From Cyanobacteriota bacterium (GTDB lineage Bacteria > Cyanobacteriota > Cyanobacteriia > CACIAM-69d), in the NCBI GenBank assembly GCA_022402445.1, contig JAKRSF010000003.1:124001-188000 (forward strand): a DNA stretch of 64,000 nt, read 5' to 3'. Positions within the stretch are counted from its first letter, which is position 1. Each line of letters begins with the position of its first letter. The notes under the pieces were generated by a model. That model searched no databases. It saw nothing but the letters and a program-made list of their open reading frames with translations, and was not told the DNA's origin. The translations under genes and the position numbers were made by a program. Shown here in pieces: positions 1-64,000 of the stretch.

Positions 1-124
1 GTATCAAGGGTAACCAGAGCAGCGGGGGAAGCGGGGGATATTGAGATATCCCTTAATTTGCTGTCGGTCGGGGGGGAAGCCGTCAGAATGGTAGGCAATT
101 CTTGACGACCGCTGATCAGCCGCC

Positions 125-2908
125 ATGACTGCCCTGAAGCCTGAAATTGTCATCCCACGCGATCGCCAACCCCTCGACGCCATCTTTGCCCCCAACAGCG
201 TCGCCGTGATCGGTGCGACGGAGCGCGAGGGCAGCGTGGGGCGCACCCTCCTGCGGAATTTGATCGCGACCCCCTTCGGCGGCACGGTCTATCCGGTCAA
301 TCCGAAGCGATCGAGCATCATGGGTATCAAAGCCTACCCGTCGATCGCGGAGGTGCCCGATCGCGTGGACCTGGCCATCATCATCACCCCCGCCCGCACG
401 GTGCCCGGTTTGATTGATCAGTGCATCGCCGCCGGAGTTAAGGGCGCGATCGTCATCTCCGCCGGGTTTAAGGAAGTCGGCCCCGAGGGCATCGAACTGG
501 AGCGCCAGATCCTCGCCAGCGCCCGCGCCGCCAATTTACGCCTGATTGGCCCCAACTGCCTCGGCGTCATGAATCCCCTCACGGGCCTCAATGCCACGTT
601 TGCCAGCGTCATGGCCCGACCGGGGAATGTGGCCTTCATCAGCCAGAGCGGTGCCCTGTGTACGGCGATTCTGGACTGGAGTTTCCGGGAGAATGTGGGC
701 TTTAGCGCCTTCGTGTCCATCGGCTCGATGCTGGATGTGAACTGGGGCGATCTGATCGAATACCTCGGGGACGATCCGCGCACCCACAGTATCGCCATCT
801 ATATGGAAACCATTGGCGATGCCCAGTCGTTCCTGTCCGCCGCGCGGGAGGTGGCCCTCACAAAGCCGATTATTGTGATTAAGGCGGGGCGTACGGCGGC
901 GGCGGCCCAGGCGGCGGCTTCCCATACGGGGTCGTTGGCGGGGGCGGATGATGTGCTGGATGCGGCGTTCCGGCGCTGCGGGGTCCTGCGGGTGGATTCG
1001 ATCGAGGATTTGTTTGACATGACGGAGGTGCTGGCGAAGCAGCCGCGATCGCGGGGGAACCGCCTCACCATTTTGACCAACGCCGGGGGGCCGGGGGTGC
1101 TGGCCACCGATGCCCTGATCGGCGGCGGCGGGCGCTTGGCGGAGCTGGCCCCGGAGACGATCGCCAAGCTCGATGAATTTTTGCCCGCCGCCTGGAGCCG
1201 CCATAACCCCGTCGATATCCTCGGGGACGCGGATCCGGAACGCTATGCCCGCGCGATCGATGTGCTGATGGCGGACCCCAACAGCGACGGCCTCATGGCC
1301 ATCCTCACGCCCCAGGACATGACCGACCCCACCCGCACCGCCGAGGCCCTCAAGGGCTACGCCACCGCCGTGGATAAGCCGCTGCTGGCCTGCTGGATGG
1401 GGGGCGCGGGGGTGTCCACCGGCGAAGAAATTCTCAATAAGGCGGGCATTTTCACCCTGCCCTATCCCGACGCCGCCACCAGCGTTTTTAACTACCTCTG
1501 GCGCTACAGCTACAACCTGCGGGGCCTCTACGAAACCCCCAACAGTTCCGCCGGCAGCTTTGCCCAGGAACCCCAGCGGGAGGTGGTGGCCCAGATTTTG
1601 AGCGAGGCCCTGGCGGCGGGGCGGACGCTCCTGACGGAGTTTGAATCGAAGCGGGTGCTGGCGGCCTACGGCATTCCCACCGTGGAGACGCACATCGCCA
1701 CGAAACTCGAAGAGGCGGTGGAAATTGCCAATGACCTGGGCTATCCCGTCGCCCTCAAACTCTATTCGGAAACCATTACCCACAAGACCGATGTGGGGGG
1801 CGTGCGCCTGAATTTGCAAAATGCCAATGAGGTGCGCTGGGCCTATCTGGCGATCGTGGCGTCCGTGGCGATCGCGATGCGCCACAAACCGGACAAAAAA
1901 TCCCTGACCGAAGACTTTCTGGGGGTCACGGTGCAGCCCATGCTCAAGCTGGATGGCTATGAGCTAATCATTGGCAGCAGTGTGGATCCGCAGTTTGGCC
2001 CGACGTTGCTCTTTGGCATGGGCGGTGCGCTGGTGGAGGTGTTCCGCGATCGCGCCCTGGCCCTGCCCCCCCTCAACACCACCCTGGCGCGGCGGCTGAT
2101 GGAGCAAACCCAAATCTACGAAGCCCTCAAGGGGGTGCGGGGCCGCGAATCCGTGGACCTCGAAGCCCTCGAACAACTGCTGGTGCGCTTCAGCCAACTG
2201 GTGGTGGAGCAGCCCTGGATCCGCGAAATCGATATCAATCCCCTCCTGGCCCGTCCCGGCGGTCAGGCGGTCTCCTCCGCCCACGACAGTTCCCTGGTGG
2301 CCCTCGATGCCCGCGTCGTCCTGCACGATCCGAACACCCGCCCGGAGGATCTGCCGCGCCCCGCCATTCGCCCCTACCCCACCCGCTATGTGAGCCCCTG
2401 GCAGCTCAGGGACGGCACCCCCGTGCGGATTCGCCCGATCCGCCCCGAGGATGAGCCCGCCGTCATCGAGTTCCATGGGGATGTGTCCGAGCGATCGGTC
2501 TACCTGCGCTATTTCCACATGATGAAACTGAGCCAGCGGGTGTCCCACGATCGCATGGTGCGCATCTGTTTCATCGACTACGACCGGGAAATGGCCCTGG
2601 TGGTGGAGCGGCTGCCGGACCTGGAGGCGGAAGGCACCGCGCCGGAGATTCTGGGCATTGGCCGCCTGTCGCAGCTCCACGGGGGCGGTTTGGCGGAATT
2701 TGCCATGCTGGTCAAGGACAGCGCCCAGGGTCAGGGGATCGGTACCGAACTCATGGGCCGGTTGATTGATATTGGCAAAGATGAAGGGTTAGAGAGAATC
2801 CAGGGGGAAATTCTGCCGGATAACGTGGCGATGCGCCGGATTTGCGAAAAGTTTGGTTTTGAGATTCGTCGCCTGCCGGATGTGACGATCGCGGTGCTTG
2901 ATTTGTAA
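125..2908 (+). CDS. ADP-forming acyl-CoA synthetase fused to a GNAT acetyltransferase
   Basis: The 927-residue protein has, in order, a CoA-binding Rossmann domain (about 15-140), a succinyl-CoA-ligase-like flavodoxin domain (about 150-470), an ATP-grasp domain (about 500-740) and a C-terminal GNAT N-acetyltransferase domain (about 765-927, with the acetyl-CoA loop QGQGIGTEL). This is the architecture of the Pat/YfiQ protein lysine acetyltransferases. The motif SHTGSLAG keeps His267 at the position of the phosphohistidine of active ADP-forming acyl-CoA synthetases, so the synthetase half may be catalytic; that is inference. The ATG at 125 is the first start consistent with the conserved N-terminus. 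It stands alone on the plus strand with no obvious operon partner. The domain assignment is secure; the substrate is not. Confidence 0.9.
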
Positions 2909-2968
2909 AACTACCCCGCCTCCCGATATGCCTGAGGTTGAATGGGGTAGTGGCGATCGCGGGGGCTC

Positions 2969-2993
2969 GGGTTGGGAGACCCAACCCCTACGG
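2969..2993. repeat. Short G/C-palindromic interspersed repeat, copy 1
   Basis: A palindrome GGGTTGGGAGACCCAACCC followed by CTACGG. The same core occurs inverted at 5411-5435 and in a variant at 5486-5514, always between genes. Short mobile palindromes of this GTAGGGG type are scattered in many cyanobacterial genomes. Confidence 0.6.
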
Positions 2994-3063
2994 TGATTCC
3001 GGTTGAGCAACGGTTTCTGATGGTTGATTGATCCTTCACCCTGGGCGCTGCGCCCCTCCCCCC

Positions 3064-3543
3064 ATGCCGACGGAAGTGTGGATTACCGGGGCGATTATCC
3101 TCGCCAACCTTGTGCTTCTGCCGGTGCTGATCGGCTGGGGGAGCGGCTGGTGGGCCATGGGGCCACGCTACGGCATTGATCGCATCCCCCAGGGGCGGCG
3201 GGAGGGCTGGTGTAGCGGTCGGTTGGGCCTGGTGTCCTGCCGGGGGATTTTGGTGGTGGGGGGCGATGATGCCTACTTTTATATGGCGCTGCAGCGGCCC
3301 TGGGGGTTTGGCTTTCGGCCCCTGGCGATTCCCTGGGAGCAGGTGCGGCGGGTGCGGGCGGGGGAGGTGCTCTGGGCTCCCTTTTTTGACTTTGAAATTC
3401 GGACGGGCCAGGGCGATCGCGTCATCCCCGTGCGGCTCTATCGGCGTGGTCTTGGCCTCCTGGAACCCTACCTTGACCTGCTGGCTCGGGAGGAGGCCGC
3501 CGGTCGCCGTCCACCGCCGCCACCCCTGGCCCCAGGATCCTGA
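3064..3543 (+). CDS. Conserved hypothetical protein with an N-terminal membrane segment
   Basis: The protein is about 159 residues from the ATG at 3064. An upstream in-frame start at 3028 would add a proline-rich stretch that looks like spacer. Residues about 5-30 are hydrophobic (AIILANLVLLPVLIGWG) and probably span the membrane or act as an uncleaved signal anchor. The rest resembles a compact beta-rich domain with many Trp, Gly and Arg, somewhat like small PH-like domains, with a Pro-rich tail. I do not recognise the family. It lies 108 bases before the ABC1 kinase on the same strand and may be co-transcribed. The GC-rich third codon positions match its neighbours. Confidence 0.6.
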   Translation: MPTEVWITGAIILANLVLLPVLIGWGSGWWAMGPRYGIDRIPQGRREGWCSGRLGLVSCRGILVVGGDDAYFYMALQRPWGFGFRPLAIPWEQVRRVRAGEVLWAPFFDFEIRTGQGDRVIPVRLYRRGLGLLEPYLDLLAREEAAGRRPPPPPLAPGS

Positions 3544-3650
3544 AAACAATCTAAAAAGACGCGGACCGGCGATCGTCCTTTAAACTGACACTGTACTCCC
3601 GTATTTTTTCGCTGTTCCCATCGGCCGCCACCGCCCGCCGGTTCCCCAGA

Positions 3651-5381
3651 ATGCTCGCGCTCCGCAAATCCCCATCGGCCCCCCCCTGGCAGCGGCCCAG
3701 GTACTCCCGCCTCGCGCGCCAGTGGGATGTGTTTTCGTTCGCGGCCAAATTCATCGGCACCCTCTGGCTCGATCGCACCCTCGGGCGGGGTACCAGTGAA
3801 CTGAAGGAGCAGCGCGCCCAGTGGCTGAGCCGTCGGCTGGTGCGCCTGGGTCCTGCGTTCATTAAAGTGGGTCAAGCCCTGTCCACCCGGCCAGATCTGC
3901 TGCCCCTGGAATATATCCGCGCCCTGGGGGAGTTGCAGGATTCGGTGCCGCCGTTCCCGGTCGATGCCGCGATCGCCACGATCGAAAGTGAACTCGGTCG
4001 CCCCGTCAGTGAGCTATTCCAACGGTTCGAGCCGGAACCCCTCGCCGCCGCCAGCCTCGGCCAGGTCCACCGGGCCACCCTCCTCGATGGCACGGAGGTG
4101 GTGGTCAAGGTCCAAAGGCCCGGTCTTCAACCGCTCTTGGATCTGGACTTCAAGGTGCTGCGCCAGTTGATCGACCTGTGCGATCGCCGCATTCCCGCCC
4201 TGCGCCAGTACGATTTAGAGTCCATTTATCTAGAATTTTTCCGCGTTCTCTACCAGGAAATCGATTACAAGCGGGAGGGTCAAAACGCCGATCGCTTCCG
4301 GGAGAATTTCGCCGACTATCCCCAGGTGATCGTCCCCCAAATCTTTTGGCCCTACACCACCAGCAAAGTCCTGGTGATGGAATATAAACCGGGCATCAAA
4401 ATTGACGATCGCGCCGCCCTCGAATCCCAGGGTATTGACATCGCTAATTTGAACAAACTGGGAATTTGCTGTTATCTCAAACAGATTTTGCAGGATGGCT
4501 TTTTCCAGGCGGATCCCCATCCCGGCAATATGGCCGTTGCCCCCGATGGGGCGATTATTTTCTATGACTTTGGGATGCTCGTTGAGGTCAAATCCCTCGC
4601 CAAGGATCAAATGGTCCGCACCCTGTTTGCCGTCCTAAAACAGGATACGGAGGCGGTCCTTTCCACCATGGTTGACATGGGGTTCATTGAGCCCAATGGG
4701 GATATGCGGCCCGTGCGGAGATTATTAAATTTCACGCTGGAACGGTTTGTGGAGCGGCCCATTGAATTGCAGGAATTCTCGGTGATGCGCCGGGAATTGG
4801 TGAGCCTATTTGAGCAGCAGCCCTTCCGGCTACCGGCCCAGATGGTGTATATCCTCAAATCCTTGACGACCCTCGATGGCATCGCCCGCACCCTGGAGCC
4901 CCAATATAATTTGCTGGCCCTAGCCAAACCCTTTGTCAAAAGTTTGGTGGGCTGGGATCGGGCGAAGAAGGAGTTGGAGGGGAGCGATCGCGCGCCGAAG
5001 GGGGAAGGGCTAGGGCGCAAGGGCTGGATCGAAGTGGCGAAACAGGCGGGCGGTCTGGTGTGGAACCGGCTCAACCGCCCGGACGAAACCGCCAAGGCCC
5101 TGCGGCTATTGGAAGAGCGCCTGGATCAGGGGGAATTGGAAATTCGGGTGCGATCGGAGGCGAGCGATCGCGCCCTGCGGCGGCTGAATATGGGCGTCAA
5201 GGCGGCGGCCTACGGTTCCCTGTCCGGCTTTTTGTTTGTGGGGGGGGCCGTCCTGACGCTCGGTCCCTTGGCCGGTTGGGCGGGGTTTGCCTTCGGGGCC
5301 GCCGCGATCGCCCTGGTGGTGACCGTGCGTCTGCTGATCAAATTGGAATTGCGGGAACGGGTCGATCGCCTCTTGGATTAG
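3651..5381 (+). CDS. ABC1/UbiB-family atypical protein kinase
   Basis: The 576-residue protein belongs to the ABC1 (AarF/UbiB/ADCK) family, whose members support quinone and prenyl-lipid metabolism. Family hallmarks are visible: the KxGQ motif in FIKVGQALSTRPDLLP (about residues 70-85), the invariant Lys in VVVKVQRPG, the catalytic-loop equivalent DPHPGN (about 287) and the DFG-type metal motif (about 306). Two hydrophobic segments at the extreme C-terminus (about 520-565) suggest membrane anchoring, common in the cyanobacterial and plastid branch. Cyanobacteria carry several paralogues, so the target (plastoquinone, tocopherol or other) cannot be read from the sequence. The family call is very secure. 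Confidence 0.95.
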   Translation: MLALRKSPSAPPWQRPRYSRLARQWDVFSFAAKFIGTLWLDRTLGRGTSELKEQRAQWLSRRLVRLGPAFIKVGQALSTRPDLLPLEYIRALGELQDSVPPFPVDAAIATIESELGRPVSELFQRFEPEPLAAASLGQVHRATLLDGTEVVVKVQRPGLQPLLDLDFKVLRQLIDLCDRRIPALRQYDLESIYLEFFRVLYQEIDYKREGQNADRFRENFADYPQVIVPQIFWPYTTSKVLVMEYKPGIKIDDRAALESQGIDIANLNKLGICCYLKQILQDGFFQADPHPGNMAVAPDGAIIFYDFGMLVEVKSLAKDQMVRTLFAVLKQDTEAVLSTMVDMGFIEPNGDMRPVRRLLNFTLERFVERPIELQEFSVMRRELVSLFEQQPFRLPAQMVYILKSLTTLDGIARTLEPQYNLLALAKPFVKSLVGWDRAKKELEGSDRAPKGEGLGRKGWIEVAKQAGGLVWNRLNRPDETAKALRLLEERLDQGELEIRVRSEASDRALRRLNMGVKAAAYGSLSGFLFVGGAVLTLGPLAGWAGFAFGAAAIALVVTVRLLIKLELRERVDRLLD

Positions 5382-5410
5382 GTCAAGCATGTCCCCAATT
5401 CCGCCACCAT

Positions 5411-5435
5411 CGTAGGGGTTGGGTCTCCCAACCCT
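5411..5435. repeat. Short G/C-palindromic interspersed repeat, copy 2
   Basis: CGTAGGGGTTGGGTCTCCCA and onward is the reverse complement of the repeat at 2969-2993, located just after the ABC1 kinase stop codon. Confidence 0.6.
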
Positions 5436-5485
5436 AATCGGAATGCTCGCCACACAACCGTTCAACCTTGGAATAGGGATCGCGA

Positions 5486-5514
5486 GGGCTAGGCGGGAAA
5501 ACCCCGCCCCTACG
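5486..5514. repeat. Short G/C-palindromic interspersed repeat, copy 3 (variant)
   Basis: The palindrome GGCGGGAAAACCCCGCC followed by CCTACGG has the same layout and the same CCCCTACGG end as the copies at 2969 and 5411, but a different arm. It sits between the convergent ABC1 kinase and oxidoreductase genes, where it could also act as a transcription-stopping hairpin. Confidence 0.5.
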
Positions 5515-6517
5515 GTTCCTCGGCAATTTGCAGGGCCAGCTTCCCGCGCATGGATCCGGTCCCCAACAGGGCATGGGCCGCCGCCGCTTCCTCCAGGGGA
5601 AAGGTGCGCTCCAGGTGGATATGCAGCCGACCCGCATCAATCCACTGGCTACACTGCTGCAAAATCTTGGCCTGGGCCGCGATCGCGGCGGCCAGCGGCT
5701 GCAACAGGGGCGTCAACATCAGCTCCAGACTGATGCGTAAATTCCGTTGCCGCGCGATCGCCCAGACCGTATCGGGCGGCGGCTCTAGGATCGTCACCAA
5801 ATCCCCATAGACCTTGATCGCCGGGAACGTCGCCGCAAACAGATCGCCCCCCACCGTATCAAAGGCCAAATCCACCCCCAGGCCAGCGGTCCAGATCAGC
5901 GCCGCCTCCACAAACGATTCCTGGCGGTACAAAATCGCATAGTCCGCCCCCAGCCGCCGCACAAAATCCGCCTTCTCCGGCGTACTCACCGTCGTGCAGA
6001 CCTCCGCGCCCCCCAGCTTCGCCAGTTGGATCGCCACGTGGCCCACCCCCCCGGCCCCCGCATGGATCAACGTCCGCTGGCCCGCCGCCAACCGCCCCCG
6101 ATCAAAGAGCGCCTCCCAGGCCGTAATCAGCACCAACGGAGCCGCCGCCGCCTCCGCAAAGGACAGGCTCTGGGGCTTGGGGGCCAGACACGCCTCCGGC
6201 ACCACGATCGCCTCCGCATAATTCCCCGTCGGCCCCCCCAGACCGCCATAGCAGAAATACACCGCATCCCCCGGACTGAAGGCCGTCACCGCCGACCCCA
6301 CCGCCTCCACAATGCCCGCCCCGTCGCAGCCCAACACATGGGGCGCGAGATCAGGATAGAACGTACCGCGCGATCGCAACTTCGTATCAATCGGATTGAT
6401 CCCCGCCGCCACCAGCCGCACCCGCACATCCGTATCCGTCACCAGATCCGGGGTGGGCATCTCCTGGGGCACCAACACAGCGGGGCTGCCGGGCTCGGTC
6501 ATGGCGATCGCTTTCAT
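5510..6517 (-). CDS. Zinc-type alcohol dehydrogenase / quinone oxidoreductase family protein
   Basis: The 335-residue protein is a medium-chain dehydrogenase/reductase. It has an N-terminal GroES-like domain (about 1-125, with HVLGCDGAGIVEAVG) and a Rossmann NADPH-binding domain (about 135-260) carrying [16 protein letters not shown]. The structural zinc cysteine cluster of true alcohol dehydrogenases is absent, which favours the zeta-crystallin/quinone reductase branch reducing quinones or enones with NADPH. The start ATG gives the usual MKAIAM N-terminus. It converges with the ABC1 kinase, and its stop codon overlaps the edge of the 5486-5514 repeat. The substrate is unknown. Confidence 0.9.
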   Translation of the reverse strand: MKAIAMTEPGSPAVLVPQEMPTPDLVTDTDVRVRLVAAGINPIDTKLRSRGTFYPDLAPHVLGCDGAGIVEAVGSAVTAFSPGDAVYFCYGGLGGPTGNYAEAIVVPEACLAPKPQSLSFAEAAAAPLVLITAWEALFDRGRLAAGQRTLIHAGAGGVGHVAIQLAKLGGAEVCTTVSTPEKADFVRRLGADYAILYRQESFVEAALIWTAGLGVDLAFDTVGGDLFAATFPAIKVYGDLVTILEPPPDTVWAIARQRNLRISLELMLTPLLQPLAAAIAAQAKILQQCSQWIDAGRLHIHLERTFPLEEAAAAHALLGTGSMRGKLALQIAEEP

Positions 6518-6677
6518 GGGCAGGCATCAACTCAACAACATCAACATCAGCTCAACAACACCGACCAGACCAATCCCCCCGCCAGCGGCACAGACACCGC
6601 CAGACCAACCCTGGGGGGCCAAGGCACCCATCACCCCATCAGACCGGCAAGCCCCAGACCGGGGACCATGGCCTTGC

Positions 6678-6881
6678 TCAGTCGCGATGGATCTCGTTAG
6701 AATCACGGTCTTGATGGAGGGATTCATCGGTCTCCTCCCCATCCCCCTGGGCAAATTCATCCTTGAAACCACGGAGGGTTTTACCGATCGCCCCCCCCAA
6801 CTCTGGCAGTTTCTTCGGCCCAAAAATCAAGATCGCAACGATCGCAATGACGGTCACTTCCAACCAACCTAGTCCAAACAT
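6678..6881 (-). CDS. tatA: Twin-arginine translocase subunit TatA/E family
   Basis: The 67-residue protein has the canonical TatA layout: one short N-terminal membrane helix (residues 4-19, WLEVTVIAIVAILIFGP), the FGPKKLPELG hinge, an amphipathic helix (GGAIGKTLRGFKDEF) and an acidic polar tail rich in Asp and Glu. TatA forms the pore of the Tat system that exports folded proteins across the plasma and thylakoid membranes. No tatC or tatB is adjacent, which is usual in cyanobacteria, where tat genes are dispersed. Confidence 0.93.
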   Translation of the reverse strand: MFGLGWLEVTVIAIVAILIFGPKKLPELGGAIGKTLRGFKDEFAQGDGEETDESLHQDRDSNEIHRD

Positions 6882-7366
6882 CCCCTGGGTCTCCTATGGT
6901 CTGTGGGCGGGCCGTGGGCAGCCACCGGGGGCCAGCATTCCCCCCTTGGGGGCCACCACCGGGGCTTGGTTCAAATCCTACCCGGTCGAGGGGGGCAATG
7001 GTTGGGGGCCAGTGCCCGAGGGGGTACACACCAGCGACAGGGGGGTGAGCCGTGGGTCAATATAGAGACAGTGGGGGATCGATGGGGCTTTCACCCGGAT
7101 CCGTTGCCGCGCCCCTGAGCCGCGATGGTTGGCGGATCCCCCTGCGGCTGAATACCGGCTGCCGCCGCCTGGGCTCCCCCGTCCGCCCCTCTGTCCCCTC
7201 TGAATCTTGGCTGATCTTGCCCCGCCCGCGTCGGAGTTGGGCCGGTAGATTTTCCCCTGGACCATGGCCCTAGGGGGGAACTTGAGCGGCTGATGATGCG
7301 CGATCGCGGGCCGTTGCCCCTCCCGTTTTCCCCTCAGGACGATTCCGTCCCTTGGCCGGTGGATCT
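6882..7366. other. Intergenic region without a recognised gene
   Basis: About 485 bases separate the divergent tatA and the unknown protein at 7367. Several open frames exist on both strands, but they are Pro/Gly/Arg-rich and show no family signature, as expected for GC-rich spacer. Promoters of both flanking genes must lie here, but I could not assign a convincing -35/-10 pair. Confidence 0.5.
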
Positions 7367-8809
7367 ATGGATGACCTTTGTGCTGGTATTTTTGAACACT
7401 TTATTCAACTGGTGCATCAGGAGCCCCCGGAAACAATCCTGGCGGAGTTTCGCGCCCTGTTCATCGATGGGGTGGGGGCGCGGGGCACCACGGCCCTGGG
7501 GGTGATCTATCAGTTGGCCTTCCGCGATCGCGAGGATCTCTACCACCTGGCCCTGCGCCGCTGCTGCTACATCGCCATTAATAACTGGATGGCGGCGCGG
7601 CGGGAGGAGCCCGTGCGGCAGTTGGTGACCCTGCTGGCGGCCCCCCACCACCACGGCAGTGCCCACAGTGCCTCGCCGTCCCTCCAGCGGATCCATAGTT
7701 GGCTGCAAAATTTTGTCGCCAGTGAGGACTACGAAAATTTGCGGCTGTTTGTGGCCCGCCATGACATTGAACTGCTGCCGCCCCCGTCGGAGGGGTCAGA
7801 GGCGACGGCGACGGCCACCTCGACGGCCCTGGGGCAGTCCTGGACGCGGCGCTTTGCGGGCCATTTGCTCCTGGAGCGGGCGGAGGATCCGGACCTCAGT
7901 GAGGAGGAGCGCCATGCCCTGCGGGAGAGGGCTCAGCAGTTGCGCGATCGCTTTCGGTTTGATTTGGCGATGTTTGCGGTGCGGTCCCAGTCGCCCCGGA
8001 GCGATCGCGCGGCGGTGACCAATCCGACGGGGTTGGGGGATGGGGCGCTGCGGGTGGTGAAATTGCTGGTGCAGTCCATGCGTCGCCACGGCTATGCCAG
8101 CGCGGCCAATTTATTTCTCACCCAGACCCGGGGCTTGACCTATGAGGGCTATAAGCGCAGCCTCAAAAAATATCTCACGTTTGCGGTGCCAGATTTGGGC
8201 GATAAGCCCCACCATCGCCTGTGCGAGGCCATTGATGGGCTCTATGGCGATCGCGATGAGGAACCCCTGACCGATGCCCTGCACCTGCAAACCTGCCAGC
8301 GGGTGATTGCCCTGCTGACGACGGAAAATTATCGGGAGCCGTCGCGGCTGTTTGTGCTGCTGCTGTCGGGGGGCCATGGGCTGACGCTGGTGCTGCTGCT
8401 GCTGAAGGTGGCGATTCTGTGCCCGAGTGCGCGATCGCACCTGGACCTATGTGTGGCGAAGCTGCTGCGGCACTATGAGGCGCTCGATGAGGCGGAGTGC
8501 CGTTGGGTGGTGCATTTTTTTGAGATGTTTAATGTGGCCTTTGCAATTCACTCCAATACGATCCGTTTTGATCTGGTGTCGGTGGAGGATCCGAAGCATC
8601 CGCGCGATCGCGCCGCCGGGGATGGGGCACGGGAAACGAAGGGGGAGGCGATCGTCGCCCAGGAGCCAAACCGCAGTAAGCGCAAGGGCCGCCACCGCCC
8701 CGCCGACCTGAAGGGGGACGCCAAGGGGACGGATTTGGATCGCTACCGGGTGTTTTCCCAGATTTCGAGTTCGGTGGTGAATCCGTTCCCGCCGGATCCG
8801 TCCTTTTGA
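7367..8809 (+). CDS. Conserved hypothetical cyanobacterial protein, alpha-helical
   Basis: About 480 residues from the ATG at 7367 (MDDLCAGIF); the frame also opens 15 bases earlier at a TTG. It is predicted mostly helical, with many Leu, Arg and Ala repeats and no signal peptide or convincing membrane span. One short region is very Leu-rich (LFVLLLSGGHGLTLVLLLL, about residues 330-348). The last about 65 residues are charged and low-complexity (KGEAIVAQEPNRSKRKGRHR). I do not recognise a catalytic motif. Codon use matches the neighbours, so it is a resident gene. It is probably a cyanobacterial core unknown, but that needs a family search. Confidence 0.75.
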   Translation: MDDLCAGIFEHFIQLVHQEPPETILAEFRALFIDGVGARGTTALGVIYQLAFRDREDLYHLALRRCCYIAINNWMAARREEPVRQLVTLLAAPHHHGSAHSASPSLQRIHSWLQNFVASEDYENLRLFVARHDIELLPPPSEGSEATATATSTALGQSWTRRFAGHLLLERAEDPDLSEEERHALRERAQQLRDRFRFDLAMFAVRSQSPRSDRAAVTNPTGLGDGALRVVKLLVQSMRRHGYASAANLFLTQTRGLTYEGYKRSLKKYLTFAVPDLGDKPHHRLCEAIDGLYGDRDEEPLTDALHLQTCQRVIALLTTENYREPSRLFVLLLSGGHGLTLVLLLLKVAILCPSARSHLDLCVAKLLRHYEALDEAECRWVVHFFEMFNVAFAIHSNTIRFDLVSVEDPKHPRDRAAGDGARETKGEAIVAQEPNRSKRKGRHRPADLKGDAKGTDLDRYRVFSQISSSVVNPFPPDPSF

Positions 8810-8930
8810 TGGGGCTAGGGGCGATTGTCAATTTGCCTAAAACCCTTGCCGCGTCTTGGGTAGAGCCGACTGGGGCAGGGGGCTTAGGTCCCTTTTCTCG
8901 CCCGGTTCTGGGACGGTTTGGCGAAATTCC

Positions 8931-9854
8931 CTAGGGGCGATCGCCGGGGTTGGGGCCGGTGGCGATGGGCAGGGGGGGCTGTCGGGTACACCAGTCGCTC
9001 CAACTGCCGCCGTAGAGTTGCGCGCCGGAAATGCCCGCCCGCTCTAAGGCCCAGAGGTTGACGCAGGCGGTGACGCCGGAGCCGCAGTAGACGGCGATCG
9101 CGGGGGCCTGCGTGAGATCCTGGGGGCCGCTGGCGAACCAATGGCGCAGGGCTTCGGGGGATTTGGCATAGCCGCGATCGTCGGTGACCGCCTGCCAAAA
9201 GTAGTTGATGGCCCCTGGGATGTGGCCGGCCACGGGGTCGATGGGCTCGACTTCGCCGCGATACCGGTCGGGCGATCGCGCATCCACCAGGGTGAAGGCT
9301 GGGTCGGTGAGGCGATCGCGCAGGTCCTCTAAAGTGAGCCATTGCTGACCTTGGGGATTGGGCACAAACGATCGCGGGGTGGGCGCGGGGATGTCCGTGC
9401 TGACGGGGCCGCCTGCGGTTTGCCAGCCGCCCCAGCCCCCATCGAGCAGGGCGACGCGATCATGGCCGCAATAGATTTTTAGCAGCCACCACAGGCGCGC
9501 CGCGATCGCGAACCGGCCATCGTCATAGATCACGACTAGGGTGGGGGGCTGACCGTCGCCGCCGCTGCCAATGCCCCGTTCCCCCAGGAGGGTTGCGAGG
9601 CGATCGCGATCGGGCAGGGGATGGCGACCGCCCGACGGCCCCACCGGATCCGACAGATCCTGCTCCAGATCAAAATACATCGCCCCTGGGATGTGGCCCG
9701 CGCCGTAGGCCCGCCGCCCCGCCGCCGGATCCGCGAGGGAAAATCGACAGTCCGCGATCGCGATCGACCCCCCATCCGCCCCCAGCAGCGCCCTCAATTC
9801 CGCCGCCGAAATCAGCCCCGTCCCCCCAAACTTAGCCGTCGAATTGTGATCCAT
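8931..9854 (-). CDS. sseA: Sulfurtransferase (thiosulfate/3-mercaptopyruvate type), two rhodanese domains
   Basis: The 307-residue protein has two tandem rhodanese domains: an inactive N-terminal one (about 12-150, with YGAGHIPGAMYFDLEQDLS) and a catalytic C-terminal one (about 175-300). The C-terminal loop VYCGSGVTAC carries the active-site Cys (about residue 254); a CGSGVTA loop is the form seen in mercaptopyruvate/thiosulfate sulfurtransferases. The enzyme passes sulfane sulfur to thiols or cyanide. The choice of mercaptopyruvate over thiosulfate as donor is inference. The start gives MDHNSTAKFG. It lies downstream of gpsA on the same strand with a 59-base gap, so the two could share a transcript. 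Confidence 0.92.
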   Translation of the reverse strand: MDHNSTAKFGGTGLISAAELRALLGADGGSIAIADCRFSLADPAAGRRAYGAGHIPGAMYFDLEQDLSDPVGPSGGRHPLPDRDRLATLLGERGIGSGGDGQPPTLVVIYDDGRFAIAARLWWLLKIYCGHDRVALLDGGWGGWQTAGGPVSTDIPAPTPRSFVPNPQGQQWLTLEDLRDRLTDPAFTLVDARSPDRYRGEVEPIDPVAGHIPGAINYFWQAVTDDRGYAKSPEALRHWFASGPQDLTQAPAIAVYCGSGVTACVNLWALERAGISGAQLYGGSWSDWCTRQPPLPIATGPNPGDRP

Positions 9855-9913
9855 AGCCTTGGATAGTTTCCGCTGAAATTTACCCAGTTCCTCGATAGAT
9901 TTTCTAGAATTTC

Positions 9914-10894
9914 CTATAGCAATTCATCCTCAAATTCCTGTTTCAAATCCCGCGCCATTAGGGTTTGTACCGCCTCCTGGGGCGTCACCTTACCATGCAA
10001 CAAACGGTAGACTTGCCGCGCGATCGGCACGGGAATTTGCTCCCGCCGCGCCAAATCCATCAACACATTGGTGGTATTGACCCCCTCGGCGGTACTTTGC
10101 AACCCCTCCAAAACCTCCTCTAGGGACTGGCCCTGGGCGAGGCCATAGCCCACCCGATAGTTCCGCGAGAGGGCGCTGCTGCACGTCGCCAACAAATCCC
10201 CCAGGCCCGCCAACCCAAAAAACGTCTCCGGCTGTGCCCCCAGTTGCGTGCCCACGCGAATCATTTCCGGCAGGGCGCGGGTCAGCAGGGCCGCCTTAGC
10301 ATTGGTGCCGAGCTTCAGGCCGTCGCACACCCCCGCCGCGATCGCGATGACATTTTTGAGAGTGCCCCCCAGCTCCGTGCCGATCGGGTCCGGGTTCACA
10401 TAGGCCCGCAGCACCTCCGAGGAAAAGACGACTTGAACCGCCTCCGCCGCCGCCGTATTGGTGCTAGCCAGGACCGTCGCCGCCGGACACCCCGCCTCAA
10501 TTTCCCGGGACAGGTTCGGGCCAGACAGCACCACGATCGCGTGGTTCGGCAACGCCTCCTGCCAAATGGCCGATGGGGTGCGCGTGGTTTCCGGATCGAG
10601 CCCCTTGGTGGCCGTCACCACAATCACCCGCTCCGGCAGGGCCATGGCCCGCAAGCGCGCCGCCGTCGCCACCACCCCCTTCATCGAGACGGCCGAGATG
10701 ACAATATCTGCCCCCTCCACCGCCGCCTCCAGCGGTTCCGCATTGCGCCGGGACCATAGGTGAACTTCGTGGTCACTTTGGCGCGCTAGGGTCGCCAGGG
10801 CAGAGCCCCAGGCCCCCGCACCGATGATGGTGACATTGGCCCGGTGGTTGGGGTCTTGCAGATTCGTGAAGGGCGTGAAGGTGGCATCAGTCAT
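9914..10894 (-). CDS. gpsA: NAD(P)-dependent glycerol-3-phosphate dehydrogenase
   Basis: GpsA reduces dihydroxyacetone phosphate to sn-glycerol 3-phosphate for phospholipid and glycolipid synthesis. The protein is 326 residues from the ATG at 10894 (MTDATFTPF); the frame is open further upstream to 10987 but that extension looks non-coding. The N-terminal Rossmann motif IIGAGAWGSALA, the substrate-site stretch LSGPNLSREI, the family signature around LGGTLKNVIAIAAGVCDGL with its catalytic Lys, and AGLGDLLATCSS are all present. Length and motif order match the family. Confidence 0.96.
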   Translation of the reverse strand: MTDATFTPFTNLQDPNHRANVTIIGAGAWGSALATLARQSDHEVHLWSRRNAEPLEAAVEGADIVISAVSMKGVVATAARLRAMALPERVIVVTATKGLDPETTRTPSAIWQEALPNHAIVVLSGPNLSREIEAGCPAATVLASTNTAAAEAVQVVFSSEVLRAYVNPDPIGTELGGTLKNVIAIAAGVCDGLKLGTNAKAALLTRALPEMIRVGTQLGAQPETFFGLAGLGDLLATCSSALSRNYRVGYGLAQGQSLEEVLEGLQSTAEGVNTTNVLMDLARREQIPVPIARQVYRLLHGKVTPQEAVQTLMARDLKQEFEDELL

Positions 10895-11447
10895 GCGATC
10901 GCGGTTCCCTGCGGTACAGCTTGAGCGTCCATCGCCCCCAGTGTAAGGGATGGTCCCGCCCCCCTCGGTCCACCGGACGGCGATCACGCGATCGCGGCCC
11001 CATGAAGAATCGAATCGTTTCCAAAAGAAATCTTACGGTTGGGATCAAGCTTTCGTAAAACGATAGAAGTCGATCAATTCAGCAAGATTTTGAGCCATTT
11101 CCCTAGGGCACAATTCACCCCCAGATTTTCTAGGCCGAAGTCACCAATCGCCCCAGGGTAGATCTAAATGGCCATGAACCCATTCCGAATACAACCGGCT
11201 TGCGATCGCGTTTTCCGGCAAGTTTTATTCAGAAACTTTTCAGATCCATCCTTGGAAATGTCTTTTATGCTGAAGATAGTTTCCCTAGGCACCTGGGCTG
11301 CCTTGGCAGAAGATCAGGCTTAAATTGGTTTTTAGTTATCGTCCCAGCCCCTTAGAATTTCCGAAAAGTTTCCCCGTCCCTTCGCGTCCTGGCCAATTCA
11401 TCCATAAATTTTGGCCCCCATCGCCGTGTCGATCATGGCAAGTGTCC
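10895..11447. other. Divergent intergenic region, no gene recognised
   Basis: About 550 bases between gpsA and the hybrid kinase. From about 11010 to 11300 the composition is clearly more AT-rich than the neighbours, as expected for a promoter region. A small inverted repeat TCGTAAAACGA lies near 11056-11066, and it could be an operator. An in-frame TTG at 11325 would extend the kinase into this region, but the added residues look like spacer. Confidence 0.45.
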
Positions 11448-13979
11448 ATGCCTACGTTCCCTAACCAAACGCTACAGTGGACCCTGACGGAAGCTAGCTT
11501 TCAAACCTTGAAGGGGCTCTTTCAGGAGTCAATCTACCGCGTTACAAATACCGTTGAAATCTATACGGAAGTGGATTGTGCGATCGCGCCGTCCGCCCCA
11601 TCTGAAACCGATCATCCCCACGCTGCCCCCACGGCCCCAGGGCTAGATCCGGCCAGCGAGGGGTTAGAGCGCGATCGCTTCGTCCTGGCAATCGCCCCCA
11701 ATCTGCGGGCCTTGCTGCTAGCCACTCCCCAGGAGCCGCCCCAGCAGCGGGTGAGTTTGACCTTTGATCGGGCCACCATTGACCAATATTGCCAGGGATT
11801 GCCGGGGGTGCTGCGGCCCAGCTCCCCCCAGCAGCCGGTGGATTTGCGGCAACAGCACGCCCTGGCGACCCTGCTGCTCTCGGAGGTGCTCAATTTGATC
11901 CTGGCGGATGGGGACTCGGACCAGGGCACCGGGGAGGCGATCGCGCTGCCCGCCGCCCCCGACGGCCCCCCCAAGCCAGATCCAAGCCCAAAGCCGAGCA
12001 AATCCCCCAAAGCCACCGCCGCATCCGGAGCCAAGGCCAAACCCCGCGCCAGTGGCGGCAAAAAAGCGGCCAAACCCGCCCAGGCCAGCGCCGCCGCCGC
12101 ACGGCCAGAGGGGGAAGTCCTCGCGGCCCTGATGGGGCAAATTCGCCAGGGGTGCGAGCTACCGGAAATTGCCCAGGCCCTGATCGAGGTGGCCCTCCCC
12201 TGGTTTCAGGTGGATCGGGTGGTGATTTATCAGGTGCAGGTGCAGGTGCAGTCCATCAAGCTGTGGCGGCAGTCCGAGGGGCCGTCGGTGCCCCTGGCCT
12301 GGGATGATCCCCAGTGGCAATCCACCAGCAGTTGTGTCACCTATGAGGCGATCGCCCCGACCGCCCCCCCGCGCTCGATTCTCTATGAGGGGGAAGCCGC
12401 CTGTTTTGGGGATACCCTGGGCGATCGCCAGGGCACCCTGGAGGCCCGTCCCTGGCAGGCGGGCGATCGCGGCCCCCAGCTCACCGACGGGCCACGGGCC
12501 CTGCTGAGTGCGCCGATTGTGGTGGCCCAGGCGCGCCACGCCCCCACCCTCTGGGGATTTTTGGTGTTTCATCAGGTGGCCAGCGCCCACCCCTGGAGCG
12601 ATCGCGAGGTGGCCTTTGCCCAGGCCCTGGCGGATTTATTGGCGATCGCCGTCTCCCTCGCCCAGGTGGAGGCCCAATTCCAGCAGCAGAAACACACCCT
12701 AGAGCGCACCCTCAGCGAACGGGGCCGCCAGCTCAAGGAAGCCCTGGTGGGAGCCCAGTCCGCCAACCGCGCCAAAAATGCGTTTCTTGCCACCGTCAGC
12801 CACGAGTTGCGCACCCCCCTCACCTGCGTGATTGGCCTATCGGCGACCCTGTTGCGCTGGTCCCTGGGGCAACTGAACCAGCAGCAGCGCAGCTATCTGC
12901 AAACCATCCACGACAGCGGCGAACATCTGCTGACCTTGATCGAATCGATCCTCGACTTTTCCCAGGTGGAGGGGGGGCGATCGGTCATTTCCATGGTGGA
13001 ATTTTCCGTGGCCCAGTTGGTCTATCAGGTGTTGCAGGCGGTGCGCGATCGCGCCCGGGAAAGCAGCATCACCCTCACGGTGGACCTGCCGATCGCGCCG
13101 GAGGATGATCGCTTCGTCGCCGATCCGCACCGGGTCCGGCAGATTTTGCTGAGTTTGCTGAGCAACGCCCTCAAATTCACCCCCGAAGGCGGCCAGGTGA
13201 CCGTGCGGGTCTGGCGCGAAGATGACGGCCTCACCCTCCAGGTGGACGACACGGGCATCGGCATTCCCCGCGATCGCACCGCCCAACTGTTTGAGGACTT
13301 CGAGCAGCTCGACACCTCCTTCCACCGCACCCACGGCGGCCTGGGGTTGGGCCTTGCCCTCGTCAAACAACTGGTGGATTTGCACCGGGGCTGGATCGAA
13401 GTGGACTCGACCCCCGGCCGCGGCTCCACCTTCACGGTTTGGCTGCCCAAATATGCCCCCCGCAGCGCCCCACCCCCGGCGGGCCTGGAGGACAGCTTCC
13501 CGGTCCTGGGCCTGCCCAAGGGCACCGTCATTCTGGTGGATTCCCAGGAGGACCAGGCCATGGCCATCTGCGACCTGCTGACCGCAGCGGGCTACCAGGT
13601 GGTGTGGAGCCTCGATGGCCTTTCCGCCGTTTCCCAGGCCGCCATTTTGCATCCCCACCTGGCCGTGATTCACCTGACGCCGGAGGGCGATGGCTGGGAT
13701 ACGATCGCGGATTTGCGCCGCTGCGAAGAGTGCCGCAACTGTCGGATTCTGGCCCTCGGGTCCGCCAGCGATCATCCCCCCAGCCGCTATGCCCACCGGG
13801 CCACCATTGACGATCGCCTCGATCTGCCCCTAGTGCCGGAACAACTGCTGCGCACCGTTGATGCCCTCCTGCGCCACCCGCCCGCGCCCCCTTTTCTGCG
13901 GGCCAGCCGTGAGGGCATTGGCCTAGATACCCTCTCGCGGCGATCGCGGGGCCACGACGGCGATCGCCACGAGTCCTAA
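11448..13979 (+). CDS. Hybrid sensor histidine kinase with GAF domain and degenerate receiver
   Basis: About 843 residues from the ATG at 11448. Order: an N-terminal sensor region of about 150 residues I cannot name, a low-complexity Pro/Ala/Lys linker (about 165-215), a GAF domain (about 220-410), a HisKA dimerisation domain with the H-box SHELRTPLTCVIG (His452), a HATPase_c domain with its N box (LLSNALKFTPEGG) and G boxes (DDTGIGIPRD, GGLGLGLALV), and a C-terminal CheY-like domain. In that last domain the phospho-acceptor Asp position reads His742 (AVIHLTPEGDGWD) and the conserved Lys is missing, so it is probably a pseudo-receiver. No membrane span is seen; it is likely a cytosolic sensor. 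It converges with a response regulator at 14117. Confidence 0.9.
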   Translation: MPTFPNQTLQWTLTEASFQTLKGLFQESIYRVTNTVEIYTEVDCAIAPSAPSETDHPHAAPTAPGLDPASEGLERDRFVLAIAPNLRALLLATPQEPPQQRVSLTFDRATIDQYCQGLPGVLRPSSPQQPVDLRQQHALATLLLSEVLNLILADGDSDQGTGEAIALPAAPDGPPKPDPSPKPSKSPKATAASGAKAKPRASGGKKAAKPAQASAAAARPEGEVLAALMGQIRQGCELPEIAQALIEVALPWFQVDRVVIYQVQVQVQSIKLWRQSEGPSVPLAWDDPQWQSTSSCVTYEAIAPTAPPRSILYEGEAACFGDTLGDRQGTLEARPWQAGDRGPQLTDGPRALLSAPIVVAQARHAPTLWGFLVFHQVASAHPWSDREVAFAQALADLLAIAVSLAQVEAQFQQQKHTLERTLSERGRQLKEALVGAQSANRAKNAFLATVSHELRTPLTCVIGLSATLLRWSLGQLNQQQRSYLQTIHDSGEHLLTLIESILDFSQVEGGRSVISMVEFSVAQLVYQVLQAVRDRARESSITLTVDLPIAPEDDRFVADPHRVRQILLSLLSNALKFTPEGGQVTVRVWREDDGLTLQVDDTGIGIPRDRTAQLFEDFEQLDTSFHRTHGGLGLGLALVKQLVDLHRGWIEVDSTPGRGSTFTVWLPKYAPRSAPPPAGLEDSFPVLGLPKGTVILVDSQEDQAMAICDLLTAAGYQVVWSLDGLSAVSQAAILHPHLAVIHLTPEGDGWDTIADLRRCEECRNCRILALGSASDHPPSRYAHRATIDDRLDLPLVPEQLLRTVDALLRHPPAPPFLRASREGIGLDTLSRRSRGHDGDRHES

Positions 13980-14039
13980 CCGCCCCCTTGGCCATCCCCC
14001 TCAAAATTCAGCCCTCAAGCCCCCTGAATCCCCCAAGGC

Positions 14040-14077
14040 AGAGCCGCCCGCGATCGCGAGGATCGACGGGCGGCTCT
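14040..14077. terminator. Stem-loop between convergent kinase and response regulator
   Basis: AGAGCCGCCCG at 14040-14050 pairs perfectly with CGGGCGGCTCT at 14067-14077. It lies between the stop codons of two convergent genes, as a bidirectional terminator would, but no U-tract follows on either strand, so it may instead be an RNA-stabilising hairpin. Confidence 0.4.
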
Positions 14078-14116
14078 GGGGATTGAAACGGGTTCAGCGG
14101 GGCCATACCGCCAGGG

Positions 14117-14521
14117 CTATGCCTCCTTGGGGCCAAGCAGACTCGTAATCTTATCGACAAACGCCTGGTGATCCACCACCGGCTTAGAAATGTATCCATC
14201 CGCCCCGCTCTGTTCGAGGAACGCCTCGCGATCGCCCTCCATCGCATGGGCCGTCACGAGAATAATCGGCAATCCAGCGGTTTTCGGGTCCGCCTTCAGC
14301 ATTTGGGTAATTTTGATGCCATCCACCGCCTTCCCTTCATAGGTGCTGTGGGAAAGGGAAACATCCATCAAAATAATATCTGCATCACCCGCACGGGCAA
14401 TTTCGACGACCTCTTCTACATCTTCGGTGTGCTTGACGTCTAGGCCCCCCCGCTTGGTCAAAATTTTAGAAAAAACGCGGGCATTAATTAGATCGTCTTC
14501 GACAATCAGGACAGTTTTCAT
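14117..14521 (-). CDS. Single-domain response regulator (CheY-like)
   Basis: The 134-residue protein is a stand-alone receiver. It has the acidic pocket VEDD, phospho-acceptor Asp in IILMDVSLS, the Thr switch in LVTAHAMEGDRE and the conserved Lys in GYISKPV. I use the ATG at 14521 (MKTVLIVEDD); the frame is open for 19 more codons upstream but those precede the domain start. There is no output domain, so it works through protein contact, like CheY or DivK. It converges with the hybrid kinase, whose own receiver is degenerate, which suggests but does not prove a functional pairing. Confidence 0.95.
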   Translation of the reverse strand: MKTVLIVEDDLINARVFSKILTKRGGLDVKHTEDVEEVVEIARAGDADIILMDVSLSHSTYEGKAVDGIKITQMLKADPKTAGLPIILVTAHAMEGDREAFLEQSGADGYISKPVVDHQAFVDKITSLLGPKEA

Positions 14522-14619
14522 GGAATGGTCGCGCCGAACGAGAGGCTGTCTACTTGTTATGCTATGCCTCATTGCCAATCATTTGCAAGCCAGTCGTCAT
14601 CTAGCGTTCGAGCAAGTCC

Positions 14620-17211
14620 ATGCCCCAACAGCTCAACCTTATGGGCTCCGGCCAGACCATTCCCACGTCGCTGCACCAGGAAATGCAGCGGTCGTACTTG
14701 GAATATGCCATGAGTACGATCGTGGGGCGGGCGCTGCCGGATGCGCGCGATGGGCTCAAGCCGGTCCACCGCCGCATTCTCTATGCGATGCATGAGCTGG
14801 GGCTGCTGCCCGATCGCCCATTCCGCAAGTGCGCGCGGGTGGTGGGGGATGTGCTGGGCAAGTACCATCCCCATGGGGACAAGGCGGTCTACGATGCCCT
14901 GGTGCGGCTGGCCCAGGATTTTTCGACCCGCTATCCCCTGTTGCAGGGCCACGGGAATTTTGGCTCGATTGATAATGATCCCCCGGCGGCCATGCGCTAT
15001 ACGGAGACGCGCCTCGCCGCGATCGCCCAGGCGGCCATGCTGGGGGACATTGGCGAAGCGACGGTGGATTTTGCCGACAACTTCGACAGTTCCCAGCAGG
15101 AGCCGACGGTGCTGCCGGCGAAGCTGCCGAACCTTTTGCTCAATGGCTGTTCGGGCATTGCGGTGGGCATGGCGACCAATGTGCCGCCCCATAATTTGCG
15201 GGAGTTGGTGGATGGGGCGATCGCCCTGATCGATCGCCCGGACCTGAGCGATGAGGAACTGTGGAAGCGGGTGCCGGGGCCGGATTTCCCCACCGGGGGC
15301 GAGATTTTGGGCACTTCGGGGATCCACGATGCCTATCGCACCGGGCGCGGCAGTGTGCCGTTGCGGGGGGTGGCCCATTTTGAGGAAATCCCCGGCGGGC
15401 GGGGGCGGCAGCGGCGGCGGGCGATCGTGGTGACCCAAATGCCCTACCAGACCAATAAGGCGGCCTGGTTGGAAAAGGTGGCGAATTTGGTGAACCTGGG
15501 CCGCTTGGGGGGCATTAGTGACCTGCGCGATGAGAGCGATCGCGAGGGCATCCGGGTGGTGGTGGAACTGAAGCGGGAGGCGGATCCGGCCCAGGTGCTG
15601 CGCCAGCTCTATCGCCAGACGGAGTTGCAGACCACGTTTGGGGTGATTCTGCTGGCCCTGGTGGATGGGCAGCCGCGCCAGTTGAGTTTGCGCCAGTTGC
15701 TGGAGGAGTTTTTGCGCTTCCGGGAGTTGACCCTCACGCGCCAGTTCCAGCATGAGCTGGGGGAAACGGAGGAGCGGCTGGAGTTGGTGGGGGGGCTGCT
15801 GCGGGCGCTGGAGCAGTTGGATGAGTTGATCGATATTTTGCGCCATGCGCCGGATGGGGGTAGTGCCCAGGCCCAGTTGGTCGAGCGGCTGCTGCTGAGT
15901 GAACGGCAGGCGCGGGAGGTGCTGGCGATGCCCCTGCGGCGGTTGACGGGCCTGGAACAGACGAAATTACGGGAGGAACAGGCGGCTCTGGAGGAACGCT
16001 GCGATCAGTTGCGGACGCTGCTGGGCGATCGCGGGGAACTATTAAAGGCGCTCAAACAGGAGTTGCGATCGCTCAAGCGGCAGTTTGGGGACGATCGCCG
16101 GACGCGCATTTTGACCGGGGCGGATCTGACGGCGACGGAGACGGGGGACGCCAAGGGGGACAGCGGGACCGATGGGGCCACGGCCACTGCGATCTCCACG
16201 GCCCCGGTGGCTCCGGAAACGGTGGTGCTGGAGTTGAGCGATCGCGGCTATGTGCGGACCCATGGCAATGCGCGATCGTACCGCCGCCGCCAGGGGACCG
16301 ATCCGGATCTGGCCCAGGAACTCGATGGCCGCGAGGAGGTGGCCGTCCGGGCGATCGCCACCACCCGCGATCGCGAACTGCTGGTCCTGACGCGATCGGG
16401 CAAAGCCTACACCGTACCCCTCACCGCCGTGCCCGCCGTCAGCCGCAAGGACGCGCGCGGGGTGCCCCTGGTGACCCTATTGCCCGATTCCGTGCGGGAG
16501 GCCGCCGTGCAGGGGTTGGCGGGCAGCGACGCCGCGATCGCCCAACTGTCGCGCCAAATCGTTGAAACTCTACTGCTGGATCCACCGCCGGACGATCGCC
16601 ATAGCCTCGTGCTGCTCACCCGCGAAGGGCGCGTCAAGCGACTACCCCTGGCGGATTTTGCCCACCTGACCGGGCGCGGCCTCACCGCCCTCAAACTCAA
16701 GGACGATGACGAACTGCTCTCGGTCACCCCGGCGCAACCGGGCGATCGCCTCGTGGTGGTCACCCAGGATGGACGGCTGGTGCAATTCCCCATCAACGAC
16801 GAAAACCTGCCCCTCATGAACCGCAACACCCAGGGACTCCAGGCCCTCAAACTGGAGCCCCCCAACGCGCTCGTGGGCTGCATCGCCGCCAGCGGGGCCG
16901 ACGATATTTTGCTGGTGACGGCCAAGGGCTACGGCAAGCGGCTGCCCCTGGGCCTGATGCGCCTCGGGCGGCGGGGCAATTTAGGGGAATTCGCCCTGCC
17001 CTTCTCCCCCAAGGCCGATCGCCTCGTGGCGGCGGTGCGGGTCCAGTCCGGGGATGCGGCGATCCTGACCACGGACACGGGCCGCACGGCGATTTTGCCC
17101 CTGCACACGATCCCCATCGGCGGCAAGGACGATCGCGGCCAACGGCTCGTGGATCTCGACGGGGCCGAGCGGGTGACCGGCGCGATCGCGCGATCGCCCC
17201 TCGCAGACTAG
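14620..17211 (+). CDS. gyrA: Type IIA topoisomerase subunit A (GyrA family)
   Basis: The 863-residue protein has the breakage-reunion domain of GyrA/Par[26 protein letters not shown] at the start (quoted in part: [17 protein letters not shown]), [14 protein letters not shown] in the winged helix, and the catalytic Tyr in AMRYTETRL. The C-terminal about 330 residues contain beta-pinwheel-like repeats (for example [14 protein letters not shown] and [15 protein letters not shown]). I do not find a canonical GyrA box (QRRGGKG), the element needed for wrapping-dependent supercoiling; the nearest stretch is SYRRRQGTD. Cyanobacteria often encode two GyrA-like proteins, so this may be the second, divergent one rather than the principal gyrase subunit. 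The start ATG is at 14620, divergent from the response regulator. Confidence 0.9.
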
Positions 17212-17368
17212 GAACGCCGTTAGAAATCCCGTAACGGCACCATATCCAGACTTTAAGGAATGTAACAAAGGGGATCGACCGCGATCGCGAACCTTTTACC
17301 GTAAGCAGAATCCATCTCAATCACCCCAAAACCGTTCTGTAGTCGGGCGCGATCGCCCATCCCTAGCC

Positions 17369-18349
17369 ATGTTTCCCACCCACCGTCCCCGTCGCCTCCG
17401 CAGCAGCAGCACCCTCCGTCGCATGGTGGCCGAAACCACCGTCACCGCCAACGACCTGATCTATCCCCTCTTCGCCGTACCGGGCAGCGGCGTCGCCAAG
17501 GAAGTGTCGTCCATGCCGGGGGTCTATCAACTGTCCATCGACAAAATCGTCGAAGAAGCCAAGGAAGTCTACGACCTGGGCATTCCGGCGATCATCCTTT
17601 TCGGCATCCCCGACGACAAGGACACGGACGCCACCGGCGCATGGCACGACTGCGGCATCGTCCAAAAGGCCACGGAAGCGGTCAAGCAAGCGGTGCCGGA
17701 CCTGGTGACGATCGTCGACACCTGCCTGTGCGAATACACCAGCCACGGCCACTGCGGCTATCTGCAAACGGGAGACCTCAGCGGCCGCGTCCTCAATGAT
17801 CCGACCCTGGAACTGCTCAAAAAAACCGCCGTCTCCCAGGCCAACGCCGGGGCCGATATCATTGCGCCGTCGGGCATGATGGATGGGTTTGTGGGCGCGA
17901 TCCGCGAAGGGCTCGATGGGGCTGGGTTTGAGGATATTCCCATCCTGTCCTACGCGGCAAAATATGCCTCCGCCTACTACGGCCCGTTCCGCGACGCGGC
18001 GGAATCCACGCCCCAATTCGGCGATCGCCGCACCTATCAAATGGATCCCGCCAATGGCCGCGAGGCGATCAAGGAAATCGAACTGGACATCGCCGAAGGG
18101 GCCGACATGCTCATGGTCAAGCCCGCCTTGGCCTATATGGACGTGATTTGGCGCGTCAAGGAAGCGTCGAACCTGCCCGTGGCGGCCTATAACGTCTCGG
18201 GAGAATATGCCATGGTGAAGGCGGCGGCCCTCAATGGCTGGATCGATGAGGAGCGGGTGGTCCTAGAAACCATGACCAGCTTCAAGCGATCGGGGGCGGA
18301 TTTGATCTTGACCTACCACGCTAAGGATGTGGCCCGCTGGCTGCCCTAG
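17369..18349 (+). CDS. hemB: Delta-aminolevulinic acid dehydratase (porphobilinogen synthase)
   Basis: HemB condenses two 5-aminolevulinate molecules to porphobilinogen, feeding chlorophyll, heme, siroheme and cobalamin synthesis. The 326-residue protein has both Schiff-base lysine regions ([12 protein letters not shown] and [13 protein letters not shown]). The metal site reads [14 protein letters not shown], the Cys-rich form that binds zinc rather than the Asp-rich form of plant enzymes. Start ATG 17369; the stop is at 18349. It is the upstream supplier for siroheme-dependent nirA and the cobalamin genes elsewhere in this window. Confidence 0.97.
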
Positions 18350-18525
18350 GGGGCGGCGATCGTTCCCCGTGCGCGGTCGAAAAATCGCCCCATGGCCGGT
18401 TCGGTTATGACGACCCCTCAATCCCATCGGTGGTTGATAGATTGGGATCGGTTCAGGGGGCCGCGTGGGCGTTGTGATCTCGCCACGCCGCCGCCGCCCC
18501 CGTCATCACTTTGAGGGATTCAGCC

Positions 18526-18867
18526 GTGTACGACGAAATGGATCAAACCCCGGACTTCAGTCAGGTTCCCCACACCCCTGAATCCCTGATCGGCTATGTG
18601 CAGTCGCTGCATCCGGAAACGGTGTCGCGCCTGTCGCAGCCCGCGTCGCCGGAGGTGATGAAGCTGATGGAGCGCAATATCATCGGCATGTTGGGCGGTT
18701 TGCCGTCGGGGGATTTTGAGGTGACGGTGACCACGAGCCGCGAGCAGCTAGGAAAGTTGCTGGCGTCGGCGATGATGAGTGGTTATTTTCTGCGGAATGC
18801 GGAGCAGCGCATGGCGATGGAGCGTAGCCTTGCGGCGGGTTTGGGCTTCGATAGTCAGGATGCCTAG
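18526..18867 (+). CDS. DUF760 family protein
   Basis: A protein of about 113 residues found across cyanobacteria and plastid-bearing plants; function unassigned. Characteristic text includes SLIGYVQSLHPETVSRLSQP and MERNIIGMLGGLP, followed by SREQLGKLLASAMMSGYFLRNAEQR. I chose the GTG at 18526 because GAGGGA lies about 8 bases upstream; a TTG at 18511 and an ATG at 18538 are alternatives. No membrane segment or signal peptide. It lies 29 bases before mutY on the same strand. Confidence 0.85.
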   Translation: MYDEMDQTPDFSQVPHTPESLIGYVQSLHPETVSRLSQPASPEVMKLMERNIIGMLGGLPSGDFEVTVTTSREQLGKLLASAMMSGYFLRNAEQRMAMERSLAAGLGFDSQDA

Positions 18868-18896
18868 GGTGTTGGTGCCCGCAGGGGTTAGGGAAT

Positions 18897-20015
18897 TTGG
18901 GCCGGTCTAGGGCGATCGCGGTGGATCGGTTGGGGCGCGATGGGGTGGCCCTGCGGCGATCGCTGTTGGATTGGTATGGCCACCATGGGCGGGATTTGCC
19001 GTGGCGACGATCGCCGGGCGATCGCGATGATCCGTACCGGGTTTGGATTTCGGAGATCATGCTCCAGCAGACCCAGGTGAAGACGGTGCTGCCCTATTAC
19101 CAGCGGTGGTGCGATCGCTTCCCGACGGTGGAATCGGTGGCGGCGGCGGATTTGCAGGACATTTTGAAGGCGTGGGAAGGCTTGGGCTACTACAGCCGCG
19201 CCCGTAATCTTCACCGGGCGGCGCGGTTGATCGTGGAGCGCCACGGGGGCCAGTTCCCAGCAGATTTTGAGGCGGCGATCGCGTTGCCAGGAGTGGGGCG
19301 CACAACGGCGGGGGGCATTTTGAGCCATGCCTATGATCTGCCGGTGGCGATCTTGGATGGCAACGTCAAGCGGGTGCTGGCGCGATTGATTGCCCTCGAT
19401 CGCCCCCCGGCCCGGGCCATGGCGGACCTGTGGGACATTTCTGAGGCGCTGCTGGACCGCGATCGCCCCCGCGACTTCAACCAAGCCCTGATGGATTTGG
19501 GGGCAACCCTCTGCACCTACCGCAATCCCGCCTGTTTGCTGTGCCCCTGGATGGCATACTGTCAGGCGTACCAGAGCGATCGCCAAACCGAGCTGCCCAT
19601 GAGCGAGTCCAAAGGCCCCCTGCCCCACAAAACCATTGGCGTCGCCGTCATCCGCAACGACGCGGGCCAGATTTTGATCGATCGCCGCCCCGCCGATGGC
19701 CTCCTGGGGGGTCTGTGGGAATTCCCCGGCGGCAAGGTGGAGCCCAATGAGACGATCGCGGACTGCATCCGGCGCGAAATTGACGAGGAATTGGGCATCG
19801 CGATCGCGGTGGACGACGAACTCATCGTCATTGACCACGCCTACACCCACTACAAGGTGACGCTGCATGTCCACTGGTGCCGTCACCTGTCCGGCGAACC
19901 CCAGGCGATCGCCTGCGATGAGGTGAAATGGGTCGAGGCGGCCCAACTGCGCGATTACCCGTTCCCCAAGGCCAATGGCACGATTATTGACGCGATTCTG
20001 GCCGCGATCGCCTAA
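18897..20015 (+). CDS. mutY: A/G-specific adenine glycosylase with C-terminal Nudix-like domain
   Basis: MutY removes adenine mispaired with 8-oxoguanine. The catalytic Glu lies in EIMLQQTQVKTV, the helix-hairpin-helix in LPGVGRTTAGGIL and the catalytic Asp in AILDGNVKR. The [4Fe-4S] cluster motif CTYRNPACLLCPWMAYC has the expected C-x6-C-x2-C-x5-C spacing. After a short linker, residues about 245-370 form a MutT-like domain that retains what reads as a complete Nudix box (GGKVEPNETIADCIRREIDE, then ELGI), whereas most MutY C-terminal domains have lost it. The start is uncertain: TTG 18897 opens the frame and GTG 18921 is a good alternative. Confidence 0.94.
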   Translation: MGRSRAIAVDRLGRDGVALRRSLLDWYGHHGRDLPWRRSPGDRDDPYRVWISEIMLQQTQVKTVLPYYQRWCDRFPTVESVAAADLQDILKAWEGLGYYSRARNLHRAARLIVERHGGQFPADFEAAIALPGVGRTTAGGILSHAYDLPVAILDGNVKRVLARLIALDRPPARAMADLWDISEALLDRDRPRDFNQALMDLGATLCTYRNPACLLCPWMAYCQAYQSDRQTELPMSESKGPLPHKTIGVAVIRNDAGQILIDRRPADGLLGGLWEFPGGKVEPNETIADCIRREIDEELGIAIAVDDELIVIDHAYTHYKVTLHVHWCRHLSGEPQAIACDEVKWVEAAQLRDYPFPKANGTIIDAILAAIA

Positions 20016-20197
20016 ATAACGACAAAAACGCCGGTCGGGTGTGATCGCCACGGTTCAATTTCACCGAACCGCCTCCTTTTGCGATCGCACCGCCCCCTGT
20101 GGATGAACCGATCCATCCCCAAAAATTTTGCGTTTGTGGGGATCGATCCCGCGATCGCCTTGGCCCTGGCTCATCAATGCGTTCGGAATGGAACGAA

Positions 20198-20251
20198 AAT
20201 CCCGCGATCGCGTTGACCGTGTGCAGCAAGAATCCCGCGATCGCGTTGACC
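20198..20251. repeat. Pair of 21-bp direct repeats
   Basis: An identical 21-base unit containing HIP1 occurs at 20198-20218 and 20231-20251. The flanking TGCGTTCGG also recurs around 20178 and 20264, so the array seems to have grown by local duplication. Confidence 0.6.
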
Positions 20252-20261
20252 ATGGATTGCC

Positions 20262-20321
20262 GGTGCGTTCGGGATGCAAGCTTGATCGTGCGATGCAAGC
20301 GTTACCGAACGCACCCTACCG
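20262..20321. repeat. MITE-like palindromic element, copy 1
   Basis: GGTGCGTTCGG at 20262-20272 and CCGAACGCACC at 20305-20315 form a perfect 11-bp terminal inverted repeat around a 32-bp centre that itself contains GATGCAAGC twice. CCTACCG follows. A second element with the same ends lies at 34560-34621. Short GGTGCGTT-ended elements like this are widespread in cyanobacteria; no transposase is encoded. Confidence 0.6.
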
Positions 20322-20348
20322 AGGGTTTTTGTTGCTTTTCAATTAAAA

Positions 20349-20422
20349 CGGGCGAGGAGGGATTCGAACCCCCGACACCGTGATCCGTAGTCACGTGCTC
20401 TAGTCCACTGAGCTACACGCCC
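20349..20422 (-). tRNA. tRNA-Arg (anticodon ACG)
   Basis: On the minus strand a 74-nt cloverleaf can be drawn: acceptor GGGCGTG/CTCGCCC (one T-T mismatch), D arm beginning AGCTCAGTGGACTAGAGC, anticodon stem CGTGA/TCACG around the loop CTACGGA with anticodon ACG, and T arm GGGGGTTCGAATCCCTC. The discriminator base is G and CCA is not encoded. ACG is expected to be deaminated to ICG to read CGN arginine codons. Confidence 0.93.
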
Positions 20423-20570
20423 CCGTTTTTTCGGCCCTCGGAGCTGTCGCTCCGTCACCGGGATTAGATAGTATCACGAACACCCCCGAATTTGACAAGG
20501 GACTTCCCCAAGAAATTTTGCAGCAATTTTGATCCCCGCCCCCGTTCCTAACCCATCCCCAACCATCCCC

Positions 20571-21083
20571 ATGCAACCCCTCACCCACCTCGATCGCAGC
20601 GGCCAAGCCCAAATGGTCGATATCACCGCCAAAACCGCCACCGTCCGCGAAGCCACCGCGATCGCGATCGTCCGCATGGAACCCGAAACTTTCGCCGCGA
20701 TCGCCACCGGCAACGCCCCCAAAGGCGACGTATTGGGCACCGCCCGCCTCGCCGGGATCATGGCCGCCAAACAAACCCCCAACCTCATCCCCCTGTGTCA
20801 CCCCATCCCCCTCGGCAAAGTCAGCGTCAACATTGACCCCCTCGATCGCCCTGCCGATATCTCCGACGACAGCCCCCGCGATCGCCCCGGTTACCGCATC
20901 CAAGCCACCGTCAAAACCAAAGGCGAAACCGGCGTCGAAATGGAAGCCCTCACCGCCGCCACCGCCGCCGCCCTCACCCTCTACGACATGGCCAAAGCCC
21001 TCGAAAAATCAATTTGTATCGAAAATATCCATTTGTTGCGGAAAACCGGCGGCAAATCCGGCGATTACCACGCCGAAGATTGA
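20571..21083 (+). CDS. moaC: Cyclic pyranopterin monophosphate synthase
   Basis: MoaC, together with MoaA, makes cyclic pyranopterin monophosphate, the first intermediate of molybdenum cofactor, which nitrate reductase needs. The protein is 170 residues from the ATG at 20571 ([18 protein letters not shown]), the family-typical N-terminus; the open frame begins earlier at 20529 but that part is spacer. Diagnostic segments are [29 protein letters not shown] and [19 protein letters not shown]. No other moa gene is adjacent. Confidence 0.96.
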
Positions 21084-21216
21084 GGTGAACCCTTCAATCT
21101 GCTAAGTTCAACGGCAACCAACCGCCCCACCCAGCGGACGGCCCCAGCAGACCCGAATTCAATCACTACACTAAAAGCACCGCATCACAACCCGTCATAG
21201 ACAGGAAACCGACCGT

Positions 21217-23532
21217 ATGAGCCCGACCATTGCCACCGAGCAGATCGATCGCATCGTCTGGAACCACCACCACGATCCCTTCGAGGTCCTCGGGCCGCAT
21301 CTGATCTCCCAGGACGGCGGCACCACCATTTGGGCCATCCGGGCCTACCAGCCCACCGCCACCGCCGTCACGGTCGTGTTTCCCGAAGACCGCCTCGAAA
21401 TCCCCATGGAGTCCGTCCATAACCCCCACTTCTTTGAATGCACCCTCGAACGGGACACCCTCGCCAACTACCAACTGCGCATCACCGAAGGCGATCGCGA
21501 TCGCACCATCAGCGACCCCTACGCCTTCCGATCACCCCTTTTGACCGAATTTGACCAGCACCTCTTCGGCGAAGGCAACCACCACCGCATCTACGAAAAA
21601 ATGGGAGCCCACGTCGTCGAACAGGACGGCGTACGGGGCGTCTACTTCGCCGTCTGGGCACCCAACGCCCGCAACGTCTCCCTCCTCGGCGACTTCAACC
21701 ACTGGGACGGGCGCAAACACCAAATGCGCAAACTCCCCAGCGGCACCTGGGACCTCTTCATCCCCGGCCTCGACTACGGCGAACGCTACAAATTCGAGAT
21801 CAAAAACCAAGACGGCCACATCTACGAAAAATCCGACCCCTACGGCTTCCAGCAGGAAGTACGCCCCAAAACCGCCTCCATCGTCACCGACCTCAACAGC
21901 TACGCTTGGAACGACGGCGAATGGCTCGAACAGCGCCGCCAAGGCGATCCCCTCACCCAGCCCATCTCCGTCTACGAACTCCACATGGGCTCCTGGCTCC
22001 ATGAGGATATCCAGCTCCCCTGCACCCACCACGACGGCAGCCCCGCCACCCCGGTCCAGGTCAACGACATGAAACCGGGAGCCCGCTTCTTGACCTATCG
22101 GGAACTGGCCGATCGCCTGATCCCCTACGTCAAAGAAATGGGGTTCACGCACATCGAAATGCTCCCCGTCGCCGAGCACCCCTTCGACGGATCCTGGGGC
22201 TATCAAGTCATCGGCCACTACGCCGCCACCTCCCGCTACGGCTCGCCGCAGGATCTGATGTATTTCATCGATCAATGCCACCAAAACGGCATCGGCGTCC
22301 TCGTCGATTGGGTCCCCGGCCACTTCCCCAAGGACGGCCACGGCCTCGCTAATTTTGATGGCACCTGCCTCTACGAACATGCCGATCCGCGCAAGGGGGA
22401 ACACAAGGGCTGGGGCACCCTAGTCTTTAACTATTCCCGCAACGAAGTCCGCAATTATTTAGTCTCCAACGCTCTCTTTTGGTTCGATAAATATCACATT
22501 GATGGGATCCGCGTGGATGCGGTCGCCTCGATGCTGTACCTGGACTACGATCGCGAAGAGGGCGAGTGGGTCACCAATGAATACGGCGGGCGCGAGAATT
22601 TAGAGGCAGTTGAATTCCTGCGGCAACTCAACCATTTGATCTTCAGCTATCACCCCGGTGTCCTGTCGATCGCGGAGGAATCCACCGCTTGGCCGATGGT
22701 GTCCTGGCCCACCTACGTGGGGGGATTGGGGTTCAACCTGAAGTGGAACATGGGCTGGATGCACGACACCCTGGACTATTTCAGCATGGATCCGTGGTTC
22801 CGCCAGTACCACCAAAACAACGTCACCTTCAGCATCATGTATGCCTTCAGCGAGAATTTCATGCTCGCCCTGTCCCATGATGAGGTGGTCCACGGCAAGA
22901 GCAATATGATCGGCAAAGTGCCGGGGGATGAGTGGCAAAAGTTTGCCAATTTGCGCTGTTTGTATGCCTATATGTTTGCCCATCCCGGCAAGAAAACCCT
23001 GTTCATGGGGATGGAGTTTGCCCAGTGGAGCGAGTGGAATGTGTGGGCGGATCTGGAGTGGCATTTGCTCAACTGCCAACCCCATGCCCAGTTGCGCCAG
23101 TTCCTAACGGATCTCAATGGCCTCTACCGCAGTGAACCCTGTCTCTATAGCCAAGATTTCAGTGAAGCGGGTTTCGAGTGGATTGATTGCAGTGACAGTG
23201 CCCACAGTGTGCTGTCGTTTGTCCGCTGGGAAAAGGATTATAAGGATTTTGTGATTGTGGTGTGCAATTTCACGCCCCAGCCCCATTCCCACTACCGGGT
23301 GGGGGTGCCGTTCTTTGGCTTCTACCGCGAGGTTTTTAATAGCGATGCGGGCAAGTATGGGGGCAGCAATGTGGGCAATTTGGGCGGCAAGTGGGCGGAG
23401 GAATGGTGGTTCCACCAGCGGCCCTATTCGGTGGATCTGTCCCTGCCGCCGCTGGGGGTGCTGATCCTGAAGCTCGATCGCGAGAAGACCGCCGCCGCGA
23501 TCGGGGAGGCGGAAACCAGCGGCGATCTGTAG
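21217..23532 (+). CDS. glgB: 1,4-alpha-glucan branching enzyme
   Basis: GlgB introduces alpha-1,6 branches into glycogen, the carbon store of cyanobacteria. The 771-residue protein has an N-terminal CBM48 pair (about 15-230) and a GH13 catalytic barrel. Catalytic residues are visible as the nucleophile Asp in GIRVDAVASMLYLDY, the acid Glu in SIAEESTAWP and the third Asp in LALSHDEVVHGKSNM. The C-terminal beta domain ends with PPLGVLILKL. Length is typical for bacterial GlgB with a full N-terminal extension. Start ATG 21217. Confidence 0.97.
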   Translation: MSPTIATEQIDRIVWNHHHDPFEVLGPHLISQDGGTTIWAIRAYQPTATAVTVVFPEDRLEIPMESVHNPHFFECTLERDTLANYQLRITEGDRDRTISDPYAFRSPLLTEFDQHLFGEGNHHRIYEKMGAHVVEQDGVRGVYFAVWAPNARNVSLLGDFNHWDGRKHQMRKLPSGTWDLFIPGLDYGERYKFEIKNQDGHIYEKSDPYGFQQEVRPKTASIVTDLNSYAWNDGEWLEQRRQGDPLTQPISVYELHMGSWLHEDIQLPCTHHDGSPATPVQVNDMKPGARFLTYRELADRLIPYVKEMGFTHIEMLPVAEHPFDGSWGYQVIGHYAATSRYGSPQDLMYFIDQCHQNGIGVLVDWVPGHFPKDGHGLANFDGTCLYEHADPRKGEHKGWGTLVFNYSRNEVRNYLVSNALFWFDKYHIDGIRVDAVASMLYLDYDREEGEWVTNEYGGRENLEAVEFLRQLNHLIFSYHPGVLSIAEESTAWPMVSWPTYVGGLGFNLKWNMGWMHDTLDYFSMDPWFRQYHQNNVTFSIMYAFSENFMLALSHDEVVHGKSNMIGKVPGDEWQKFANLRCLYAYMFAHPGKKTLFMGMEFAQWSEWNVWADLEWHLLNCQPHAQLRQFLTDLNGLYRSEPCLYSQDFSEAGFEWIDCSDSAHSVLSFVRWEKDYKDFVIVVCNFTPQPHSHYRVGVPFFGFYREVFNSDAGKYGGSNVGNLGGKWAEEWWFHQRPYSVDLSLPPLGVLILKLDREKTAAAIGEAETSGDL

Positions 23533-23692
23533 GCGTTCCCCCGGCGATCGCTGGGGGCCGTTGGGGAGGGGCCATGTTTGGATCACGCGATCGCGGGGAT
23601 CCGGCCCCTTTCCGTGAGCCGTGATACGATAGTAGACTGCTGTTCCGTAGCAATCTTTTCTCCATACGCGACATACGCAACGTTTAGATCCC

Positions 23693-23962
23693 ATGCCCCT
23701 GAAACAAGAGATCAAACAGAAGCTCATCAATGAGTATCAAGCCCACCCGACCGACACGGGTTCGGCTGAGCTGCAAGTGGCCATGCTGACGGCCCGGGTG
23801 CAGCAACTGAGCGAGCACCTGAAGGCGAACAAGAAGGATCATGCCTCCCGCCGGGGTCTGCTGAAGATCATCGGTCGCCGTAAGCGCCTGCTGGCCTATA
23901 TCCTCAAGCGCGATCGCGATGCCTACCAAGCCCTGATCCAAAAGCTCGGCATTCGCGGCTAG
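23693..23962 (+). CDS. rpsO: 30S ribosomal protein S15
   Basis: The 89-residue protein has normal S15 length and signature: TDTGSAELQVAMLTARVQQL, LKANKKDHASRRGLL and GRRKRLLAYI. It binds 16S rRNA in the platform of the small subunit. The pam68-like gene follows after 13 bases, so the two are likely co-transcribed and end at the hairpin near 24560. Confidence 0.98.
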   Translation: MPLKQEIKQKLINEYQAHPTDTGSAELQVAMLTARVQQLSEHLKANKKDHASRRGLLKIIGRRKRLLAYILKRDRDAYQALIQKLGIRG

Positions 23963-23975
23963 GGAGGACTTAACC

Positions 23976-24542
23976 GTGTCCGGCGAACCTGCCGCTAAGG
24001 GCGATCGCGATCGCCTACCATTCGAGCCCAAGGGCAGCCGCAAGGGAAAGGCCGCCGCCCCCAAGGACGCCCCGGAATCCCCTGCGCCGCCAAAGCTCCA
24101 GGCCCGCCCCCTCAATCCCCTGCCCCCTTCTAAGAAGCAGCGGGAGGCCGAGAAAGCCGCCGCCGAAACCCGCGATCGCGGCGCACCCCGTCGCTACAGC
24201 CGGGAAGAGATGGCGATCCCCGAGGTGGTGAACCGGCGCATGGTGAAGCGCATGGCCGCCTTCTGCGGCATTCCCACGGGGCTTGGGTTTGCCAGCTTCA
24301 TCGTGGGCTATTGGATCAACGTCAACGGCATCGCTGAACTGCCCAATGTGGCGGTGCTGCTGGCGAGCCTCGGGGGCCTTGGCCTGGGGGTGTTGGGCCT
24401 GAGCTACGGGGTGCTGTCCGCCTCCTGGGAGGAGGATGAACCGGGCAGTCTCCTGGGGCTAGCGGAATTCCGCACCAACTTTGGCCGAATGCGCAGCTCC
24501 TGGCGCGACGCCCAGGCGGCCAGATCCCGCAACAACTCCTAA
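23976..24542 (+). CDS. pam68: PAM68-type photosystem II assembly protein
   Basis: The 188-residue protein starts at a GTG preceded by GGGAGGA. Residues 1-75 are a charged, Pro/Lys-rich soluble tail (SRKGKAAAPKDAPESPAPP); residues about 80-100 hold the conserved EEMAIPEVVNRRMVKRMA; two membrane helices follow (about 95-120 and 128-150). This is the DUF3464/PAM68 layout. PAM68 in plants and Sll0933 in Synechocystis assist early photosystem II assembly. The partnership with rpsO, 13 bases upstream, would couple it to translation genes; I infer co-transcription from the spacing. Confidence 0.88.
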   Translation: MSGEPAAKGDRDRLPFEPKGSRKGKAAAPKDAPESPAPPKLQARPLNPLPPSKKQREAEKAAAETRDRGAPRRYSREEMAIPEVVNRRMVKRMAAFCGIPTGLGFASFIVGYWINVNGIAELPNVAVLLASLGGLGLGVLGLSYGVLSASWEEDEPGSLLGLAEFRTNFGRMRSSWRDAQAARSRNNS

Positions 24543-24558
24543 ACTAAAGGCAAGTAGG

Positions 24559-24600
24559 CCGGAGCTACCCGTTGCACTGGGGCTCCGTTCTTTTGCTTTT
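24559..24600 (+). terminator. Probable rho-independent terminator after rpsO-pam68
   Basis: CGGAGC at 24560-24565 pairs with GCTCCG at 24582-24587, followed by the T-rich tract TTCTTTTGCTTTT. Its position right after the pam68 stop codon fits an operon end. Confidence 0.65.
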
Positions 24601-24748
24601 AGTGGTCTTCTTTTCGTTTTGCCCTAAGGTCTTGCCTTAAGGTTTTGTCTTAGCCATTGGGCGATCGCCCGCATCCTCCGAACTTATGCCGATGGATGGT
24701 CAGCGGAATCGCGATCGCGCCCAGTCGATTCGCAAGGGGTAATAATCC

Positions 24749-25807
24749 ATGATCATCGTCATGCGCAGCGGCGCACCCTCGGAAGAGATCGAGCGCATTA
24801 ACGTCGAATGCCGCGAATGGGGCCTAGAGCCGGAACCCATTGTGGGCCGCCATAAGGTCATCATCGGCCTGGTGGGCGACACCGCCAGCCTGGATCCGAA
24901 CCGCCTCGAGGAGCTCAGCCCCTGGATTGAACAGGTGATGCGCGTCGAGCAGCCCTTCAAACGGGTGAGCCGCGAATATCGCCACGGGGAATCGAGCGAA
25001 GTGATCGTGCCGACGCCGAACGGCCCGGTCGCCTTCGGGGAAGCCCATCCGATCGTGGTGATCGCTGGCCCCTGCTCGGTGGAAAACGAAGAAATGATCG
25101 TCGAGACGGCGGTCCGCGTGAAGGCTGCCGGGGCGAAGTTCCTGCGCGGGGGGGCCTACAAACCCCGCACGTCCCCCTATGCCTTCCAGGGCCATGGGGA
25201 AAGCGCCCTAGAACTGCTGGCGACGGCCCGTCAGGAGAGCGGTCTGGGCATTATCACAGAGGTGATGGATACGGCGGACCTCGACAAGATCTACGAGGTG
25301 GCAGACATCATCCAGGTGGGGGCGCGCAATATGCAGAATTTCTCCCTGCTCAAGCAGGTGGGTGCCCAGGACAAGCCGGTGTTCCTGAAGCGGGGCATGT
25401 CGGCCACCATTGAGGAGTGGCTGATGGCGGCGGAATATATCCTGGCGGGGGGCAATCCGAATGTGATCCTCTGTGAGCGGGGTCTGCGGACGTTTGATCG
25501 CCAGTACACGCGCAATCTGCTGGATCTGAGTGCGGTGCCGGTGCTGCGTCGCCTGACCCACCTGCCGATCAATGTGGATCCGAGCCACGGGACGGGCTGG
25601 TCCCACTATGTGCCGACGATGGCGCGGGCGGCGATCGCGGCGGGGACCGATTCGCTGATGATTGAAGTGCATCCGAATCCGAAGAAGGCCCTGTCCGATG
25701 GGCCGCAGTCCCTGACGCCGGATCAGTTCGATGAGCTGATGAAGGATCTGTCGATTGTGGGGACGGCCCTGAATCGCTGGGAGAAGGCTCCGGCGCTGGT
25801 GGGCTAG
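24749..25807 (+). CDS. aroF: 3-deoxy-7-phosphoheptulonate synthase (DAHP synthase)
   Basis: This enzyme condenses phosphoenolpyruvate and erythrose 4-phosphate, the entry step of the shikimate pathway. The 352-residue protein has an N-terminal ferredoxin-like domain (about 1-75) typical of the Thermotoga/Bacillus-type enzymes, where it mediates feedback inhibition by aromatic amino acids, then the TIM barrel with IAGPCSVENEEMIVETA, GAKFLRGGAYKPRTSPY and VDPSHGTGWSHYV. Length and motifs match the I-beta class. A strong terminator follows. Confidence 0.95.
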   Translation: MIIVMRSGAPSEEIERINVECREWGLEPEPIVGRHKVIIGLVGDTASLDPNRLEELSPWIEQVMRVEQPFKRVSREYRHGESSEVIVPTPNGPVAFGEAHPIVVIAGPCSVENEEMIVETAVRVKAAGAKFLRGGAYKPRTSPYAFQGHGESALELLATARQESGLGIITEVMDTADLDKIYEVADIIQVGARNMQNFSLLKQVGAQDKPVFLKRGMSATIEEWLMAAEYILAGGNPNVILCERGLRTFDRQYTRNLLDLSAVPVLRRLTHLPINVDPSHGTGWSHYVPTMARAAIAAGTDSLMIEVHPNPKKALSDGPQSLTPDQFDELMKDLSIVGTALNRWEKAPALVG

Positions 25808-25832
25808 GTTCAATCCTACAGAATCGCTTGGG

Positions 25833-25869
25833 ACAAGGGGCTTTCAGCCCCTTGTTTTATTTTTTTGTC
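25833..25869 (+). terminator. Strong rho-independent terminator after the DAHP synthase
   Basis: ACAAGGGGCT at 25833-25842 and AGCCCCTTGT at 25846-25855 form a perfect 10-bp stem with a 3-base loop, followed by TTTATTTTTTT. It lies 25 bases after the DAHP synthase stop codon. Confidence 0.92.
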
Positions 25870-26037
25870 TTCTCTTGGGTCTTTCTTCTTGCCCTGGGGC
25901 CGCTTGTGGCTGACTGGGGCAATCTCACCTACGCGCAAAAAAAAGGGACGGATCTGGGGAACTGGTTGAGTCCTTCCCGCGATCGCGCCCCCGCCCTATC
26001 CTTTGATGAAACGCTAGACTGTCCGGCTGGCGGCCCT

Positions 26038-27588
26038 TCAACCCTTCGGCGTTGCGCCAAACCGCTCGACGAGGAGCGATCGCAGCAGGTCCGGCAGATC
26101 CTCGCAGGCCACCCCCTTCTGGTGCAATTCCCCGAGGGTCGCCCCCTTGCCCACCTTGCCGCCCAGGTACACATCCACCCCTTCGACCACCTGGCCATCC
26201 TTGCGGACCTTGGTGCCCATAAAGCCGATGTCCCCCGCCTGGGCCTGACCGCAGGAATTTGGGCAGCCGGTCCAGTGCATCCGCACCCGTTCGGGTAGGT
26301 CAAATTCCTGATCGAGCAATTGCGCCATTTCCAGCGCCCGCCCCTTCGTTTCCACCAGGGCGAAATTGCAATAGCGCTTGCCGGTGCAGGAAATGACCGA
26401 TCGCGTCAGGGTCGGCGGCGCAATCTGGAATTCCGTCAGCAGCGGTTCCGACAGCAGGGCCTCCACGCGATCATTCGGAATCCAGGGGAAAATCGCGTTT
26501 TGCTCCACCGTCAGCCGCAGTTCGCCCTGGCCGTAGGTTTCCGCCAGCCGCGCTAGCTCGTACATTTGCTCCGCCGTCAGGCGACCCATGGGCACATGGA
26601 CCCCCACGTAGGAATAGCCCGCCTGCTTTTGGGCGTGAACTCCCAAGTGATCTCGCTTATCTAACTGGATTTCGTCCTCCGGAGCCGCCCGCAGGAGCGA
26701 TCGCCCCAGTTCCGCCTCCACCGCCGCCCGGAACCCTTCAATCCCCAGCTTTTCGATCGCCCACCACAGCCGCGCCTTGGCCCGATTTTCCCGCAGACCC
26801 AGGGCGAGGCCCTCGCGGTCATAAAACCGCAGCATCGCGCAGCACAGATCAATCACCTCATCATTGGGCGGCACCCACACATCCATGGCGATCGATTCCA
26901 CACAGCGCTGGGCGGAAAGATACCCCCCCACCAGCACATTGAAGCCCAATTGCCCTTCCCGATAGGCCGGAACAAAGGCAATATCATTAATTTCCGCGTG
27001 GATGGAATTATCCCGCGCCCCCTCGAAGGCAATGTTTAATTTTCGGGGCAAATTGGAAAATTCTAGGCTTCCTTTACCCCCCGCCGTGATCGCATCCTGG
27101 GTCCGTTGGGCCAGATCCCGCGTATCAATCAATTCATCGGGATCGAGGCCCGCCACGGGAGAACTGGTCAGATTTCTAACATTATCCATCCCCGACTGAA
27201 TCGAGGTCAGACCCACCGCTTGAAGTTGCCGAAACAGTTCAGGAATATCCTCAATCAGCAGGCCCCGAAGCTGAATATTTTGGCGGGTGGTGATGTCCGC
27301 CGTGCCGTCGGTGCCGTAGCGGCCAATGGCCCCTGCTAAAACCCGCAGTTGGTCGCTGGTGATGCAGCCGCTGGGAACCCGCAGGCGCACCATGAACTTA
27401 CCGGGGGTGACGGGACGAAAGAAAATGCCTAACCATTTCAGGCGCATTTCCAGGTCGGTTTTATCAATCGCTTCCCAGCCGGATTTTGCAAACTGTTCTA
27501 GCTCGTCAAGAACCGCGAGACCGTGCTTTTCAGCCTTGGCTTTTTCGATGCGATTGAGCTTGGTGGCGGGGTCGCTGGCAACGGACAC
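26038..27588 (-). CDS. nirA: Ferredoxin-nitrite reductase
   Basis: NirA reduces nitrite to ammonium with six electrons from ferredoxin, using siroheme and a [4Fe-4S] cluster. The protein is about 516 residues from a GTG at 27588, chosen because GGAAGGAG lies 8 bases upstream; a TTG at 27630 would add 14 residues. The cluster/siroheme ligands read CTGKRYC (C-x5-C) and CPNSC (C-x3-C) near the C-terminus (about 395-440), and the ferredoxin-like NiR/SiR half domains and the motif TTRQNIQLRG are present. That pattern separates it poorly from sulfite reductase by itself, but the length, CNFALVETK and the NtcA-type promoter upstream favour nitrite reductase. No nitrate transporter or narB gene lies beside it. 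Confidence 0.94.
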   Translation of the reverse strand: MSVASDPATKLNRIEKAKAEKHGLAVLDELEQFAKSGWEAIDKTDLEMRLKWLGIFFRPVTPGKFMVRLRVPSGCITSDQLRVLAGAIGRYGTDGTADITTRQNIQLRGLLIEDIPELFRQLQAVGLTSIQSGMDNVRNLTSSPVAGLDPDELIDTRDLAQRTQDAITAGGKGSLEFSNLPRKLNIAFEGARDNSIHAEINDIAFVPAYREGQLGFNVLVGGYLSAQRCVESIAMDVWVPPNDEVIDLCCAMLRFYDREGLALGLRENRAKARLWWAIEKLGIEGFRAAVEAELGRSLLRAAPEDEIQLDKRDHLGVHAQKQAGYSYVGVHVPMGRLTAEQMYELARLAETYGQGELRLTVEQNAIFPWIPNDRVEALLSEPLLTEFQIAPPTLTRSVISCTGKRYCNFALVETKGRALEMAQLLDQEFDLPERVRMHWTGCPNSCGQAQAGDIGFMGTKVRKDGQVVEGVDVYLGGKVGKGATLGELHQKGVACEDLPDLLRSLLVERFGATPKG

Positions 27589-27699
27589 GGGTTTGCTCCT
27601 TCCATAGGCCAAGGGGAATGTTTCGATCAATGCTCCGCCCCCTGGAATTTTCCTGGAGAATGGGGAGGTTGATATTACCTTGGCACGCGCTTTTGCTGC

Positions 27700-27741
27700 A
27701 TCTTAGAAATGCGGTTCAATTGGTTTTGTATCTCCGATTAC
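27700..27741 (-). promoter_or_regulatory. NtcA-activated promoter of nirA
   Basis: On the minus strand GTAATCGGAGATAC (27728-27741) fits the NtcA operator GTA-N8-TAC exactly. It is followed after 22 bases by TAAGAT (27700-27705), which fits the -10 consensus TAN3T. This is the canonical layout of nitrogen-controlled class II NtcA promoters, in which NtcA replaces the -35 box. The predicted leader is about 105 bases to the GTG of nirA. Confidence 0.85.
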
Positions 27742-27868
27742 GATCGCCCCTGGCCCGATGAGTTTCTGCGATGGGGTTGATGCTGTCTGCGCATGGGGGT
27801 TGCGATCGCGGCGCGGCGGCGGAAATGCGTAAGATGAAGAAAGGTAACAATCGAGTCAAGGGCGGGCC

Positions 27869-28993
27869 ATGGTGGAGCGGGAACGGGGGCGAACGGGGAC
27901 GATCGCGATCGCGGCGGGGCGCTGTCCGAACCGGTGGACCTGGCGCGGTTTCGAGGTTTGCTATGGACGCTCGGGCGATCGCGGCCCTGCGGTGGTGCTG
28001 GTCCATGGATTTGGGGCCTCGTGGCGGCATTGGCGCAAAAATTTGCCGTTTTTGGGGGAATGGTGCCGGGTATTCGCGATCGACCTGCTGGGGTTTGGGG
28101 GATCAGACAAGCCGGATCCCGCCCATCCCGGCTATACGTTTGACACCTGGGGCCAGCAGGTGACGGATTTTATTGACCAGGTGGTGGGGGAGCCGGCCTT
28201 TGTGATCGGCAATTCCATTGGCTGTGTGGTGGCGTTGCAGGCCGCCGCGATCGCGCCGGAGCGGGTGCGGGCCGTGGCTTTATTGAATTGTTCCCTGCGG
28301 TTGCTGCACGATCGCCGCCTCGCCAGCCAGCCCTGGCCCAAGCGGGTGGGTGCGCCCCTGTTGCAGCGGATTTTGAAGCAAAAACGGATCGGCCATTGGT
28401 TTTTCCGCCAGTTGGCGACCCCCAAAACCGTCCGCAATATTCTGCGCCAAGCCTATGGCGACCCCGCCGCCGTCACCGATGAACTGGTGGACATTTTGAT
28501 GGAACCGGCCCAGGATCCGGGGGCCGCCGATGTGTTTTTGGCCTTCACGGGCTATTCCCAGGGGCCGCTACCGGAGGATTTGCTAGAAGTTGTCACCGTG
28601 CCCGTGGCGATCTGGTGGGGCACCGCCGATCCGTGGGAGCCGGTGGAGCTGGGGCGGGCTTTTGAGCAATTCCCCTGCGTGGAAAAATTTGTGCCCCTCG
28701 AAGGGGTGGGCCACTGTCCCCAGGATGAAAATCCCTTTGCGTTGAACTACCAGTTGCGCGACTGGATCTATTGGAAGGCCCAGGAAACCTTGCCCCATGA
28801 CCCGCTGCATCCCGGCGATCGCGTCGAGGTGCGGGTGGTACGGCCCGATGGGGACTATGCCTGGAATGGTTTGCGGGGGACGGTGGTGACCGTGGGCGAT
28901 CGCGCCGTCACGGTTCAGTTAGAGGACCAGGACAGCAAACGCCATTTTTATCGCGAGGATTTGTGGCCCTGCGATCGCGAACCGCTGCCCTAG
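27869..28993 (+). CDS. Alpha/beta hydrolase with C-terminal SH3-like tail
   Basis: The 374-residue protein has an alpha/beta-hydrolase fold: the oxyanion region VLVHGFGASWRHW (about 50-62), IDLLGFGGSDKP, the nucleophile elbow GNSIGCV (Ser) and the catalytic His in GVGHCPQDENP (about 287). It resembles the cyanobacterial and plastid hydrolases of chlorophyll-dephytylase type, but substrate is inference. From about residue 313 there is an extra module of about 60 residues (HPGDRVEVRVVRPDGDYAWN, then GLRGTVVTVGD) that reads like a small KOW/SH3-type beta barrel, unusual for this family. It diverges from nirA. Confidence 0.85.
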   Translation: MVERERGRTGTIAIAAGRCPNRWTWRGFEVCYGRSGDRGPAVVLVHGFGASWRHWRKNLPFLGEWCRVFAIDLLGFGGSDKPDPAHPGYTFDTWGQQVTDFIDQVVGEPAFVIGNSIGCVVALQAAAIAPERVRAVALLNCSLRLLHDRRLASQPWPKRVGAPLLQRILKQKRIGHWFFRQLATPKTVRNILRQAYGDPAAVTDELVDILMEPAQDPGAADVFLAFTGYSQGPLPEDLLEVVTVPVAIWWGTADPWEPVELGRAFEQFPCVEKFVPLEGVGHCPQDENPFALNYQLRDWIYWKAQETLPHDPLHPGDRVEVRVVRPDGDYAWNGLRGTVVTVGDRAVTVQLEDQDSKRHFYREDLWPCDREPLP

Positions 28994-29002
28994 GGATCGG
29001 TC

Positions 29003-29116
29003 CTAGAGGGCGTATTTATCCCAGAGAAAAAGGCCCATTCGCACCAAACTATTGGCAATAAAGGCCAGCAATAAAATAAAAATTAAGCCATTGGCGATCG
29101 CGCTCAACCGTTCCAT
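29003..29116 (-). CDS. Small single-span membrane protein, 37 residues
   Basis: The minus strand carries a short gene starting MERLSAIANGLIFILLLAFI and ending FLWDKYAL, with one membrane helix (about residues 7-25). An excellent Shine-Dalgarno GGGGAGGT lies 8 bases before the ATG, which strongly supports translation. The size and layout match the low-molecular-weight subunits of cyanobacterial photosynthetic or NDH complexes, but it does not match the PsaM, PetL, PetM, PetN or PsbX sequences I remember. It converges with the alpha/beta hydrolase and diverges from pyrG. It is named here as unknown. Confidence 0.7.
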   Translation of the reverse strand: MERLSAIANGLIFILLLAFIANSLVRMGLFLWDKYAL

Positions 29117-29251
29117 TCAACAGACCTCCCCAGGACATCGGAAACTCCCGCCATTTTAGGGGAATTTTCGGACCAATCCCCCGCGATCGCCCCACCGCCC
29201 GCCCCCGCCGAGGCCGCCGTCCCCCCGCGATCGCACCTATGGCAAAATTGA

Positions 29252-30967
<1,716 letters not shown>

Positions 30968-30998
30968 ACCTTGCACACGATGATGGGGGGCCTAGGCC

Positions 30999-31643
30999 AT
31001 GGGTTCTAAGCGGGCGACGGTGGTGGTGCTGGGGATTTGCGTCGGCGCGATCGCGGTGACGGCCTATGGCCTGGGGGGGCTCGATGGGGAGGTGCTGCGG
31101 GCGTCCATTGCCCGGTGGGGGGCGATCGCGCCGATTGCCTACATGGGCATTTATGTGATTGTGACGCTGCTGGTGCTGCCCTCGACGGCCCTGAATTTGT
31201 TGGGGGGGGCGCTGTTTGGGGCGGTTTGGGGGACGGTTTGGACGACGATCGCGGCGATCGCGGCGGCGATGGTTGCCTTTGGCCTCAGTCGCCATTGGGC
31301 GCGGCCGATGTTTGAACGGCGGCTGGAGGGGCGCTGGCAGGCGATGGATGCGGAACTGCGGCGCGATGGCTGGCTCTATTTGCTGGCCCTGCGGCTGCTG
31401 CCGATTTTGCCCTACGGTTTAGTCAATTTCACGGCGGGACTGACGGCGATTTCCTGGCGGGATTATGGCCTCGCGACGGTGTTGGGGACGATGCCGGGGG
31501 TGCTGCCGTTTGTGATGTTGGGCAGTGCGGGGGCGACGGTGGCCGATCGCGGGGAGGTGTGGCCGGTGCTGGGGGCGTTGGGGGCGATCGCTCTGCTGCT
31601 GATCGGGGGGGCGCAATATCGGCGGGCGCGATCGCGGGATTGA
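30999..31643 (+). CDS. TVP38/TMEM64-family (DedA-like) membrane protein
   Basis: The 214-residue integral membrane protein has about five to six hydrophobic helices. The family motif region is LPSTALNLLGGALFGAVWGT and the arginine-containing RLLPILPYGLVNFTAGLT, the conserved re-entrant-loop residues of the VTT domain. The superfamily includes lipid scramblases and flippases, so a role in envelope lipid handling is plausible but not shown. Start ATG at 30999, 31 bases after pyrG, so read-through from pyrG is possible. Confidence 0.88.
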   Translation: MGSKRATVVVLGICVGAIAVTAYGLGGLDGEVLRASIARWGAIAPIAYMGIYVIVTLLVLPSTALNLLGGALFGAVWGTVWTTIAAIAAAMVAFGLSRHWARPMFERRLEGRWQAMDAELRRDGWLYLLALRLLPILPYGLVNFTAGLTAISWRDYGLATVLGTMPGVLPFVMLGSAGATVADRGEVWPVLGALGAIALLLIGGAQYRRARSRD

Positions 31644-31713
31644 CGGGCGATCGCGTCAGTAGACTGGGAACAGCGTCCAAGAGCAGCCATAGGAGGTTTT
31701 GAGCCACACGACA

Positions 31714-32046
31714 ATGCTTGAAGTTCGTCGCTATATTACAAAGCAGGGCCGAATTCCCCTTGCGGAATGGTTAGACAGTTTCCGCGATCGCAAAATCCGA
31801 CAGCGCATCCAAAATCGATTATTGCGTTTAGAGGCGGGCAATCTTGGGGACTGTAAATCCCTAGGGCAAGGGCTCTGGGAACTGCGTTTAGATTTTGGTT
31901 CAGGCTATCGAATTTACTACGGTCAAATTGGATTAGTGATTATCTTGCTGCTTTGTGCGGGGGATAAAAGCAGTCAATCACGCGACATCGAGCTAGCCCG
32001 TAGCTACTGGAGGGAATATGAAAGCCGCCGCACGGATGATGGATGA
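31714..32046 (+). CDS. RelE/HigB-like toxin of the phage Gp49-like family
   Basis: About 110 residues from the ATG at 31714. The fold signature of this RelE subfamily is clear: LEVRRYITKQGRIPLAEWLD at the start, RIQNRLLRLEAGNLGD, then LWELRLDFGSGYRIYYG, and the C-terminal SRDIELARSYWREYE. These toxins cleave translated mRNA. A perfect AGGAGG at 31691 lies oddly far (17 bases) from this ATG and too close to a TTG at 31699, so the true start is uncertain. It overlaps its downstream partner by 29 bases, typical of toxin-antitoxin pairs with toxin first. Confidence 0.85.
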   Translation: MLEVRRYITKQGRIPLAEWLDSFRDRKIRQRIQNRLLRLEAGNLGDCKSLGQGLWELRLDFGSGYRIYYGQIGLVIILLLCAGDKSSQSRDIELARSYWREYESRRTDDG

Positions 32047-32353
32047 GGCAACGAGCGATCGCTGGTTTGATGCTTTGGTTGAATCGCTTCAAGATCCCGA
32101 TGAAGTTATCGCCTGTCTAGAGGTTTTGCTAGAGGAAACTGAGGAGGATCCGGCGGTGCGCGATCGCGCCTTTGTGCGGGCGATGGCGGCGGTGACGGAG
32201 GGGCAAATTGCAGCGGGCCGTTGTTCTGAGGCGGCGCGGGATGCTTTGCAGCGGTTCGAGCAGGGTTTGGCCCAGCCGGGGACTGGAATTATTTACGCTT
32301 GGGTGGATTGGTTACGGGCGATCGGCTTTGGTTTTGTGATTCAACGGGCATAA
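32018..32353 (+). CDS. Putative antitoxin partner of the RelE-like toxin
   Basis: The 111-residue acidic protein overlaps the toxin gene by 29 bases. Its first half (SLQDPDEVIACLEVLLEETE) resembles the N-terminus of the addiction-module antidote proteins that normally accompany this toxin type. The second half, where a Cro-type helix-turn-helix is expected, reads instead GQIAAGRCSEAARDALQRFE and does not look like a DNA-binding helix-turn-helix. It may be a divergent antitoxin, a degenerate copy, or a different family. Role assigned from position. Confidence 0.6.
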   Translation: MKAAARMMDEATSDRWFDALVESLQDPDEVIACLEVLLEETEEDPAVRDRAFVRAMAAVTEGQIAAGRCSEAARDALQRFEQGLAQPGTGIIYAWVDWLRAIGFGFVIQRA

Positions 32354-32411
32354 ACGTCAGCCATGGGCAACGGGCGCGATCGCGGGATTAGGGGCGATCG
32401 CGCGGGTGGTC

Positions 32412-32666
32412 CTAGGCGAGATGGAGCAGGCGGCGCATGAGGGAAATGAATTTGCCGGTTTTGGCGGCGGGCTGAAGGGGGCTCCATTCATAGAGTTGGG
32501 CAAAGCCGCGCAGTTGTAGGACGCGCTGGGTATTGGCGATCGCGTTTGGACTGCCGATGAGGGTGATTTCGATCCACTCACGACCGTCGGCGCGCGGGGC
32601 GGTGCGATCGCAGGGGACGGCGCGATCGGTGGTTTCGAGGGTCTGGATAAAGCCTTTGGGTTCCAT
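32412..32666 (-). CDS. Small conserved cyanobacterial hypothetical protein
   Basis: The 84-residue protein starts MEPKGFIQTLETTDRAV and contains WIEITLIGSPNAIANTQRVL, followed by LYEWSPL and a C-terminal LMRRLLHL. I recall short cyanobacterial proteins with the same pattern, but no function. No membrane segment or cysteines. It lies convergent to the toxin pair inside the accessory region. Confidence 0.65.
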   Translation of the reverse strand: MEPKGFIQTLETTDRAVPCDRTAPRADGREWIEITLIGSPNAIANTQRVLQLRGFAQLYEWSPLQPAAKTGKFISLMRRLLHLA

Positions 32667-32845
32667 TGGAAACCTCCCATAGTTGAGAAAAACTTCCGAG
32701 CAGCATGAAGCGACCGAACAGCAAGGGCTTCGTTCGGCAGAGGTCAGGGCTCGTCAGTCATTCGTGTGACGATCGATTATAGGCCGATATGGCACGCAGT
32801 TGAACGACATTTACCCCGTTATGGAACTCTGACAGGATTGAGGGC

Positions 32846-33097
32846 ATGGGAAGATCCAGTGCGGCCCTCCGTCAGGTGTTACGGAGCTATGGCATCAGTC
32901 AAAATAAGTTGGCCGTGACCATGGGCATCGAGCGGGCCACGGTTTATAAGTGGTATCACGAGGAGCGCGACCCCAGCGGTGAGACGATCGAGCGCATTGT
33001 TCGGGCGTTGATCGTGCTTAACCCGGAGGCGGCGCGGGCGTTTATTCAGGCGTTTCTTAGTGATTTAGTGGATGGCTGCGACACCCTTGAGGCTTGA
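32846..33097 (+). CDS. XRE-family helix-turn-helix regulator
   Basis: The 83-residue protein is a Cro/cI-type DNA-binding domain: LRSYGISQNKLAVTMGIERA is the helix-turn-helix with the recognition helix RATVYKWYHE, followed by SGETIERIVRALIVL. It is small enough to be a stand-alone repressor or antitoxin. A truncated tandem copy follows directly at 33104. It borders an AT-rich insertion, so it may mark the edge of a mobile segment. Confidence 0.85.
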   Translation: MGRSSAALRQVLRSYGISQNKLAVTMGIERATVYKWYHEERDPSGETIERIVRALIVLNPEAARAFIQAFLSDLVDGCDTLEA

Positions 33098-33103
33098 GAT
33101 GTC

Positions 33104-33202
33104 ATGGGAAGATCCAGTGCGGCTCTCCGACAGGTACTAAAAACCTACGGCATTAGACAAAAGGTGACCCATGCAAAAAACAAAATTTTCTCTAAGACTT
33201 AA
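33104..33202 (+). pseudogene. Truncated tandem copy of the XRE regulator
   Basis: The reading frame starts with the same codons as the gene at 32846: MGRSSAALRQVL, then KTYGIRQ in place of RSYGISQ. After about 20 codons the similarity stops and the frame ends at 33202. The break coincides with the switch to AT-rich sequence, so an insertion or recombination event replaced the rest of this copy. A 32-residue peptide could still be made, but a functional regulator could not. Confidence 0.8.
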
Positions 33203-33313
33203 GTACTATTGCCATAGATTAGCAAAGAATTGTTTTGAGCTACACAAAAGAATAAAATCTTGGGATATATTCTAGGCTGAAAAGGAGTAAATTTCTCACA
33301 GCCAAGCTCAGCC

Positions 33314-34438
33314 ATGAACTTCTTCAGCATAGTATTTATTCTGTTGGTTAGCTGGTTTTTTACTGGATCATTTGCAGGATTCAAGCGCAAAGATATTTTT
33401 CTATTTTGGAAAAAAAACAAGAGAAATATAGATATCATTGTATTTTACTGGACAACATGCATCGTCTTATTCATCACATTTCAAGGATTTCATATATGGC
33501 AAAATTCAAAAGCCTTAGGTCAAGAGGTTTTTCGTTTATCAGAAATGGTAGACAGTGCATTTAAAGAAGAAGATTATAGTGGATTTTCGACATTACTTTC
33601 TAGATTGAAATCTGCCAGAGACAAGCTTGAAGAGTCAAGTCCCTACATTGTTGAAATTGCTTCGGGAACTTCTAATGTACAAAAAACAGTTCAGAAAAAT
33701 CTAGAAATCGTTGAACAAGAAGAACAGAATGCACGATATTTCAGTGATGCGAAACTTGCCTTGTCTACTGCTGTTAGGCAGGACAAATTTTCTTCAAATG
33801 AAGAAATAGAAAGATTCATAGTGTCTATGCAAGGTGCTGTAGATATTCTAAAGAAAATACCGACTGAAAGCCTTCTTTATTCAGGATCACAGAAGATTTT
33901 AGAAGATGCTGAAGAACGGCTAAACTATTTCGTGGAGCTATTAGCGTGGGAAAAATCCAACCAAAGTCAGTACGACACCATCGTTGAAGCTGCTGATCTA
34001 TTAGTTGTTGCAACTAGAGATAATATTCTTAGTCTTCGAGAAATTCAGTCAATACTGGATGTTCATTCAAAATTGATAACGATGTTACAGGAAAGATTAG
34101 ATCCTGACTCAATGACTTATGAGCTTTTCAAAACCAGACTGTCATCTTATCTAAAAGACAAAGTTGAGTTAGAAAAAATCATAAAAAAGGAAGAGGAAGA
34201 GCAACGAAATTGCCCCATTGCTCCAGGTCAATGTCCCAGTGTGTTAAGTTTCCGATTCTCAACCTTTGAGGATTCAAAGGAATTATACCTGTCTCCATCT
34301 AGATCAAGCAGTCGTATGGGGTGTTTATGCCCTTATGATCTTAGAGAAGATGGATCTGTGTGTGGCAGCAGTTCAGCTTACTCTCAGCCAGGAGGTGATG
34401 CTCCGCGATGCTACACCTCAAAGCCAATGGCTCGGTAA
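33314..34438 (+). CDS. Foreign-looking membrane-anchored coiled-coil protein with Cys-rich tail
   Basis: The 374-residue protein has two N-terminal membrane helices (about 5-22 and 42-58), then a long, Glu/Lys-rich helical region (about 65-310) likely to form coiled coils. The C-terminus carries a compact Cys/Gly motif: MGCLCPYDLREDGSVCGSSS, then AYSQPGGDAPRCY (about 335-367). The CPYD...CG..SAYS.PGG..P.CY pattern occurs at the ends of unrelated bacterial proteins in my memory and may be a small metal-binding or attachment module. Codon use is AT-rich and HIP1 is absent, unlike every neighbour, which points to recent transfer. Function unknown. Confidence 0.75.
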   Translation: MNFFSIVFILLVSWFFTGSFAGFKRKDIFLFWKKNKRNIDIIVFYWTTCIVLFITFQGFHIWQNSKALGQEVFRLSEMVDSAFKEEDYSGFSTLLSRLKSARDKLEESSPYIVEIASGTSNVQKTVQKNLEIVEQEEQNARYFSDAKLALSTAVRQDKFSSNEEIERFIVSMQGAVDILKKIPTESLLYSGSQKILEDAEERLNYFVELLAWEKSNQSQYDTIVEAADLLVVATRDNILSLREIQSILDVHSKLITMLQERLDPDSMTYELFKTRLSSYLKDKVELEKIIKKEEEEQRNCPIAPGQCPSVLSFRFSTFEDSKELYLSPSRSSSRMGCLCPYDLREDGSVCGSSSAYSQPGGDAPRCYTSKPMAR

Positions 34439-34771
34439 CTATCAATCAAAATCGGGGGGGGATCCGCCGCCACAACACGACATCTACTTAATAGCCCCAT
34501 CAAGAACCATCGCGATCGCGCCGCCCTACCACACACACCGGCCTACATTGAATGGATACGGTGCGTTCGCAAAATCAGAAATTTCAGCCAAATCGTCACC
34601 TTTGCGAACGGCACCCTACCGTTGTCGGCCAGTATCATTCATCCCCGCGATCGCGCAGTGCAACAACACCTCCCTCCACCCAAAGATCTGCGCTACCGTT
34701 AGAACAACGCCACACCAGCCTCCCCGCCCTTCAATCAAGCTGCGCAAGTCTTTGCACCGGAGGTCACCCCC
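34439..34771. other. Intergenic region with MITE-like element upstream of vapBC
   Basis: GC content returns to the chromosomal level and HIP1 sites reappear. Apart from the palindromic element at 34560-34621 and the ribosome-binding site GGAGGT before vapB, nothing is recognised. Confidence 0.5.
34560..34621. repeat. MITE-like palindromic element, copy 2
   Basis: GGTGCGTTCGCAAA at 34560-34573 pairs with TTTGCGAACGGCACC at 34601-34615 (one bulged base), followed by CTACCG. The ends match the element at 20262-20321, while the centres differ. Inverted repeats sharing GGTGCGTTCG and CTACCG in two spacers suggest a common mobile origin. Confidence 0.6.
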
Positions 34772-35017
34772 ATGGAACGAGTCGAAATTATCAAGCAAGA
34801 TCAAGGCTGGAGCCTCACTTTGCCCCAATCCATTGACTTTCTTGGCGAAGCAGTCTACCTCAAACCCCTCGGGAGCGCCCTAGTCTTGCTGCCCGCCGCT
34901 AACCCTTGGCAAATCCTATGGGAAAGCCTTACCCTCTTTTCCGACGATTGTTTTGAGGATTGGCCCGAGATACGCCCCCAAGATTTGCCCCAGGAACGCG
35001 AGGATTTATTTCCGTGA
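34772..35017 (+). CDS. vapB: VapB-type antitoxin
   Basis: The 81-residue protein begins MERVEIIKQDQGWSLTLPQS, a short N-terminal strand pattern compatible with an AbrB/SpoVT-like swapped-hairpin DNA-binding fold, and ends with an acidic tail (DDCFEDWPEIRPQDLPQERE) expected to wrap the toxin. Its stop codon overlaps the vapC GTG start (GTGA), the usual translational coupling of vapBC. A GGAGGT precedes the ATG. The antitoxin call rests chiefly on the partner. Confidence 0.8.
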   Translation: MERVEIIKQDQGWSLTLPQSIDFLGEAVYLKPLGSALVLLPAANPWQILWESLTLFSDDCFEDWPEIRPQDLPQEREDLFP

Positions 35018-35424
35018 AATTTCTCCTGGATACCAATATCTGCGTTTACTTGATCAAACACAAACCACCCCAGGTCATTGAACGCTTTCGGGCCTGTGAA
35101 CTGGGTGACATTGCAATCTCTAGCATTACCGTCGCCGAACTTGACTACGGCATTGCCAAAAGTCAGCAGCGCGATCGCAACCAAGCTGCCCTAGATCGTT
35201 TCCTGTTGCCTTTAGTCATTGTTCCCTTTGATCGCGCCGCCAGCTATCAGTACGGCAACCTACGCCATAGCCTTGAACGCCAAGGTCAGCCGATTGGCAA
35301 TATGGATCTCTTGATTGCGGCCCATGCCCTCAGTTTGAGCTTGACCGTTGTGACCAACAATGTCCGTGAGTTCAGCCGGGTGCCCCATCTGCCCTTGCAA
35401 AATTGGGCGGAAACCTTAAATTGA
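35014..35424 (+). CDS. vapC: VapC-type PIN-domain ribonuclease toxin
   Basis: The 136-residue PIN domain starts at a GTG (35014) to give VKFLLDTNICVYLIK. The metal-binding acids are visible: Asp in LLDTN, Glu in VAELDYG, Asp in GNMDLLIAAHA and the downstream TNNVREF. VapC toxins cut tRNA or rRNA. The frame is open upstream to 34960, but that overlaps vapB and is not the start. The start overlaps the vapB stop by 3 bases. Confidence 0.92.
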   Translation: MKFLLDTNICVYLIKHKPPQVIERFRACELGDIAISSITVAELDYGIAKSQQRDRNQAALDRFLLPLVIVPFDRAASYQYGNLRHSLERQGQPIGNMDLLIAAHALSLSLTVVTNNVREFSRVPHLPLQNWAETLN

Positions 35425-35537
35425 CCATTCATAACCAATAGGCACAGGGCATCCCCCGCGATCGCCCCCATGGGTTAGGATCAGGCGAACATTGCGAAAC
35501 GTAACAATCGCAGCAGCCACCCATATTCCAAACGCCC

Positions 35538-35954
35538 ATGGACTCCTCCTATCTCTATCCCGGCGAACTCATCCCCCCCGTCACGGTGGTGATCATCTCG
35601 ACCATCTTCGCCGTCTCCTTCGGCCTCGTCTTCAAAGACATGCTCGAATACCAGGTGGGCCGCTGGCAGATCAACCGCGCCACCCAGCGCACCGTCGAGT
35701 ACAAAAACCCGCAACTGCGCCTCGCCTTCCTGGGCATGTCCGCCTTCACCTTCATGGCCATGGGCTCCAGCCTCCATGTGCTGGGCTTCTTCACCACCCT
35801 GGCCTACGGCGTCGGCGCAGTTGTCGTCGTCCCCACCGCCCTATTCATCTGGTTCCAGTTGGGCTCCATGTTTGAACTGATGGTGTCCGGGGGCTCCGCC
35901 GCGATCGACATCGATGAATACTTCGCCGCGACGAAACCCAATTCCACCAAGTAA
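35538..35954 (+). CDS. Conserved hypothetical cyanobacterial membrane protein
   Basis: The 138-residue protein has three predicted membrane helices (about 12-30, 62-82 and 85-112), with GELIPPVTVVIISTIFAVSF first and GVGAVVVVPTALFIWFQLG last, and an acidic soluble C-terminus (IDIDEYFAATKPNSTK). It is resident by codon use. I do not recognise the family. A partial hairpin lies downstream around 36003-36025. Confidence 0.7.
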   Translation: MDSSYLYPGELIPPVTVVIISTIFAVSFGLVFKDMLEYQVGRWQINRATQRTVEYKNPQLRLAFLGMSAFTFMAMGSSLHVLGFFTTLAYGVGAVVVVPTALFIWFQLGSMFELMVSGGSAAIDIDEYFAATKPNSTK

Positions 35955-36002
35955 CCCAGCCGCCGCCACCCCAGCAAAACCGGTGGGGTAAACCGATGGG
36001 GC

Positions 36003-36025
36003 AAGGAGTTTAATCAACCCCTTGT
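36003..36025. terminator. Possible terminator hairpin between convergent genes
   Basis: CAAGGAGTT and AACCCCTTG pair (one A-C mismatch) around TAATC, followed by TCTTG. It lies between the convergent membrane protein and epimerase. No long U-run, so confidence is limited. Confidence 0.4.
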
Positions 36026-36088
36026 CTTGATCGTTGGGGTGCGATCGCGCGATCGCCTCCCCCACCAACCATCAACCGAGCAACCTCG

Positions 36089-37036
36089 CTAGTAGATCGA
36101 CTTCACCCACTCCCACTCCTGGGCAAGGCCATCCGCCAGGGACACCTGGGGGTCATAGCCCAGAATCGACCTGGCCTTGGTCACATCAGCGGACGTGTGG
36201 CGGGCATCCCCCATGGCATTGCCCTGAAAATCCTTTTTGATCGGCTGACCCACGATCGCCTCCATCGTCGCCAGCACCTCCATCAACACCACCCGACTGC
36301 CGCCGCCAATATTAAAGACCTGGCCGATCGCCTCGGGCACCGCCCCCGCCAGCAAATTCGCCGCCACCGCATCGGCAATGAACGTAAAATCACGGGTCTG
36401 CTGGCCGTCCCCATAGATGGGAATCGCGCGATCGTCCAGGACCGCCTTGAAAAATTTATGGAACGCCATATCGGGCCGCTGGCGGGGACCGTACACCGTG
36501 AAATAGCGCAGGGCCGTAACGGGCACATTGAAATTTTGGTGGTAGAGCCAGCAGAGGCGTTCGGCGGCCAGCTTCGTGATGCCATAGGGGGAAACCGGTT
36601 GCGGGCAGAGGGTTTCCGGGGTGGGCATGGTTTCCGCGTTGCCATAGACCGACGACGTGGACGCATAGACCAGCCGCTGGAGATCCGGGGCGCTTTTGGC
36701 CGCCTCTAGGATGATTTGGGTGGCGTTGAGGTTCCGTTCCGTATAGTCCCGGAAGCCGCTGCCCCAACTGGCCCGCACCCCCGCCTGGGCCGCCTGGTGA
36801 TAGATTTCGCTGACGCCATTAAGCAGGGTGGGCCAATCGAGGGTTTGGATGTCCTCTTCGAGGAGGGTGAAGCGATCGCGTCCAAGCAGCCCCGACACAT
36901 TGCGGCGTTTGAAGGTGGGGTCGTAATAATCATTGAAATGGTCGATGCCGATGACGCGATCGCCGCGATCGAGGAGCGCTTCCGCCAGGTGGGAGCCAAT
37001 GAATCCGCCGACGCCCGTTACGATGACAGTTCCCAT
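36089..37036 (-). CDS. NAD-dependent epimerase, UDP-glucuronate 4-epimerase-like
   Basis: The 315-residue protein is an extended short-chain dehydrogenase. The N-terminal NAD motif is TGVGGFIGSHLAEAL. The active-site triad shows STSSVYGN with the Ser/Thr and YGITK (Tyr-x3-Lys). IDHFNDYYDPTFKRRN, QAGVRASW and RYFTVYGPRQRPDMAF resemble UDP-glucuronate 4-epimerases of capsule synthesis. Such enzymes make UDP-galacturonate for surface polysaccharides. Exact substrate is inference. It diverges from purD. Confidence 0.9.
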   Translation of the reverse strand: MGTVIVTGVGGFIGSHLAEALLDRGDRVIGIDHFNDYYDPTFKRRNVSGLLGRDRFTLLEEDIQTLDWPTLLNGVSEIYHQAAQAGVRASWGSGFRDYTERNLNATQIILEAAKSAPDLQRLVYASTSSVYGNAETMPTPETLCPQPVSPYGITKLAAERLCWLYHQNFNVPVTALRYFTVYGPRQRPDMAFHKFFKAVLDDRAIPIYGDGQQTRDFTFIADAVAANLLAGAVPEAIGQVFNIGGGSRVVLMEVLATMEAIVGQPIKKDFQGNAMGDARHTSADVTKARSILGYDPQVSLADGLAQEWEWVKSIY

Positions 37037-37299
37037 GCGCGTTCTATTCCTTTTGAGTCCTTAGCTGACGGTTTCCGATCATTTCGGTCATTCCTATCTT
37101 GGCCCAATCCCCCAGGAACGCGGCTCCCCAGGTCAGAACGGACGCCAGATCGGGACACAGATCCGGGTGTTCCCCATTGCCCCAGTGACAAATCATCCCC
37201 AATAATGCACGGTACCCGCGCGATCGCGGCCCTCGGGGGCGAGGCCCCCACCGATACCCCGAATTGAGAGTAATCGCATCCGTTGAGAGGAAGGCATCC

Positions 37300-38637
37300 G
37301 TGAGAGTTTTAGTTGTGGGCAATGGTGGCCGGGAACACGCGATCGCCTGGACACTGCTGCAATCGCCGAAGGTGACGCGGGTCTACTGCATCCCCGGCAA
37401 CGGCGGCACGGCCACCCTGGCGCGATGTGAGAATGCCAATATGCGGGTGGATGACTTCGAGGGCATCTGCCGGTTTGCGGTGACCCAGGGGGTGGCCTTT
37501 GCGATTATTGGCCCGGAGGCACCGTTGGCGGCGGGTTTGGCGGATGAGTTGCGATCGCAGTCTATTCCTGTGTTTGGGCCGGGGCGCGACGGGGCACAGT
37601 TGGAGGCCAGTAAGCAATGGGCCAAGGAACTGATGGCCCAGGCAAATATCCCCACGGCGGCGTCCGCTAGCTTCACGGATGCGGCGGCGGCCAAAGCCTA
37701 TGTGCAACAGCAGGGGGCTCCGATCGTCATTAAGGCCGATGGCCTCGCCTCCGGGAAAGGGGTGACCGTCGCGATGGAGATTGAGACCGCGATCGCGGCG
37801 ATCGACGAGAGTTTCAGCGGCAAATTCGGCGCGGCGGGCCAGCAGGTGCTCATCGAAGAATTTATGGAGGGCAAGGAAGTGTCGGTCCTGGCCCTGACGG
37901 ACGGCCAAACCATCCGCCCCCTCCTGCCCGCCCAGGATCACAAGCGCATCGGCGAGGGCGATCAGGGACCAAATACCGGCGGCATGGGGGCCTACGCTCC
38001 GGCCCCGTTGGCGACGCCCGCCCTGATGGAGCGCGTCCAGCGGGAAATCCTGGAACCCACCGTGGCGGCCCTGCGCGATCGCGGCATTGACTACTGCGGC
38101 GTCGTGTATGCGGGGTTGATGATCACCCCCAGCGGCGATCCGAAGGTGGTGGAATTTAACTGCCGCTTCGGCGATCCGGAAACCCAGGTGGTCCTGCCCC
38201 TGCTGGCGACGCCCCTCCATGAGGTGCTGCAAGCCTGCATCGAAAAGCGCCTCGCCGCCCTGCCCCCCTTCGCCTGGAAGGACGCCGTGGCCGGATGCGT
38301 CGTCATGGCCGCCGGGGGCTATCCCGGCCCCTTCACCAAAGGGCAAACCATCCACGGCCTCGATGGGCTCGATGGCAATGGCGATCGCGCGATCGCCTTC
38401 CACGCGGGCACCAAGCGCCAGAGCAGCGCCCCCAACTCCCCCATCCTCACCGACGGGGGCCGCGTCCTGGCCGTCACCAGCCTCGGCGCGGATTTCGATG
38501 ACGCCTTTGATCGGGCCTACCGCGCGATCGCCCAAATCCAGTTCGACGGAGCCTATTACCGTCGCGACATAGCCAATCAGGTAAGATCGTCCGTAAACCT
38601 TGCCCCCGATCGCGATGGAGTTGCTGAAGACGCTTAG
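37300..38637 (+). CDS. purD: Phosphoribosylamine-glycine ligase
   Basis: PurD makes glycinamide ribonucleotide, the second step of purine synthesis. The protein is 445 residues from the GTG at 37300 (VRVLVVGNGGREHAIAWTLL), chosen over the upstream TTG at 37264 because it fits the family N-terminus and GAGAGGAAG precedes it. ATP-grasp motifs include GAPIVIKADGLASGKGVTVA, GPNTGGMGAYAPAPL and EFNCRFGDPETQ. Its last 23 bases overlap the start of nblS, so the two are probably translated from one message. Confidence 0.97.
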   Translation: MRVLVVGNGGREHAIAWTLLQSPKVTRVYCIPGNGGTATLARCENANMRVDDFEGICRFAVTQGVAFAIIGPEAPLAAGLADELRSQSIPVFGPGRDGAQLEASKQWAKELMAQANIPTAASASFTDAAAAKAYVQQQGAPIVIKADGLASGKGVTVAMEIETAIAAIDESFSGKFGAAGQQVLIEEFMEGKEVSVLALTDGQTIRPLLPAQDHKRIGEGDQGPNTGGMGAYAPAPLATPALMERVQREILEPTVAALRDRGIDYCGVVYAGLMITPSGDPKVVEFNCRFGDPETQVVLPLLATPLHEVLQACIEKRLAALPPFAWKDAVAGCVVMAAGGYPGPFTKGQTIHGLDGLDGNGDRAIAFHAGTKRQSSAPNSPILTDGGRVLAVTSLGADFDDAFDRAYRAIAQIQFDGAYYRRDIANQVRSSVNLAPDRDGVAEDA

Positions 38638-40852
38638 GGCCGCCCTTGGCCGCTGGTGGTCAAGCTTTACGCTACAAACCCGGCTCATGGCGGCGGCAAC
38701 CCTCGTGGTCTCCCTGCTCATGAGCGGCCTCACCTTTTGGGCCGTCAACACCATCCAGCAGGACGCCCGCCTCAACGACACCCGCTTTGGGCGCGATCTG
38801 GCCCTGCTGATCTCCGTCAACGCCCAGCCCCTCGTGGCCCAGCAGGATTTTGACGGTCTGGCGGATTTTTCCAGCCGCTTCTTCCGCAGCACCACCAGCG
38901 TCCGCTACCTGCTCTATGCGGACACGGAGGGGCGCATTTTCTATGGCATCCCCTTCTCGAATCCCGAAATCCAAAATTCCCTCACCCTGCGCCGCCGCAT
39001 CCAACTGCCGGAGGACTACGCCGCCGACGCCACCAGCCCCATGGTGCGCCAGCACGACACCCCCAACGGCCAGGTGACCGATGTGTTTGTGCCCCTGGTG
39101 TGGGAGGACCAGTACCTGGGGGTGCTGGCGGTGGGCACGAACCCCAACCCTACGGTGGTGGCCTCATCGAACCTGACGCGGGACGTGACGATCGCGGTGT
39201 TCGTGTCCATTTGGGTGATGGTGATTTTGGGGGCGGTCTTCAATGCCCTAACGATCACCAAACCAATCAAGGAACTGGTGAAGGGGGTCAAAAGCATTGC
39301 CGCCGGACAGTTCAAGCAGCGCATTGATCTGCCGTTGGGGGGCGAGCTGGGGGAATTGATCCTCAGCTTCAATGACATGGCGCGGCGGCTCGAAAACTAT
39401 GAAGAGCAAAACATTGAGGAACTGACCGCCAGCAAGGCCAAGCTGGAAACCCTGGTCTCGACGATCGCGGATGGGGCCATGCTGCTGGATCTAGATCTCA
39501 ATGCGGTGCTCGTCAACCCCGCCGCCCGCCGCATCCTGGGCTGGGATGACATCGACATCGTGGGCGAAAATGTCCTGCCCTGGTTCCCCGCGATCGTCCA
39601 GGCCAAGTTGACTCAACCCCTCTACGAACTGGCGGACGGCACCAGCGACGGCGGCGAATTTCGCCTCACCATCCCGGAACCCACCAAGCGCACGGTGCGG
39701 ATTTTGTTAACCACGGTCCTGTCCCAGCGGGCCTTGGGGGAAGATCCCCTCTGCTTCACCTGCGATCGCCACGCCACGGACAACTGCTCAAACCCCGTGC
39801 GGCCCCAGGTGCGCGAATGTAGCTGGTACGAAGACCGCGATCGCGAGGAACCGGGCCACCGCTACCGGGAAAGCATCAAAGGCATCGCCATCACCGTCCA
39901 GGACATCACCCGTGAGGTGGAACTCAACGAAGCCAAAAGCCAGTTCATCAGCAACGTCTCCCACGAACTGCGCACCCCCCTGTTCAATATCAAATCCTTC
40001 ATCGAAACCCTCCACGACTACGGCGACGAACTCTCCGAGGAGCAGCGCCTCGACTTCCTCGACACCGCCAACCGGGAAACCGATCGCCTCACCCGCCTGG
40101 TCAATGACGTCCTGGACCTGTCGCGCCTGGAATCGAACCGCACCTACGCCTTTGACCCCATCGAAGTGGTCCAGCCCATTGAACAAACCCTGCGGACCTA
40201 CCAGCTCAACGCCCGCGACAAGGGCATCGAACTGACCCAGGAAATCCAGGCGGACATTCCCCTGGTGGTGGGCAACTACGATTTGCTGCTCCAGGTTTTT
40301 GCGAACCTCGTGGGCAATGCCCTGAAATTCACCGAAAAGGGCGGCCGCGTTGCCCTGCGGGCCTATGTACCAGCGGGCCGCGATGTGCCGCCGACCCTCT
40401 GGCCCGCCTGCCACATGACCGCCAGCACCAGACCCCCCGGAGCCCATCCCCACCCCCATCCCCATCCGGCCCCGGGCGATCGCGGCGATCCAGTGGTGCG
40501 CATCGAGGTGGCCGACACGGGCATCGGCATCGATCGCGAGGACCAGCAGGCCATCTTTGATCGCTTCTTCCGAGTGGAAAACCGCGTCCACACCCTCGAA
40601 GGGACGGGCCTGGGCCTGTCGATCGTCCGCAACATCATCGAAAAGCACCAGAGCAGCGTCCACCTGATCAGCGAAGTGGGGGTGGGCACGATCTTCTGGT
40701 TTGACCTGCCGATCGCCCAGATCGAGCCCCCCCTAGGCGACGGCAGCGCGGAAGCCACCACCCCAACCGACGGCCCCACCACCACCCCAGACCCCGCCAG
40801 CGACAGCACCCTCGTCCCCAGCGGTTCCCTGCCCAGCCCCCCCAACCGCTAG
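38615..40852 (+). CDS. nblS: Sensor histidine kinase NblS/Hik33
   Basis: NblS (DspA, Hik33) is the near-universal cyanobacterial kinase that senses high light, cold, nutrient and osmotic stress. The protein is 745 residues from the ATG at 38615. Order: membrane helix 1 (about 25-48), a periplasmic/lumenal sensor of about 130 residues, membrane helix 2 (about 190-212), HAMP, a PAS domain (about 280-420) with a Cys group (FTCDRHATDNCSNP), HisKA with SHELRTPLFNIKS, and HATPase_c ending GTGLGLSIV. A His/Pro-rich run (about residue 609, GAHPHPHPHPAPGDRG) sits inside the ATPase domain. The C-terminal tail is Thr/Pro-rich. It overlaps purD, an arrangement I also associate with other cyanobacteria. 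Confidence 0.93.
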   Translation: MELLKTLRAALGRWWSSFTLQTRLMAAATLVVSLLMSGLTFWAVNTIQQDARLNDTRFGRDLALLISVNAQPLVAQQDFDGLADFSSRFFRSTTSVRYLLYADTEGRIFYGIPFSNPEIQNSLTLRRRIQLPEDYAADATSPMVRQHDTPNGQVTDVFVPLVWEDQYLGVLAVGTNPNPTVVASSNLTRDVTIAVFVSIWVMVILGAVFNALTITKPIKELVKGVKSIAAGQFKQRIDLPLGGELGELILSFNDMARRLENYEEQNIEELTASKAKLETLVSTIADGAMLLDLDLNAVLVNPAARRILGWDDIDIVGENVLPWFPAIVQAKLTQPLYELADGTSDGGEFRLTIPEPTKRTVRILLTTVLSQRALGEDPLCFTCDRHATDNCSNPVRPQVRECSWYEDRDREEPGHRYRESIKGIAITVQDITREVELNEAKSQFISNVSHELRTPLFNIKSFIETLHDYGDELSEEQRLDFLDTANRETDRLTRLVNDVLDLSRLESNRTYAFDPIEVVQPIEQTLRTYQLNARDKGIELTQEIQADIPLVVGNYDLLLQVFANLVGNALKFTEKGGRVALRAYVPAGRDVPPTLWPACHMTASTRPPGAHPHPHPHPAPGDRGDPVVRIEVADTGIGIDREDQQAIFDRFFRVENRVHTLEGTGLGLSIVRNIIEKHQSSVHLISEVGVGTIFWFDLPIAQIEPPLGDGSAEATTPTDGPTTTPDPASDSTLVPSGSLPSPPNR

Positions 40853-40934
40853 GGCCAGGTGCGCCGATGCCAAAATCGCCATGCTAGCCTAGCGATAACC
40901 GGCTGGATCTGCCCCCGAGGCCCAATCACCGCAA

Positions 40935-41273
40935 ATGGATAACAGTAACTGGCTACAGCAATTGCTCACCCTGGGCATCGGCACCACCGCGATCGTCGCC
41001 GAAAAGATCAAGGAAGTGAGCGATGAATGGGTGCGCACCGGTCGCCTCGATCCCGAGCAGGCCCGCAAGCTGGTCGATGATCTGATGGCGCGGGTGCAGG
41101 GGGAAACGGGCCAGTCCCCCACGGCCACCTTCGAGGCGCAAATTCAGCAGCAGCTCAAGCGGGTGATGATGGATCTGGGGGTGCCGCAGCAGTCGGAGAT
41201 GGATGAACTGCGCGGGCGGCTCGATCGCCTGGAGCGGCAGGTGCGGGATCTGGAAAATCGCCTTTGGCGCTAG
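40935..41273 (+). CDS. Phasin-like protein
   Basis: The 112-residue protein begins MDNSNWLQQLLTLGIGTTAI, has the RLDPEQARKLVDDLMARVQG repeat-like segment and ends in a heptad-rich helix (MDELRGRLDRLERQVRDLEN). This is the layout of short PhaF/phasin-related proteins, in which an amphipathic helix and coiled coil bind polyester granules or DNA. In cyanobacteria many copies occur without polyester synthesis genes nearby, as here, so the granule role is open. Confidence 0.8.
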   Translation: MDNSNWLQQLLTLGIGTTAIVAEKIKEVSDEWVRTGRLDPEQARKLVDDLMARVQGETGQSPTATFEAQIQQQLKRVMMDLGVPQQSEMDELRGRLDRLERQVRDLENRLWR

Positions 41274-41393
41274 GGACTTCTGGCGGGGGCGGCTTTGGCG
41301 TTAGGATCAAGAACGCAGCAACGACCCGAATCCACCGGGGCCGGTTATCCGTTGGCCGTCCGCCCCCCTAGTTGATCCGTAGGAGCAGGTATT

Positions 41394-42023
41394 TTGCGTG
41401 ACATTTTGATTAGTTTTGGCGTGGTGGTGGCCTGCCTGGTGGCGGTGCTGGTGATCCAGTTCACGGGGAGCGATGCCCCGGCCCAGGCGGCGAATTCGAC
41501 CCCGAAGCCGACGGAGAGTGGGGCCATTGATGCGCCAGCGGCGATGCAGTCCCTGGCCGATCGCCTGCTCAGCACGGCGGCCCAGTCCCTCCAAACCCCT
41601 GACTTGACCGATGCGATCGCCTCGACGGAGGGCGCGATCGCGGATCCATCTTCCGAGGCAAATTCTGAGGCAACGACCCCCATGGAGAACCCCGAACCCC
41701 GCTTGCAGTACGAAGATTTGGTGGAGGGAACCGGCGCAATGCCCCAGGCGGGCCAGAACGTTACGGTTCACTACACCGGCACCCTGGAGGACGGGACGAA
41801 GTTTGATAGCTCCCTCGATCGCGGGCGTCCCTTCTCGTTCCGCATTGGCGTGGGCCAGGTGATCAAAGGTTGGGATGAGGGGGTCATGTCCATGCGGGTG
41901 GGGGGCAAGCGTCGCCTGGTGATCCCGCCGGAGTTGGGCTATGGGGCGCGCGGGGCCGGTGGGGTGATTCCGCCGAATGCGACGCTGATCTTCGAGGTGG
42001 AGCTGATCCGCATTGGAGGGTAA
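41394..42023 (+). CDS. FKBP-type peptidyl-prolyl cis-trans isomerase, exported
   Basis: The 209-residue protein starts at a TTG preceded by AGGAG, with an N-terminal hydrophobic segment (residues 4-22) and AQAA, a likely signal peptide or anchor. A Ser/Thr/Ala-rich linker follows (about 30-100). The FKBP domain (about 105-209) has [36 protein letters not shown] and the [16 protein letters not shown] active-site stretch. It would help fold periplasmic or lumenal proteins. Confidence 0.94.
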
Positions 42024-42078
42024 GGGCCGCCGCTTTCAAGGCTGATCTCACTTAAAAGTCAGCCGTGAAGCTCGACGG

Positions 42079-43095
42079 ATGATGCCCATGGGAACGCCGC
42101 GATCGCCCGATGCCATGCCCCCGAACCGGATGCGCCCCCAGGTTGTGATGCTGGGGAGTTTGAATGCGGACCTGATGGTGCGGGTGCCGCGCCTGCCGGT
42201 GGCGGGGGAAACCCTGACGGGCCACACCTGGACCACGGGGCCGGGGGGCAAGGGGGCGAATCAGGCGATCGCGGCGGCCCGTTTGGGGTCTGCGGTGGCG
42301 GCGGTGGGCCGGGTGGGGGATGACGATTTTGGGCGGATGCTGCGGGATACCCTGGCGGCGGCCCAGGTGGATGCGTCGCAGGTGGTGACGGATCCGCACA
42401 CCCCGACGGGCATGGCCCTGGTGACGGTGGCGACGGGGGGCGATCGCCAGGGCGAGAATCAAATTGTGCTGCTGCCCGGTGCCAATGGCCAGGTGGGGGC
42501 GGCGGAGGTGGCGCGTCTGCAAACGCTTCTGCGCCCCGGCCTGATCGTGCTGCTGCAACTGGAGGTGCCGATCGCGGCGGTGGTGGCGGCGGCCGAGCAG
42601 GCGAGACAATCAGGGGCGATCGCGATCGTCGATCCGGCCCCGGTGCCCGATGCATTTCCCGAAGAGTTATACGCCCTAGCGACGGTGCTCACGCCCAATG
42701 AAACGGAGGCGAGCCGGTTGGTGGGTTTTCCGGTCCGCGATCGCGCCACCGCCACCGCCGCCGCCCGGATTCTGCGCGATCGCGGGGCCGAAACCGTGGT
42801 GATCACCCTCGGCGATCGCGGAGCCCTGGCCCTGACGCCCAACGAACTCCTGTGGCAGTCCCCCTTTGCCGTCGCGGCGATCGATACGGTCGCGGCGGGG
42901 GATGCCTTCAATGGAGCCCTGGCCACCGCGATCGCCGAAGGGCAACCCTGGCCCGCCGCCCTGCGCTTTGCCGCCGCCGCCGGAGCCCTCTGCACCACCA
43001 CCGCCGGAGCCGCCGACGCCCTGCCCCACCGGGCCGCCGTGGATCAACTCCTCACCACGGCCCAGGCCCCCACCGAACTCACCGCATTTCCCTAA
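42079..43095 (+). CDS. rbsK: Ribokinase (PfkB family)
   Basis: Ribokinase phosphorylates D-ribose to ribose 5-phosphate. The protein has up to 338 residues; the start may lie at 42079 or at an ATG up to 51 bases downstream, and the conserved region begins at VVMLGSLNADLMVRVPRLP. The substrate motif GPGGKGANQAIAAARLG and the C-terminal PfkB signature with catalytic Asp, DTVAAGDAFNGALATAI, are clear. Its stop overlaps the stop of the convergent amine oxidase gene (sequence CTAA). No ribose transporter is nearby. Confidence 0.93.
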   Translation: MMPMGTPRSPDAMPPNRMRPQVVMLGSLNADLMVRVPRLPVAGETLTGHTWTTGPGGKGANQAIAAARLGSAVAAVGRVGDDDFGRMLRDTLAAAQVDASQVVTDPHTPTGMALVTVATGGDRQGENQIVLLPGANGQVGAAEVARLQTLLRPGLIVLLQLEVPIAAVVAAAEQARQSGAIAIVDPAPVPDAFPEELYALATVLTPNETEASRLVGFPVRDRATATAAARILRDRGAETVVITLGDRGALALTPNELLWQSPFAVAAIDTVAAGDAFNGALATAIAEGQPWPAALRFAAAAGALCTTTAGAADALPHRAAVDQLLTTAQAPTELTAFP

Positions 43096-45533
43096 CCCCC
43101 CGCCGCTGGCAGGACCGGCTCCGCGATCGCCCGGGTCGGATTTTCATTCGAGAAGCCGCGCGGCACCAGGAAAAAGCCCATGCGGTGCCCCGTCATAATC
43201 GGCCATTCCTCCGGGCGGGGAATATGGGTCAGGCCCATCGTGTACCAGGTCACCACATCCCGATTCACCACCGGCTCATCGTCCGCCACCCAAGCGGGCA
43301 GCCCATCCCCCAGCGGCCCCTGGTTGGGATATTCCCCCGCCGCGTAGCGTTCCGACGGGTCGTAGGGGGTCACCCAGAGGCTATGGTTCGTAAAGCCCGC
43401 GCTCTCCCGCGTGTCGGAACCGGGCAGGGGATAGGGCACGGAATTTTCGCCGCCCATGATGCCATAGGACTTCGGCTGGCCGAGGCCATTGGTCGTCGCC
43501 GGATTTTCGATGTGCCACATGCGGCTTTGGGTCCAATCCAGGCTGCGCTGGGCGTCCATCTCCGTCAGCAGCGGGCGGCTCGGGGCCACGAAGGCATTGC
43601 CCACGGGGTTGGTGGTGCGGTCGGGCACGGGGGCCACGTTCATTTCCTTGACGATATTCGCCTGCCCCGCCACGTCGAAATCGAGGCGGAAGTTGAAGAA
43701 ATGTTGGTGGTTGACCGCCAGCAGGTTCGGAGCCACGAGGGTGCCGTAGGGGCTGATGGCGCTGGGGGTTTGGCCGCTGGGGTCGGGGCTGCCGTGGTCG
43801 TGACTACCGTGGTCGTGGCTGCTGTGGTCGTGGCTGCCGTGATCGTGGCTGTGGTCATGGCTGCTGTGGTCGTGGGGTTCCGCGATCGCGTCGGTGCCCT
43901 TGGTCAGGAGAATGCCCGTGAGATTGGCCTCTAGCTCCAGGATGCCGTCCTGGTGGAAAACCCAATCAAGGGCGTAGTCATAGTTGCCGATGGTGGAAAT
44001 GGACGTGAGCACCAGTTCTCGGCCCTGGCGCGCTTCGGTGACGCCGCTGGCATAGTCATAGTGCTGCCAGAGCAGGCCGCTGGGGCGCTCATAGACCGCT
44101 GCGGAACCAGGCCAGTCGTAGGCTTCGCCGTAGTCATCGGCAAAGACCGCATCGAGCAGGGTGGCATTGTCCGGCACTTCGCGGCCCAGTTCCATGGAAC
44201 TCGACAGGCGGCCAATGCCGTATTCGCCCACATCAAAGGCGTTGCGGTAGGTCCAGGTGGGATCCGGGTCGCCGTAGGGGACGGCCATTTCCGAGAGGTT
44301 GGCGCGGTAGAGCACCGGGAGCCAGGTGTCCCCTTCGCGGAATTCCACCTGATGGAGCGTCAACCCTTCCCTAGGCTGCATGGACCAGCGGAAGCGCCAG
44401 TTATCCCAGGTGATTTGCTGGCCGTCGATGCCATATTCGGGGCCGTCGGGCTGGGTGAGGTTGAGGGGGGCGAGGGGCTGCCGCAGGGCGATCGCGGTGG
44501 CGTCGTAACCGGCGTTGGCGTCGGAGATGGGGACGGGGCCGCGATCGATGATGTTGTCAACGGTTTCGGTGTTGAGGTTGACGGTGACGAGCAATCCTTC
44601 GACGGGGCGGCCATAGAAGTTGCGATCGTTGCCTTTCACATAGGACAGGGCTCGCAGGAGCCGTGCGCCGCTGGCCTGTTCGGCGTCGCTCAGGAGGCCG
44701 GGAGCCCAGCCGTCCACCTGGATGTCGTCAGGGTTGAGCCCCCGCGCCGCGATCGCGGCCTGCCACTGGGGATCATTGCGGACCACGGTGTCGAGGATGT
44801 CAAATTCTTCGACGGTGATCAGGGGTTGGGCACCGGGCACGAGGTCCAGGGATCGGAGGGTGTTGGTGTTGAGATCCACCACGGCCTCATGGGTGGTGTT
44901 GGCCGCGCGATCGAGCACAATCACAAAGGCTTGGCGGCTGAAGGGCACTCCCGCTTGATGGCCCAGCACCTCCAGTTTGGGTGGCTCCCGCAGGGACACC
45001 TCCGGGAACAGCACCGTGGTTTCGGGCGGTTGGCTGGCGCGGATCACCGCGATCGCGCGGCCAATTTCCTCCAGGGTGAGGGGATCGAGGGGGTGGGTGA
45101 CCTCCGGCGGCGTCCCCAGGGGCAGGCCAGCGGGGGTGCGCCCTTCGGAACGGCCAGCGGCCACGTAGTGCTGGTAGGCCGTCAGGGGATCCGGCCCGCC
45201 CGCAGCGGCCACGGCGGCCACGTCGGGATAGGTGGCCAGGTAGGCGCGGGTACTAAAGTCCACAATCGGATCGCGCCCTTCCACCTGACCGGCCCCCACA
45301 AAATGGGCGATCGCCGTGGTCAACCCCTGCCCCGCCGCGATCGCCACATCCGGATTCGCCGCCAGGTAAAACACCGGATCAAAGGCCGCACTGGGCCGAC
45401 GCCCCTCGAACTGCCCCAAACTCACATAATGGGCCAACCCGCTGGCCTGCAACCCCTGCTCCACCGCGATCGCCACATCCCGATTGCGCTGGAGATAAAA
45501 CCGCTCATCGAATATATTTTCAAGGCTCAGCAC
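43092..45533 (-). CDS. Copper amine oxidase with N-terminal repeats and His-rich insertion
   Basis: The 813-residue enzyme oxidises primary amines to aldehydes, ammonia and peroxide using a self-processed topaquinone. The cofactor Tyr lies in TIGNYDY (Tyr518); copper ligands are the HQH pair (His609 and His611, in NHQHFFNF) with a third His near the C-terminus. Residues 1-155 form three repeats of about 50 residues with the pattern FYL..NPDVA...HYV..GQ.EGR.P, known from secreted cyanobacterial proteins, with no recognisable signal peptide. Residues 554-582 are an HDHS/HDHG run just upstream of the copper ligands. It overlaps the convergent rbsK stop by 4 bases. Enzyme class is secure; substrate is unknown. 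Confidence 0.92.
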   Translation of the reverse strand: MLSLENIFDERFYLQRNRDVAIAVEQGLQASGLAHYVSLGQFEGRRPSAAFDPVFYLAANPDVAIAAGQGLTTAIAHFVGAGQVEGRDPIVDFSTRAYLATYPDVAAVAAAGGPDPLTAYQHYVAAGRSEGRTPAGLPLGTPPEVTHPLDPLTLEEIGRAIAVIRASQPPETTVLFPEVSLREPPKLEVLGHQAGVPFSRQAFVIVLDRAANTTHEAVVDLNTNTLRSLDLVPGAQPLITVEEFDILDTVVRNDPQWQAAIAARGLNPDDIQVDGWAPGLLSDAEQASGARLLRALSYVKGNDRNFYGRPVEGLLVTVNLNTETVDNIIDRGPVPISDANAGYDATAIALRQPLAPLNLTQPDGPEYGIDGQQITWDNWRFRWSMQPREGLTLHQVEFREGDTWLPVLYRANLSEMAVPYGDPDPTWTYRNAFDVGEYGIGRLSSSMELGREVPDNATLLDAVFADDYGEAYDWPGSAAVYERPSGLLWQHYDYASGVTEARQGRELVLTSISTIGNYDYALDWVFHQDGILELEANLTGILLTKGTDAIAEPHDHSSHDHSHDHGSHDHSSHDHGSHDHGSPDPSGQTPSAISPYGTLVAPNLLAVNHQHFFNFRLDFDVAGQANIVKEMNVAPVPDRTTNPVGNAFVAPSRPLLTEMDAQRSLDWTQSRMWHIENPATTNGLGQPKSYGIMGGENSVPYPLPGSDTRESAGFTNHSLWVTPYDPSERYAAGEYPNQGPLGDGLPAWVADDEPVVNRDVVTWYTMGLTHIPRPEEWPIMTGHRMGFFLVPRGFSNENPTRAIAEPVLPAAGG
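43788..43874. repeat. In-frame DNA repeat encoding a His-Asp-His run in the amine oxidase
   Basis: About six 12-15-base units of GTGGTCGTG(GCTGCT) type encode repeated HDHSS/HDHGS. The repeat is internal to the gene and in frame, and would expand or contract by slippage without breaking the reading frame. Confidence 0.75.
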
Positions 45534-45810
45534 AGACCCTAATCCCCCAGATGACGAACCCGTTGTGAATCGTGGGTCCGTTTCTAGGTCACAACACCAT
45601 CTCTCCCCAGCGTCGGCCCAGATCTAGATCAATAGCCCCTCAGGCCATTCAATCTAGAGCCATCCAATCGCCACCACGATGGCCTCATCTTGATCCACCG
45701 TTCTAGGGATTGATTGCGAGATGTTATGGATCTTAGGGATTCGCTGAACTTCTCAAAACTTCGTGGGGAATTGCAACCTCAGGATTACCCCCCGGTCAAT
45801 AAACCCTGAC

Positions 45811-46791
45811 CTAGGGCACACCGCTCGGACCATTGGTCAGCCAGGAACTGAGATCTCGATCCAGCCAATCCTGGAGCTTGAGGATATCGTCCCGGTATAC
45901 ATTAATCAGCCGTTGCCGCACCTCGGGGGTCAAGGTGAGCTTGACGGGCTGATCGATGGGGCGCATATTTTGCTGGCGCAGTTTCCAGTTCAGCCGCTGG
46001 CGCAGGCGGGCCGGGAGGAGGGGTTTTAGGACGGATTTGAGGGGATTGTCCTGGATCAAAAACCGGTGGAGCCGCTCATTTTTAGGCACCTTCGTAATCA
46101 CGCTGAGGTTGTGCTGTTTACGGGTATCCAATGGCAGCGGATCTACGCCTATAAATTCTTGGATGGCCATGAGGGTGCCCGAAAGGTTTTTGAGCACCTC
46201 TTCAAAGAGGAAGATTTGGAAGCGATCGCGGGGGAAATACTGCTGATAGGCCATCAGGTGCTGATAATAAAACCCCTGCCGCTGGTATTGCCAACTCATG
46301 CTCCAGCCCGCCTTGCGCCGCTCCTCCTCGCGATCCAGTACCTCACAAAAGGCCGCCATCACCGCTTCATTGCCCTGGGCGACGGTTTCGAGGCCATGGC
46401 CCCCCCGCAGATGCTGCACGAAATGGGAGAAGGCGCGATCGGCCGGGTTACGCAACACCGCAATCATCTTCACATCCGGCAAATAGTGATGGATGCGGGC
46501 CGCCGCCGCCGGACTGGGCAGATAGAGGGTGGTGCCTTCGCCGATCGCCCGGTGCTGATCCGTCGCCCCCTCGAATAGCTGGAGGTAATCTTCCCAGGTG
46601 CGGATGGCGTGGCCCACCCAGATGGGATCGCCGGGACCGGTGTAGTCCTTCGGGTTGGCCCCCTCCAGCAGGAAAAAGCGCGGTTCCTTCTCCGACGGCA
46701 GAAAGATTTGGGGATGTTGTTTGAGGTATTGGTACAGGGACGTGGTGGCGGTTTTGGCGGCACCAATCATCAGGAAGGTGGGCTGGGGCAT
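45811..46791 (-). CDS. Sulfotransferase family protein
   Basis: The protein is 326 residues from the ATG at 46791 (MPQPTFLMIGAAKTATTSLY); the frame remains open much further upstream but that part overlaps another gene. The 5'-phosphosulfate-binding loop is GAAKTATTSLYQYL and the 3'-phosphate site is around VLRNPADRAFSHFV, both typical of heparan/Stf0-type PAPS-dependent sulfotransferases. The protein is basic at its C-terminus (PARLRQRLNWKLRQQN). A likely role is sulfation of a polysaccharide or lipid, which is inference. It follows the DUF4335 gene by 16 bases on the same strand. Confidence 0.88.
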   Translation of the reverse strand: MPQPTFLMIGAAKTATTSLYQYLKQHPQIFLPSEKEPRFFLLEGANPKDYTGPGDPIWVGHAIRTWEDYLQLFEGATDQHRAIGEGTTLYLPSPAAAARIHHYLPDVKMIAVLRNPADRAFSHFVQHLRGGHGLETVAQGNEAVMAAFCEVLDREEERRKAGWSMSWQYQRQGFYYQHLMAYQQYFPRDRFQIFLFEEVLKNLSGTLMAIQEFIGVDPLPLDTRKQHNLSVITKVPKNERLHRFLIQDNPLKSVLKPLLPARLRQRLNWKLRQQNMRPIDQPVKLTLTPEVRQRLINVYRDDILKLQDWLDRDLSSWLTNGPSGVP

Positions 46792-46807
46792 GGGGCAAAA
46801 CTCCGGC

Positions 46808-48304
46808 CTAGAGGGGCTCCACGTTGATACTGCCGTCCCGATAGACAAACACCCGGAACTGGCCCACGGGGGCGAGGGTGACCTTGCCGCTGGCGTCCTT
46901 GGCGATCGCGGCGGCGCGGTTGGGTTCGGCGGGCAGGGGAGATTGAGCGCGGCGGGTGCGGGCGACGCTGTTGACGGCGCGGTAGTCCACGATGTCGCCG
47001 CTGGCGGTGGCGGTGACGATGAACTCCATGGGGTTGGCGTCGTTAAATTCCTGGCGGGGCTGCCGTTCGAGCTGCTGCTGGAGGGCGCTGCGGGCGCTGC
47101 TGGGATCCCCGAGGGCGGGGGGGTCGGGGAGGCGATCGTCCCCATAGCCATCCCGAGGGCTGACCTCTAGGACGCCATCGGGTTTGAAGACCACCCGAAA
47201 AGTGCCGAGGGCTTCCCGGGGGGCCGGTTCCGGGGTGGCGGGGCGAAACAGCAGGGAGGACAGGGGAGTCCCCTCAGCCGCGTCGCTGGGGGTGCCGTCC
47301 ACGGGCCGATAGCCGACGATCGCCCCATCCTCCCCCACACTCACGTCAAAGGTGGCCGCATTATCTAGGCCGTCGCGATCACCCCAGGCCCCCAGGATTT
47401 GGCTGCGCAGGCTGGTGCTCAGGGCCAACAGTTGGGCCGGATCCGCAATCAGTCGCGGTTCGGCACGGGTTTGATCTGCTTGATCTGGGCTCCCTTCAGG
47501 GCTTGGGCTTGCTTCCGGCGTAGCGTCCGGGCTTGCTTCCGGCGAAACCGTCGGCGTGGGCACCGGCGAGCTTTCGATGGGCGTCACAGTCGCTTCGGGC
47601 CGGGGGCTCGGGCCAGCATTGGGATCCGTGTTGCCATTGGCGGGCGTCGATTCGGTTGGCCCCCCTTCCCCTTCGATCTGTTCGCGCACACGATCGCGCG
47701 GCTGCTGCACCTGGGGCACCGGCGGCAACAGCATCGCCCCCGCCACCAGGGCCACGGCGGAAATCCCCGCGATCGCGGGCGCAATCTGCTGATTCGGAGC
47801 CCCCGTCCGCCCGGACGCCAGCTTCGGCACCGGCTCTAGGTAAAGCTGCACATCCGGCAGGGTGCGATCGTCCCCATAGAACTGGTCTAGGGTTTCCACC
47901 AGATCAAAGAACTCGATCACGCTGAGATCCACCTCCACCGGCAGGGGCGGGCGCGTCCCCTCCTCCAGGTGTGGCGGCTGCACCGTCAGGCGATGGCGAT
48001 CATTCGGCAGGGGCACCAACTGCACCGGCGGCAGGGCACTCGCGGCAGGGGACGGCGGCGGCAGATGGGGCGATCGCACCCCACTGAGCAAAAACTGGGC
48101 GTAGAAACTAACCGTGCGGGCAAAGGTCTCGAAAAATTCGCGATCGCACTGGAACGATTGGCCCGCCGCCGGAAACTTCAGTTCCGCATTCAGCAGCACC
48201 GACAGGCAGGGGCGGCGATCGCCCTCACCGAGACCACCGGTTGCATCAAGGCCATCGAGGGTAATGATGCAATTGGGCAGGCTGTACTGTCGTCGAATAT
48301 TCAA
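46808..48304 (-). CDS. DUF4335 family cyanobacterial protein
   Basis: The 498-residue protein starts MNIRRQYSLPNCIITLDGLD, the conserved opening of the DUF4335 family. The N-terminal about 170 residues are the conserved domain. A hydrophobic segment (about 195-215, PAIAGISAVALVAGAMLL) probably crosses the membrane, followed by a long Pro/Glu/Ala-rich linker (about 225-295) and a C-terminal region with two repeats ending FRVVFKPDGVLEVSP and FRVFVYRDGSINVEP. Its start overlaps the DUF3038 stop by 4 bases (ATGA), so the two are coupled. Function unknown. Confidence 0.87.
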   Translation of the reverse strand: MNIRRQYSLPNCIITLDGLDATGGLGEGDRRPCLSVLLNAELKFPAAGQSFQCDREFFETFARTVSFYAQFLLSGVRSPHLPPPSPAASALPPVQLVPLPNDRHRLTVQPPHLEEGTRPPLPVEVDLSVIEFFDLVETLDQFYGDDRTLPDVQLYLEPVPKLASGRTGAPNQQIAPAIAGISAVALVAGAMLLPPVPQVQQPRDRVREQIEGEGGPTESTPANGNTDPNAGPSPRPEATVTPIESSPVPTPTVSPEASPDATPEASPSPEGSPDQADQTRAEPRLIADPAQLLALSTSLRSQILGAWGDRDGLDNAATFDVSVGEDGAIVGYRPVDGTPSDAAEGTPLSSLLFRPATPEPAPREALGTFRVVFKPDGVLEVSPRDGYGDDRLPDPPALGDPSSARSALQQQLERQPRQEFNDANPMEFIVTATASGDIVDYRAVNSVARTRRAQSPLPAEPNRAAAIAKDASGKVTLAPVGQFRVFVYRDGSINVEPL

Positions 48305-48918
48305 GCCACTTCTCCGTCAAACAAACCACTCCAGAGCCGTTCCATCCCGGCGGTGCCGGTGCAAAACAGCAGCCGCTCTAGCAACTCTAAGGCCAACTGG
48401 GCCAGGCGATCGTCATCGTAGGCGGCCACGGCGGCCCGCCGGGGATTCATCCGCGCCCGGAAATGGCTACGGAACCGGCCAACATAGTCATTGAGCCGGA
48501 AGTGGTGATCCAGCGGCAAGCCCCGCCGCGCCAGCACCTCCTGGGCCATGAGCAATTGGCGGATCAAGAGGTTCAACTGCCGCGCCAGATGGGCCAGCAC
48601 CGCCACCAGGGCCTTCGCCTCGTCGAGACTGAGGGGATCGCGCTGGGCCGATCGCCGCAGGGGATTGGTGGCCCGCAGCCGCCACAGGACCACCCGGCTG
48701 CCCAAAATCTCCGTCAGCCCCAGTTCCTGGGCACTCAGGAGCATGGCCTCCGAACCGCTCAGATCCAGCGCCTCGATCGCCAGCAGCAGCAGGTCAATCT
48801 CCTGGCGCACCCGGCGGGGGCATTCCCCACGGGGCAGTTTTGGATCCGGTAGGCGGCTGAGGATGGCGGGCCGCGATCGCGTCGGATCCGGCGCAGTCAA
48901 GGGCGCTTCAGCGGACAT
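48301..48918 (-). CDS. DUF3038 family cyanobacterial protein
   Basis: About 205 residues from the ATG at 48918 (MSAEAPLTAP); an upstream start at 48990 would add 24 Pro-rich residues. The conserved region includes CPRRVRQEIDLLLLAIEALD, LRATNPLRR and RFRSHFRARMNPRRA. Helical, no membrane span. The DUF3038 and DUF4335 genes are translationally coupled here by a 4-base overlap, which argues that they act together. Function unknown. Confidence 0.85.
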   Translation of the reverse strand: MSAEAPLTAPDPTRSRPAILSRLPDPKLPRGECPRRVRQEIDLLLLAIEALDLSGSEAMLLSAQELGLTEILGSRVVLWRLRATNPLRRSAQRDPLSLDEAKALVAVLAHLARQLNLLIRQLLMAQEVLARRGLPLDHHFRLNDYVGRFRSHFRARMNPRRAAVAAYDDDRLAQLALELLERLLFCTGTAGMERLWSGLFDGEVA

Positions 48919-49087
48919 GGGGTTTATCAACCAACTAGGGAACGGGGAAAGGGCATCGGGCGGCACCGGGTCCTGGGGCCGGTCCTGCACCCACAGATAA
49001 TCCCGCAGACAATGGTGACATATCCCGACGCTGCCCCCACGGGTCCGGCAGGATTGCGATCGCGGCGGGGCCGGTCAACCCACGGCC

Positions 49088-50452
49088 CTAGAACGATTCA
49101 TAGCGGAGCCAGCGCTCAATTTCCTGGGCGAGCCACGCACTTTCATGATCGTCCAGGAGGCCGCCCGGACGGTAGGTCTGATCCTGGGCGCGGAAGGAGA
49201 GTTCATAGACCTGGCCGACGCTGTTGAGGAAGACGCCGAGGATGTGCTGCGTCGAGCCGTGCTGGAGGGCGTATTTGATCCCAAATAGGGTTCGGTAGCA
49301 TTCAAAGCGATCGCGATCGAGGCGAATGTACACCCGCTCGAAGCTGAACAGGCCATAGACGGGCAGGGCCACGAGGATGAACAGAATGCCCAAGTAGTTC
49401 AGGGCGATCGCCAACAGGCACCCCTTGGCGGAGAACAGGCCCAAGCGCCGGAAGCGCCGCCCGATGTTGCCGCCGGGATAGGTGATGCTCAGGCGGCCCG
49501 CCTGGACCCGCAGTTCGATGGGATGGTTGGCGGGTTCGCGGATGTTGCGGGCGGCGAGGGGGCCACCGGCGCGATCGCGCGGCACCGGTCGATAGGGGCG
49601 CGGGCAATCGAGGGCAATCTGGGCCTCGCGGGCGCTGGCGAAGCGTTTTTCCACCGCCGGTTCGGTCATCTGCTCCAGCCACAGGGCCAAGTCTTCGCCG
49701 CCGCTGAGGCGATCGCGGAACTGCAACCGGGAATCCCGCTGGGGCAAACTGGCGGGCACCGTCCCCGTGAGCCAGTGGATCAAGGTGGCCCCGAGGGCAT
49801 ACAGATCCGACGCGGGCACCGCCCGTCCCCAAAACTGCTCCAGGGGGGCATAGCCGCTGGTGCCCACCACGGTGAAGGTCACCCCCGTGAGGGCCGCCTC
49901 CGCCTGCACGGCCCCAAAGTCGATCAGGTACGGGCGCGGCAGGCCATCGGGCGCGATCGCGGGGGCGAGGATGATGTTGCTCGGCTTGATGTCCCGATGC
50001 AGAACCGGCGGACTCAGTTCGTGGAGATAGATCAAAATGTCCAGCAGTTCCCGCGCGATCGCCTTCACCTGGGCCTCCGTGTGGCGATCGCCCGCATCAA
50101 TCACACTTTGGAGCGTTGGCCCTTCGATGTAATCCTGCACCAGGGCAAACCAGGGCAGACCGCCCCCCTCGTCGGCGCTGATGTCGAAATAGTCGCGATA
50201 GCGGGGGATGCGATCGTGCTGGAGCGATTGGAGGGTTTTGGCCTCCCGTTCAAATAGCTCTAATTCTTGCCATTCCATCTGCGGGCTAAAGGCCAGAAGT
50301 TTGATAATCGCCGCCTCGTTTGTTTCCAAATCCTGAACGCGCCAGGTTTGGCGACCCGCCGCCGTGCGCCCGAGCCGTTCTTCCAGTTGGTAGCGATCGC
50401 GCAGTGTGGTCCCTGAAGCTAGCACGCGGTTTAATCTCGAATTAATTAACAA
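49088..50452 (-). CDS. Serine/threonine protein kinase with membrane-anchored C-terminal domain
   Basis: The 454-residue protein has a Hanks-type kinase domain (about 18-285): glycine loop LEERLGRTAAGRQTWRV, the ATP Lys in AAIIKLLAF, the catalytic loop LHRDIKPSNII, DFGAVQAE and the activation segment VGTSGYAPLEQFWGR. After a linker the C-terminal part has two close hydrophobic segments (about 355-395, LLAIALNYLGILFILVALPV) and an about 60-residue tail that resembles a PH-like fold. The catalytic residues look intact, so it is likely active. It lies upstream of the DUF3038 gene on the same strand with a 169-base gap. Confidence 0.92.
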   Translation of the reverse strand: MLINSRLNRVLASGTTLRDRYQLEERLGRTAAGRQTWRVQDLETNEAAIIKLLAFSPQMEWQELELFEREAKTLQSLQHDRIPRYRDYFDISADEGGGLPWFALVQDYIEGPTLQSVIDAGDRHTEAQVKAIARELLDILIYLHELSPPVLHRDIKPSNIILAPAIAPDGLPRPYLIDFGAVQAEAALTGVTFTVVGTSGYAPLEQFWGRAVPASDLYALGATLIHWLTGTVPASLPQRDSRLQFRDRLSGGEDLALWLEQMTEPAVEKRFASAREAQIALDCPRPYRPVPRDRAGGPLAARNIREPANHPIELRVQAGRLSITYPGGNIGRRFRRLGLFSAKGCLLAIALNYLGILFILVALPVYGLFSFERVYIRLDRDRFECYRTLFGIKYALQHGSTQHILGVFLNSVGQVYELSFRAQDQTYRPGGLLDDHESAWLAQEIERWLRYESF

Positions 50453-50569
50453 GAAAGCCTTTAGGGCCTGTCATCAAATCAGCTTCGGCAACAGAAATTA
50501 AGAGACTTAAGTCCCTTGTTCTTACCGGTTTAGCAACCATAAAAAATGGCCCATGACCATGCTCAATGA

Positions 50570-51202
50570 TCATGGCCAAATGCGCCCTAAATCCAGCCAA
50601 AAATCGGGCATCACCTCCCCACAATCCACCCCATCCGGCGCTTCTAAAATCTCCGTCTCCCGCTCCGGGCGATAGAGCTCCACCCGACGCCCCTGGGGAT
50701 CAATTAAGAGCCCCAGCCGCACCCCAAGCCGTCGATAGTCCTGCATCTTTTCCTGCAACCGCTTCAGGCCATCCGTCGCGGATCGTAACTCAATCACAAA
50801 ATCCGGCACCACCGGAATACATCCAACCAAACTCACCCCCTCCAGCCGCGATCGCGCAATCCACGACACATCCGGCGAGAGTTTTCCGCCCCCAAAGCCC
50901 GTGAAATCGTAGCCACAGGACGAATCAAACGCCCGCCCGAGGCCCGTGCGGCGGTTCCACAGGCCCACCTCCATCGCCAGCTCAAAATTTTTCTCACTGC
51001 TCTCACCACCGGCTGGAGCCATCACCACCAATTCCCCCGCTCGGGTCAACTCTAGCCGCAGGTCTGGATTGTCGATACAAAGCTGGTCAAAATGCTCCGG
51101 TGTCACCTTCAGGGCCACATTCTGGATATTGAGCCATAGGGGACCCATTTCACGGCCATTGGTTGACGCCGCCGATGGCCCTGAACCCGTCGCAGTGGTC
51201 AT
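50570..51202 (-). CDS. Uma2-family (PD-(D/E)XK-like) protein
   Basis: About 210 residues from the ATG at 51202, which follows a strong GGGAGGGGAG; a start at 51238 is open but has no such site. Family motifs are GELVVMAPAGGESSEKNFEL, KLSPDVSWIARSRLEG and PDFVIELRSATDGLKRLQEK, containing the D..E.xS core typical of the PD-(D/E)XK nuclease-like Uma2/DUF820 proteins. Cyanobacteria have expanded copies of this family and their biological role is unclear. No transposase is adjacent here. Confidence 0.9.
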   Translation of the reverse strand: MTTATGSGPSAASTNGREMGPLWLNIQNVALKVTPEHFDQLCIDNPDLRLELTRAGELVVMAPAGGESSEKNFELAMEVGLWNRRTGLGRAFDSSCGYDFTGFGGGKLSPDVSWIARSRLEGVSLVGCIPVVPDFVIELRSATDGLKRLQEKMQDYRRLGVRLGLLIDPQGRRVELYRPERETEILEAPDGVDCGEVMPDFWLDLGRIWP

Positions 51203-51312
51203 AGCTCCCCTCCCAAATTGAAAGGAAATTTGAGACATCTCACGGTCATTCTATCAATCGCATTCCGAATGCTTTATCGCCCGTTCTCCCAAGGATCGAT
51301 GAATTGATCCAT

Positions 51313-53124
51313 TTAGAATCGATAGTTAATGCTGAAATACACGCCGCTGTCTTGAATATTCGAGCCGCGATCGTCCAAATCCACCAACGGCAACCCATAA
51401 TCGAGCCGCACCACCGTATTTTCAAACGGCACCCACACCACCCCAATGCCCGTGCCCACCAAAAATCGCTGCTCGGAACTGGGGTTAGGGTTGTCCGAAT
51501 CATTCCAGACATAGCCCACATCTAAAAACGGGGCCAACACCGCGATCGCGTTGCCGGACGTATCCCGCGCCAGGGTAATGCGATCCTCGATCGACAATCG
51601 AAAGCCGTTATCCCCCGATCGCGCATTTTGCCGATAGCCCCGCAGGGTTTGGCCACCACCGATCACATACTGCTGGGACGACAGCAGCGGCTCCGACGCC
51701 CACTGCACTTCCAACTGGGCCAGGAGCGTGTGGCGATCGCTCAGCCGCTGCACCCGCTGCACCCGCCCCAGCCAGCTCAAAAACTGCCCATCGGGCACAT
51801 CCCCATCATTCTGCGTTGCATCCAGCAGACCCGTCCCCACGCTCAGGAGCGATTGCAGCAGCCACGCCCCATTGGGATCCCGGCGGATATAATCCTGGCC
51901 AAACTTAATCACCGTGGTGCGGCTGGTGCCATCCTCCTCCGGGCCAATGCCAAAGGGGGTGCCCTCATCCCCAAAGACAAAGGTCTGGCCCCGCTGGTGG
52001 GCGATGCCTAACGACAGGGCAAATTCCTCGATGGGCGTCCGCACCAGGGGCTGCCGGAAACTCACTTCGTAGAGCTGGGTCTCCCCCTTGATGTCAAATT
52101 CATCGAACGGCTCCTGGACAATGCGGTTCCAGTTGGGGGCGAGGCGGATTTGTAGGGTGCCGTTCATGGGGTTGAGGGGCACGCGATAGCCAAAATCCAG
52201 CACGTCGGTGCCCCCCTTGAGGGTGCGGTTATAGGCGAAGGAGAGCTCATCGCCGATGCCCGTGGGGTTGCGGTAGCTCAAGTTGGCGGAGAAGCGCTCG
52301 GAGCCGACGCTGGGGGGGGAGTAGTTATCGATGCCGACGGAGCCGAGGAACCGGGGGGCTTCCTTGACGCGGATATTGAGGATGCTTTGGCCCGCCGCTT
52401 CTCCGGCCCGCAGGCTGGCTTCGAGGGTTTCTAGGAGGGGGTCGGCCCGCAGGAGGCGCAGTTGATTTTCGAGGGCGGTGGAGTTGAGGGGGGTACCGGC
52501 TCCGAGTTCGACGCGCGATCGCACGTAGCTTTCCCGCAGGCGATCGAGCCCTTCAATTTCAATGGCTTCGAGGGAGCCTTCCAAAACGCGGATTTCCACG
52601 CGCCCATCGGTGATGGTTTGGGGGGGCACGAAGGCGCGGGAGGTGATGTAGCCCAGATCGAGGTATTCCTGGGTGAGGCGATCGGCGAGGGCCTGGAGGT
52701 CGCTGAGGCTGACGTCGCGGCCTTCGTAGGGGGCGATGAGGGGCTGGAGGTCTTCGGCGCTGAAGCGGGTGCTGCCGACCACATCAATTTTGCGGATGGT
52801 GAAGCGGAGGCTGGCGGGGTCGTCGGGGTTTTGCTCGGGGATGGTGGGGGCGGCGGGGGGCTCTAGGGGGGAAAAGCCATCGTCGGCGGGGGGCTCTAGG
52901 GGATCGAGGAAGGGGCCGAGCTGGCGATCCTGGTTGGGGTCGCTGCTGGGGCGATCGCCGGGGTTGAATTGGGCGATCGCGTCCCCCTGGATTTCGGCGG
53001 CCTGAAATCTACCCTGGGAGGGGTCTTCGGCCAATGATCGCGCGGCCCAGGGCAGGGCTCCCCAGGTTGCCGTTGCCACCGCGATCGCGGCCCCGAGTCG
53101 CCCCCAAGCGCCCATGCTCACCAT
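51313..53124 (-). CDS. ShlB/FhaC-type two-partner secretion outer-membrane protein
   Basis: About 603 residues from the ATG at 53124, which starts a signal peptide (MVSMGAWGRLGAAIAVATAT, cleavage near ARSLA). A Pro/Asp-rich stretch follows, then two POTRA domains (about 100-230, with FTIRKIDVVGSTRFSAEDLQ and VEIRVLEGSLEAIEIEGLDR), then a beta-barrel with the transporter motif GVGTELG-like DELSFAYNRTL and the C-terminal F (VYFSINYRF). This is a TpsB/Omp85 transporter that exports a large TpsA protein. No TpsA exoprotein is nearby, so the substrate is encoded elsewhere. Confidence 0.92.
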   Translation of the reverse strand: MVSMGAWGRLGAAIAVATATWGALPWAARSLAEDPSQGRFQAAEIQGDAIAQFNPGDRPSSDPNQDRQLGPFLDPLEPPADDGFSPLEPPAAPTIPEQNPDDPASLRFTIRKIDVVGSTRFSAEDLQPLIAPYEGRDVSLSDLQALADRLTQEYLDLGYITSRAFVPPQTITDGRVEIRVLEGSLEAIEIEGLDRLRESYVRSRVELGAGTPLNSTALENQLRLLRADPLLETLEASLRAGEAAGQSILNIRVKEAPRFLGSVGIDNYSPPSVGSERFSANLSYRNPTGIGDELSFAYNRTLKGGTDVLDFGYRVPLNPMNGTLQIRLAPNWNRIVQEPFDEFDIKGETQLYEVSFRQPLVRTPIEEFALSLGIAHQRGQTFVFGDEGTPFGIGPEEDGTSRTTVIKFGQDYIRRDPNGAWLLQSLLSVGTGLLDATQNDGDVPDGQFLSWLGRVQRVQRLSDRHTLLAQLEVQWASEPLLSSQQYVIGGGQTLRGYRQNARSGDNGFRLSIEDRITLARDTSGNAIAVLAPFLDVGYVWNDSDNPNPSSEQRFLVGTGIGVVWVPFENTVVRLDYGLPLVDLDDRGSNIQDSGVYFSINYRF

Positions 53125-53241
53125 ACTTTCCACCGGTCCAGGCCCGTCGCTGCAATTGAATTGAACTGTCTGCTCTCCCATCAAAGCACGGGATTTTGGA
53201 CGGTGCCCCCCAGCGCGGGGCCATCTGGGGGGTCCAAAGCC

Positions 53242-55794
53242 CTAGCTAGCGATCGCCAGGGGGACGCGATCGCCCAGCCGCAGGGGGATTTCAATGATGG
53301 CGATCGTGCCGCCGCCGGGACGATCCTCGTGGTGCAAACGGCCCCCGTGCTTATCCACCACCGTTTGATAGGCCATCGACAGGCCCAGGCCCGTGCCGCG
53401 ACCGATCGCCTTGGTGGTGAAGAACGGATCGTAGAGGGCTTCGCGGGCCTCTTCGGGGATGCCTGCGCCATTGTCCGCGATCGCGATTTGCACCCCGCCG
53501 CTAATGGCCGGAGCCGTCGAAATTTCAATGCAACCGGGCGGGCCACCCACCTTCCCGAGGCGTTCCTCGATCGCGTCGATCGCATTGGTGATCAGATGGG
53601 CAAACACCTGATTGAGATCCCCCGCAAAACATTCCACCTCCCCCTCAAAGCCGTAGGACCGCTCGATGGCGATCGCCGCGCGCCCATCCGTCGGCTGCCA
53701 GCGGCTGCTCAGGACCGTCAGGGTACTCTCGATCGACTCATGGAGATCCACCTCCTTCACCTCGGCCTCATCCAAACGGGCAAAGGTTTTGAGGGAATTG
53801 ACGATCGTCTGGATGCGCTGGACCCCCGTCCGCATGGACCCGAGCAGTTCCGGCACATCCTGGCGAATGAAGTCCACATCAATATCCTCGTGGATGTCCG
53901 CGATCGCCCCCGTCGGCTCCGGGCAATGGGCCATATAGGTGTCCACCACCTCCAGCAGATCGCGGATGTAGTTCTGGGCGTGGCTGAGGTTGCCGCCAAT
54001 GAAGCTGGCCGGATTATTGATCTCGTGGGCGATGCCCGCCACCAACTGCCCCAGACTCGACATCTTCTCGTTTTGGATCAACTGCGCCTGGGTGCGCTGC
54101 AACTGCCGCAGGGATTTTTCCGCCTTGGCCTTGGCCGCCTGCAACTGCCGCTGGGTTTCCTTGAGGTTGGTGATGTCCGCATTGAGGCCCATGTAGCCAA
54201 TGACTTGATCCTCATCGTCAAAAATCGGATCCGCCCGCAGCAAAATCTCTAGGACCTTGCCGTCGCGATCGCGGTGCCGCACCTCCCCCATCCAGGTTTC
54301 ACCGCGCCCCAGGGTATCTAGGACATCCCGCGCGATCGCCGGATTATCAAAAATCGCCGGAATCCCCCCCGCCGCATTGAACTCCTCCGGCGTTTCATAG
54401 CCATACAGTTTTGTAAACGCCTCATTTTGGTAGCAATGCCGCCCCTGGCCATCGGTCATGCCGATCGCGTGGCTCGAACTCTCGACCGCATGGCGATAGC
54501 GCCGCAACTCCTCCTCGGCGGCCTTCTGCTCCGTCACGTCCCACGCCTTCGACAAAATCGACACGGGCTGCCCCTCATCGTCCACCAACGTGCGATGGAA
54601 CCAACTGCACTGGATCCGCCGCCCCGCCCGGGTGCGATTTTCCCCCGTCACCCGGCGCTCCAGGAGCGTCCCCAGGGTTGCCTGCCCCAGGTCCGTCAGC
54701 ACCTCCACCCCCTCGGAGCCCGTGGGCCACATCAGTTCCGTCGCATGGCGACCGATCGCCTCGCTGGCACTGAAGCCAAAGGTTTTCACCGCCGCCGCGT
54801 TCCAGGTCTTCACCCGCAGATCCAAATCCCACTCGATCGCCGCCATGGGGGACTGCTCAAACAGCCAGCTCAGCCGCCGTTCCCGCTCATGGAGTTGGGT
54901 TTTGGTGCGCCGCAGGTCCGTCACATCCAGCAAAATCCCTTCCCACACCACGGTGCCATCCTCCAGGCGCTCGGGGCGGGCGCGGCCTTGCACCCACTTG
55001 GTTTCCCCGGCGGGGGTGACGATGCGGTAGTGGCAGCGCCATTCGCTCAGGTCCACCCGCGATCGCTCCGTACTCGCCTGGAGGATAGCCATATCGTCCT
55101 CATGGACCGCATCGAACATGGCCTGCTGGCTTGTCGCGATATCCTCCGGTTTCAGGCCATACAGCTCCAAAATCCCTGGACTGATGTACGGGAAATAGCC
55201 GATCGCCTCATCCGGCCCCAGGGCAAACTGATACACCGCCCCCGGAATGCTCTCGCTGATGCTCTTGAGCCGCGCCGCCGTGGTGTGGGCCTCCGTCACA
55301 TCCCGCGCCACCGCGTAGACATTGCCCGATTCCGGATCCGTATCCGACAGCCACGACAGCCAGCGATATTCCCCCGTCTTCGTGCGGTAGCGGTTGCGGA
55401 AGAGGCCACTGCCCGTCCCAGCTAAGGCCCGCGCCGCCTCCCGCAGGGTTGCCTCGCGATCGTCAGGATGGACAAAATCAATGAACGGTCGCGCCAGCAA
55501 CTCTCCCTTTGCGTAGCCCAGCACCTTTTCAAAGGCGTCGTTCACCACCAGGAAGCGGCCGCTCGGGTCCGCAATGCACATCAATTCCGCTGAAATGTGA
55601 TAAAACCGCCGCTGCCAGTCATCCTGGCGCAATTGCTGGTTGGAGCGCCGCAATTGTTCGTTTTCCGCCCGCAATCGTTCATTCTCTCGCCGCAGGGCCG
55701 CCATGGGATCGGGGGGTGGGCTGAAGGGGGAGCCGGGGGCGGTCTCAAGGGCGATCGCACTCTGACGGGAGGGGTCATCGGCGGGGGAATGCAT
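53242..55794 (-). CDS. Multi-PAS sensor histidine kinase
   Basis: About 850 residues from the ATG at 55794 (MHSPADDPSRQSAIALE); the open frame continues upstream but that part is Ser/Arg-rich spacer. A short coiled coil (about 35-60, RRENERLRAENEQLRRSNQQ) is followed by four PAS domains (about 65-185, 200-320, 325-450 and 455-570, each with its PAC motif), then HisKA with QLVAGIAHEINNPASFIGGN and a HATPase_c domain with NAIDAIEERL, DNGAGIP and GTGLGLSMAYQ. There is no membrane span or receiver domain, so it is a cytosolic kinase that needs a separate response regulator. Its stop lies 117 bases from the TpsB start on the same strand. Confidence 0.93.
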   Translation of the reverse strand: MHSPADDPSRQSAIALETAPGSPFSPPPDPMAALRRENERLRAENEQLRRSNQQLRQDDWQRRFYHISAELMCIADPSGRFLVVNDAFEKVLGYAKGELLARPFIDFVHPDDREATLREAARALAGTGSGLFRNRYRTKTGEYRWLSWLSDTDPESGNVYAVARDVTEAHTTAARLKSISESIPGAVYQFALGPDEAIGYFPYISPGILELYGLKPEDIATSQQAMFDAVHEDDMAILQASTERSRVDLSEWRCHYRIVTPAGETKWVQGRARPERLEDGTVVWEGILLDVTDLRRTKTQLHERERRLSWLFEQSPMAAIEWDLDLRVKTWNAAAVKTFGFSASEAIGRHATELMWPTGSEGVEVLTDLGQATLGTLLERRVTGENRTRAGRRIQCSWFHRTLVDDEGQPVSILSKAWDVTEQKAAEEELRRYRHAVESSSHAIGMTDGQGRHCYQNEAFTKLYGYETPEEFNAAGGIPAIFDNPAIARDVLDTLGRGETWMGEVRHRDRDGKVLEILLRADPIFDDEDQVIGYMGLNADITNLKETQRQLQAAKAKAEKSLRQLQRTQAQLIQNEKMSSLGQLVAGIAHEINNPASFIGGNLSHAQNYIRDLLEVVDTYMAHCPEPTGAIADIHEDIDVDFIRQDVPELLGSMRTGVQRIQTIVNSLKTFARLDEAEVKEVDLHESIESTLTVLSSRWQPTDGRAAIAIERSYGFEGEVECFAGDLNQVFAHLITNAIDAIEERLGKVGGPPGCIEISTAPAISGGVQIAIADNGAGIPEEAREALYDPFFTTKAIGRGTGLGLSMAYQTVVDKHGGRLHHEDRPGGGTIAIIEIPLRLGDRVPLAIAS

Positions 55795-56703
55795 AGGGGG
55801 GGATGGCCTCAAGGCCACGGAACGGGTAGAACGGACGACGAAGCGCGGGCTTAGTGGGGAGATCAATCGATCTAGGACTCCAAGGGGGCGATCGCCGGGA
55901 TCGGTCAGATCACGTCCTGAGAATTTTTCTCTACTGGAGCGGCCTAGGGTGGCCCAGGGCGATCGTCCCTCCACGGCCAGCATGGCCAATCGCAATGGAT
56001 AGAACGAGCGCACGGGGCCGGGGCAACGGATCAGCGATCCCCCAAGGGCCTGATCAAGGGCAAGTACAGGACTGATCCACGGCCAACCGTAGCCATACTA
56101 AGGGCGGCAAACGAAAGTAGATGGGAACCCAGGGTCGGTTGAGGGGCCTAGGGAACCACTGGGCCATCCCAATTCGGGGCAATCTACAGCATGGCAACTG
56201 TAATAGGACGGCGCAATGGTTCTATTGGTTCGGTTGCTCGGTCAGATTTTGCGGTGCGGCGATCTAGAGCAGCCAACTGGCTTGGCGAAGGGCGGCGCAA
56301 TGGACCATGACGGCCCACCCCCTAGGCCAAGTTTTGGCCCTTGGGATCGGTTGAGCGTGTGTCGGTTTGCTTCCATTTTGTTGGATCAACATTAACAAAA
56401 TATAAAGGTTTTGCGATCCTTTGCCAAATGATGAATAGGAGAGCGGTTCGATGGGGCCAGGGCGGGGGCTGCGGGGGCCAGGGGTCGCCGTCGGAGGGGC
56501 TGAAACCCTGATGCGGTCGCCGCTGCCTAGGGAATGGGGTGGGGGGGATAGCGGCCCCCGGTGTCGATCGCGGGGGGTCTCGGGAATGGGATGCCCGCCG
56601 CAAAATTCGCCAAATCTGGGGGGCGGGCGGGGGCGGCCGTTGTGTTCACCTGCGAAAACGTAGGAAGATCGCTGTACAGCCGGAACAGTTTGGAGCGCCC
56701 CCT
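55795..56703. other. Long intergenic region upstream of cobH
   Basis: About 909 bases between the divergent kinase and cobH. Most is GC-rich without coding character. A clear AT-rich patch lies near 56370-56405 with a perfect 7-bp inverted repeat, and G-rich runs follow at 56455-56480 and 56535-56590. A promoter for cobH probably starts around the AT-rich patch, leaving a leader of about 300 bases, long enough to hold an RNA structure I could not identify. Confidence 0.45.
56376..56400. promoter_or_regulatory. AT-rich inverted repeat, possible operator or promoter
   Basis: TTTTGTT at 56376-56382 and AACAAAA at 56394-56400 form a 7-bp inverted repeat with an 11-base spacer, followed by TATAAAG. 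The two half-sites about two helical turns apart and the -10-like TATAAA suggest an operator-controlled promoter toward cobH. Confidence 0.4.
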
Positions 56704-57327
56704 ATGGAATGGCATGAAACCGACGCCCGTAGTTTGGCCATCATCGATCGCGAAATGGGCGATCGCAACCTGTCGCCAGCGGAACGGGCGATCGTCCAGC
56801 GGGTGATCTACGCCACGGCGGATTTTGACTATGCGGAAATTCTGCGCTTTTCGGAGCGATCGCTCCATGCGGGGGCGGCGGCGCTGGCGGCCCGGACGAC
56901 GCTGATCGTGGATGTGCCGACGGTCCAGGTGGGCATTTCCCGCACCATCCAGGGGGCCTTTGCCAATCCGGTCTATTGCGGCATGGAGACGGTGACGCGG
57001 CCCCAGAAGGATCGCACCCAGGCGGCCTGGGGCATTCGCACCCTCGCCCAGCGCTACCCGGAGGGGATTTTCGTGATCGGTCAGGCGCAAACGGCCCTGT
57101 CGGAGCTGCTGGATATGGTGGAGGCGGAGGAGGCGAAACCGGCGCTGATTGTGGGGACCCCTGCGGGGTTTATTGACACGGATGCGGTCAAGGATCGCCT
57201 CAAGGATGTGCAAACGCCCTACATTTCGACGGTGGGCCGCAAGGGCAGTGCGGTGGTGGCCGCTGCGATCGTGGAGGGGCTCATTGATTTGGCGTGGCAA
57301 GCCTATGGCAAACCCCAGGAGGGTTAG
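56704..57327 (+). CDS. cobH: Precorrin-8X/cobalt-precorrin-8 methylmutase
   Basis: CobH/CbiC moves a methyl group from C-11 to C-12 of the corrin ring to give hydrogenobyrinate or cobyrinate. The protein is 207 residues from the ATG at 56704, the start that matches family length (about 210). The catalytic His is in SLHAGAAALA, and the conserved regions are VGISRTIQGAFANPVYCGME and VGTPAGFIDTDAVKD. The frame is open from 56539, but the upstream residues are not conserved. It stands alone, as corrin genes often do in cyanobacteria. Confidence 0.95.
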   Translation: MEWHETDARSLAIIDREMGDRNLSPAERAIVQRVIYATADFDYAEILRFSERSLHAGAAALAARTTLIVDVPTVQVGISRTIQGAFANPVYCGMETVTRPQKDRTQAAWGIRTLAQRYPEGIFVIGQAQTALSELLDMVEAEEAKPALIVGTPAGFIDTDAVKDRLKDVQTPYISTVGRKGSAVVAAAIVEGLIDLAWQAYGKPQEG

Positions 57328-57333
57328 TTTTCG

Positions 57334-57678
57334 CTAGGGATTGCGCCATTCCCCGGCGAGGATGTGGCCGACCGCTTGGCCGATGCGGGCGATGTCTTCG
57401 TCGAGGAGGGGGGGCCACAGGACGCCGCGCGATCGCCCCTGGTTGTAAGCTTCGCGGCTTTCAAAGTAGAGGTTGAAGAGGGGGCCGGCCAGTTCGCGGC
57501 TGAGGCTCGGGGTGCCTTCGAGGGCGCTGTAGACCATTTTGAGGCCCACCAGGATCGAGGTGACCTGGCCGGGGATGGGGGGGCTGCCCGCCCGCAGGCG
57601 CGTTAGGAAGGCGTCCGGTTCCGCTTCGGTGGCGGTGCCTTGGGCGATGAGGAATTTACGGGCGGTTTCGTAGTCCAT
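57334..57678 (-). CDS. Small conserved hypothetical protein
   Basis: The protein is 114 residues from the ATG at 57678 (MDYETARKFLIAQGTATEAE). It has a short helical first third, a middle PPIPGQVTSILVGLKMVYSA and a C-terminal region FNLYFESREAYNQGRSRGVL with a final LDEDIARIGQAVGHILAGEW. The frame is open upstream, but that part is non-coding in character. I do not recognise a function. It converges with cobH, 6 bases away. Confidence 0.7.
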   Translation of the reverse strand: MDYETARKFLIAQGTATEAEPDAFLTRLRAGSPPIPGQVTSILVGLKMVYSALEGTPSLSRELAGPLFNLYFESREAYNQGRSRGVLWPPLLDEDIARIGQAVGHILAGEWRNP

Positions 57679-57871
57679 GGGGGCGAGGGGTAGGGGCTTT
57701 GCCCCGATCGCGGGGCCTTGGCTGGGGCGCTGGGGGGGATGGGGTTTGACTGGGGGTTTGACTGGGCATTGTATCGGGCGGACGGGGCGATCGCGGCGAC
57801 GATGGTACCATATGCCTGATTTTTGAATCCTGCGTTTGATTTTCCCCTCCACGTCCTTTCCGGGTATACCC

Positions 57872-59227
57872 ATGCTCGAACGCCTGCGATTGATATTAGC
57901 CATTGCCCTGGCGCGATCGGTGGCGATGGCGGTGCGGCTGTCGGGGCGTGGTGCGGCGAGTGTGCTGCCGGGGAGCGTCGCCCGACGGGTGCAGCCCCGC
58001 GCCCTGGGTTTGCTGGCGGGCCAACTGCGCCAGGGGGTGGTCCTGGTGGCGGGCACCAATGGCAAAACCACCACCTCGCTGCTCCTGCGGGAAATGCTGG
58101 AGGGGGCGGGCCTGCGGACGATCCACAATGCCACGGGGGCGAATCTAGAAAATGGCCTGACGGCGGCCCTGCTGGAGGCGGCCACCTGGACGGGGGAACT
58201 GCGGCAGGATGTGGCGATTCTGGAGGTGGATGAAAATATCCTGCCCCGGGTGCTGCCCCAAATCCGGCCGAGGGCGGTGCTGGCCCTGAATCTTTTTCGC
58301 GATCAGTTGGATCGCTATGGGGAGGTCGATACGATCGCGCGGCGCTGGTCCGAGGCGATCGCGCCCTTGACGGGGACGGCGGTGGTGCTAAATGGGGATG
58401 ATCCGACCCTATCTCACTTTGGGCAAGATCTGCTGGAGCGGTGGGGCGGTGATCTGTCGCGGGTGCGCTATTTCGGCTTGACGGAACCGGAGCATTACCT
58501 CAAGGAAATCCCCCACGCGGTGGATTCAATTTACTGTCCCCGCTGCGGCCATTCCCTGCGATATCAGGGGGTTTATTTGTCCCATCTTGGGGATTTTGAC
58601 TGTCCGGGCTGCGGTTTCAAAAAGTCTGAACCGTCCCAATTGAGCCGCCATTGGCCGCAGATTTTGGTGGGTCTTTATAACAAGTACAACACGTTGGCGG
58701 CGGTGGAAACGGCGACCCTTTTTGGGGTGGAAGAAGGGATTCAGCGGGGAGCGATCGCGACGTTTAAGGCGGCTTTTGGGCGATCGGAAGAGTTGGTGGT
58801 GGAGGGGGTGCCGGTGCGGATTTTGCTGTCAAAAAATCCGGTGGGCACCAATGAAACCCTGCGAACGGTGGTGGATCTCACGCGCGATCGCCCGGTGCCG
58901 CCGACGGTGTTGATGGTGCTGAATGATCGCGCGCCCGATGGTAAGGATGTGTCTTGGATTTGGGATACGGATACGGAGCCGTTGGTGAAGGCCAATCCGA
59001 CGCTGGTGGTCAGTGGCGATCGCGCCTATGATATGGCCCTGCGCCTCACCTATAGCCAGGGGGAGCATCCGGACCTGACGCCGCCGCTGCTGGTGGAAAC
59101 GGATCTTAAACTGGCGATTGATCGCGCGATCGCGGCCACCCCAGCCGGTGAAACCCTTTATATTTTGCCCACCTACTCCGCCATGCTGGAGGTGCGCGAA
59201 ATCCTCACGGGCCGCGCCATTCGCTAG
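57872..59227 (+). CDS. murT: MurT-like lipid II isoglutaminyl synthase subunit (Mur ligase family)
   Basis: The protein is 451 residues from the ATG at 57872. The Mur ligase P-loop is GTNGKTTTSLLLREMLEG; the middle domain contains NLFRDQLDRYGEVD. A MurT-specific insertion has a zinc-ribbon pattern (YCPRCGHSLRY and FDCPGCGFKKSE) and the C-terminus is DUF1727 (MLEVREILTG). In Staphylococcus and Streptococcus MurT works with the glutaminase GatD to amidate lipid II. No gatD lies within this window next to it; the usual partner would have to be beyond or elsewhere. Confidence 0.92.
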   Translation: MLERLRLILAIALARSVAMAVRLSGRGAASVLPGSVARRVQPRALGLLAGQLRQGVVLVAGTNGKTTTSLLLREMLEGAGLRTIHNATGANLENGLTAALLEAATWTGELRQDVAILEVDENILPRVLPQIRPRAVLALNLFRDQLDRYGEVDTIARRWSEAIAPLTGTAVVLNGDDPTLSHFGQDLLERWGGDLSRVRYFGLTEPEHYLKEIPHAVDSIYCPRCGHSLRYQGVYLSHLGDFDCPGCGFKKSEPSQLSRHWPQILVGLYNKYNTLAAVETATLFGVEEGIQRGAIATFKAAFGRSEELVVEGVPVRILLSKNPVGTNETLRTVVDLTRDRPVPPTVLMVLNDRAPDGKDVSWIWDTDTEPLVKANPTLVVSGDRAYDMALRLTYSQGEHPDLTPPLLVETDLKLAIDRAIAATPAGETLYILPTYSAMLEVREILTGRAIR

Positions 59228-59336
59228 GATTACAAAAAATTACATAATTTATCTAAACATCACGCGGATCAACCTAGCCAATTCACCCTAGGGGCGTTAA
59301 GTTAGGAAAAATCCAACGCCAACAACAGTCTCCAGC

Positions 59337-60098
59337 GTGAACGAGCAATCTGTCTTAAGCCCCGCAATCCAAGCTGAGATTGACCGGGTTGCCCAATCCC
59401 ACGGCTATGATTCTGCAATTCTGAGCGATTTGGTGGCCTTCGCGATCGCCCAGACGGCTCCCAGCAAACCCGCCAAATCCACCAAGGCTACCAAGGCCAA
59501 GAAGCCGAAAGGCCCAAGCCTCGCGGAACTGAAGAAGCTAGTCTTTGCCCGATTTGGCGTCGCCAACACTGCCGCCCTCAAAAAATCGCCTCAATTCCAG
59601 CAAGTCAGCCAAGGAAAAAAATTAGATCTGGCCCGCAAGCCCGCCTGGGAATTTCTCAAGGACTGTGAGCTACTGCCGTCACCTCCTGAGCCTCTTTCTC
59701 TCAAGGAGCTGAAGGACGAAATTTACGAAAAATTTTCCGTCAAGACAACTAAAGCCCTCAAGGCTTCACCCGCCTTCCAAATGGCAATGGACGGGATGGA
59801 CACTGTGAACCTAGCCAAGCGCGATGGCTGGGAAATGCTCTACCGCAGGTTCATCGGAGTTTTGCCTGAAGAAGAGAATCAAACTGGCCCGGATTGCATC
59901 AACGGCGTCAATATTTTCAACTACTTCCGCCCTTGGCAGGTATTTGGCCTAGATTCTAAAACCGCTGAGGATAAGGATGTGAAGGCAGCCTACTACGAAC
60001 TCAGCAAAATCTACCATCCCGATAATGCGGAAACTGGCGACAGTCGCATTTTTCAGCGTCTCAATCAGATGTATCGCTCCCTGGTGTCGGAGGCTTAG
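59337..60098 (+). CDS. J-domain protein with tandem N-terminal modules
   Basis: The 253-residue protein starts at a GTG (59337). Two similar modules of about 55 residues follow: SLAELKKLVFARFGVANTAA (about 60-110) and SLKELKDEIYEKFSVKTTKA (about 120-170), each with KSPQFQ/KASPAFQ and L-K/N-LARK/AKRDGWE. A basic Lys/Thr/Ala linker precedes them. The C-terminus (about 195-253) is a J-domain: WQVFGLDSKTAEDKDVKAAY, then the HPD motif (227-229, YHPDN). J-domains recruit Hsp70. It lies 3 bases before the HNH nuclease gene, so the two are one unit. HIP1 is sparse and codon use differs a little from its neighbours. Function unknown. Confidence 0.8.
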   Translation: MNEQSVLSPAIQAEIDRVAQSHGYDSAILSDLVAFAIAQTAPSKPAKSTKATKAKKPKGPSLAELKKLVFARFGVANTAALKKSPQFQQVSQGKKLDLARKPAWEFLKDCELLPSPPEPLSLKELKDEIYEKFSVKTTKALKASPAFQMAMDGMDTVNLAKRDGWEMLYRRFIGVLPEEENQTGPDCINGVNIFNYFRPWQVFGLDSKTAEDKDVKAAYYELSKIYHPDNAETGDSRIFQRLNQMYRSLVSEA

Positions 60099-60101
60099 AT
60101 C

Positions 60102-61109
60102 ATGGCCCGAAACCCCAAAGACTTTTCCATTGGCGAACAACAGTTAGCGGAATGTCTGAAAATTTCCATCACGCGCCTAGATGAAATTGTCGATTTCTTT
60201 GACTCTGATCCCAATGACGAATGGGATATCAAGGAAGGGACACATTACATCTTTCTGAACAAGAGCCAGAAGGAGCGCATCTTTTCTGAATTGGGGGCCT
60301 ACGCGATCGCGAAGTATCTAGACGCGACTCAAGCCCAAGGCATCTTTGACAAGGTTCTAGAATTTTTCACTCACCATAAACAAAAACTAAGGCAATCTTT
60401 TATCCGCCGAAAGATCGCCGAGAGTTGTGCGCCCATTGTCCTATACAATCACCGTTCCTATCTCAGCAAGAAGAGTACAGTCTCAATTCTTTGCACCAGC
60501 TATGCCAAGCTGAATTCAGTATTTGAGGAGATGAAACGCTCCGAGACGCCACTGATTATCGATGAAGATTTTGTAGACCTTGAAGGAACTCGTCACTACT
60601 CATTTTCTGGTTTTTATAAAATATCTAGCCATCTGGGCGACACTTTGACGAAGAAGGATCGCCAAGAGTGGTGTCGAGATGCGGTTTTGGTGAGCAAGAA
60701 AGAGTTTAAGCGCCTTGAGGACTCAATTCACAGCTTCAAGAAACGGGTTGATAGCGCCAAGAGTCGCGCCAAGAGCCGTGACAAGCAAACCTGTCAGATC
60801 ACAGGACGAAAGCCCAACAAAGAGGACAAATTTGATCTGGCGGCCCATCACGTTTTTTCCCAGGCAGAATATCCCCATCTGGCAGACAATGTTGAAAACA
60901 TTCTGACTTTGGACGCGGCGATTCACAAAAAATTTCACCAGTGGTTAGGCGGTAGCGGCAAGCCCTGCACCATTGATGATTTGATTGATTTTGTAGAAAC
61001 CGTCTATCCCCATGAAGAGCGAGCCATCAGTCGTCTTTTCGCCATCAAGAAAAAGCTCGGTCCTCAGCAGCCGAGTGAGCCTGATTTTCAAGTTTATCCA
61101 TCTGCCTAG
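60102..61109 (+). CDS. HNH endonuclease-like protein
   Basis: The 335-residue protein ends in an HNH nuclease module (about 225-290). Cys231 is in TCQITGRKPN, the double His249/His250 is in DLAAHHVFSQ, Asn is in NVENILTLD and the last His is in IHKKFHQWL. The N-terminal about 215 residues are helical, with the motif ELGAYAIAKYLDATQAQGIF, and a central region (YSFSGFYKISSHLG) I do not recognise. The gene starts 3 bases after the J-domain gene. A nuclease acting with a chaperone co-factor would be unusual; see findings. Confidence 0.85.
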   Translation: MARNPKDFSIGEQQLAECLKISITRLDEIVDFFDSDPNDEWDIKEGTHYIFLNKSQKERIFSELGAYAIAKYLDATQAQGIFDKVLEFFTHHKQKLRQSFIRRKIAESCAPIVLYNHRSYLSKKSTVSILCTSYAKLNSVFEEMKRSETPLIIDEDFVDLEGTRHYSFSGFYKISSHLGDTLTKKDRQEWCRDAVLVSKKEFKRLEDSIHSFKKRVDSAKSRAKSRDKQTCQITGRKPNKEDKFDLAAHHVFSQAEYPHLADNVENILTLDAAIHKKFHQWLGGSGKPCTIDDLIDFVETVYPHEERAISRLFAIKKKLGPQQPSEPDFQVYPSA

Positions 61110-61192
61110 CGATGGTAGACACGCTGATTTTTAGGAGGTTTGCTAGGCGCGATCACAGCAAACTCAATCCCATAAGAAAGTAGATAAAAATT

Positions 61193-61726
61193 GTGCAAAT
61201 TGTTTACTATGTCGCCACCAGTTTAGATGGCTTTATTGCCACCAGCACCGGAGAAGTCGGCTGGCTAGACACCCTGCCCATCGACCATCAGGCCACCGGC
61301 TACGATGCCTTTTGGGAAACCGTCGATGGCCTTGTGATGGGGCGCAATACCTATGATTTTGTGTGGAACCATGGGGAATGGCCCTACGGCGATCGCCCGG
61401 TTTGGGTCTGCACCCGCCGCGATTTAGTGGCCATGGATGGCTGTAATCTGCAACCAGAACGGCAGCCGGAAGCCGCGATCGCGCGATCGCGGGAAATGGG
61501 CATCAAAAAACTATGGCTCGTGGGCGGCGGTCAACTGGCCCGAACGCTTCTAGAGCAAGGAAATTTAACCCACCTGAGCGTTTCCGCCATGCCCATCCTA
61601 TTAGGAACGGGAGTACCCCTGGTGGAAGCACTCCCGCAGCCCCTCACCCTTCACCAGGAAAACTCCGTGGCCCAGGGGGGCTTTACGCAAATTGATTACC
61701 GCCTGGGCGATCGCGCCGAAACCTGA
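61193..61726 (+). CDS. Dihydrofolate reductase-like (RibD C-terminal) protein
   Basis: The 177-residue protein starts at a GTG and opens with MQIVYYVATSLDGFIATSTG, the standard N-terminus of DHFR-superfamily proteins of the RibD C-terminal type. GLVMGRNTYDFVW, KKLWLVGGGQLARTLLE and VSAMPILLGTGVPLVEAL complete the pattern. These proteins bind NADPH; the true substrate of this clade is usually unknown. It lies 83 bases after the HNH gene on the same strand. Confidence 0.9.
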   Translation: MQIVYYVATSLDGFIATSTGEVGWLDTLPIDHQATGYDAFWETVDGLVMGRNTYDFVWNHGEWPYGDRPVWVCTRRDLVAMDGCNLQPERQPEAAIARSREMGIKKLWLVGGGQLARTLLEQGNLTHLSVSAMPILLGTGVPLVEALPQPLTLHQENSVAQGGFTQIDYRLGDRAET

Positions 61727-61732
61727 CGAAAT

Positions 61733-62845
61733 TTAAGGGATCTGCCAAGCGCGATCGTGATAGGCATCCGGCTGAACGTAGGGATCTTCCCAGGTGATGC
61801 CATCCCCATGATCGTGCCCGTGGCTATGTCCATGCCCGTGGCCGTGATCATGGCTGTGTTCATGATCGTGACTGTGGCCGTGGTGGTGACCGTGGCCGTG
61901 CCCATGATCGTGCCCGTGCCCCGTTTCGTCCCCGTGGTTGTGGCCGTAGGCGAGTTCGTGGGTGTGGGTATTTTTGATGTGATCGGGGATGATTTCCCCG
62001 TCCTCTTGCCCTAAACCAATCAGATTTTTAGTGAAGGCGCGGCGGAATTTGCACAGTTCGCAGTTCATCGCCACTTCCCCCGCGATCGCCTCGGCCTCCC
62101 GTTCACCCATCAGGTCAAAGAGAACCGGATCGACGCCAATTTCCGCCAGGGTTTGAATTTCCACCTGCGGATACTGGTCCTGATGTTCAGCACTAATGCG
62201 CTGAATTTTCTTCATCAACGCCCCCGTAAATAGGAAGTGGGGCAGAACAATAATCCGCTTCGGATTCCAGGACAAGGCCCGCTCAAACCCCTGTTCAAGG
62301 CGAGGGTGGGTGATGCCCACAAAACAAATTTCTAATCCCTTGAAACCGCTGCCCTCCCACAGAACCCGAGCGAGTTTGTAGGCATCGCCATTGGCATCGG
62401 GATCGGAGGCCCCGCGCCCCACAAAAAGGAGAACCGTTTCATCGCGGGGGATGGCGCTGGCTTCGTCCGCCTGGGCGAGGCGCTGCTGCCACAGGTCCAC
62501 GAGTTTTTCGGCGACGCCAAAGTGACGGCCATAGTGGAATTTGAGGCCCAGGTGGCGGGCGCGGGCGCGATCGAGTTCGTTGGTGACGTCGAATTTATTG
62601 TGGCGGGCGGCAAACAGCAGCACCGGCAGGACGGTCATTTCCCGGTAGCCCAGGGCGATCGCGTGATCAATGCCCTCCTGGATCGACGGTTCCGACAGTT
62701 CCAAAAAGCAGGGGATGACCGGCCGCGACGGATCGCTGGCGGCAAAGGCTTCGACGAAATCAATGAAGGTTTGGCGGCCATCGCGATCGCGGGTGCCGTG
62801 GCCCACCAGCAGCAGGGGAAACGGTTTGGGGGAATCGTCGGTCAT
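61733..62845 (-). CDS. cbiX: Sirohydrochlorin cobaltochelatase/ferrochelatase with C-terminal metal-binding tail
   Basis: CbiX inserts cobalt (or iron) into sirohydrochlorin. The protein is 370 residues from the ATG at 62845 ([20 protein letters not shown]); the frame is open 11 codons further. It is a long CbiX with two class II chelatase halves: catalytic His in LLVGHGTRD and [16 protein letters not shown] in the first, VGRGASDPD and VLPHFLFTG in the second. A Cys pair with the [10 protein letters not shown] motif resembles the [Fe-S] site of CbiX-L. The tail (about 61799-61970) is very His/Gly/Asp-rich, such as [20 protein letters not shown], and probably binds or buffers metal. A cobalamin riboswitch precedes it. 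Enzyme class is secure. Confidence 0.94.
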
Positions 62846-63186
62846 GGGGAGCAGGTCCAGTCCTAAAAGCCGGTGCAACGCCGGGGGTTTGCGCTAGAAC
62901 ATTGCAGCGGTTGGCATTCCGACTCGCGATCGCGCCAGGGCCGTTAGCTCAACCGGCGGCTCGATGACGGCTGCGGCACAGTCCCGGACTCTTACCGGAG
63001 TTTCCCAACCGCCGCCGAATTACCTTAACATCCCTCAATGCTTCTGCCATTGCCCCCTGGGGCCATTGGCGTTAGGACGCAAATCTGCTGGGGGGCATCG
63101 AGCCGTGGCGGGGGGCGATCGCCAGCGAGATATGCTGGAAGCCGGAGGCCATCCCGGATCAGGGGCCACGGGGAGAGGAACTGGCG
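62846..63186. other. Divergent intergenic region holding the cobalamin riboswitch
   Basis: About 340 bases between cbiX and the cysteine desulfurase. Its middle third is the riboswitch (62907-63012). The remainder should contain promoters for both genes; no protein gene is recognised. Confidence 0.6.
62907..63012 (-). promoter_or_regulatory. Cobalamin riboswitch upstream of cbiX
   Basis: Read on the minus strand, this carries the conserved cobalamin aptamer pieces in order: a closing helix with GCGGTTGG at 5' (63005-63012) and CCAACCGC at 3' (62907-62914), the segment GGAAACTCCGGTAAGAGTCC, GGGACTGTGCCGCAGCCGT, and near the 3' end GAGTCGGAATGCC. This is the cyanobacterial-type B12 element, placed about 60 bases before the cbiX start, so cobalamin would turn cbiX expression down. 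Boundaries are set from the closing helix only. Confidence 0.85.
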
Positions 63187-64000
63187 ATGCAAATTTATCT
63201 CGATCACAGTGCGACGACGCCCCCGCGCCCCGAGGCGATCGCGGCGATGACCGAAGCCCTGACGCGGACCTGGGGCAATCCGTCGAGTTTGCATGAGTGG
63301 GGGGCGCGATCGGCCACGGTGCTGGAGCAGGCGCGATCGCGGGTGGCGGCGCTGATTAATGGGGATCCGGCGGGCTTGATTTTCACGTCCGGCGGCACGG
63401 AGGCCAATAACCTGGCGATTTTAGGGCTGGCCCACCGCTGTTCAAAATCCCAACATTTGATCATTTCGTCGGTGGAACATGCGGCGATCGCCCGTCCGGC
63501 GGCGTGGCTCGAAAGCCAGGGTTGGGCGGTGACGCGGCTGCCGGTGAACCGTCAGGGGCGGGTGAATCCGGCCCAGGTGGCGCGATCGCTGCGGCCCGAT
63601 ACGGCGCTGATTTCCGTGATCTACGGTCAAAGTGAGGTGGGTACCCTGCAACCGATCGAGGCGATCGGCGCGATCGCGCGGGCGGCGGGCGTGCTGTTCC
63701 ATACGGACGCGGTGCAGGCGGCGGGGCGCGTGGCGATCAACCTGCAAACCCTGCCGGTGGATCTGCTGTCTCTGTCGAGCCACAAACTTTATGGACCCCA
63801 GGGGGCCGGAGCCCTCTATGTGCGTCCGGGGGTGACCCTAGATCCCCACCTGCTCGGCGGCCCCCAGGAGGACAACCGGCGCGGCGGCACCCAGGCCCTC
63901 CCCGCGATCGCGGGCTTTGGCGTGGCGGCGGAACTGGCCCGAGAGGAACTGCCCCAGGAAAGTGAGCGGCTCACGGCCCTGCGCGATCGCCTCTTTGATC
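63187..64000 (+). CDS. Cysteine desulfurase (NifS/IscS type), partial
   Basis: A pyridoxal-phosphate enzyme that takes sulfur from cysteine for Fe-S clusters and other thio-cofactors. The first 271 residues are in the window; the gene runs off the right edge. MQIYLDHSATTPPRPEAIAA is the start, FTSGGTEANNLAI binds the cofactor, SVEHAA stacks on it, HTDAVQAAG supplies the Asp, and LSSHKLYGPQGAGAL holds the Schiff-base Lys. Start ATG 63187. The catalytic-loop Cys is beyond the window, so the NifS/IscS versus SufS subclass cannot be checked; RRGGTQALPAI favours the NifS/IscS group. Confidence 0.95.
   Translation, partial: MQIYLDHSATTPPRPEAIAAMTEALTRTWGNPSSLHEWGARSATVLEQARSRVAALINGDPAGLIFTSGGTEANNLAILGLAHRCSKSQHLIISSVEHAAIARPAAWLESQGWAVTRLPVNRQGRVNPAQVARSLRPDTALISVIYGQSEVGTLQPIEAIGAIARAAGVLFHTDAVQAAGRVAINLQTLPVDLLSLSSHKLYGPQGAGALYVRPGVTLDPHLLGGPQEDNRRGGTQALPAIAGFGVAAELAREELPQESERLTALRDRLFD

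Follow-up and report, generated by a model that had tools for sequence, protein, structure and literature searches.

Does a gene for a J-domain protein lying directly upstream of a gene for an HNH nuclease belong to a functional unit, and if so, what might that unit do? The question was raised by two genes in a 64,000-nucleotide stretch of a cyanobacterial genome (the whole stretch analysed here, referred to as the window), which a first-pass annotation had singled out as a candidate undescribed two-gene system. The features of this cassette, in window coordinates and with the evidence for each in brackets, are as follows.

59337..60098, + strand: gene 1, J-domain protein of 253 aa, GTG start (open reading frame; Pfam DnaJ; relatives 5′ of intact HNH genes; AlphaFold)
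59517..59657, + strand: extra copy of the middle domain, residues 61–107, only in this genome (21/47 identical to the second copy)
59697..59840, + strand: canonical middle domain, residues 121–168, conserved across the family (family alignments)
59922..60095, + strand: C-terminal J-domain, residues 196–253, with HPD at 60015–60023 (Pfam; structural matches; HPD in 45/45 relatives)
60099..60101, + strand: intergenic gap of 3 bp; the genes are adjacent or overlapping in relatives (open reading frame coordinates; relatives' loci)
60102..61109, + strand: gene 2, tandem-winged-helix HNH protein of 335 aa, ATG start, putative DNA nuclease (open reading frame; HNH_2; AlphaFold)
60114..60341, + strand: first MerR-like winged helix, residues 5–80 (structural matches; allele swap in Microcystis relatives)
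60435..60653, + strand: second winged helix, residues 112–184, an internal duplicate of the first (profile–profile comparison, E 2e-6)
60654..60779, + strand: long helix, residues 185–226, leading from the second winged helix to the nuclease domain (predicted structure)
60744..61076, + strand: HNH nuclease domain, residues 215–325 (C231, H249, H250, N266, H275, H279, C289; structural matches)

The two reading frames, three bases apart on the + strand, were found exactly where the first-pass annotation had placed them. Its remark that they use few HIP1 sites is borne out by the count (2 sites, where stretches of equal size average 5.9), but the signal is weak, with 7.6% of stretches having two or fewer. 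Low G+C content is the stronger anomaly: the cassette has 48.7% in the window, against 61.2 ± 4.7%, and is among the nine lowest of 249 stretches. Judged by sequence motifs, the flanks are metabolic, as had been said, with a Mur-ligase-like gene 5′ and a dihydrofolate-reductase-like gene 3′. The gene that follows the Mur-ligase-like gene (window positions 57836–59227) is the cassette in the window and, by eye, a glutamine-amidotransferase-like gene in two other genomes (G001 and G003). Gene 2 is present in a single copy in the source genome. Comparison of both proteins with the PADLOC models yielded weak matches only (REase_II, E 4e-4; Csx1, 0.04) and no system match, while the NCBIfam models gave no match to the gene 2 protein.

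The J-domain of gene 1, reported with its HPD motif at residues 227–229, is secure: the Pfam DnaJ family (PF00226) matches residues 207–250 at 32.8 bits, above the cut-off of 27.8, and none of the 45 relatives departs from the HPD, an argument that Hsp70, or a partner that reads the HPD, is important to the protein. AlphaFold modelled the protein with a pLDDT of 89 and a short J-domain. This domain dominates the list of structural matches, which include the J-domain bound to DnaK (5nro_B, Z-score 8.2) and that of CbpA bound to CbpM (3ucs_C, Z-score 7.3). The two internal repeats that had been described are real (21/47 identical; alignment score 95, with shuffled sequences reaching 45 at most) but specific to this genome rather than a trait of the family, as the middle domain is single in 14 relatives and duplicated in the window protein alone. 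We rejected the identification of gene 1 as a general DnaJ/CbpA co-chaperone, given the C-terminal position of its J-domain and a DnaJ_bact score of 20.6 bits against a cut-off of 377.2.

For the gene 2 protein, the C-terminal HNH nuclease domain was upheld. The HNH_2 match (PF13391, residues 231–280) is marginal, at 21.0 bits against a cut-off of 21, but the fold matches and the key residues, the catalytic histidines and asparagine among them, are fixed: C231, H249, H250, N266, H279 and C289 are invariant in 41/41 relatives and H275 is found in 40/41. A confident AlphaFold model (pLDDT 91, pTM 0.75) shows two similar winged-helix units, each followed by a long helix, and then the HNH domain; profile–profile comparison identified the two units as duplicates (E 2e-6). 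Structural matches for the HNH domain include EcoKMcrA (Z-score 6.4), the CBASS effector Cap5 (6.1), VcaM4I (6.0) and TagI (5.5), and gene 2 would on this basis be expected to cut DNA. The first winged helix matches RacA (7.0), HiNmlR (6.7) and CbpM (5.1), scores that are middling and tied within groups. Foldseek searches of the PDB with both protein models returned nothing below E 0.001. At the position of the supposed DNA-contact tyrosine of MerR proteins, which is Ile27 in CbpM (PMC4063869), 34 of 41 family members have isoleucine, while a wing arginine is kept in 39 of 41, both aligned by eye. With isoleucine in place of the tyrosine and the wing arginine retained, the module could bind DNA, a J-domain, or one of these with each unit.

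To ask how general the pairing is, we used a main sample of 386 evenly chosen cyanobacterial genomes. Both genes are present in 28 of these (approx. 7%), which hold 30 loci with a near-full-length HNH gene; at each of the 30, the J gene lies directly 5′ on the same strand, usually at a spacing of 2 bp or overlapping. Among 59 genomes of near relatives, 14 have both genes and 45 have neither. The J gene occurs in exactly the same 28 genomes as the HNH gene plus three more, two of which (G076 and G166) carry an intact J gene with no adjoining HNH gene and the third (G198) a J fragment from which the J-domain is missing. An intact winged-helix HNH gene without a J gene was found in none of the 386 genomes, compared with the two cases of an intact J gene alone. 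The HNH remnants without J in another two genomes (G256 and G272) are decayed, and intact J genes beside broken HNH genes at three loci (L039, L040 and L041) all come from MAGs, where assembly error is possible. The J–HNH pairing is obligate. That J survives alone and intact HNH never does is the pattern expected from a toxic nuclease under restraint, although the same asymmetry is also expected if HNH is useless without J. The role of sensor, adaptor or chaperone suggested for the J protein in the first-pass annotation fits an obligate pairing.

The known hosts, among the matches listed, are Microcystis, Sphaerospermopsis, Oscillatoria, Spirulina, Geitlerinema, Cyanobium and other cyanobacteria, and a pattern-based scan of contigs found at least 14 long matches to the J protein, all of them cyanobacterial among the matches listed. 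None of the five other members of the host's own family that were sampled has the cassette. One of the orphan J genes (G076, L313:7775-8323) has an upstream region closely resembling that of a Sphaerospermopsis locus (L031), with the HNH gene missing. The J gene that has lost its J-domain (G198, L315:4693-8389) lies directly 5′ of dnaK-like and DnaJ-like genes on the same strand.

A second, highly divergent pair was found in one genome of the sample (G129, L214:8360-10085), where a gene for a 222-aa protein is followed, after 10 bp, by one for a 348-aa HNH protein. Towards the C-terminus of the smaller protein lies a J-like domain (LSFLYHPDHGG; DnaJ E 0.001, below the cut-off). In a two-sequence comparison, the HNH domain of the larger one matches the family of gene 2 (E 3e-22), and the N-terminus of this protein is unrelated; its nearest relatives in the 386 genomes are the J-paired HNH proteins. 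On the strength of this one case, the link between J and HNH appears to extend beyond the MerR-like type.

Recurrent adjacency with variable neighbours had been named as the observation that would support a two-gene system, and this is what we found: J lies 5′ of HNH in 30/30 cases and, across 29 loci, no other gene is common to most. Several lines of evidence show that the pair has been transferred horizontally as one unit. Over the 28 genomes, patristic distances of J and HNH correlate with each other (r 0.74, or 0.71 given RecA) far more closely than with those of RecA (0.32 and 0.35, respectively), and, of 27 splits, 16 are common to the J and HNH trees, compared with 8 and 10, respectively, that these have in common with the RecA tree. 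Two genomes of one genus with close RecA sequences (G043 and G056) nevertheless carry cassettes from two different clades. At 43 of 47 loci, the A+T content of the cassette exceeds that of the flanks, with a mean difference of 7.7 points. In Microcystis, where 9 of 12 genomes have the cassette, a homologous block of approximately 1.76 kb sits at three unrelated loci and consists of about 120–135 bp 5′ of J, both genes and no more than 27 bp 3′. Both genes are under purifying selection, with dN/dS of 0.06–0.48. The suggestion that the pair could be a housekeeping unit is contradicted by this patchy, horizontally moved distribution.

We found no exact insertion footprint or target duplication in Microcystis or in the genus of G009, because the flanks of cassette-free relatives are rearranged. 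The sampled plasmids held no relative and the sampled phages only weak matches to the HNH domain; viral contigs yielded no full-length relative, their J matches being limited to the J-domain region or slightly more. In Microcystis NIES-4325, the cassette adjoins a repeat of about 140 bp (L209:8770-8920), possibly MITE-like, that is present in about 10–40 copies in many Microcystis genomes. Two loci (L017 and L030) share one conserved neighbourhood and have the cassette in two different gaps, suggestive of repeated insertion or of movement within the region. In another genome (G176, L319:6075-11746), the cassette has a C5-methyltransferase-like gene on one side and, on the other, a near-duplicate of that gene split in two, in a restriction–modification-like neighbourhood. 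Palindromes near the Microcystis promoter region (CCACTTGACAAAGTGG) were considered as a shared operator and discarded, as they are not conserved across the family.

The Microcystis cassettes also differ among themselves. Nine HNH sequences (L206–L210, L032 and L264–L266) fall into two allele classes, split four to five among the 12 Microcystis genomes, with one allele per genome and the class independent of the locus. Over codons 1–84, the classes differ with a dN of about 0.2 and a dS of 0.55–0.67, compared with a dS of 0.04–0.16 elsewhere. Divergence starts at the HNH start codon, rising from 1–4% in the last part of the J gene to 26–27% over the initial 90 bases of HNH. These comparisons show that the Microcystis alleles are recombined first modules on a near-constant protein. 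In another pair of genomes (G125 and G140), the whole HNH gene has diverged, by 10–41% against approximately 6% in the flank just 3′. The swap suggests that it is through the first winged helix that the protein encounters a varying partner, for instance DNA, a modification or a phage factor, and we infer that this winged helix is a specificity module. The exchange of target-recognition domains is established in restriction systems. The Microcystis swap resembles that exchange; the domains themselves have been described (PMC12707154).

What, then, is the cassette for? It is a real, compact and mobile two-gene system, with no description found in the literature, and most likely a conflict module of a restriction-like or toxin–antitoxin-like kind with a built-in co-chaperone. 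The single explanation we prefer, at a probability of roughly 0.45, is a horizontally transferred genome-conflict cassette in which the J partner controls a restriction-like HNH nuclease. In gene 2, selection of a target or signal would fall to the two MerR-like winged helices and cutting to the HNH domain at the C-terminus. Gene 1 would be a dedicated J partner that holds or licenses the nuclease and links it to Hsp70/DnaK, its J-domain perhaps docking on a MerR-like module of the nuclease as CbpA does on CbpM, with the same face that it offers to DnaK. Infection or foreign DNA might then perturb the DnaK pool, or the target might be bound, whereupon J would be exchanged and the nuclease would attack DNA. 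The docking part of this model borrows from CbpA–CbpM and the sensing part from bNACHT25.

A defence role is plausible, although the expectation that the cassette would sit in defence islands failed: PADLOC, run on 129 neighbours (20 families) and on 129 controls from the same genomes (26 families), showed no enrichment. Experimentally characterized defence systems are, to our knowledge, few in the cyanobacteria that bear the cassette. A bolder version of the preferred reading, which we put forward tentatively, is that of a new immune system whose own J protein is both sensor and safety catch, reading an Hsp70 cycle disturbed by phage and releasing a winged-helix HNH nuclease that carries a specificity module swapped among strains. 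A 2025 study has proposed the guarding of host chaperones for further, undescribed anti-phage systems (PMC12169576). With a cassette-encoded J protein fixed to the nuclease gene, the idea of chaperone guarding becomes testable with two genes and an HPD mutant.

The rival that survives best is toxin–antitoxin addiction, with gene 2 as a DNase toxin and gene 1 as a J antitoxin that keeps the toxin folded but inactive, in a selfish unit for which defence would be optional. Two small, translationally coupled genes with J first, a J gene that is found alone when intact HNH is not, and horizontal spread with presence/absence polymorphism are all what such a unit would be expected to show. Against this, the HPD, kept in 45/45 relatives, would be needless in a pure inhibitor, and the swapping of a target-like module is not required by addiction alone. 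We also count against it that we know of no J-domain antitoxins. On balance we regard addiction as improbable, if still the nearest competitor. Less probable again is a host stress-response or DNA-repair unit that processes damaged DNA or regulates transcription under heat or light stress. Here the attraction is that heat-shock regulation combines J-domain with MerR-like folds (PMC4063869), but a cassette that is found in 28/386 genomes, is absent from five other sampled family members and has been transferred horizontally is hard to reconcile with such a role. A selfish homing-type element, in which HNH would cut cassette-free alleles and the pair would copy itself in, is the least probable of all: it would account for an HNH nuclease in a compact mobile unit with presence/absence polymorphism, but the insertion sites are unrelated and share no neighbours (three loci within Microcystis alone), no intron or intein was seen, the cassette-free relatives that were compared show rearranged flanks and no cut site, and the J partner is left unexplained.

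The preferred reading, a nuclease controlled by its J partner, can be set beside several known systems. No named system with this pair was found among the families, the PADLOC models or the literature, in agreement with the first-pass annotation. The phage antirepressors of the Bro-N/KilA-N type show a weak structural resemblance (best viral match E 9e-4, low TM-scores) and have no HNH–J pairing. Closest in gene order is CbpA–CbpM of E. coli, in which a J-domain gene likewise precedes a MerR-like one, adjacent or overlapping, and the first winged helix of the cassette has the MerR/CbpM fold. CbpM, itself MerR-like, competes with DnaK for the J-domain of CbpA by occupying the same face, and J-domain and MerR-like folds co-occur in heat-shock regulation, as in CbpA/CbpM and HspR (PMC4063869). 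The cassette differs in having two copies of the MerR-like unit, fused to HNH, and a J-domain that is C-terminal. Comparison with a single CbpM sequence gave no significant similarity (hhalign probability 5%), and MerR-like folds are common, so that CbpM (Z-score 5.1) is one among many tied matches, with RacA at 7.0.

Type IV and other modification-dependent nucleases (EcoKMcrA, TagI, VcaM4I and the winged-helix types) share with gene 2 an N-terminal module and the C-terminal HNH fold, and the combination of a winged helix with HNH is a recognized design among modification-dependent restriction enzymes (PMC12707154). With a candidate recognition module in its N-terminal part and a C-terminal HNH domain, the predicted gene 2 protein has the type IV architecture. 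As in type IV restriction, the cassette has no conserved methyltransferase partner across the 29 loci; unlike there, its HNH protein is always accompanied by J. SRA and EVE domains gave no Pfam match in the gene 2 protein (E ≤ 10), nor were they among the 25 commonest families of the 41 members.

Chaperone-controlled toxin–antitoxin (TAC) systems have in common with the cassette a chaperone-type protein as fixed partner in a conflict module, but theirs is SecB-like and accompanies a separate toxin and antitoxin, whereas here a J-domain protein is paired directly with the nuclease. The DNA-degrading defence of bNACHT25 depends on a J-domain protein, DnaJ, which is needed for phage sensing (PMC12169576). 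The J-domain protein is what the cassette shares with that system; rather than the general host DnaJ, it is encoded in the cassette itself, and there is no NACHT protein. If the preferred reading is right, the cassette would join the J-domain/MerR-like pairs of heat-shock regulation with the winged-helix HNH restriction enzymes.
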